A stretch of DNA of 37,200 bases from an uncultured Lysobacterales bacterium (GTDB taxonomy: Bacteria; Pseudomonadota; Gammaproteobacteria; Xanthomonadales; SZUA-36). Under the pieces are notes generated by a model, which saw nothing but the letters and a program-made list of their open reading frames with translations, did no database searches and was not told where the DNA came from. A program made the translations under genes and the position numbers. Positions 1 to 37,200 of this stretch are shown here, in pieces (the first letter of the stretch is position 1; the number at the start of each line of letters is the position of its first letter). Where the stretch lies: positions 2,443-39,642 of the forward strand of contig CAMYKC010000011.1 of NCBI GenBank assembly GCA_947258865.1, written 5' to 3'.

Positions 1-186
1 GAAATCGATTTTCAGCAGCATCGGAAGGATCATCAGCCAGATCAGTACCGCCACCGGCAAATTGACGCTGGCCACTTCCATTGCACCAAGGGTTTCGAAC
101 AGGCCCGGCATCAACCTTCCCAGCGCGATGCCGGCTACGATGCACAAGACGACCCAGACGCTGAGGTAACGTTCAAAGAAGGACAT
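1..186 (-). CDS. acr3: ACR3-family arsenite efflux permease, N-terminal part, truncated by window edge
   Basis: Reverse-strand translation [62 protein letters not shown] is typical of the ACR3 N-terminus; start overlaps arsC stop (TGATG). Confidence 0.85.
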
Positions 187-617
187 CAGGCATCGCCCTT
201 TTCGGTCAAAAGGACCAACAGGCTTTTTACTCGCCGCTTCACTTCTTCACGGGTTGCACGGAACTCATCCATGATTTCTTTTTCGCTGCCAGTGGCCTTA
301 GCCGGGTCAGTCAGAGGCCAGTGCACCTTTTCGACGTGGGGCGGCAACACCGGGCATTGTTCATCCGCATGGCCGCAAACGGTAACCACGATATCGACAT
401 GCCGCAGCATATCCTGGCTGACGATCGTGGATTTCTGGCCGGAAATATTCACCCCGGCCTCCTCCATCACGGCGATGGCGCGTGGGTTCTTGCCGTGTGC
501 CTCGATACCCGCCGATGTGGCGTAAAAAATGTCTCCGCCGAGATGACGAGTCCATCCCTCGGCCATCTGTGAACGACAGGAATTCCCGGTGCAAAGATAA
601 AGAATGTTGACAGACAA
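186..617 (-). CDS. arsC: Arsenate reductase, low-molecular-weight phosphatase-like (thioredoxin-coupled type); TTG start
   Basis: [19 protein letters not shown]-loop, adjacent to acr3. Confidence 0.9.
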
Positions 618-721
618 ATTTCAGACTCCAGCCCCGCGATGCCGGCGGGGAATCAATTATGACTTAAAACGGACAGAAGATAACGCCCGATTATTACTGC
701 TTGATTAAATTAAAATACCTG

Positions 722-750
722 TTGACATCAAAAAACCGCTATGGTCTTAT
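722..750 (+). promoter_or_regulatory. Sigma70-type promoter TTGACA-N17-TCTTAT upstream of ilv leader
   Basis: TTGACA at 722-727, 17-nt spacer, TCTTAT at 745-750. Confidence 0.6.
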
Positions 751-758
751 CGGCCTCT

Positions 759-902
759 ATGTACGAGCGCGAAAAAAGCCCGGCCAAAGCAGCACTGAGC
801 ACCGCTGGTGTCCGGTCCTTGCGCGCCCTGAACCTTTCCCTGGGTCTGCTGGCTCTTTCCGTTCTGCTTCTTCTGTTGATACAGGGAGCGGGTACCGGCT
901 GA
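759..902 (+). CDS. Candidate Leu-rich ilv/leu attenuator leader peptide (47 aa)
   Basis: [47 protein letters not shown]; ends 24 nt before a terminator hairpin preceding ilvD. Confidence 0.6.
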
Positions 903-925
903 TCGACCAAACCAAACAGCTGAAG

Positions 926-957
926 AAACCCGCAACGAGAATTGCGGGTTTTTTTTT
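926..957 (+). terminator. Intrinsic terminator/attenuator of ilvD operon
   Basis: AAACCCGCAA-cgagaa-TTGCGGGTTT followed by T tract. Confidence 0.85.
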
Positions 958-985
958 ATTAAGAGGATCATCAGGTAGATTAATA

Positions 986-2665
986 ATGCGAAGCGACCAG
1001 ATAAAAAAAGGACCGGACCGGGCACCCGCCCGCGCCATGCTGCGCGCCACCGGGATGGACGACGAGCAAATCTACCAACCCATCATAGCGGTCGTGAATA
1101 CCTGGTCCGATGTCACGCCCTGCAACATTCACTTGCGTGAACTCGCGGAGCACGTAAAGGCGGGTATCCGGGCAGCAGGCGGAACGCCGGTCGAATTCGG
1201 CAGCATCGTGGTCACCGACGGTATCTCAATGGGCTCGGAAGGCATGAAGTGCTCGCTGATGTCACGAGAAATGGTGGCGGATTCCATTGAACTGGTTACC
1301 CGGGGCCATTGCCTGGATGGCGTGGTTGCACTCGTTGGTTGCGACAAGACCATACCTGCCGGTGCGATGGCCCTGGCTCGACTCGACATTCCCGGACTGG
1401 TCATTTACGGCGGATCGATCATGCCTGGTGAACACAAGGGAATTCCCATTACCATCCAGGACGTCTTCGAAGCCGTCGGGGCGTATGCGGCCGGAAAGAT
1501 CGATGACGCCGAGCTCGCCGAGGTCGAAAAACACGCCTGCCCCGGGGCCGGCGCCTGCGGTGGACAGTTTACGGCCAACACCATGGCGCTCGCCCTGACT
1601 ACGCTGGGCTTATCACCCATGGGCGTCAACGATATACCTGCACAGCACCCGGACAAGGCCAAAGCAGTGTACGCCTGCGGTCAGCGGGTCGTGGAACAGA
1701 TCCGCGAAGGCCTCAGCGCCCGCGAGATGATATCCATCGACTCGCTGCGCAACGCTGCCACCGTCACCACTGCCACGGCTGGTTCGACCAACTCCGTCCT
1801 CCACCTGCTGGCCATCGCACGCGAAGCCGGCGTTGAATTCAATATCGACGAGTTCGACAAGATTTCACGCCGCACGCCGATCATCGGCGATCTGAAGCCG
1901 GCCGGGCGTTTCATGGCGCCGGACATGTTCGAAGCCGGTGGAACACCGCTGGTCATCGATCGCCTCAGGAAGGCCGGCCTGGTCAAAGACACAGCAACGG
2001 TGACCGGGAAGAGCCTGTTCGAAGAATGTGCCGGGTTTGATGAAAAGCCGGGCCAGGAGGTCATTGTCGATTTTGACCGCGCCCTGGCATCCCGCGGTGG
2101 TTTCGGAATCCTCTATGGCAACCTCGCCCCGGAAGGCTGCGTGGCCAAGCTGGCCGGCCATGGCGAGTTTTCATTTTCCGGACCGGCGCGCGTTTTCGAG
2201 AACGAAGAAAGCGCCTTCGAAGCCGTACAGAACCGGAACATAAAGTCCGGCGATGTGATTGTCATTCGCAATGAAGGCCCGAGCGGCGGACCCGGGATGC
2301 GGGAAATGCTGGCGGTAACGGCTGCTCTGGCAGGTCAGGGCCTGGATGATACGGTCGCCTTGATGACCGACGGGCGATTCAGCGGGGCCAGTTTCGGTTT
2401 CGTCGTCGGCCACGTGGCGCCGGAAGCAGCAAAGGGCGGCCCGATCGGACTGCTGCGCAACGGCGACAGGATCACGATCGATGTGGACCGCCAACGATTG
2501 GAAACAGACGCCGATCTCGAATCGCGCCGCCCGGGCTGGCAGCCCCCGGCGCCTGCCTATGCATCCGGCGCATTGGCAAAGTACGCTTTCCTGGTGTCTT
2601 CTGCATCGGAAGGCGCCATAACCTCTTTCCCCCATTCAGCTACTGAACCATCAACCAACGAGTGA
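986..2665 (+). CDS. ilvD: Dihydroxy-acid dehydratase (559 aa); track ORF start at 701 is over-extended
   Basis: [23 protein letters not shown] start; [24 protein letters not shown]. Confidence 0.95.
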
Positions 2666-2680
2666 CCCAGGAGTTTTGTC

Positions 2681-3709
2681 ATGACCATGTATTTTGAAAA
2701 AGACGCAAGCCTCAAGCCCCTTGAAGGCAAGACCGTTGCCATCATCGGCTACGGCAGCCAGGGGCGGGCTCATTCCAATAATCTGCATGACAGCGGCATC
2801 AACGTTGTCGTTGGCGTCAGGCCGGGCGGCGCTTCCTGGCAGCAGGCCAAGGCAGACGGCTTGACTGTCGCCACGCCGGCGGATGCAGCGGCACAGGGTG
2901 ACCTGATCGCCATCCTGCTGCCCGACATGGTCCAGCCCCAGGTCTTCGAAAAAGACGTGCTACCCAATGCAAGACCGGGTTCTTCCATTCTTTTCGCACA
3001 TGGTTTCAATATCCACTTTGGCCAGATCAAGGTGCCCGACAACATGGACGTGATCATGGTCGCTCCAAAAGGGCCCGGCGATCTGGTCCGACGCCAATAC
3101 CAGGAGGGTAAAGGCGTGCCCAGCCTGATGGCCGTCGAACAGGACGCCTCCGGTGAAGCATTTGAACGAACCCTGGCCTACGCCCACGCCAACGGCGGCA
3201 CCCGGGGCGGCGTGATCACCACGACGTTCGCCGAGGAAACCGAAACGGACCTGTTCGGTGAACAGGCCGTTTTATGCGGCGGCGCCACCGAGCTGGTGGT
3301 CAAGGGCTGGGAGACCCTGGTCGAAGCCGGATATCAGCCGGAAGTTGCCTATTTCGAATGCCTGCACGAATTGAAACTGATCGTCGACCTCCTGTTTGAA
3401 GGTGGCCTGGCCAAGATGAACAAGTACATCAGTGAAACCGCCCAGTACGGTGACTTCACGCGTGGGCCACGCGTGGTCGACGATGAAACCAAGCAGCGGA
3501 TGAAGGCCATCCTTAAAGAAATCCAGGACGGGACTTTCGCCAAACAGTGGTCCGATGAATATGCGCAGGGATTGAGCGAATTCCGACGCATGGAACAGGA
3601 GGATTACAACCACCCGATCGAGAAAGTCGGCGCAGCTCTGCGAGCCCAGATGAGCTGGATCAATTCCGACGACGATGAAGGTGAAAGCGAGACCAAGTCA
3701 GCCGCCTGA
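2681..3709 (+). CDS. ilvC: Ketol-acid reductoisomerase, class I
   Basis: GYGSQGRAH Rossmann motif; [16 protein letters not shown]. Confidence 0.96.
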
Positions 3710-3766
3710 AGCGGCTGCGGCTTGAGCATGAACGATATCAGGTTAAACCGTTAAGGAGAGTCACTC

Positions 3767-5320
3767 ATGGCTGACTATGTGTACATTTTCGATACCACCC
3801 TGCGCGATGGTGAGCAGTCTCCGGGCTGTTCCATGAACGTGCAGGAAAAGTTGCAGGTTGCCAGGGTACTCGATGATCTTGGAGTCGACGTGATCGAGGC
3901 GGGCTTCCCCGCCGCCAGCGACGGTGACTTCGAGTCCGTCAAATCCGTTGGCGACCTCGGCCTGGATGCGACGATCTGCGGCCTGTCGCGGACCCGCCAC
4001 GGCGATATCGAAGCCGTGGCCCGCTCGCTGGATACGGCGAAGAACAAGCGCCTGCACATATTCATTGCGACCAGCCCGATCCATCGGGAACATAAGCTGA
4101 AAATGGACAAAGAGCAGATCATTGACGAGATGACTTCTGCACTCGCCTTCGGCCAGCAATGGTTCGATGACATCGAAGTGACCGCCGAAGATGCGGGCCG
4201 CACCGAGATCGACTATTTGGTCGAGTATTTCCAGGCTGCGGTTGATGCAGGCGCCCGGGTTCTGAATGTGCCGGACACCGTGGGTTACGTCACCCCATGG
4301 GAAAGCCGCAAACTCTACAGGCACCTCAGGAAGCACCTGCGAAATGCCGAAGACGTGGTTCTCAGCTGCCATAACCACAATGATCTGGGCCTGGCCGTGG
4401 CCAACAGCCTGGGCGCGATTGAAGGCGGCGCCCGCCAGGTCGAGTGTACGATCAATGGTATCGGTGAGCGGGCCGGCAATTGCTCTTTGGAGGAAGTCGT
4501 GATGGCGTTGCGTACCCGCCATGACCGCTATGGGCTGGAAACCGGTATCGACACGACCCGGCTCTATCCGGCCAGTCGCGTGGTAACTGCTGTTACCGGC
4601 TCCCAGGTTCAGCCCAACAAGGCCATCGTCGGGCGCAACGCGTTTGCCCATGAAGCGGGCATCCACCAGGACGGGGTACTCAAGCACGCTGAAACCTACG
4701 AGATCATGAAACCGGAAGACGTCGGCGTACCGGAAAACAGCCTGGTGCTGGGCAAGCACAGCGGCCGCCATGCTTTCAGTAACCGGCTGGAAACCCTGGG
4801 TTTTTCGGTCGACAAAGAACAGATGGAAGAGTTGTTCGTGAGGTTCAAATCGCTGGCAGATCGTAAGAAGAGCGTCTATGACGAAGATATCGAAGCCCTG
4901 GTGCTGGGCAACGAACAAACCGGGCCCTGGCACCTGGATGCGATATCCATCCATACTGAAGTCGAGGACGCCGATCAATTGGCTGAAGCCAGCCTGAAAC
5001 TGCGCTTCAACGGGCAGGCTCCACGTATATACACGGGCCGGGGAGACGGCCCGGTGAACGCCATCGTCAACGCCATCAAAACCATCATCGACGAAGAGCT
5101 TCACATGGAAGAGTTCCAGGTGAGCGCGGTTTCCGGCGGCAGCGACGCACAAGGCCGCGCCACGGTGCGCGCCACCATTGGCGCCAGCCGATACCAGGGC
5201 ACCGGTGTCTCAACGGACATCGTCGAAGCCTCGGCGCAGGCCATGGTCAGCATCATGAATCGCCACCATCAACACCAGGGAAGCGATGTCGGCGCGTCCC
5301 GAATCGCGGCTGCCATCTGA
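3767..5320 (+). CDS. leuA: 2-isopropylmalate synthase
   Basis: [32 protein letters not shown]-terminal regulatory domain. Confidence 0.96.
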
Positions 5321-5339
5321 TCACAGAGGAGAAATCTGG

Positions 5340-6644
5340 ATGTCGGAACCATCGCAGGCCGCCTCGACACTGTTCGAAAAAGTCTGGAAGCGTCACCTGG
5401 TCAGGAACGAAACACCGGAAACGCCGGCCATTTTGTACATTGATCTGCAGTTATTGCACGAAGTCACCTCGCCGCAGGCCTTTGACGAATTGAAACGCCG
5501 GGGCCTGGGAGTGCGGCGGCCCGAGTGCTGCCTGGCGACGATCGATCATTCGACCCCGACTTCGCCGCCGGATGCCGATGGAACCCGCCACTACATCACG
5601 GAACAAGCCAGGGCGCAGGTCGATGTCCTGCACGTCAATTGCGCCGAGCATGGCATCGAACTTCACGGATGGGACAGTCCCAACCGGGGCATCGTCCACG
5701 TCATGGGCCCTGAGATGGGCGCCACCCAGCCGGGCATGACGATTGTTTGTGGCGACAGCCACACCGCGACGCACGGTGCTTTTGGTGCACTGGCATTTGG
5801 AATCGGCACGACCGAAGTCGGCCATGTACTGGCCACCCAATGCCTGTTGCAAAACATGCCCAAAACGCTGGGTATCCGGATCGAAGGCGACCTCGAGCCG
5901 GGCGTGACAGCCAAGGATGTGATCCTGCACGTCATCAGTGCGATCGGCGTCGATGGCGGAACCGGATCCGTAATCGAATATCACGGTTCCACCGTGCGCG
6001 CGATGGACATGGAAAGCCGCATGACGATGTGCAATATGTCGATCGAATGCGGTGCACGCGCCGGCATGGTTGCGCCCGACGAATTTACGTTCGAATACCT
6101 CAAGGGGCGTCCGATGTCGCCTTCCGGCGCCAACTGGGAACGCGCCGTCGATGAGTGGAAAAAACTCAAGACCGATCCGGGCGCGGCGTTCGACCGCCTG
6201 GTCGAAATCGATGCAGCCGACATCGAGCCAAGTGTCACCTGGGGCACCAATCCGGGAATGGTGATCGCGGTGGGTTCTCCGGTACCCGACCGGCAAGACC
6301 CCGGCACACTGGATGCATTGGAATACATGCAGTTGAAAGGCGGCGTGAAATTGGCCGGTGAAGCGGTCGATGTCGTGTTCATCGGCAGCTGCACCAATTC
6401 CCGGCTCACCGACTTGCGCGCCGCGGCGTCAGTCATGAAGGGCCGCAAAGTGGCGCAGGGAACCCGGGTACTGATCGTGGCCGGTTCTGAAGCCACGCGA
6501 CGGCAGGCTGAAGCCGAAGGTAATTTCAAGGGCCGCCAGGGAAGCGGTGTGCGCACCGTGCTGGCCAGCCCGCTGACGGCCGCAGCCAGCGCCATCACCG
6601 GCAAAGTGACGGATCCCCGCGAATTCCTGGGAGGCGCTGCATGA
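5340..6644 (+). CDS. leuC: 3-isopropylmalate dehydratase large subunit, apparently missing about 40 aa with the Fe-S CxxC motif
   Basis: [45 protein letters not shown]; then ...[20 protein letters not shown] with the GCSMC...[10 protein letters not shown] block absent. Confidence 0.9.
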
Positions 6645-7225
6645 ACGAGAACGCCAAAAGCATGGGCATTATCGAGTCGCGCACATTCAACCTGGCGGTT
6701 GACAACATCGATACCGACCAGATCATCCCGGGGAAGTTCTTGACCACCACCGAGCGCGAGGGCCTGGGGCAATTCTGTTTTTACAGTTGGCGTTTCAACG
6801 AGGATGGCAGCGAAAAGCCCGACAATCCCTTGCGTCAGCACCAACCTGGGCGCCAGCGTGTCCTCGTGGCCGGCAGCAATTTCGGTTGTGGCTCGTCACG
6901 CGAACACGCCCCATGGGCATTGCTGGATTACGGTTTCCAGGCGGTCATCAGCAGCCGCTTTGCAGACATCTTCTGCAATAATTCACTGAAAAACGGCTTG
7001 CTTCCCATCGTTGTCGACGACAACGTGTTGGAACACCTGCTGGCGAACCCCGATCACGCCGTTCGGATTGACATCGGTAATCGCCGACTGACGCTCGATG
7101 GCTACGGCGATGTCGGGTTTCCCCTGGACCCCTTCTCGGCCTACTGCCTGACGCGCGGTATCGACCAACTCGATTTTATCCTGCAGAATGAGCAGGCAAT
7201 TCTCGACTACGAAAAATCAGCCTGA
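6641..7225 (+). CDS. leuD: 3-isopropylmalate dehydratase small subunit
   Basis: [15 protein letters not shown] motif; ATGA overlap with leuC stop. Confidence 0.95.
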
Positions 7226-7230
7226 CCTTC

Positions 7231-8154
7231 ATGGAATTCGAATCGTACAAGCAATTCTGGGATCACCAGGCGGCAACACCGGAATCAGCCCTGGCGGCGG
7301 TGGATGGCAGCACCAGTGAACAGGTGGTGCAGATCACCGGCCAATTCACTGCTCAACAGGTTGCGATTGCACTGGCGCTCAACAAAGAGGACCGGCTGCT
7401 TGAGCTGGGTTGCGGCGTCGGACGCATTGGCCGTGAACTGGCGCCGCATTGCCAGCATTGGACCGGTGTGGACATATCGGAAAAGATGATCCTGCATGCG
7501 CGCGAGCGTCTCGGCCCATTCGAGAACGTCGATTTCCACCAACTCAGCCGCAGCAGCCTGGACGTTTTGGAGGATAACTGCCTGACAAAGGCCTACTCGG
7601 TGGCGGTCTTGTGCCACATGGACAAGGAAGATTTATACCTGTATCTGCAAGAGCTCCACCGTGCCGTCCGGCCAGGTGGTCTGATCTATGTGGAAACCTG
7701 GAACCTGGCTCACCCGATCGGCTGGAAGCGGTGGGAGTACGAGGTTAAGAATTGGCACGGATCGGAGCAAAAACAACGAAAAGACGTGGCTCGTAACCAG
7801 TTTTGCACGCCCGATGAATTCGAACTCTATGTGCGCCACGCCGGTTTTACGCCGCTCGCCTGTTATACCGGCTCACCCTGGGTGCAGGTGGTTGCCGGTC
7901 ATACGCTGGATGATACAGAAGTGGCCCTGCAGCACCAGAGGCTGTCAGAACAGGCGGCCGAAATCGCCTATTCACCCCTGTTCGGTCAACTGTTTGAACA
8001 AACCGTGGATGTCATCTACGGAGCGATTCACCCGCGGGAGGTCATTGATTTCCTGGACCAGCACGCCGGGGAAAAGGAAATTCCGGTGTTCCGGCCGTTT
8101 ATTGAAACCATGTGGAAAAAGCAGCCTGAGCGCTGGGGAGAATTTCCCGGTTAA
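7231..8154 (+). CDS. Class I SAM-dependent methyltransferase
   Basis: LLELGCGVGRIGRELA motif I, GVDIS, VRPGGLIYVETWN. Confidence 0.8.
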   Translation: MEFESYKQFWDHQAATPESALAAVDGSTSEQVVQITGQFTAQQVAIALALNKEDRLLELGCGVGRIGRELAPHCQHWTGVDISEKMILHARERLGPFENVDFHQLSRSSLDVLEDNCLTKAYSVAVLCHMDKEDLYLYLQELHRAVRPGGLIYVETWNLAHPIGWKRWEYEVKNWHGSEQKQRKDVARNQFCTPDEFELYVRHAGFTPLACYTGSPWVQVVAGHTLDDTEVALQHQRLSEQAAEIAYSPLFGQLFEQTVDVIYGAIHPREVIDFLDQHAGEKEIPVFRPFIETMWKKQPERWGEFPG

Positions 8155-9428
8155 AGGGAGCCGGGCTTCCGATTCCAGGCAGAAAGGTATAACTCCGACG
8201 TCGCGAGGTCCTGGATGGCGTGATCCAGCAATTCCGGCGTGTACTCGATGATGTCGCTGGTTCGCAGGGCCACCCGCCATGGCTCGAAATCCATGTCACG
8301 CAATTTGCGTTCGAACTCGCTTACCCGTATTGGATTCAATTCGGTATACCACTGCCAATACTCTTCCGGGGTTGCCACGTGCCCGGCCCGGTCGATTCGA
8401 TCTGGCGAGGTTTTCAGCACCGCCTCACGCAGCTCCGGCTCGGACAGTTTGAGATGAATGAACGGGTCGTCGAAAAATTCACCCAGGTGATTACCCACCG
8501 CGCCGTAGTAGAGGCCAGGATGAACGAACAGCAGTCCATCGCGCTTCAAGACCCGGCGGATTTCCCAAAGGGTTTGCTCAAATCCACCGGCAATGTGCTC
8601 CAGTGACCCCCAGGAAACGACCACGTCAAAGTAGTCATCAGGATAGGGAATCGAATTGCCGTCTTTTGATCTGAACTTCAGGCGATCGTCATCCAGCACA
8701 TCTGCCGGCAGATGGTTTTCGGCGATCACCTCCGGCAAGCGCAGGAAACCGCCGAAGGGATCGATGCCGACCAGCTCTTCGGGTTGGACGCGCAGAAATA
8801 TGCCGAGATCAATGATGCCATCACCGCAGCCGACGTCCAGGATGCGGCCCTTCAGCAGCGAGTGATTTTTCAACAGGTAATCCGTAACGACCAATGCAGC
8901 GTGGTCAAAATGGCGGAAAAACCAGTCTTCATGTCCACGGTTCCAGCCAAGCTGCTCGATCGCAACGGTACCGGGGGCGGATTGAAGTGACCACGCCGGT
9001 TGCTTGAGGCCTTCGGCACTGAATGGCGTCGGGTTCGAAAAGGCAAGGGCTTCGCTGGCCAGACTTTCCCGGTCACCTCCCTTGTCCGCTGACACCAGCG
9101 CCTGCAAACGGTAGTCTCCGGCAGGGAGGCCAAGATCATGCAGAGCGCATTCCAGTCGGTACTCTCCCCGCGGCAGCCAGGTCAGCGGGTACGCCGCCGC
9201 ACCCAGGTGGCAGCTGTACAGCACCTGCGAACCGTCCGACGAGAAAATCTGCAGCTGGACGTCCGGCTGAAAAATCACCGCCGATGACTGCTTCAAGACC
9301 GCACTGACGCGGGGAATTTCAGTTGATGAAATGTTGAGTTGCTGTATTTGCATGGAATCAGGGGCCAGGCTCGGTGAATCGTTCGTTTCGAACCCGACAA
9401 TAATACCCAGTCCTTTGGTTGACATCAT
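8151..9428 (-). CDS. N-terminal Wzt_C-like beta-sandwich fused to class I SAM methyltransferase; start uncertain (alternative ATG near 9353)
   Basis: N-terminal ...PDVQLQIFSSDGSQVL...LPRGEYRLECALHDLGLPAGDYRLQALV; C-terminal GRILDVGCGDGIIDLGI, FDVVVSWGSLEHI. Confidence 0.7.
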   Translation of the reverse strand: MMSTKGLGIIVGFETNDSPSLAPDSMQIQQLNISSTEIPRVSAVLKQSSAVIFQPDVQLQIFSSDGSQVLYSCHLGAAAYPLTWLPRGEYRLECALHDLGLPAGDYRLQALVSADKGGDRESLASEALAFSNPTPFSAEGLKQPAWSLQSAPGTVAIEQLGWNRGHEDWFFRHFDHAALVVTDYLLKNHSLLKGRILDVGCGDGIIDLGIFLRVQPEELVGIDPFGGFLRLPEVIAENHLPADVLDDDRLKFRSKDGNSIPYPDDYFDVVVSWGSLEHIAGGFEQTLWEIRRVLKRDGLLFVHPGLYYGAVGNHLGEFFDDPFIHLKLSEPELREAVLKTSPDRIDRAGHVATPEEYWQWYTELNPIRVSEFERKLRDMDFEPWRVALRTSDIIEYTPELLDHAIQDLATSELYLSAWNRKPGSL

Positions 9429-9463
9429 CAGGGGGCTATGTTCGAATTGATGAAAATCAGAAG

Positions 9464-9492
9464 AACCCGCGCCCGCCCGGTGCGGGTTTTTT
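9464..9492 (+). terminator. Terminator-like hairpin upstream of leuB
   Basis: AACCCGC-gcccgcccggt-GCGGGTTTTTT. Confidence 0.65.
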
Positions 9493-9533
9493 GTTTACGA
9501 ACCCAGGAGGCGTTGATAAGCGAACACTTCAGG

Positions 9534-10619
9534 ATGGACACCGAATCCTCAAACACGGGAAAGCAGACTTTCAATGTCGTCGGCCTGCCGGGTGACGGCA
9601 TAGGCCCGGAAGTCTACGAATCGGCACGCCGCGTTCTCGCGGCGATGCAGGAATCGCATGGCGTCAACATTGTGCTCGATGAGCAACTTATCGGCGGCGC
9701 CGCCATAGATGCCACTGGCTCCCCGCTCCCGCAGCACACGATAAACGCCTGCAAGCAGGCGGACGCGGCGCTGCTCGGTGCGGTCGGCGGACCCAAATGG
9801 GACAACAATACGGCGGAGCAGCGTCCGGAGCTCGGGCTGCTCAAGTTGCGGGCCGAATTCAATCTGTTCTGCAATCTGCGCCCGATCGTGACCCACCCCG
9901 CCCTGCATTCGTTCTCTCCCCTGAAGCCGGACCGCCTTGAAAATGTCGACCTGATGATCGTCAGGGAATTGACCGGCGGAAGTTACTTTGGCAAGAAGTG
10001 GCGGGATGACGACCAGGCCGAAGACGTCTGCCGATATACGCGCAAGGAAATCGAGAGAGTTACCCGTGCGGCGGGCCGGATCGCCCAACAGCGCGACGGC
10101 CGTATCACCCTGGTCGATAAAGCCAACGTGCTGGAAACCTCACGGTTGTGGCGCACCGTCGCCAGCACTGTCATTGAAGATGAGTTTCCCGGCGTGGCCA
10201 TGGAGAATATGTACGTCGATGCGGCTGCCATGCACCTGCTGACCCGGCCAGCCGATTTTGACGTCATGCTTACAGAGAACCTGTTTGGCGACATCCTTTC
10301 TGACGAAGCCTCGATGCTTTGTGGGTCCCTGGGATTGCTGCCATCGGCCTCGCTGAATGAAAAACTTTTCGGTTTATACGAGCCAGTCCACGGCTCAGCG
10401 CCGGATATCGCGGGCCAGGGCCTGGCCAACCCTTATGCGATGCTGTTGTCCGTGGCGATGATGCTCAGGCATTCACTTTCCCTTGATCAGGAAGCGGACG
10501 CCCTGGAGCGCTGCATACACGATTGCTGGAACGAGGGCATCCTGACGAAAGACCTGCGCCGGGACGGTTTCAGCACCCTGCAAATCACCGAAGCCGTTTG
10601 TGAACGCCTTGTTCGATAA
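9534..10619 (+). CDS. leuB: 3-isopropylmalate dehydrogenase; start uncertain (track ORF from 9438 runs through the hairpin)
   Basis: VVGLPGDGIGPEVYESA; NLFGDILSDEASMLCGSLGLLPSASL. Confidence 0.93.
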   Translation: MDTESSNTGKQTFNVVGLPGDGIGPEVYESARRVLAAMQESHGVNIVLDEQLIGGAAIDATGSPLPQHTINACKQADAALLGAVGGPKWDNNTAEQRPELGLLKLRAEFNLFCNLRPIVTHPALHSFSPLKPDRLENVDLMIVRELTGGSYFGKKWRDDDQAEDVCRYTRKEIERVTRAAGRIAQQRDGRITLVDKANVLETSRLWRTVASTVIEDEFPGVAMENMYVDAAAMHLLTRPADFDVMLTENLFGDILSDEASMLCGSLGLLPSASLNEKLFGLYEPVHGSAPDIAGQGLANPYAMLLSVAMMLRHSLSLDQEADALERCIHDCWNEGILTKDLRRDGFSTLQITEAVCERLVR

Positions 10620-12126
10620 ATTCATGCCGCGCATCATGCAGTGCCGGCTCGAAGACCTGGTGCTGCAGACACCCGTGCAGGAAATGCCCGCACTGTCCGA
10701 GAGGCTGGGCGTTCGATTGCTGGTCAAACGTGAGGACCTGCAGCCGGTTTTCTCGTTCAAGCTGCGCGGTGCCTATGCCAAGCTCCTCGCTTTGTCCGCG
10801 GAGGAAAGGCGGCGTGGCGTGATCTGCGCCTCCGCGGGTAACCATGCCCAGGGTGTGGCGATGGCGGCTAAGCACCTGGGTATCGATGCGGTGGTTGTAA
10901 TGCCGGCCATCACACCGGAGATCAAGGTCAACGCTGTCGAAAAGCTCGACGCCAGGGTCGTCATTCACGGTGACGATTTCGACACCGCCTGCGAACGGGC
11001 GCTTCAGATGGCTGAGCAGGAAGATCGGATTTTCGTGCACCCCTACGATGATCCCGACGTCATCATCGGCCAGGCGACCATAGCATTGGAGATGTTCCGG
11101 CAGACCCCTGAACCGATTGACTACCTGTTCATCTGCGTCGGCGGTGGCGGCCTGGCGGCCGGCACGGCACTGGTCAGCAAATATTTGCATCCCGGCATCA
11201 AGCTGATCGGTGTGGAGGCCGAGGAATCCGCTTCAATGAAGGCCGCATTTGAAGCCGGTGAGCCGGTTACCCTGGACGAGATCGGCCATTTCGCCGAGGG
11301 TGTGGCCGTAAAACGAACGGGTGATCTGACCTTCAGTATCTGTTCGAAACTGCTGGATGAGATCATCACGGTCGACAACGATGAGATCTGTGCCGCGGTT
11401 CAGGATGTGTACGAGGACACGCGCGCCATCGCGGAACCTGCCGGCGTGCTGGGGATCGCGGGCATCAAGAAATATTTCCTGGAACGGCCCGGTGAACAGG
11501 GAACGGCTGCGGCCATCCTTTCCGGCGCGAACGTCAACTTCGCGAGGCTGCGCCACATTGCCGAACGGGCCGCGGTGGGCGAGGAGCAGGAGGCTCTGCT
11601 GGGCGTGACCATTCCTGAGCGCCCCGGCAGTTTCCTGGATTTCTGTGAAACCGTCGGATTGCGCGGGATTACCGAGTTCAATTACCGGTACGCTGACCTG
11701 GACGAAGCACATATTTTCGTTGGTATCGCACTCAGAAACGGGATTCCGGAAAAACAGGAGATCATCAGCGATCTGCGCGAACATGGTTTTCCCGTGATGG
11801 ACCTGTCGTCCAACGCCATGGCGAGGCTCCACATCCGCCACATGGTCGGTGGCCGGGCCAATGTAGAGAATGAACGGATTCTGCGGTTTCAGTTTCCCGA
11901 GCGCCCAGGCGCCCTGATGCAGTTCCTGCGCGGCATGAAGACCGACTGGAACATCAGCCTGTTCCACTACCGGAATTACGGATCGGAATATGGACGGGTG
12001 CTGATGGGCATACAAGTCCCCGCAGAGGACGACGACCGTTTCCAGGCATTCCTGCGAAATACAGGCTACAGCCATACCGTCGAGGCAGACAATCCCGCCT
12101 ACGGCATGTTTGTCGGGCCCATGTAG
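10600..12126 (+). CDS. ilvA: Biosynthetic threonine dehydratase with C-terminal ACT-like regulatory repeats
   Basis: VKREDLQPVFSFKLRGAYAK PLP motif; SAGNHAQGVA; GTG start overlapping leuB, or ATG at 10624. Confidence 0.95.
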   Translation: MNALFDKFMPRIMQCRLEDLVLQTPVQEMPALSERLGVRLLVKREDLQPVFSFKLRGAYAKLLALSAEERRRGVICASAGNHAQGVAMAAKHLGIDAVVVMPAITPEIKVNAVEKLDARVVIHGDDFDTACERALQMAEQEDRIFVHPYDDPDVIIGQATIALEMFRQTPEPIDYLFICVGGGGLAAGTALVSKYLHPGIKLIGVEAEESASMKAAFEAGEPVTLDEIGHFAEGVAVKRTGDLTFSICSKLLDEIITVDNDEICAAVQDVYEDTRAIAEPAGVLGIAGIKKYFLERPGEQGTAAAILSGANVNFARLRHIAERAAVGEEQEALLGVTIPERPGSFLDFCETVGLRGITEFNYRYADLDEAHIFVGIALRNGIPEKQEIISDLREHGFPVMDLSSNAMARLHIRHMVGGRANVENERILRFQFPERPGALMQFLRGMKTDWNISLFHYRNYGSEYGRVLMGIQVPAEDDDRFQAFLRNTGYSHTVEADNPAYGMFVGPM

Positions 12127-12145
12127 CAGCCCGCCTGCGGCTCCG

Positions 12146-14096
12146 TTACCAGGAAGCGCCAGCTTCAGCCAGGCGTTTCAGCAATGGAGCGGGCTGCCAG
12201 TCTTCAGCCCGCAGTGAATCCCGGAAATCGCAAATCCTCCGGTAAACATGGTCCAGGCCCACAGTGGTGCCGTAAAACATCGGCCCGCCGCGATGCGCCG
12301 GAAATCCATAACCGTATATATAGACGATATCGATGTCGCCAGGGCGCTGTGCGATGCCTTCATCAAGCACTCGCGCACCTTCGTTGATCAATGGAAAGAT
12401 CACGCGCTCGACGATTTCCGCGTCGCTGAAAGACTGCGGCTCAATGCCCAGCGCGGCTGCCTCGGCCCGGATCACCGGCTCGACCTCCGGGTCTTCCAGG
12501 CGCTGGCGTGTAGCCGGATCGTAACGATAGAAACCAGCCCCCGATTTTTGCCCGAGCCGCCCACTCTCTACCAGCTGATCAACCACGTGATTAGAGGGGT
12601 GATCCGGCAGGTCGGGGATGGCCTGACGTGCTTTGTATCCCACGTCCAGACCGGCAAGATCGGCAACCGCGAGCGGACCCATGGCCATACCGAAGGATTC
12701 GAGCGCGCCGTCAATCTGTGCCGGGGTCGCCCCTTGCAGCAACAGCATTTGAGCTTCTCGCATGTATCCGCCGAGCATGCGGTTGCCAATAAAACCGTAG
12801 CAAACGCGGGATAACACCGGTACTTTGCGGATTTTCTTGGACAGTTTCATTACCGTGGCCAAGACATCATCCGCGGTCTCATCGCCGCGCACGATTTCCA
12901 ACAGCTTCATGATATTCGCCGGGCTGAAGAAGTGCATTCCCACGACGTCCTGCGGACGGGATGTGACAGCCGCCATGGCGTCTATGTCCTGGAACGAGGT
13001 ATTCGAAGCCAGGATTGCGCCTGGTTTGCACACCTCGTCAAGTGTTCGGAAAACCTCGATTCCTGGCCGAACGCTCGAAGTTTCCACGGCAGATGCCAAT
13101 CCCGCGGTCCAGGGCTTCCTGGTTGATCTCGAGTATCGTGACGGGAATACCCGTTGTTACGAAACTCATCGCGATCCCCCCACCCATGGTTCCCGCGCCA
13201 ATGATGCCAACGGAATTCACCGGTCTGAGCGACGTATCTTTTGGAAGACCGTCTATTTTTGCCGCCTGTCGTTCGGCAAAAAACATGTGGCGCAAACCGG
13301 CTGATTCCGGCGACATCAGCAGGTCCGCGAAGCCCTGCCGTTCAACAGCGACCGCGGCTTCATGGTCCATTGTCGCGGCAGCTTCGACGCAATCGATGAT
13401 TCGCTGGGGCGCCGGGAGGCCTTTGGTCTTCTTGGCCACCATGGCTCGCGTACTGCCGAAGAATCCTTCCGGCAGGTGATTGGATTTCACGGGTATATCT
13501 GTGGTCCGGCGAGAAGGGGCCTTCATATCAGCCAATTCCCTGGCATAGGACAGCGCTGCCTCCTGCAAATCACCTTCGGCGATGCGGTCCACCAGTCCCT
13601 TTTCAAATGCCGCATCAGCGCTGACCGGTTTTCCGCTGATCATCATGTCCAGCGCCGCCTCCACGCCGACCAGGCGGGGCAACCACTGTGTTCCACCCGC
13701 GCCGGGCAACAATCCGAGGAGGACTTCAGGCAACCCCAGCCGGGCTGACGCCTCGGCAATCCGGTAGTGACAGGACATGGCGGTTTCGAGCCCCCCTCCC
13801 AGGGCGGTACCGTGAATAGCCGCAACCACCGGCACGTCGCTGGACTCGATCTGGTCCAGCACCTCCGGCAGCCAGGGATCGGCGGGCGGCTTTCCGAATT
13901 CGCTGATGTCTGCGCCTGCAATGAAGGTGCGGCCGCTGCAAATCAGGACGATGGCCTTGCAACCGGAAGCTTTGAGGTCAGTGAACGCATCTTTCAGGCC
14001 CGCCCTCACAGGCAGGGAAAGCGCGTTGACCGGAGGGTTGTTTACCGTGACGATGGCAATGTCGCCCTGATGCTCAAAGCTGACCAAATCGGACAT
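12146..14096 (-). pseudogene. FadB/FadJ-like enoyl-CoA hydratase/3-hydroxyacyl-CoA dehydrogenase, split into two ORFs (13038-14096 and 12146-13099) by an internal deletion plus frameshift
   Basis: N-part: crotonase (FIAGADISEFG, GTALGGGLE) and start of Rossmann fold (VGIIGAGTMGGGIAMSF); C-part resumes in another frame at EVFRTLDEVCKPGAILASNTS; about 40 aa of the NAD-binding domain missing. Confidence 0.8.
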
Positions 14097-14491
14097 GAGA
14101 ATTCTCCGGCAAAAGTTCAGTATGCCATGCCCAAATCCGCGTTCAGACCACTTGCTTCAAACTTACGGAACATCCTTGATTCAGATCAACCAGGGTTCCG
14201 CTCACTCATTGCCAATTAGTCCGGTATAGCGTCACGAATCTGGTCCGTTGGAGTGATTTCGGCCAAATTTTTATCTTGAGCGATATTGTGGTGAAAACGC
14301 CACACGAAAGCGCTCGGTCTTATTTCAAATCACGATCGAAACGCAGCCTAAAACTACAAAATCAGGTAATACGTGACCTTAGCGACAAAAATGGCTCTCA
14401 CTTGAAACATCGGTCGAATGCGGTTAAAAATGCAGTCTGTTGTTAATTCGCCACAGTCGCAGGAAAACACTGACAAATACACACTAAGACT

Positions 14492-14519
14492 TTGTTTTAT
14501 TTATTGATTCTGCTAGCAT
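14492..14519 (+). promoter_or_regulatory. Candidate extended -10 promoter TTGTTT-N16-TAGCAT (TGC preceding)
   Basis: TTGTTT 14492-14497, TGC + TAGCAT 14511-14519, 43 nt before ATG 14562. Confidence 0.45.
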
Positions 14520-14561
14520 AAACATCCCGCGTTCAACATAACGAGGACGGGATTTGCGCCA

Positions 14562-16072
14562 ATGCAAAAGCTGGGTAATTTACTGCTGACGTTCTTGATG
14601 ACGACCAGCTGCGCTTCACTGGCGGCTGCGCCCCTGGCTTACAGCATCAACTCGGACAGCGGCACGCCGAATGCCGACAGCCTCTACCGGATCGATTTGG
14701 CCACCGGTGTGGAAACCCGTATCGCCCCGGTGGTGTCACTTGGGGAAATACGGATTGACGTCGAGGGCCTGGCGTTCGCCCCAGACGGCACCCTGTACGG
14801 CGTTGACGATTCGGCAATGACTTTCTTTCCGCTGAATCCCGACAACGCGGTGGTGATTGCTTCCAACGAAGTATCGATCAAGGGCCTGCCGGGAGGCGGT
14901 GGTAATGATTTCGGTATGTCGTTCGCCTGCGACAGCAACCTCTACCTCACCTCCGTTGCGACGGGCTCGCTCTACCGGATGGACCTGGCAGGCAACACCA
15001 CGCAGATCGGCAAGGAAACCTGGCCGTTGACTCTCCGAACCTTTACGAGATCGATATCGCAACAGGGATCGCTGTCGAAATTGGGCCACTTGGACCAGCC
15101 GCCGGATCCTACTCTGAAGGCGGACTCGCTTTCGACGATTCGGGCCAACTCTGGGCCATCACCGACCGGCGTCAGCTGAATCTTCCCAGCCAGGTAATGA
15201 AAGTCGATCTCGCGAGTGGCACAGCTTCAGAAGTGAAAAACACCACCGAGGCCGGTTTCGAAAGCCTTGCGGTCACGGTACCCCGAGGATGTCAGACCGG
15301 TGGCAATGGCCAGATTGCCGAGTTCAAAGTGCAAAAGCAGTTTGTCGACGGCAACGACCAGACGCCCGTGACTTTGAACATCCGCTGTTTCACTGGTGTT
15401 CCCCTCGAACAGTCGCTGACGGTTCTGCCCAACGACGGCCCATTTGGAAATTTCGAAGTCAAGTTCATCGTCGAGGAATTCGAAGACGGAGCATTGAATT
15501 GCGAAGTCTGGGAGAGTGCGCTGGATAACTATAGCGGCTCCTTTGAATGCTTCTCCGAGGGGAATTGCGAAATAGTGGAGAGCATGTGTGTCTTCGATGG
15601 CGTGAACATGGGCCAGGACAATCTTTGCGTGATTCGTAACTACCCCGACCCGGTGAAGATTACGGTGACTTCGGAATGGCTTTACGATAGCGAGGAATAT
15701 GTACCCGAAGACAGCGTCATCGTGGACCTTAACTGCCGCAATGTTTTCGACGGCGATGGCGAACCGGAAAACGGATCGATGCGCTGGACCTGGACCTTCG
15801 ATAACGAGTCTCCGGACCAGGTGGCGACCGTCTATCCGGACTGGGAGGGTTTGACCGATTGCCGGATTGAAACACAGCCGGCTAACAGTGCGGTGGAATC
15901 CACCAACAGTTGTTCAGAATGGACTCCGATCCTGCTTGGGGACGGCCCACTGACCTGCACGGTAACGAATTCTGTTTTCTTCGAAGGCATCCCAACCCTC
16001 AGCCAGTATGGCCTTTTGCTCCTGTCGCTACTGATGTTGTTTGCCGGAACGATTGCCCTACGCAGGTTCTGA
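14562..16072 (+). pseudogene. Secreted beta-propeller-like protein with IPTL-CTERM sorting signal, split by frameshift/deletion near 15015-15035
   Basis: Signal peptide MQKLGNLLLTFLMTTSCASLAAA; repeats DSLYRIDLATG, and in the second frame SPNLYEIDIATG, MKVDLASG; C-terminal GIPTLSQYGLLLLSLLMLFAGTIALRRF. Confidence 0.8.
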
Positions 16073-16112
16073 ATGCGTTAAACTTCCGGTAGTCTGAATC
16101 ACGGAGCACAAA

Positions 16113-16355
16113 ATGGGTATTGGTGGAATCAGCATGTGGCAGTTACTCATACTGCTACTCATCGTCGTCCTGGTTTTTGGTACGAAGCGGCTGCGGAACA
16201 TGGGCAGCGACCTTGGGGCCGCGGTCAAGGGTTTCCGCTCGGGCATGGAAGAGGGCAAGGAAGAAGAAAAGCTTGAACCCGACCAGATTGAGGCGGAAGA
16301 GCGTTCCGAAGCCGCGACCGAAGAGCCAGCCAAAAACAAGGAAACATCCGGCTGA
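16113..16355 (+). CDS. tatA: Sec-independent translocase subunit TatA
   Basis: [41 protein letters not shown]. Confidence 0.95.
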
Positions 16356-16364
16356 TCCCATCCC

Positions 16365-16709
16365 ATGTTTGATGTCGGATTCACCGAGATCCTGCTCCTT
16401 TCCCTCGTGGGCCTGCTGGTGCTGGGCCCGGAACGCTTACCCCGTGTTGCACGAACGCTGGGGGGAATGGCCCGGAAGGCCCGCGGCAGCTGGCTTAGCC
16501 TGAAACGTTCCATCGAAGCTGAGATGCGAGCCGAAGAGCTCAAGGAACCGCTCAGGCATTTCGAAAAAGAAATCAGGAAAACCGCTGACGAGGTCAAGTC
16601 CGGGGTAGACAGCATCAGGAACTTCGACCCGATGAAAACCGGGGATGCCGTGAAGCCCGATGGGTCCGGTACCGGCAGTGACGGCTCAGATGGCATCGAC
16701 AAAGCTTAA
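16365..16709 (+). CDS. tatB: Sec-independent translocase subunit TatB
   Basis: [33 protein letters not shown]. Confidence 0.95.
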
Positions 16710-17481
16710 TCCCAACGACCAGGAATTGAGTTTCCTGGAGCACCTGGTCGAATTGCGCAGCCGCTTGCTCAAGGCATGCCTGGCGATCCTGATCATTCTT
16801 GTGTTGCTGCTGCCCTTTGCCCGCAAGCTCTATGCCACTCTCGCCGCGCCGCTGACGGCTGTGTTGCCCGAAGGCAGCACCATGATAGCCATCGATGTGG
16901 CATCACCATTCCTGACGCCGTTCAAGCTGGCGCTGCTCCTGGCCGTAATCCTGGCCATTCCGGTCGTGCTGTATCAATTGTGGGCGTTCGTGGCGCCGGC
17001 TCTGTACCGCAAAGAAAAGCGTCTCGCCCGTCCGTTGCTCTATTCCAGCGTTGTGCTTTTTTATACCGGATGCGCTTTTGCCTATTTTGTGGTTTTTCCG
17101 CTGATTTTTGGGTTTTTCACTCGCGTAGCCCCGGAAGGGGTGACCGTGATGACCGACATCAGCAAGTATTTGGATTTCGTGATCACTTTGTTCCTGGCAT
17201 TCGGCATCACCTTTGAAGTGCCCATTGCAACCATCATCCTGGTTGCAACCGGTATGACCACCATCGAACAACTCCGCAAAATGCGTGCCTACGTCCTGGT
17301 AGGCGCCTTTGCCCTGGGCATGCTGCTTACCCCTCCGGATGTGATATCCCAGACTCTGCTCGCACTGCCCATGTGGGCGCTGTTCGAGATCGGCTTGCTG
17401 ATGTCGAAAATTTTGCTTCCCCACCGGCAAACCAATGGCCAGTCTGACGAAGACGAGCGCGCGGATCAGGCCACCAGCTGA
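16690..17481 (+). CDS. tatC: Sec-independent translocase subunit TatC (start 16660, 16678 or 16690)
   Basis: [28 protein letters not shown]-like region; multiple TM helices. Confidence 0.94.
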
Positions 17482-18314
17482 CTGTCGTCACTCGGGTTAT
17501 CCTGGCTCTCTTTATTGGTCTCCTGGCTAAAAATTTCCCTGAAAGCACAATATTGTGTGCCGAATAGCATCAGTTGAAACAGCAATAACAGGATCATGAT
17601 CAGCCCCATGACGAAGAAGGACACCAGCCCGCCCGCGCCGGCCAGTTCAAGAAGGATTCCTGTGACGATGGCAACGGGCAGAAAAACGGCGGCCAGGCCC
17701 AGGCTCAAGACCAGGAAGGGCTTCCAGTTAACGATCAGGGCTCTGAGTCCCTCGGCCACTGCCGCGCCCAACTTGCGTTCCTGAAACCAGATCAGGGGGA
17801 TGGTGAAATAGCTCAGTGTTCCGCTGATCGCCACGCCGACCATAAAAGCCAACACCAGCCTGGAGAGGTAATTCGGGTCAAGCTTGGCTATTGCGTCCAT
17901 ATCGCCCTGCTGAATGCGGGTCATCAAATCTTCATCCATCAATTCACCACTGCTGGGTAAAAGTACCGAGATACTCAATACGCCGATGGCGAAAATCAAG
18001 GCGCCCAGGGCCAACAGCCGCCCATTATGCTGCCTCGATGAAAGGGGTTTGAACAGCAGGCTGGGAACCGGACGGCCACCCTGCCCCGTCAGGTGAAAAG
18101 CCTCCAGTATGCCGGCCCCAAGCCCCGGTACAGCGATAACAACGAGAATTCCTAACAGAGGAACCTGGGTCAAACCCAGTAACAACTGCATCAGCAGCGC
18201 AATCAGGAGCAGACGGCCGGTTTGCGCACGCAGCAATGCAAGGCTCTGGACCAGCCAGGCCATGCCGTGAGAGGCGGGTGCCTTGATCGGTTTTTTCAGT
18301 GGCGACCGGTCCAT
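17466..18314 (-). CDS. BPSS1780-like multi-pass membrane protein
   Basis: Several hydrophobic helices; [25 protein letters not shown]; overlaps the tatC 3' end by 16 nt (convergent). Confidence 0.6.
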
Positions 18315-18317
18315 TCG

Positions 18318-18935
18318 CTAATTCCGGACCGCCGCGAATTTTCGCGCATCACGGCTCCAGGATTTTGCAGAGTGCAACGCTTCTATCACCTGCTCCGGCT
18401 CCTGCACGAGCGACCACATGTCCATGTGGAGGTCCGACATGAACCGTTCGGCCACACTGTGTTCCAGGAAGTCGACGAAACGGTCGAAATAATTATTGGT
18501 ATTGACCATCACAATGGGGCCAAGAAACTGGCCCAGGCGTTTCAAGGTCATCACTTCGAACACCTCTTCAAACGTACCGCTACCTCCCGGCAGCGTCACC
18601 ACGGCATCGGAATCTTCGATCATGCGATGCTTGCGCTCCCGCATGTCGCCGACGACTTCCAGCCGGCTGAGGTTCTTGTGTCCATGCTCCACGGTGTTCA
18701 GGAAGCCGGGGATCACGCCATGTACATGGGCCCCCTGCGCCAAGGCGCTATCGGCCATCGAGCGCATCAATCCAACGCCACCGCCGCCGAATACGATGTC
18801 GACGCCGGCTCGCCCGAGCACCGCTCCCAAGCGGGCCGCGGCGTCATAGTAACTCTCCGCCAGGCCATTGCTCGAAGAGGCGTAAACCGTGACTCGCTTA
18901 ACATTCTCTGGCGCCAACCGGGTCTGCATGTTCAA
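18318..18935 (-). CDS. LOG-family protein (TIGR00730-type Rossmann fold)
   Basis: VFGGGGVGLMRSMADSAL; MRERKHRMIE; LPGGSGTFEEVFEV. Confidence 0.9.
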   Translation of the reverse strand: MNMQTRLAPENVKRVTVYASSSNGLAESYYDAAARLGAVLGRAGVDIVFGGGGVGLMRSMADSALAQGAHVHGVIPGFLNTVEHGHKNLSRLEVVGDMRERKHRMIEDSDAVVTLPGGSGTFEEVFEVMTLKRLGQFLGPIVMVNTNNYFDRFVDFLEHSVAERFMSDLHMDMWSLVQEPEQVIEALHSAKSWSRDARKFAAVRN

Positions 18936-18974
18936 ATTCCTTCACGCTGCATGTTTCTGGCTCGCTATTGTAAT

Positions 18975-19616
18975 ATGAAGCGTAACTTCAGGAGGCTTCA
19001 TTTGAACCAGCGACAAAATTCGTTCGGCTCCGCGCCGTTAACTTCGACCCCGGTATCTTTCGGCATCATCATCCTGTGTGCGATCATTTTCCTTACCAGG
19101 TTCCAGCCCCCGGGATTGGCGCTTTGGCCGGTGGAGAGCGGGTTTTTTTCGCCCTGGCAATTGATCAGTTATGCCTTCCTGCATGGAAACTTCAACCACC
19201 TGTTTTTCAACATGTTCGCCGTCTGGATGTTCGGTACGCCGCTGGAGCGGGTCTGGGGCACCAAACGATTTGTCAGCTATTACGCCATCTGCGTCATCGG
19301 TGCTGCGGTGATGCAGTTGGCCGTCCAGCTGATCGAGGGCGGCATCTATCCCACCATCGGTGCTTCGGGCGGGGTATTCGGCCTGCTGCTCGCTTACGGT
19401 GTGATGTGGCCCGACAACCGGATTTTCCTGATCTTCTTCCCGGTGCCGATCAAGGCTAAGTGGTTTGTGCTGATTTACGGCGGTATTGAGTTGCTTCTGG
19501 GTTTCAGCAGGACCATGCCCGGCATTGCACATTTCGCACATCTGGGTGGCATGATTTTTGGAGCTGTATTATTGTATAGGTGGGGGTGGCGACCAGGAAT
19601 GACCTGGAAAAAGTGA
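18975..19616 (+). CDS. Rhomboid-family intramembrane serine protease (track ORF from 18222 is over-extended)
   Basis: SYAFLHGNFNHLFFNMFAVWMFG; TIGASGGVFGLL; AHFAHLGGMIFG. Confidence 0.92.
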   Translation: MKRNFRRLHLNQRQNSFGSAPLTSTPVSFGIIILCAIIFLTRFQPPGLALWPVESGFFSPWQLISYAFLHGNFNHLFFNMFAVWMFGTPLERVWGTKRFVSYYAICVIGAAVMQLAVQLIEGGIYPTIGASGGVFGLLLAYGVMWPDNRIFLIFFPVPIKAKWFVLIYGGIELLLGFSRTMPGIAHFAHLGGMIFGAVLLYRWGWRPGMTWKK

Positions 19617-19632
19617 ATATGAGTAAGGGGAA

Positions 19633-20076
19633 ATGTTTAAAAAGGGGTCACATGCGGGGCTCGTCGCCTCGATAATCGTAGGAATTTCCGCTGCGCTGAT
19701 GCTTGGCTGGGCCTGGCAATCCACGCCTGGTTACAAGATCGAACCAGGATTCAAGACAGTGGAAAATGCTTTCATCAACCGACAGACAAACCTGATGGCT
19801 GAAGTCACTGGACGTGTCGTGAGAATCATTTCGGACGACAAGAAAGGAGCCAGGCATCAGCGGTTCGTCATTCAACTGGCAAACGGACAGAAAATCCTGG
19901 TGGCCCATAACATCGGATATGCCGATAGGATTCCCGTTTCACTGTACGAGCCTGTCACGGTCAGGGGCCAGTACTCGTGGAGCGAAACCGGCGGGTTAAT
20001 CCACTGGACACACCATGACGTCAGTTTGAACAGGCGGCACGGCTGGATCGACCACGAAGGCCACCGCTACGAGTGA
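19633..20076 (+). CDS. DUF3465-like protein
   Basis: Single TM; VTGRVVRIISDDKKGARHQRFVIQLANGQKILVAHNI ... WTHHD. Confidence 0.7.
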   Translation: MFKKGSHAGLVASIIVGISAALMLGWAWQSTPGYKIEPGFKTVENAFINRQTNLMAEVTGRVVRIISDDKKGARHQRFVIQLANGQKILVAHNIGYADRIPVSLYEPVTVRGQYSWSETGGLIHWTHHDVSLNRRHGWIDHEGHRYE

Positions 20077-20083
20077 TGAACCT

Positions 20084-20113
20084 GGTTTTCCCGCTTTGCC
20101 TGCGGGAAAAACC
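20084..20113. terminator. Bidirectional terminator between DUF3465 gene and dodecin
   Basis: GGTTTTCCCGC-tttgcct-GCGGGAAAAACC between convergent genes. Confidence 0.7.
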
Positions 20114-20319
20114 TAGTCTTCGAGGATGAAGGTGACCTTCAGGATCACACGGAACTCATCGATGTGGCCCTGGGAGTCACAGGACACCTTTTGACCTTCA
20201 ACCCAGGCTCCGCGAACATTTTTCAGGGTTTTGCCGGCGCGCTTCAGACCTTTACGCGTGGCGTCTTCGAAGGATTCCTTGGATGAGGCAATAATTTCAG
20301 TGACTCGTGCAACGGACAT
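20113..20319 (-). CDS. Dodecin
   Basis: MSVARVTEIIASSKESFEDATRKGLKRAGKTLKNVRGAWVEGQKV. Confidence 0.93.
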   Translation of the reverse strand: MSVARVTEIIASSKESFEDATRKGLKRAGKTLKNVRGAWVEGQKVSCDSQGHIDEFRVILKVTFILED

Positions 20320-20406
20320 GTTCTTTTCTCCGGTTGATATGTTTTAAATGGGGCTTACTCTGATCATAGGATGTTTTGTCACATTTTACCCGGCGTAAGA
20401 ATGACC

Positions 20407-22620
20407 TTAATCAAAACGGCTCACTGCAAACGGATTACCCACGTAGAAATATGCCGTGCTGTCGCCGCTGTCACTATGGCCGAATGCGAAATAGAGTGGG
20501 CCGATGGGGGTTTCGGCCCCGATGAAAATACTGGCTGAATAGCGCAGATCGCCAGTGTCAATATCGTCCCGTAAATTCCAGGTATTGCCGGTTTCCATGG
20601 TAAATCCAGCGTAAACCGGGGCTAATTCAATGTCGTTGAGAAGGCGGTAATAGGCGAATGTCAGCAACGCCTGCTGCCTTCCTGAAAGCTGATTGGGCAC
20701 CAGGCCGGACAGCCTGCCGAATCCGCCCAGCCTGAACCAGCGTTCGATGGGCGCGGCATCGTCAATGCTGTAACCTCCCTCATAATTCAGCAAGGCCGTG
20801 TTCCTGCCAAGGGTCCAGACGAACGAGCCGTTAGCCATGACCTGCTCGTAGTCAAAGGCAGCACCCAGCCCTTCCGAAGCATACCGGTAACCCAGGTGAT
20901 GGAACGTTCCGGAGCGTGGAAACCATGGACTGTCGAGGCTGTCATGAAGATATTCGACAGTGATCTCACCTATATCAACCTCGTCATCGACCGGAAAGTC
21001 CAATACACCCTTGATGACATTTGCGTCAGCCCGGGCGAACTCGTAATCGAGCCGAACGCGGTCGTTTGTACTCAAGTTCCGGCCAATCCCAAAAATAATG
21101 CCGCCACCACTGATTTCCAGCTCAGCAACATTGACGTCATCCTCCCAATAGTTGTAATTCTCTCTCCTCCAGTAAACCTGCGGTTCGATGAACCAGTTGG
21201 CCCTGTAGTCGATGGGTTGGTAAAAATCGAACGTGATTTGGTCCTCGCGTCCTATGCTGCCTAACACGCGAAGCTCACCACCCAGGGCGTTCAACGCGTT
21301 ACGCGTGTAAGCCGCGCCCAATTTGAATTCGGAATTGTCTGTAAAATCGCTGGACAGCTCCAGTCCGAACTGAAGGTAGTTTGGACCCCAGGCGCGTGGA
21401 ATCGCGTTAACGCGAATACCCTGCTCACCCTGCTCGTTTTCCACCAGATCGTAAGTTACGGATTCGAAAACGTCCAGGCTGTATATCTGGTCGACGCTCT
21501 TGTCGAGCGCCGCCAGGTCAAGGGGCTGCCTGATTTCCACCGCCAGACGCGATTGTATGATCTCGTCGCGCAAAACCGATCCATTGTTGATTTCAACGAA
21601 TTCAACCAGGTAGTCCTGAGCCGGATGTTCCGCCCGGATGGCTGGCTCAGGGTCCTGGCCAATTGTCAGTGCCGCAAGCGCGCCGCCCTGCTCCATCGCA
21701 GCCTGGTGGCCCACGATCACGATTGCTCCGGCGCCCTGGAAATTCGCGGCGCTGAAATTTCCAAGTTCCGGCACGATGAGCAGGTCTCGGGGTCCCAGCG
21801 TTTGTATCTGTGCCTCGGTGCTGCGGCGAACCAGGAAGTTGGTCAGTTGCTCCGTAACGCTCAAAATGGATTTGAGTTGCTCTTCTTTCAACATGGGGCT
21901 GGAAATATCGACCGCGATGACGATTTCGGCGCCCATTTCCCGTACAACGCTGACCGGCAGGTTATTGGACATCCCGCCATCCACCAGCAAACGGCCATCG
22001 ATCTTCACCGGTGCAAACACGCCGGGAACGGACATGCTGGCGCGCAATGCGTCCGGGAGGCTGCCGCCGGACAGCACAACTTCCTCTCCGGTCACCAGAT
22101 CGGTCGCAACCGCTCGAAATGGAATGGGCAGATCGTCGAACACCCTTACGTCTGCGATCGGCAGAAAGATGCGATGAAAAATCTGGTCCAGGTGCTGGCC
22201 TTCGATGGCTCCCAGCGGTAGCTGGATTCTGCCTCGATTGAACCCGACCCGGTAAGGAATCAGAAACTCTGCTTCCAGTTCCTTTTTTCGCATTGTGCGA
22301 TCCACGCGGGAAGGCTGGTCGCTCAACGCCTTGTTCCAGTCCGTTTCATTCAGGATTACATTGATTTCTTCCGCGTCATAGCCCGCGGCATAAAGTCCGC
22401 CGATGATGGCGCCCATACTGGTGCCCGCAATGTAATCGATCGGCACCTTCAACTCTTCCAATGCCTGCAGAATACCGACATGAGCGCCCCCGCGAGCACC
22501 GCCGCCGCTGAGCGCGAGTCCGATTTTGGGCCGCCGGGCTTGCTCTTCCTCCGCGGCATTAGCAGGAAACGCAGCCAGCATCAGCACAGTCGCCATGGCG
22601 ACGTAAATCATCTTCAGCAT
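20407..22620 (-). CDS. Patatin-like phospholipase with C-terminal POTRA/D15 outer-membrane barrel (PlpD/RssA-like); track ORF start 22764 over-extended
   Basis: Signal peptide MLKMIYVAMATVLMLAAFPANA; LALSGGGARGGAHVG, GTSMG, DGGMSNNLP; barrel C-terminus. Confidence 0.88.
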   Translation of the reverse strand: MLKMIYVAMATVLMLAAFPANAAEEEQARRPKIGLALSGGGARGGAHVGILQALEELKVPIDYIAGTSMGAIIGGLYAAGYDAEEINVILNETDWNKALSDQPSRVDRTMRKKELEAEFLIPYRVGFNRGRIQLPLGAIEGQHLDQIFHRIFLPIADVRVFDDLPIPFRAVATDLVTGEEVVLSGGSLPDALRASMSVPGVFAPVKIDGRLLVDGGMSNNLPVSVVREMGAEIVIAVDISSPMLKEEQLKSILSVTEQLTNFLVRRSTEAQIQTLGPRDLLIVPELGNFSAANFQGAGAIVIVGHQAAMEQGGALAALTIGQDPEPAIRAEHPAQDYLVEFVEINNGSVLRDEIIQSRLAVEIRQPLDLAALDKSVDQIYSLDVFESVTYDLVENEQGEQGIRVNAIPRAWGPNYLQFGLELSSDFTDNSEFKLGAAYTRNALNALGGELRVLGSIGREDQITFDFYQPIDYRANWFIEPQVYWRRENYNYWEDDVNVAELEISGGGIIFGIGRNLSTNDRVRLDYEFARADANVIKGVLDFPVDDEVDIGEITVEYLHDSLDSPWFPRSGTFHHLGYRYASEGLGAAFDYEQVMANGSFVWTLGRNTALLNYEGGYSIDDAAPIERWFRLGGFGRLSGLVPNQLSGRQQALLTFAYYRLLNDIELAPVYAGFTMETGNTWNLRDDIDTGDLRYSASIFIGAETPIGPLYFAFGHSDSGDSTAYFYVGNPFAVSRFD

Positions 22621-22756
22621 GGTCTTCAATCCGGTCGGAAATGTTGTAATTATAGGCTTTCCGGACATGTGAACGAAGGAAAGCTGATCAGGAACAAGTA
22701 AACGGAATCTATCTGTCGATAAAATACTGGCATCCACAAACATAAAAGGTTTCGAA

Positions 22757-24706
22757 ATGAGCACTATTTATCCTGTACCCGAATCTTTCAAAGAAAATGC
22801 GCATATCGATCAACAGGAATATGAGCGAATTTACGCCGATTCCGTCGAGAACAACGAAGCGTTCTGGACGGAAACAGCCAGGCGCCTGGACTGGATCGAG
22901 TTCCCCTCCACGACCAAAGACGTGTCCTTCGATAAATCGGATCTGCACATTCGATGGTACGAAGACGGCGTGCTTAACGCCTGTTACAACTGCGTCGACC
23001 GTCACCTGGATTCGCGCGGCGACCAGACGGCGATCATCTGGGAAGGCGACGATCCGGCACGCGATGAAAAGATCTCGTATCGTCAATTGCATGAACGAGT
23101 CTCCCGCATGGCCAACGTGCTGATCAAGCAGGGCGTCAAGAAGGGAGACCGCGTCACGATCTACATGCCGATGATCCCTGAAGCAGCGATATCCATGCTT
23201 GCCTGCGCCCGTATCGGCGCCATCCACTCGGTCGTGTTCGGCGGTTTTTCACCCGACGCCCTCGCCGGCCGGATCATTGACTGCGATTCCAACACTGTGA
23301 TCACCGCCGACCAGGGTCTCCGTGGCGGGCGAATTGTCCCTCTGAAGGATAATGTCGACGCAGCCTGTGGCATCGAAGGCGTAATGGACAGCCTCAAATG
23401 CGTCATCGTGGTCCGCAACACCGGTGGCGAAATCAACTGGGTGGAGGGGCGTGATTACTGGTATCACGAAGAAGCAGAAACCGTGACCGACGACTGCCCG
23501 GTCGAACCCATGAACGCTGAAGATCCTCTTTTCATTCTTTACACATCCGGATCGACTGGCAAGCCAAAGGGTGTGCTGCATACAACCGGCGGTTACATGG
23601 TCTTCGCGGCCTACACGCATGAAATCGTCTTTGATTATCACGACGGCGACATTTACTGGTGTACCGCGGACGTCGGCTGGGTCACCGGGCACAGCTACAT
23701 CGTTTACGGTCCGCTTGCGAACGGGGCCATCAGTCTGCTGTTCGAAGGCGTGCCAAACTACCCGACTTCAAGCCGTTTCTGGGAAGTCTGTGACAAGCAC
23801 CAGGTCAATATCTGCTACACAGCGCCTACTGCCATAAGGGCCTTGATGCGTGAAGGCGAAGAGCCGGTGAAATCGACTTCGCGAAAATCGCTCAGGTTGC
23901 TCGGCTCCGTGGGTGAGCCGATCAATCCGGAAGCCTGGGACTGGTACTACAGCGTCGTGGGCGAAGGCCGCTGCCCGATTGTGGACACCTGGTGGCAGAC
24001 GGAGACCGGCGGCATCCTGATCAGCCCACTGCCGGGCGCCACGGCCCTGAAACCGGGCTCCGCCACGAATCCGCTACCGGGGGTGATGCCTGCGCTGTTC
24101 GACGAGAAAGCCAATCCACTGCCGGCGGAAGGCGCCGCCTCGGGGCTGCTGGTGATAACCGACAGCTGGCCCGGGCAGATGCGTACCGTCTACGGTGACC
24201 ACCAACGGTTTGTCGACACCTATTTCTCAACCATTCCGGGCACCTACTTCACGGGTGACGGCGCGCGGCGTGACGAGGACGGCTATTACTGGATCACCGG
24301 CCGAGTAGACGACGTCCTGAATGTTTCAGGTCACCGTCTTGGTACCGCGGAAATCGAAAGCGCCCTGGTGGCGCACGAGGCGGTTTCCGAGGCGGCCGTG
24401 GTCGGCTATCCCCACGATATCAAGGGCGAAGGCATCTACGCCTACGTCACACTGGTCGTCAACGAGGAGCCGACGGATGATCTCAGGGCTGAGCTGAGAC
24501 AATGGGTTCGCAAGGAAATCGGCCCGATCGCCACGCCAGATCTATTGCAGTGGGCGCCCGGGTTGCCCAAAACCCGCTCCGGCAAGATCATGCGCCGTAT
24601 TCTGCGCAAAATCGCAGCAAACGACTACGGAAGCCTGGGCGATACATCAACCCTCGCTGAACCGGAAGTAGTACAGCAGCTGATTGATCATCGGATGAAC
24701 CGCTGA
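22757..24706 (+). CDS. acs: Acetyl-CoA synthetase
   Basis: [44 protein letters not shown]. Confidence 0.96.
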
Positions 24707-24746
24707 CCGCAAGGACTGAAACCCTTTTTAACACAAAGCTGCAGCA

Positions 24747-24795
24747 TTTCGTTCGGGTCTCTGTATAATTTCACGGATCAAAGATCCGAACGAAA
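24747..24795. promoter_or_regulatory. TATAAT -10 flanked by a 10-bp inverted repeat (TTTCGTTCGG ... CCGAACGAAA)
   Basis: Arms 24747-24756 and 24786-24795; TATAAT 24764-24769. Confidence 0.5.
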
Positions 24796-24816
24796 GAAAT
24801 CCGACAGGAGAGAGAA

Positions 24817-25335
24817 ATGGGCATATTCGATTCCATCAAAAATGCTTTCGGTAAAGGGGAGCCAGAGGCCGACGTCACGGTCTCTCCCAGCCAGATGCTG
24901 CGCAACGCGGGCATCGACCCCTCAGGTTTTAAATTCAGTTTCGCGGCCAGCTCCATGACGGTATCGGGTGAAATCGCAGACGAGTCACAGCGGCAGAAAA
25001 TACTGGATGTCCTGTCCAGTGCAGCAGGCATAACCGCCGTCCATGACGACCTGGCCGTGGTCGCGCCGGCCCCGTCAGAGCCGGTAGAAACACCGCCGGC
25101 AGAAGCAGCTGCGCCTGAGGCTGCCCCGGCAGAAGCATCAGAACCAGCCACTGAGGAGCACGAAGGGCGGACTTATACCGTCGAGTCCGGCGACACACTT
25201 TGGAAAATCGCTGAACAAATGTACGGTAACGGATCGAAGTACATGAAGATATTCGAGGCCAATACCAACATCCTGGAAAACCCGGACCGGATTTTCCCGG
25301 GCCAGAAACTGGTTATTCCCGATCTGGAAGACTGA
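24817..25335 (+). CDS. BON-LysM protein, Kbp/YgaU-like, with Pro/Ala/Glu linker
   Basis: BON-like FSFAASSMTVSGEIADESQRQKILDVL...; LysM RTYTVESGDTLWKIAEQMYGNGSKYMKIFEAN...IFPGQKLVIP. Confidence 0.88.
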   Translation: MGIFDSIKNAFGKGEPEADVTVSPSQMLRNAGIDPSGFKFSFAASSMTVSGEIADESQRQKILDVLSSAAGITAVHDDLAVVAPAPSEPVETPPAEAAAPEAAPAEASEPATEEHEGRTYTVESGDTLWKIAEQMYGNGSKYMKIFEANTNILENPDRIFPGQKLVIPDLED

Positions 25336-25342
25336 CGTTCGT

Positions 25343-27067
25343 TTAGAGCCGGCCGTGCTCCAACGGCCGTTCTCTGTGCATCAAGAGCCACTCCGCACCT
25401 TCATCCAGTGCGGCCTGGCCCAGCGCGTTCAAAACCTGCCTCTGGAAAACGATATCGTCGGATTCAAGCAGTAATTTCCTTGCTTTCAGAAATACGCGGT
25501 TCATGAATCCGTACTGTTTGATCAGCTCTTTTTCTGCTTTCTTGTGGGAATAAGCGTCCCAGATACCGGCTACCAGGGGCAGAGCGCCCATCAGGATAAG
25601 CAAGTTGCGCCTCTGTTCCTCGCCACCGTTCGCACCCATCAGAAACAACACGATCGCGATCACTATACCGGCCCATAAACAAAGATTGCCGAGCACACGG
25701 GTGCGTCGAAAACGCGAAATATTGTCCAGTTCCTTGCTCGAATAGTAGGCGAGTTGGCCGCGGTTGCGTGCCGAATCTCCAACCCACTCGTCGATGACCC
25801 AGGCCACCCAGCCGGTCTCGTGCGGCTGCCCGCGCAGGCAAAACATGCTGGCCTGACGCATCACGTGCCGGATCCAGCCCAGGTCCACATCCTGGGTCTG
25901 CAGGAAATTGTCAAAGGCGAACCCGGCATAACCCATGTCTGCCACGCCGGAAAGATTCCAGTAGAACTGCACACGCAAGCCCTCGGCCAGCGCCCGGTAA
26001 TCCAGGTACTTGCGATGCCATTCACGGCTCTCGCCAATGATGTGCAAGGCGACACCCGCGAAAAAAAGCCCGAGAAAGACCATGATCATGTACCTTGGCC
26101 CGTCGTATTCCGAATAAACGAGGAATACCAGCCCCATCATTACCGCCAGAATGTGTACCGCTCGCAGGCTGCTGTGGACCCGTTTCTGATAATGGATAGC
26201 GAGACCGTCCGCGACCTGGAACAATTGATCGGTCAGGCGTGCTCCCGTCGGTAGTTCGAGCTCCGGTTTCCCTGCAAGCAGACTGGAGCTTGTTGTCCGT
26301 ATGATTTCGGTCTTTTCATGCCAGTCGCGGGAAAATTGCTGCAGGCGGCTCAATAAGGTGCGATAAGCCTCCGGAATATCGGCTGACCGCTCACCGTCCA
26401 TGCGGCTGCTGAACCAGGCAGACTCCAGGGCATTCAATCCGGCGGCAGGCCCGCCCCCCGGGCGATCTCGTGAACAGACAACGTGGTACACCAGGTCGTT
26501 TTCATTTTCCGCAAGCAGGCTGGCCGGTGTTGGATCTTCCTCAACGCCCTTCATCACTGCCGTAAGGTGATACTTCACGACCTGGCCGGTGCCACCGGGC
26601 TCTTCACTGTCTTTGCCGTCCCACAAAGCCAACAGCACCTGGCAGTGATTGGAAACGAACAATCCCAGCTGAGCATACTGACGCTGTCTTTGACTCTCGC
26701 CCTGCGAGAGATCTGTGGCAATACGCGGCATCGGCAATGTAATGACCTGATCGGCTTCAGCCAGCAGGCCGCGAAACTCGGAAAGCGCCTTTTCCGTTTC
26801 GAAATCCTTTTCGTATTCAACCTGTTCCATCGGGAGAACGGCAACGATGGAAATCCCACGGGAAATCGCTACGCGGGCCGCTAACTGATCACCGCCTTCG
26901 GCCAGGGGCGTGATCAGCTGCAGCGGGATATCCGGAAATTCCCGTTCGAGATTTTCAAGAAATTCGCCAACTCGAGCTTCGATTCCAGGGACTTCCGCTT
27001 CCAGCAGATCCCGGTGCGCGGTGACCCCCACACTGAGGTTCAGGCCCGCTTGTTCAGAGTCCTGCAT
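25343..27067 (-). CDS. SLOG-like Rossmann domain fused to C-terminal SLATT-like multi-TM region
   Basis: N-term VGVTAHRDL...LQLITPLAEGGDQLAARVAISRGISIVAVLPM; hydrophobic pairs AVHILAVMMGLVFLVY / YMIMVFLGLFFAGVALHII and LCLWAGIVIAIVLFLMG / LLILMGALPLVAGIW. Confidence 0.6.
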   Translation of the reverse strand: MQDSEQAGLNLSVGVTAHRDLLEAEVPGIEARVGEFLENLEREFPDIPLQLITPLAEGGDQLAARVAISRGISIVAVLPMEQVEYEKDFETEKALSEFRGLLAEADQVITLPMPRIATDLSQGESQRQRQYAQLGLFVSNHCQVLLALWDGKDSEEPGGTGQVVKYHLTAVMKGVEEDPTPASLLAENENDLVYHVVCSRDRPGGGPAAGLNALESAWFSSRMDGERSADIPEAYRTLLSRLQQFSRDWHEKTEIIRTTSSSLLAGKPELELPTGARLTDQLFQVADGLAIHYQKRVHSSLRAVHILAVMMGLVFLVYSEYDGPRYMIMVFLGLFFAGVALHIIGESREWHRKYLDYRALAEGLRVQFYWNLSGVADMGYAGFAFDNFLQTQDVDLGWIRHVMRQASMFCLRGQPHETGWVAWVIDEWVGDSARNRGQLAYYSSKELDNISRFRRTRVLGNLCLWAGIVIAIVLFLMGANGGEEQRRNLLILMGALPLVAGIWDAYSHKKAEKELIKQYGFMNRVFLKARKLLLESDDIVFQRQVLNALGQAALDEGAEWLLMHRERPLEHGRL

Positions 27068-27091
27068 ATTTCCTGGCTTTAGAGTCCGGGT

Positions 27092-27631
27092 CTAATTCCC
27101 GCCCCGATTATCGATAATCGGGTGGGAGCTGATTTTTTCTCCCGTGCTGCGGTTCTGGGCATGAACCAGGTAATGCGTAATACACTGGTTTTTGTTGTAG
27201 TCCTTGATCATCATTTTCTGACCATTGGCGGTGACGTGGGCTGTTGAGGCATAGCCGGAAACCTTGTCCGCGGGCGGCAGATTGAAATCTTCCACCGTGC
27301 AATCTTTCAGCGGAACACCTGGAGCGCCCCAGTTGTTGCCATCGGGACTGAACTGCAGAGCGATCAATTCCCATTCGCCGCGACTTGCGCTGTCCAACTC
27401 CCAGCTAATGTTGGGGGAATTGCCATGAGCGGCCTCGACACAGCCGTAGTCGAACAGCCGCCCAGGACATTCGGAATTGTCGAAAAACAGCTTATAACCT
27501 TCCGTGGTCTGCCTGACGGCAAGATCGATGTGCTTGTCTTCGGCCAGCACCTGGCTGGTGCCTGCGATGGTTAACAAAAAAAAGCATGAGGTTATCGTTC
27601 TGATACGTATGTTTGCTATAGCATTTAGCAT
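27092..27631 (-). CDS. Small exported protein of unknown function
   Basis: Signal peptide MLNAIANIRIRTITSCFFLLTIAGTSQVLA then a Cys-containing mature domain; track ORF extends to 27694 from a TTG. Confidence 0.7.
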   Translation of the reverse strand: MLNAIANIRIRTITSCFFLLTIAGTSQVLAEDKHIDLAVRQTTEGYKLFFDNSECPGRLFDYGCVEAAHGNSPNISWELDSASRGEWELIALQFSPDGNNWGAPGVPLKDCTVEDFNLPPADKVSGYASTAHVTANGQKMMIKDYNKNQCITHYLVHAQNRSTGEKISSHPIIDNRGGN

Positions 27632-27690
27632 GGTTTGTCTCCTGTTCTGGGCTGTTGAATGACACCCGAATCTGAAGTTCGTGTCGTCAG

Positions 27691-29781
27691 TCAACGGTCA
27701 CATAATTGCTGCTCCCTGCAAAAGTCAATAAAACCGGGTTCAAAATAACCTTTTTCCAAAAGGTAGGAGGTATATTCGAGAGCCAGTGCCCTGTCCTTCC
27801 TCAGTAACGACAGCTTTGCCGCGGCGTGTGCATCATTGCAACTCCGCACCCTCTCGGGCTCAGACAGGTATCCATCTAGCATCATCATGATGTTTGTTTC
27901 CGGGTTCCTTTGGTGTTGATGCCAGAACTGGTATGCCATCAGGGAGAGGTAGTGCCGGCTGCGGCCGTGTTCGGGATTTTCCTCAACCAGATTGACCACG
28001 CGATCAAGGCCGTCCTGAAGCAGCATTTCAGCCAGCAATTCGTCTCCCGTCTCGAACGCCAATTTGGAATATGCCAACAAAAGATCTGCGAATTGAATTT
28101 CAGACTTGATGCCGAGGGTCTTGTCAGATTCATTGATTTCTTTCAGCGAAGACAGGAGCGCGGACATGGTAACCAGGGCCGCCTCTTTTTCGCCGGTATA
28201 GACCTGCAACACGGCAATATTCTTTGTCCGCAGCAGTTTTTGCCAGCGGTAGTAGAGATTACTCGTGTCCTGTATTGAGAGATCGTCAAGAAGCCGCTCG
28301 GATTCCCGAAATTGCATAAGCGATTGTTCTGTCATCCCAACCTGTCTTTGCACATTTCCCAATCCTGCAAGAGCGTACGCAAGGTCTTCCTTGAGGTTCG
28401 AATCCCCTGGCGTGACGTCGTAGAATCCGGTGGCCAGTTCGACATTCCTCATCCGGTTTATGAGGGCGTCCCCCAGGCCGCAAACCTTCAGATAAGCATC
28501 GGCAAGGTCCGCGTGAGAATCCGTCAGGGCGATTCGAATATCGTCGTTGCCGGGATCAGCCATCAGCGCCTTTCGATTGTAGTCCAGCGACGCTTCCATG
28601 TAGCCCAGTATTTTCTCGGGGTTTGCCCCTTCCCGGGATTTCTCCAGCCAGCCCATATTGCCCGTCGCGTAGGACATTTCCATGATCCACTCAGCATTAC
28701 CGGGATCCATTTCCATGAGCTGTTCTGAAATGTCGAGATACCGGGTAAATGACTTTTCGGTTGCCGCCAGGTCGCCCAGATCCCAGTGAACATAACCGAT
28801 CCAGAATTCTGCCTGCCCGAGTTCAAACAGGCGATCGGTATCTTCAGGCTGCCGGCGGTAGAGTTCCGCCAGCACGTCGCGCGAATTCGTAAACGCTTCC
28901 ATGGCCTCGGCCAGCTTGCCCTGGTCTTTGCTGACTTCGCCAAGCTGCCTCCAGACCTGCGCCTGCTGATTGAGGGACTCATCGGTCAATTCCCCGGAAT
29001 CGAGCGTTTCCAGGTACTGGGTGACCTGTTCCCCCATGCTGTCGAGGATATCGAGGCGGCCTACCGAGTCCAGTTTTTGACGTAAGTCGCCAACCATATA
29101 GCCCACCAGGTCTTCCGCGTGCTCCCGGCGGTTCTCAGCGGCGTTGCGCGCATTCACCGCCATGATGGCAAGTACCGTGGTGACCACCGCCACCGCCAAA
29201 GCCGTCATCGAGGAAGCCATCCACAGGCGGTGCCTGCGTTGCATGTCCCGCCTTCTCAGGTCGTCCAGGCGGATGCCCAGGATGCCGGAAATCAACTTCA
29301 GCCTGGCCAGGAGTCTGCCATCGGCCCACTTGCGCACATCGGCCGCGAGCGGTTCACTCTGACTCCCGTCCTCGTTGGTCAATAATGCGGATGGAAAACA
29401 ACTGTCTTCAGCGTCCGTGGCCAGTGGGTCACCATCCACGATCAGAGCGTAAATCCGGTCAGTACGTCCCAGGGAACGAAAGTATCGAATTTCCTCGTTT
29501 ACCCAGTGAGATTGGGCAGAGGCCGGAGAACAGATAACGACCAGGGTCTCGGATTGGTCCAACTCCTGCCTGACCGAACTGCTGAGATCGGCCGCGGAAG
29601 ACAGATCTTCGCGATCACGAAATACCGGGGATAGCCGGGCGGGTATCTCGCCAAACTCGCCTTCCTTGCCCACCAGGCGTCCTGGAATTCGATAGCTTTC
29701 CAGTGCGCGCTGCAGCCAGCGGCCCCAGGTTTCATCCCGGTGGCTGTAGGAAATGAACGCCTTATAGCGAAAGTGACTCAA
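27691..29781 (-). CDS. TIR domain - single TM - TPR protein; TTG start overlapping upstream stop (TTGA)
   Basis: FRYKAFISYSHRDETWGRWLQRALESYRIP; SPASAQSHWVNEEIRYF; TM SSMTALAVAVVTTVLAIMAV; AEDLVGYMVGDLRQKLDSVGRLDIL then TPR-like repeats. Confidence 0.85.
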   Translation of the reverse strand: MSHFRYKAFISYSHRDETWGRWLQRALESYRIPGRLVGKEGEFGEIPARLSPVFRDREDLSSAADLSSSVRQELDQSETLVVICSPASAQSHWVNEEIRYFRSLGRTDRIYALIVDGDPLATDAEDSCFPSALLTNEDGSQSEPLAADVRKWADGRLLARLKLISGILGIRLDDLRRRDMQRRHRLWMASSMTALAVAVVTTVLAIMAVNARNAAENRREHAEDLVGYMVGDLRQKLDSVGRLDILDSMGEQVTQYLETLDSGELTDESLNQQAQVWRQLGEVSKDQGKLAEAMEAFTNSRDVLAELYRRQPEDTDRLFELGQAEFWIGYVHWDLGDLAATEKSFTRYLDISEQLMEMDPGNAEWIMEMSYATGNMGWLEKSREGANPEKILGYMEASLDYNRKALMADPGNDDIRIALTDSHADLADAYLKVCGLGDALINRMRNVELATGFYDVTPGDSNLKEDLAYALAGLGNVQRQVGMTEQSLMQFRESERLLDDLSIQDTSNLYYRWQKLLRTKNIAVLQVYTGEKEAALVTMSALLSSLKEINESDKTLGIKSEIQFADLLLAYSKLAFETGDELLAEMLLQDGLDRVVNLVEENPEHGRSRHYLSLMAYQFWHQHQRNPETNIMMMLDGYLSEPERVRSCNDAHAAAKLSLLRKDRALALEYTSYLLEKGYFEPGFIDFCREQQLCDR

Positions 29782-30389
29782 TTGAGGCCGTCGTTCTCAA
29801 CGCGTGGGTCTGATGTTTTGCTTATGCTGTCGTCAGCGCAATTGGTTGCCGTCACCCGGTACCAAAGGACCTTGGTTCCCACGTTTTTATTCAGATTGAT
29901 GAAGGCTACTTTTGTCCTGGCCTCATTGACATCTGTCTCCTCATACAAAAGGCCCACGGTAGAATCTTTGATCGGATAGAATGAACTCGTTACCCAGAGT
30001 GGCAGCGCAGCGCTCCAACCGCTGCCTTTATTATCATCACTGCCATCAGCAGTAACGGTAGCCTCGACCTTGGTAATCACCCACTGCACGCCAGAATCGC
30101 CACACTTCTCCTTATTGGCTCCACTGTCGGCCCTGAGGCTGAAGGCGATCACGCCAAAAGTATCTTTTTCGAAACGGACACAACCTTTCCGGGTCTTGCC
30201 CGAAGGAACAGCGCAGTTTCGATTATCGCTGTATGTTTTAAGATCTGTTCCGGCTGCCCTGGCGTTGAATTCCACTTCGTAACTCACAAAGCCACCACCG
30301 GCTGTAACATCAAACAGGCCAAGATTGGGTGCACACCCGGCAATTACCAGGCACAAAATACCTACGCAAAATAATGAGACTTTAGTCAT
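29778..30389 (-). CDS. Lipoprotein of unknown function
   Basis: MTKVSLFCVGILCLVIAGC lipobox. Confidence 0.75.
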   Translation of the reverse strand: MTKVSLFCVGILCLVIAGCAPNLGLFDVTAGGGFVSYEVEFNARAAGTDLKTYSDNRNCAVPSGKTRKGCVRFEKDTFGVIAFSLRADSGANKEKCGDSGVQWVITKVEATVTADGSDDNKGSGWSAALPLWVTSSFYPIKDSTVGLLYEETDVNEARTKVAFINLNKNVGTKVLWYRVTATNCADDSISKTSDPRVENDGLN

Positions 30390-30439
30390 GGCTTTCTCCC
30401 GTTGCCCCGAACTCCGATATGATTTTTATTGTCGAGACG

Positions 30440-30468
30440 ATAGTCCCGCAATTCAGAGTTCTTGTAAA
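30440..30468 (-). promoter_or_regulatory. Candidate promoter of lipoprotein-TIR-SLOG module: TTTACA-N17-GACTAT
   Basis: Reverse-strand reading; -35 complement at 30463-30468, -10 complement at 30440-30445. Confidence 0.4.
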
Positions 30469-30549
30469 CCTGCTCAATTCAGCTACTTTAAGCATAGTCA
30501 ATCCATCTGACATGTGTGGTGAAATGCAAAGAAGAATAGGACCGGCCGC

Positions 30550-30816
30550 ATGAAATGCCTGGTTTACAGATCCGACAAAAAGCAGGACACCTACCTGTAC
30601 CTCGCCGATGGACAGGACTTCGAAGACCTGCCGCCCGAATTGCAGCGGACATTCGGCGAGCCTGCACTGGTAATGAGTCTGAACCTCGAAACGGGCAGCA
30701 AACTGGCGCGGGTAGACGTAAAGAGCGTTCTGCAGAGCCTGAAAGAACAGGGATACTACCTGCAACTGCCGCCTAAACTGCCGATCGAAGAAGAAATTTC
30801 ACGCCGTTTTTCCTGA
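30550..30816 (+). CDS. YcgL-domain protein
   Basis: MKCLVYRSDKKQDTYLYLADGQDFEDLPPELQRTFGEPALVMSLNL. Confidence 0.88.
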   Translation: MKCLVYRSDKKQDTYLYLADGQDFEDLPPELQRTFGEPALVMSLNLETGSKLARVDVKSVLQSLKEQGYYLQLPPKLPIEEEISRRFS

Positions 30817-30875
30817 TGCGCCCTGCCCGAATGACGCCCGGGGCGAGGAAGGCCAACAGGTGCAATCGAAGTGGT

Positions 30876-31280
30876 TTACCGGGAACTGGTCGCCACGCTG
30901 ACCGACTCTATACCTACCGCTTCAGCAGCGTCGAGTATCGTTACCAGGGCCTCGGTGTCGGCCTCAGGGTGCGCGGCAATGATCAATGGAGATGTGGGTT
31001 TTTCCGCCTTTTCGCGCTCCAGGTTGGCCTGAACGGCCCGCGGTTCCAGAATGCGGCCCTTCACGCTGATCAGGCTGCTGCTGTCGATCTTAACGACAAT
31101 TGGCCCTCTATCCTGTTTGATTTCTTTGGGTGGGGCAGTTGACGGCCGTGAGACTTCGAGTCCCTCTTCCTTCACGAATGACGTGGTCACAATGAAGAAA
31201 ATGAGCATGATGAAGACGATGTCCAACATCGGTGTGATGTTGATCTCGGCCTCGTCATCAGTATGTCTTCTTCTCTTCAT
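30876..31280 (-). CDS. exbD: ExbD/TolR-family biopolymer transport protein
   Basis: EINITPMLDIVFIMLIFFIVTTSFVKEEG. Confidence 0.92.
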   Translation of the reverse strand: MKRRRHTDDEAEINITPMLDIVFIMLIFFIVTTSFVKEEGLEVSRPSTAPPKEIKQDRGPIVVKIDSSSLISVKGRILEPRAVQANLEREKAEKPTSPLIIAAHPEADTEALVTILDAAEAVGIESVSVATSSR

Positions 31281-31358
31281 TTGCCACTGGTTCGGGTTTG
31301 AGCCCGATAAGGGACGGAAAGCTTATTCAAACACGCCGGCTTTCACGAGCATTCCCTA

Positions 31359-33194
31359 TCACTCCACCGTCACGGATTTGGCCAGGTTACGCGGCTGATC
31401 GACATCGGTGCCCCGCAATACAGCCACATGGTAAGCGAGTAACTGCAAAGGTATGGATAACACGACCGGCGCCAGGAGCGCGCCCCCGGTATCCACCTCG
31501 ATGATCATTCCATGATGCTCTTTCAAGCTGCCCAGCGCCTCGGCATCGGCGATGACGTACATTTCTCCGCCCCTGGCCCGCACCTCCTCGATATTGCTGA
31601 TCAGTTTTTTCAGCAGGCGGTTGTTGGGCGCAACGGCGACCACCGGCATGTCGTAATCCACCAGTGCCAGCGGTCCGTGCTTAAGCTCACCGGCCGGATA
31701 AGCCTCCGCGTGTATGTACGAAATTTCCTTGAGCTTCAATGCACCCTCCATCGCGATTGGATAGTGGCTGCCCCGGCCCAGGAACAACGCATGGTGTTTT
31801 TCGACGAAACGCTCCGCCAGCAATTCGATCCGGGAGTCCAGGTCCAGCGCCTTGTTGATCTTTTCAGGGAGCTGACTCAGTGCCCTGGTCCAGCTCGAAA
31901 GCTGGCCGGGATCGACCGTTTCTTTCAACTGGGCGAGCTCCAGCACCAGTAGCTGCAACGCCACCAGTTGAGTGGTGAACGCCTTGGTGGAAGCAACACC
32001 GATTTCGAGCCCGGCACGGGTCATCAGGACCAGGTCGGCTTCCCTCACGACGGAACTTTCAGGGACATTGCAAATGGCCACTGTCGCCAAGTACCCGGAG
32101 TCTTTCGCATAGCGCAATGCGGCCAGCGTGTCAGCCGTTTCGCCGGATTGGGAAATTGTCACAAACAACGTGTTTTCCGGCACGACGGGATTTCGGTAGC
32201 GGTATTCGCTGGCCACTTCCACCGAACAGGGAATCCTGGCCAGATCTTCCAGCTGGTATCGCGCCACCAGGCCAGCGTGGAAACTGGTTCCACAAGCGAC
32301 AATATGCACCTGCTTCACCTGTCTGAGAATATCGTCCGCGCCCACACCCAGAATATTCGGCAGGATACGACCCCCAACAATCCGCCCTTCGAGCGTTTCG
32401 GCCACGGCGAGTGGTTGCTCGAAGATCTCTTTTTGCATGTAGTGGCGAAATTTTCCCCGTTGCGCGGCATCTGCCGCCAGGTCAGCTTCAGTCACGGGGC
32501 GATCGGCCGGCTCGTCAGCCCGGTCACGGATTTCATAGCGGTTGGTGGTCAATCGGACGACATCGCCTTCCTCGAGGTAGACAAAACGGTTCGTTACCGG
32601 CAGTAGCGGGTGGATATCCGAGGCCAGGTAGTGCTCGTCAAAACCGATCCCCAGGACCATCGGGCTGCCCTCCCTGGCGCCGACGATCACGCCCGGCTCG
32701 CTTGCGCACACTACGGCAATCGCGTAAGCCCCGTGCAAGCGCTTGATGGCCTTGCGAACCGCCGCAAACAAGTCGTTACCTTCAGACAGCAACTGGTGAA
32801 CCAGGTGAACCATGACCTCGGTATCGGTCTGCGATTCAAATTCGTATCCGGCCCCCTGCAGTTCCTCTCGCAGCTCATCGTGGTTCTCGATGATGCCGTT
32901 GTGCACCAGCGCAACCGTGTCGCCAGAAACATGCGGGTGTGCGTTGATGGTGCTGGGTTCGCCGTGCGTTGCCCAGCGCGTGTGGGCGATTCCACAGTGG
33001 CCCGGCAGCGGCGTTTCCGCCAGCAGGGCTTCGAGATCCTTTACCTTGCCCTGTGTTTTGAGCCTGCCCAAAGCGTTGTCATGTTGAATCGCGATGCCGG
33101 CCGAATCATATCCGCGGTATTCCAGCGCACGCAGTCCGGAGGTCAGAATCTCGCTGACGCTGCGGTGGGCGGATGCTGCTACGATGCCGCACAT
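31359..33194 (-). CDS. glmS: Glutamine-fructose-6-phosphate aminotransferase
   Basis: MCGIVAA; GIAHTRWATHG; C-terminal QPRNLAKSVTVE. Confidence 0.97.
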   Translation of the reverse strand: MCGIVAASAHRSVSEILTSGLRALEYRGYDSAGIAIQHDNALGRLKTQGKVKDLEALLAETPLPGHCGIAHTRWATHGEPSTINAHPHVSGDTVALVHNGIIENHDELREELQGAGYEFESQTDTEVMVHLVHQLLSEGNDLFAAVRKAIKRLHGAYAIAVVCASEPGVIVGAREGSPMVLGIGFDEHYLASDIHPLLPVTNRFVYLEEGDVVRLTTNRYEIRDRADEPADRPVTEADLAADAAQRGKFRHYMQKEIFEQPLAVAETLEGRIVGGRILPNILGVGADDILRQVKQVHIVACGTSFHAGLVARYQLEDLARIPCSVEVASEYRYRNPVVPENTLFVTISQSGETADTLAALRYAKDSGYLATVAICNVPESSVVREADLVLMTRAGLEIGVASTKAFTTQLVALQLLVLELAQLKETVDPGQLSSWTRALSQLPEKINKALDLDSRIELLAERFVEKHHALFLGRGSHYPIAMEGALKLKEISYIHAEAYPAGELKHGPLALVDYDMPVVAVAPNNRLLKKLISNIEEVRARGGEMYVIADAEALGSLKEHHGMIIEVDTGGALLAPVVLSIPLQLLAYHVAVLRGTDVDQPRNLAKSVTVE

Positions 33195-33240
33195 GTCAGG
33201 AGTCCCGTTTCCCTTCTGCAGCGCAGGCGAGTTAAAAGTC

Positions 33241-34623
33241 TCATTTTTTCTCCACGCTCTTTGTGGGTCTCTTCCAGCCCTCGATCGTGGTTTGCCGGGA
33301 CCGGCTGATTGTTAACGCGTCTGCCGGTGCATCTTTGGTGACCGTTGAGCCGGCGCCGACCGTCGCGCCGCGCCCGATGGTTACCGGCGCGACCAGTTGC
33401 GTGTCCGAACCGATGAATACTTCATCCTCGATTATCGTCTCGTGCTTGTTGGCGCCATCGTAATTGCAGGTGATGGTTCCGGCGCCGATGTTCACCTTTT
33501 TCCCGATCTGTGAATCACCCAGGTAAGTGAGATGATTGGCTTTGCTGCCTTCACCCAACCGCGCATTCTTGGCTTCGACGAAATTGCCGATGCGGCAGCC
33601 TTCGGATAGCACGGTTCCGGGGCGCAGTCGCGCGAACGGGCCGATGTCGCAGCTTCCGGTCGTTTTCACCTGCTCCAGCACGCAGTGTGCATACACCGTG
33701 GTGCCAGCCGCCAGGTCACAGTCCTTGAGCACCGAACCCGGCCCGATGGTTACCCCATCGCCCAGGCGGTTTTTACCTTCCAATACGACGTTGACGTCCA
33801 GGCAAACATCGGAGCCGGCATCGACGGAACCACGGATGTCCACCCGGTCGGGATCCACGATCTGAACGCCCAAGTCCATCAATTCATCTGCCATGCGCTG
33901 CCGGTATCGTTTCTCGAGCTCGGCCATCTGCCGCCGGTCATTCGCGCCCTCCAAATCGCGGGCATCCGGCGCGATAACACTGCTGATCTCCGCACCCTCG
34001 GCGTGCGCCATGGCGAATATGCCGGGCAGATAATACTCCTGCTTGGCATTATCGCAGTCCAGCTTCTCCAGCCAGCCACGCAATTTCGCCGCGTCCGCCA
34101 TGATGATCCCGGTATTGACTTCGCGGATTCTATGTTGTTCCGGCGCTGCATCGTGATCTTCCACGACTCCGATGATGTTGCCTCCAGGATCGCGCAGTAT
34201 CCGGCCATAGCCGCTGGGATCATCCAGCTCGATGGTCAACAGGGCCAGCGGCCTGGCCTGGTCTACGGACATCTCCGACAGCAGCGCCACTGGAATCAGC
34301 GGATGATCGCCCAGCAGCACCAATACCGAAGCTTCATCGGGGATACCAGGCATGGCATGCATGACCGCGTGACCGGTACCCCGGCGCTCGGCCTGGTGCA
34401 CCCATTCGACCGGGTAATCGCTGCAAGCCTCCCGGACTTGCTCCGCACCGCTACCGACTACCACGTGCGTGCGCTCTGCTGAAAGTGCGGCTGCAGTGTC
34501 CAGCAGGTGTGCCAGCATCGGCCGGCCACCCAGTGTTTGCAGCACTTTGGGCATGCTGGATTTCATGCGTGTACCCTCGCCGGCGGCGAGAATTACGATG
34601 TGAAGGGCCTGGCTCATTGGCAT
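33241..34623 (-). CDS. glmU: Bifunctional UDP-GlcNAc pyrophosphorylase / GlcN-1-P acetyltransferase
   Basis: VILAAGEGTRMKSSMPKVL; hexapeptide repeats; NYDGANKHETIIEDEVFIGSD. Confidence 0.97.
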   Translation of the reverse strand: MPMSQALHIVILAAGEGTRMKSSMPKVLQTLGGRPMLAHLLDTAAALSAERTHVVVGSGAEQVREACSDYPVEWVHQAERRGTGHAVMHAMPGIPDEASVLVLLGDHPLIPVALLSEMSVDQARPLALLTIELDDPSGYGRILRDPGGNIIGVVEDHDAAPEQHRIREVNTGIIMADAAKLRGWLEKLDCDNAKQEYYLPGIFAMAHAEGAEISSVIAPDARDLEGANDRRQMAELEKRYRQRMADELMDLGVQIVDPDRVDIRGSVDAGSDVCLDVNVVLEGKNRLGDGVTIGPGSVLKDCDLAAGTTVYAHCVLEQVKTTGSCDIGPFARLRPGTVLSEGCRIGNFVEAKNARLGEGSKANHLTYLGDSQIGKKVNIGAGTITCNYDGANKHETIIEDEVFIGSDTQLVAPVTIGRGATVGAGSTVTKDAPADALTISRSRQTTIEGWKRPTKSVEKK

Positions 34624-34647
34624 TCACAAATCCTAGAAGTTCACAGC

Positions 34648-34698
34648 CAGACAGTATAGCCCGATCGACCTGAACGCTCTATTTATAGATACTGTCTG
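34648..34698. promoter_or_regulatory. Perfect 10-bp inverted repeat CAGACAGTAT ... ATACTGTCTG in the divergent glmU / DUF3313 intergenic region
   Basis: Arms 34648-34657 and 34689-34698. Confidence 0.55.
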
Positions 34699-34753
34699 AA
34701 TAGACTATAGTGATCTGCCACAGCCACGAAGAATACAGCTCAGGAAACCGCTC

Positions 34754-35437
34754 ATGACATCTAATCTGGCAATAAAATTTCCGCTTATCTTCACACTTTG
34801 CCTGCTTTTGAGCACGGCCGCCGTGGCCCGAAACAATCCCGCCCCCGTTACCTTAGACGGACTCCATCTGTTACCCGATACACAACTGGGCCTGGTTTAT
34901 GCCGATCCGGAAGCTGATTTGTCAGGCTACGATGAGCTGTTGCTGATGGACGCGCAGGTCGCCTTCAGGAAAAACTGGCAGCAGGAGATCACCCGCAACA
35001 CGCCTTTTCGCGTGTCGACACGGGACATGCAGCGGATAAAGGCCGATGTGGCCGAACTTTTTCACGAAGTGTTCACCCATGAGCTGGAGTCGGCGGGTTT
35101 TCGGCTGGTCTTGGACCAGGCCGATAACGTCCTGCTTATCCGGCCTGCCATCCTTGATTTGAACGTCAACTCACCCGATACACCCCGTGCGAACACCACG
35201 CGCAACATCAGCCAATCTGCCGGGGACATGACCCTGTACCTTGAATTGCGCGATTCCGTCACTGGCGACATTCTCGTCAAAGCCATGGATTTCCAGTTCG
35301 ATCGCAGCAATGTGACCCCTTTCATGATGGATCGCACCCGTAATGAGCGTGCGGCGCGCCGAATCCTGACCAACTGGGCCGAGGTACTGGTCAGCGGGCT
35401 CAAGGAAGCCCGGGTGCACACGTCAGGCCGCCAGTGA
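34754..35437 (+). CDS. DUF3313-like exported protein
   Basis: Signal peptide; LSGYDELLLMDAQVAFRKNW...LFHEVFTHELESAGFRLV...MTLYLELRDSVTGDILVKAMD. Confidence 0.65.
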   Translation: MTSNLAIKFPLIFTLCLLLSTAAVARNNPAPVTLDGLHLLPDTQLGLVYADPEADLSGYDELLLMDAQVAFRKNWQQEITRNTPFRVSTRDMQRIKADVAELFHEVFTHELESAGFRLVLDQADNVLLIRPAILDLNVNSPDTPRANTTRNISQSAGDMTLYLELRDSVTGDILVKAMDFQFDRSNVTPFMMDRTRNERAARRILTNWAEVLVSGLKEARVHTSGRQ

Positions 35438-37200
35438 TCATCAGAGTTTTTATCCTGGTTTTACTCCTGGCGACCATGCCGGGAACCAGTTCCGCCATCC
35501 AGGAAAGGACCGCTAATGGCGGCCAGTTGATCCTGCGGGGCGTTCCGGACATCCCGCCGGAACTGGTTGGCCGGTTGAAACAATATCAAAACGTCCGCGC
35601 TGCGACCTTTCTCGACTGGACCAGGGACGGTAAGGGGATCTTCATTCGAACGCGGTTTGGCGAGGTAAGCCAGGTTCACCGGGTTTTCGCCGCGGGTGGA
35701 TTGCGGCAGCAGTTGACCTGGTATACCGAACCGGTTGGAGAAGTCCTGCGGCGCGGCAAATCGCGGGAACTCGCCATCAGCATGGACCAGGGTGGCGGCG
35801 AACAGGACCAGATATTCCTCTTTGACCCGAAAAACGGAACAACCCAGCTGCTGACCGATGGCAGCACACGCAACCGCCTCGTTCGTTGGAGCCGGAATGG
35901 CCGGCAGATGGCGTTCCAGTCCACCCGGCGAAACGGCCGAAGCAACGACCTCTGGATCATGGATCCGGACCGTCCCGACAGCGCCGAATTGCTCCTGCAA
36001 GCGCCTGAAGGAAGCTGGGTTGGGCCCGCAGACTTCAGCGACAACAACAGGTATTTGCTGATTCAACAGTTCGTCAGTGTTGCCGATTCCAGAATTTACA
36101 TAATGGACCTGAGGAATCGAGACCTGTGGCTGGTGGCCGGCAACCCTGAGGAACCATCGGCAAACCGGGCCATTTCGTTCGACCGGCAAGGCAAGGGCTT
36201 CTTTTATATCACCAACGAACACGGCCGGGCAGCCGAGTTGGCCTGGAGATCGCTGGAATTGGGCAGCGTGGCGGAATTCATCACCAGCCAGATCCGCTGG
36301 GATGTTTCGGAGTTCGCAGTCAGCCCTGACGGCAAGCGTGGCGCATTCGTGACCAACGAGAACGGGGTCAGCCGGCTGTACCTTCTGAACACGAAAACCC
36401 GCGGCTATTCACTGGTCGAAAACATCCCGGTGGGTTTGATCACCGGGTTGAAATTCAACCAGGACAACCGCCGTATCGCGCTGAACCTCAGCACCGCGCA
36501 GACGCCCAATGACGTTTACGTCCTGCAACTGGGGCGCAAACCGGAAAGCGCCAGGAAGTTGCAGCGATGGACGTACAGTGAAGTGGGTGGCCTTGACGCG
36601 TCTGAGTTCGCCAAGCCAACCCTGGTGCACTATCCGACTTTTGACCTGCGCGGCGAAAAACCCCGCAAAGTGCCTGCATTCGTGTATCGCCCTCCGGGCA
36701 AAGGCCCCCATCCCGTTATCATCCACCTCCATGGAGGCCCGGAGAGCCAGTATCGCCCCGCGTTCAGCAAGCGAACCCAAATGTGGGTCGCCGAACTGGG
36801 TGTCGCCGTGATCGCGCCCAATATCCGTGGGTCCACCGGCTTTGACAGTGAGTACCTCTCACTGGACAATGGCACCCGGCGCGAAGATGCTGTCCGTGAC
36901 ATCGGCGCGTTGCTGGATTGGATCGACCGGCGCCCCGAACTGGATCAAAACCGCGTCGCTGTCTACGGGGCAAGTTACGGCGGTTACCTGGTACTGGCTT
37001 CCGCAGTCCATTTCAGCGATCGCCTGAAAGCGGGTGTCGATGTGGTCGGGATCAGTAATTTCGTGACTTTCCTCGAAAATACCGAAGACTACCGGCGCGA
37101 CTTTCGCAGACTGGAGTATGGCGATGAACGCGATCCCGAGATCCGCAGTTTCCTGCAGAAAATCAGCCCCCTCAATAACGTCGACCGCATTGACATCCCG
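35434..37200 (+). CDS. S9-family (prolyl oligopeptidase-like) peptidase, 3' truncated by window edge; GTG start overlapping the previous stop (GTGA)
   Basis: Frame open to the window end; WD40-like N-part; HLHGGPE, PNIRGSTGFDSEY, YGASYGGY nucleophile elbow; absent from the supplied ORF track. Confidence 0.88.
   Translation, partial: MIIRVFILVLLLATMPGTSSAIQERTANGGQLILRGVPDIPPELVGRLKQYQNVRAATFLDWTRDGKGIFIRTRFGEVSQVHRVFAAGGLRQQLTWYTEPVGEVLRRGKSRELAISMDQGGGEQDQIFLFDPKNGTTQLLTDGSTRNRLVRWSRNGRQMAFQSTRRNGRSNDLWIMDPDRPDSAELLLQAPEGSWVGPADFSDNNRYLLIQQFVSVADSRIYIMDLRNRDLWLVAGNPEEPSANRAISFDRQGKGFFYITNEHGRAAELAWRSLELGSVAEFITSQIRWDVSEFAVSPDGKRGAFVTNENGVSRLYLLNTKTRGYSLVENIPVGLITGLKFNQDNRRIALNLSTAQTPNDVYVLQLGRKPESARKLQRWTYSEVGGLDASEFAKPTLVHYPTFDLRGEKPRKVPAFVYRPPGKGPHPVIIHLHGGPESQYRPAFSKRTQMWVAELGVAVIAPNIRGSTGFDSEYLSLDNGTRREDAVRDIGALLDWIDRRPELDQNRVAVYGASYGGYLVLASAVHFSDRLKAGVDVVGISNFVTFLENTEDYRRDFRRLEYGDERDPEIRSFLQKISPLNNVDRIDIP

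Follow-up and report, generated by a model that had tools for sequence, protein, structure and literature searches.

A candidate outside-in TIR/SLOG operon from an uncultured Lysobacterales bacterium, with a TM-TPR receptor and DP-EP-like partner proteins

To our knowledge, the bacterial TIR defense enzymes known so far sense infection inside the cell. The described systems closest to the operon reported here include the Thoeris systems, of which the type I and type II signaling mechanisms have been summarized (PMC12948488). Pairs of TIR and SLATT proteins, with SLATT membrane effectors gated by ADPR derivatives, were predicted earlier in a study that also placed cADPR sensors in the YpsA-like SLOG clade (PMC9503650), and phage defense by DRT10 requires a SLATT gene (PMC12632851). 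Our search of the open-access literature found no published account of the architecture described below, or of a receptor pair made of DP-EP and TPR proteins.

The DNA analyzed, which we call the window, is a stretch of 37,200 nucleotides from an uncultured Lysobacterales bacterium (contig CAMYKC010000011.1). A first-pass annotation, made from the sequence alone, had described four close-set minus-strand genes encoding, in this order, a lipoprotein, a TIR-TM-TPR protein, an exported protein and a SLOG-like protein with four transmembrane (TM) segments. The open reading frames were confirmed, and the gaps between them are essentially as given there. The positions given below for the genes and domains of the operon refer to the minus strand. 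The first gene (29778..30389) encodes a small protein of 203 aa, LIP, with the lipobox VIAGC and the C-terminal tail TSDPRVENDGLN, which is of the P-x-x-x-N type. It is followed by the gene for the TIR-TM-TPR receptor (27691..29781; 696 aa, TTG start), which has Pfam matches to TIR_2, ThsB_TIR and TPR and belongs to a conserved family (A2). The third gene (27092..27631) encodes a second small protein, EXP, with a signal peptide, a beta-sandwich according to its model and Foldseek matches, and the C-terminal tail SSHPIIDNRGGN, which contains HP, not DP. A TTG start would extend EXP to 27092-27694 (200 aa), but the signal peptide favors the ATG at 27631. The last gene (25343..27067) encodes a protein of 574 aa for which the model, Foldseek and profile matches point to a SLOG-SLATT-SLATT effector with four TM segments. 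Along the operon, the junctions are a 4-nt TTGA overlap, about 59 nt (counting EXP from the ATG) and 24 nt.

The module is flanked in the window by ycgL, exbD and glmS on one side and by lysM and acs on the other. In two relatives (G016 and G006; loci L154 and L155), these two sets of flanking genes directly adjoin each other. Their glmS-acs distances are 1602 and 1477 bp; the distance expected for the window once the module is removed is 1606 bp (6653 - 5047). Because close relatives hold the same flanks with a clean empty site, we consider the module to be accessory and its site fixed. This site is stable and chromosomal, has housekeeping neighbors and is not part of a defense island. No full-length copies of the module were found on phages or plasmids; one partial (truncated) copy is present on a viral contig. 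A gene for a patatin-like phospholipase fused to an Omp85 barrel (window positions 20407-22764) adjoins acs, close to the module.

The 574-aa protein gave a confident structure model (pLDDT 86.9, pTM 0.87). The nearest fold to its N-terminal domain (aa 10-200; 26468..27040) is that of YpsA (Foldseek E 2.2e-4, probability 1.00, TM by target 0.66), followed by DprA and LOG. Pfam gave no SLOG match in the window's protein and YAcAr SLOG matches in 5 of 39 homologues. As modeled, this domain belongs to the SLOG superfamily with its YpsA/DprA/LOG-type Rossmann fold, which agrees with the first-pass annotation. The invariant residues H18, R19, A56, G58, D60, P79, W149, G158, G159 and T160 are located at or after the C-termini of beta-strands, the usual nucleotide-binding face of such folds. 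Four TM segments were found, at about aa 299-317, 327-345, 458-476 and 489-507, as had been proposed; they coincide with profile matches to a SLATT_3/DUF4231-like 2TM unit (aa 281-367; 25967..26227) and a SLATT_1-like 2TM unit (aa 434-507; 25547..25768). The SLATT/DUF4231 scores of the window's protein are under the curated cut-offs (26.2 vs 45 bits), and one distant homologue passes the DUF4231 cut-off. Across the family, matches at E<0.01 were obtained for SLATT_1 in 38/39 members, for SLATT_3 in 31/39 and for DUF4231 in 35/39, and the strongest conservation of the effector includes the SLATT linker WHRKYLDYRALAEGLRVQ. Relatedness between the two 2TM units, as expected for an internal duplication, was not detectable, and neither was profile similarity between TIR and SLOG. 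Pfam, NCBIfam and PADLOC provided no family name for the SLOG protein or the small proteins of the window, and phmmer searches found no PDB match for the SLOG protein, the TIR-TPR protein or two non-exported small proteins. At two other loci (L146 and L192), SLOG-SLATT-like proteins adjoin patatin-like phospholipase genes in place of TIR.

The TIR domain of the receptor (about aa 1-135; 29377..29781) scored above the Pfam cut-off (TIR_2, 1.3e-12, 48.7 bits vs 28; ThsB_TIR, 5.7e-9). W93 and E97, within WVNEE, are invariant in an alignment of 28 sequences, and E97 is predicted to be the catalytic Glu. Hydropathy and charge place a single TM segment at aa 189-209 (29155..29217), and all 28 TIR-TPR proteins have one such segment with its basic, N-terminal side towards the TIR domain (positive-inside). 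The TPR region (27712..29139) is homologous to the TPR regions of the wHTH-nSTAND1 and kinase receptors discussed below. The part after the TM segment contains exactly four Cys in 20/20 same-family TIR-TPR proteins and 0-2 in the 8/8 others. TIR-TM-TPR genes are duplicated in tandem at two loci (L106 and L134), which suggests that several receptors may serve one SLOG-SLATT effector.

We surveyed 121 related genomes, 39 of them from the window's own family, and found the SLOG protein in 45 of the 121. Within the family, 27 of the 39 genomes hold both SLOG and TIR-TPR, 11 hold neither, one has SLOG only (a fragment at a contig end) and none has TIR only (Fisher 7e-9, phylogeny ignored); the gene co-occurrence that the first-pass annotation had anticipated is therefore present. 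In 23/25 determinable same-family loci, the gene immediately upstream of SLOG is TIR-TPR; at the two exceptions (L094 and L102), the pairs of TIR and small-protein genes sit on other contigs (L132 and L136). TIR-TPR and small-protein pairs with no SLOG gene nearby were observed at six loci (L132, L133, L136, L160, L166 and L031), and every genome of the window's family that has such a pair also has a SLOG-SLATT gene elsewhere. Outside the family, a TIR gene is present within about 6 kb at 15/17 full-length SLOG-SLATT loci, 11 of which have it adjacent and on the same strand. The neighbor is sometimes of another TIR family (L115, L116, L129, L123, L126 and L127); that of L115 matches TIR_2 at 2.9e-22 and has TPR. 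Genomes of the window's family contain 0-5 TIR_2 genes.

Distant SLOG homologues on plasmids also adjoin TIR genes; three of these contexts include a caspase gene, and another includes an 8xMP membrane protein. The three are TIR and caspase operons on pBS72 (L139), pTi (L140) and a Methylorubrum plasmid (L141). Each also encodes SLOG as a stand-alone protein, a relative of the window's SLOG domain and possibly a third part of caspase-type Thoeris-like systems. On Novosphingobium plasmid p4 (L142:4363-6483), the gene row is TIR, TIR, 8xMP octameric membrane protein, SLOG.

The first-pass annotation had listed a lipoprotein and an exported protein as two exported partners. Both are present, and rather than being unrelated they are homologous (hhalign E 1.3e-24): LIP and EXP form one family and are paralogues of DP-EP-like fold, which had been missed. 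The EXP model (pLDDT 88.4) had SO1698, the Shewanella DUF1888/DP-EP protein (PF08985), as all twelve of its best PDB matches in Foldseek (best E 4.3e-7, TM by target about 0.7), and as modeled EXP shares the SO1698 beta-sandwich fold. In profile comparisons, the exported small family matched DP-EP at E 4.6e-6 and the non-exported one at E 3.2e-7, compared with E 0.6 for a control with the reversed cytosolic (non-exported) set. None of the 27 exported members has a Pfam DP-EP match above the cut-off, and hmmsearch with a profile of the small family returned nothing credible.

Nearly all small proteins of this family have a hydrophobic export signal or lipobox, and the exported ones carry conserved Cys pairs and have no invariant Lys (A3). 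A P-x-x-x-N tail is present in 27/27 exported small proteins, 7-17 residues from the C-terminus, within the near-invariant motif D171-P172-x-x-x-N176-x-G178. The dipeptide is DP in LIP, HP in EXP, and NP, QP or TP in the non-exported f12 copies. Between TIR-TPR and SLOG of one locus (L121:9879-10792), two genes for non-exported small proteins stand in tandem, and each protein ends in NPSIKNN. The DUF1888 family has been crystallized and is self-cleaving, and we know of no role for it. SO1698 is reported to cleave itself at an Asp-Pro near the C-terminus, in the region of D116 and P117, presumably with D37 and K98 as catalytic residues.

The class-wide sample contained no DP-EP genes, and the search was therefore moved to a different order, where true DP-EP (PF08985) genes were found in 17 genomes (L213-L229). 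In 17/17, the neighbor is a protein of 1,037-1,141 aa. Its C-terminal half aligns with the TM-TPR profile of the window, starting at the TM segment (E about 1e-46 to 1e-61; hmm about 180-640), and the N-terminus of the five that were checked is Trans_reg_C plus nSTAND1, i.e. wHTH-nSTAND1. This constant adjacency suggests a function for an orphan self-cleaving family: DUF1888 gains a concrete partner in TM-TPR receptors, which makes its role testable. Ser/Thr kinase-TM-TPR proteins match the same profile at E 1e-77 to 1e-94, and in three cases (L236, L238 and L240) the next gene encodes a small protein that ends in a DPxxxN-like tail. Another TM-TPR relative is an nSTAND1 protein whose N-terminus carries no assigned domain and whose small neighbor ends in DPxxxN or similar. 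Three ECF-sigma-associated TPR proteins (L231, L232 and L235) match the TPR profile, and no tailed small neighbor was found for them, so the partner is not present for every TPR match.

Judged from sequence and gene neighborhood, the TM-TPR region and the small tailed protein are shown to be a reusable input module, with TIR, wHTH-nSTAND1 or Ser/Thr kinase as putative outputs; one shared sensor thus links TIR, STAND, kinase and transcription outputs. The operon of the window looks like the TIR-output form of this modular receptor, coupled to a SLOG-SLATT membrane effector. A bolder reading, which we put forward tentatively and at somewhat less than even chances, is that of a widespread and undescribed receptor family with an exchangeable cytoplasmic output, one TM segment, a TPR sensor and a dedicated small protein of the DP-EP-like kind, whose tail may be the part that is read, with the TIR branch as a Toll-receptor-like outside-in immune sensor that fires a SLOG-SLATT pore. 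We see more novelty in the modular receptor than in the Thoeris-like pairing.

The first-pass annotation had placed the trigger in the periplasm, acting through the TPR region and the exported partners. For the window's family, a periplasmic TPR is favored, because there are four Cys in 20/20 TPRs, Cys pairs in the partners, signal peptides or lipoboxes, and a positive-inside orientation. The proposal is at odds with the other families and most DP-EP genes, where the small partner has no signal peptide, though the TM-TPR orientation looks alike. Direct binding to a periplasmic TPR is therefore no general rule; leaderless partners would act either on the cytoplasmic side or after export without a leader. 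Mean pairwise identity within the family is 0.79 for acs, 0.74 for glmS, 0.56 for SLOG, 0.29 for TPR and 0.26 for the small proteins, and mean TIR identity, measured to the window copy, is 0.59. Slowly evolving cytoplasmic signaling parts with fast outer parts would fit a sensor under changing selection, and rapid drift may also explain these values.

We regard the operon as probably an outside-in signaling and killing or arrest module, and a Thoeris-like pairing with a membrane effector as its best mechanism, with somewhat better than even confidence. The periplasmic TPR region and the exported DP-EP-like small proteins, one of them a lipoprotein, would form the sensor, in which their conserved C-terminal tail, D/H-P-x-I/V-x-N-x-G, probably makes the contact or is the part under regulation. 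An envelope event would alter the sensor complex and cause the cytoplasmic TIR domains to cluster. Judging from TIR homology and the invariant E97, these would consume NAD+ and make an ADP-ribose-type signal, which would bind the YpsA-like SLOG domain, so that the SLATT 4TM unit opens or assembles. The inner membrane would then be permeabilized, leading to a growth stop or cell death. A role in conflict or defense against phage, predators or envelope attack is plausible and would be its most likely use. If this is true, the periplasm-facing TIR receptor and its secreted partner would work from the outside in, as animal Toll receptors do.

The same parts could instead make up an envelope-stress or peptide-signaling system, in which a cue from the envelope or one that the cell produces itself leads TIR to make a nucleotide that adjusts membrane conductance or growth, with no killing. 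The fixed chromosomal site near glmS, exbD, ycgL, lysM and acs, the wide presence in the family, the full-length copies not being found on mobile elements and the regulatory outputs (transcription, kinase) of homologous sensors all speak for it. On the other hand, elsewhere it is typically conflict systems that combine TIR with SLOG or SLATT (PMC9503650), and both the fast divergence of the sensor and the clean presence or absence of the module in close relatives resemble defense genes; we consider this reading rather unlikely. The possibility that unrelated genes are clustered here by chance can be dismissed, since the TIR-SLOG linkage recurs across dozens of genomes and in more than one family, and at most five TIR_2 genes per genome leave chance as no explanation.

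Two further alternatives concern single components. DP-EP chemistry may supply the trigger: Asp-Pro autocleavage would free or expose the peptide PRxENxG at the C-terminus for the TPR to read. This would agree with the fold match to SO1698, for which mutants of D116 and P117, close to the C-terminus, are among those studied, and with the near-invariant DP motif and the tail common to all exported members. However, EXP carries HP, the non-exported f12 copies carry NP, QP or TP, and the exported family lacks an invariant Lys, whereas the studied SO1698 residues include one; the likeness is one at the level of the fold. We rate it as unlikely, at about one chance in several. Alternatively, SLOG might be an enzyme that, as a LOG-like nucleotide hydrolase, clears the TIR signal or yields a product of its own, with the TM parts as a mere anchor. 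LOG-type hydrolases do occur within SLOG, for which both roles have been proposed (PMC9503650), and the conserved GGT loop appears to resemble LOG motifs. Yet the closest fold is YpsA, of a clade tied to cADPR sensing (PMC9503650), and the high conservation of the SLATT linker suggests a gated effector, which makes an enzymatic SLOG improbable.

The interpretation first proposed stands in part: the TIR and SLOG-plus-SLATT pairing, in which the SLOG protein itself would be the membrane effector, and its conserved linkage are supported, and a periplasmic trigger is favored in the window's family. By the features examined, the operon is no member of Thoeris. As in Thoeris type I (ThsB TIR and ThsA SIR2-SLOG), a TIR protein is located beside a SLOG partner, and ADPR-type signaling is expected. 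In contrast to type I, the window has no SIR2; Pfam, NCBIfam and PADLOC found no such domain in the SLOG protein, which has four TM segments instead, its SLOG domain being fused to SLATT TM units. Its TIR protein is a predicted membrane receptor with TPR, and exported partners are present. With Thoeris type II (TIR and 2TM-Macro ThsA, His-ADPR), the operon would share a TIR-activated membrane effector, but its sensor is SLOG, not Macro, for which profile scans of the operon gave no match, and its four TM segments have SLATT similarity. A caspase gene, present in the distant plasmid contexts, is absent from the operon. PADLOC and NCBIfam Thoeris models gave weak partial ThsB matches only and no ThsA match to the SLOG protein. 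Lacking SIR2, Macro and caspase, the operon was not assigned to Thoeris, though it would work like it.

In the TIR and SLATT pairs predicted by Aravind and colleagues (PMC9503650), TIR likewise adjoins a SLATT membrane effector, but those are phage-borne 2TM SLATT proteins, whereas the window combines SLOG and two SLATT-like units with a TM-TPR receptor and DP-EP-like partners. The exported small proteins resemble DP-EP/DUF1888 (PF08985, SO1698) in fold, in the C-terminal DP tail and in having a neighbor with the same TM-TPR; they differ in being below the Pfam cut-off and exported with Cys pairs, EXP lacks the Asp, and any self-cleavage of theirs would be hypothetical. Finally, the wHTH-nSTAND1-TM-TPR and Ser/Thr kinase-TM-TPR proteins have a homologous TM-TPR and an adjacent small protein with a P-x-x-x-N tail, but they carry another N-terminal output, and no SLOG-SLATT partner was noted for them.
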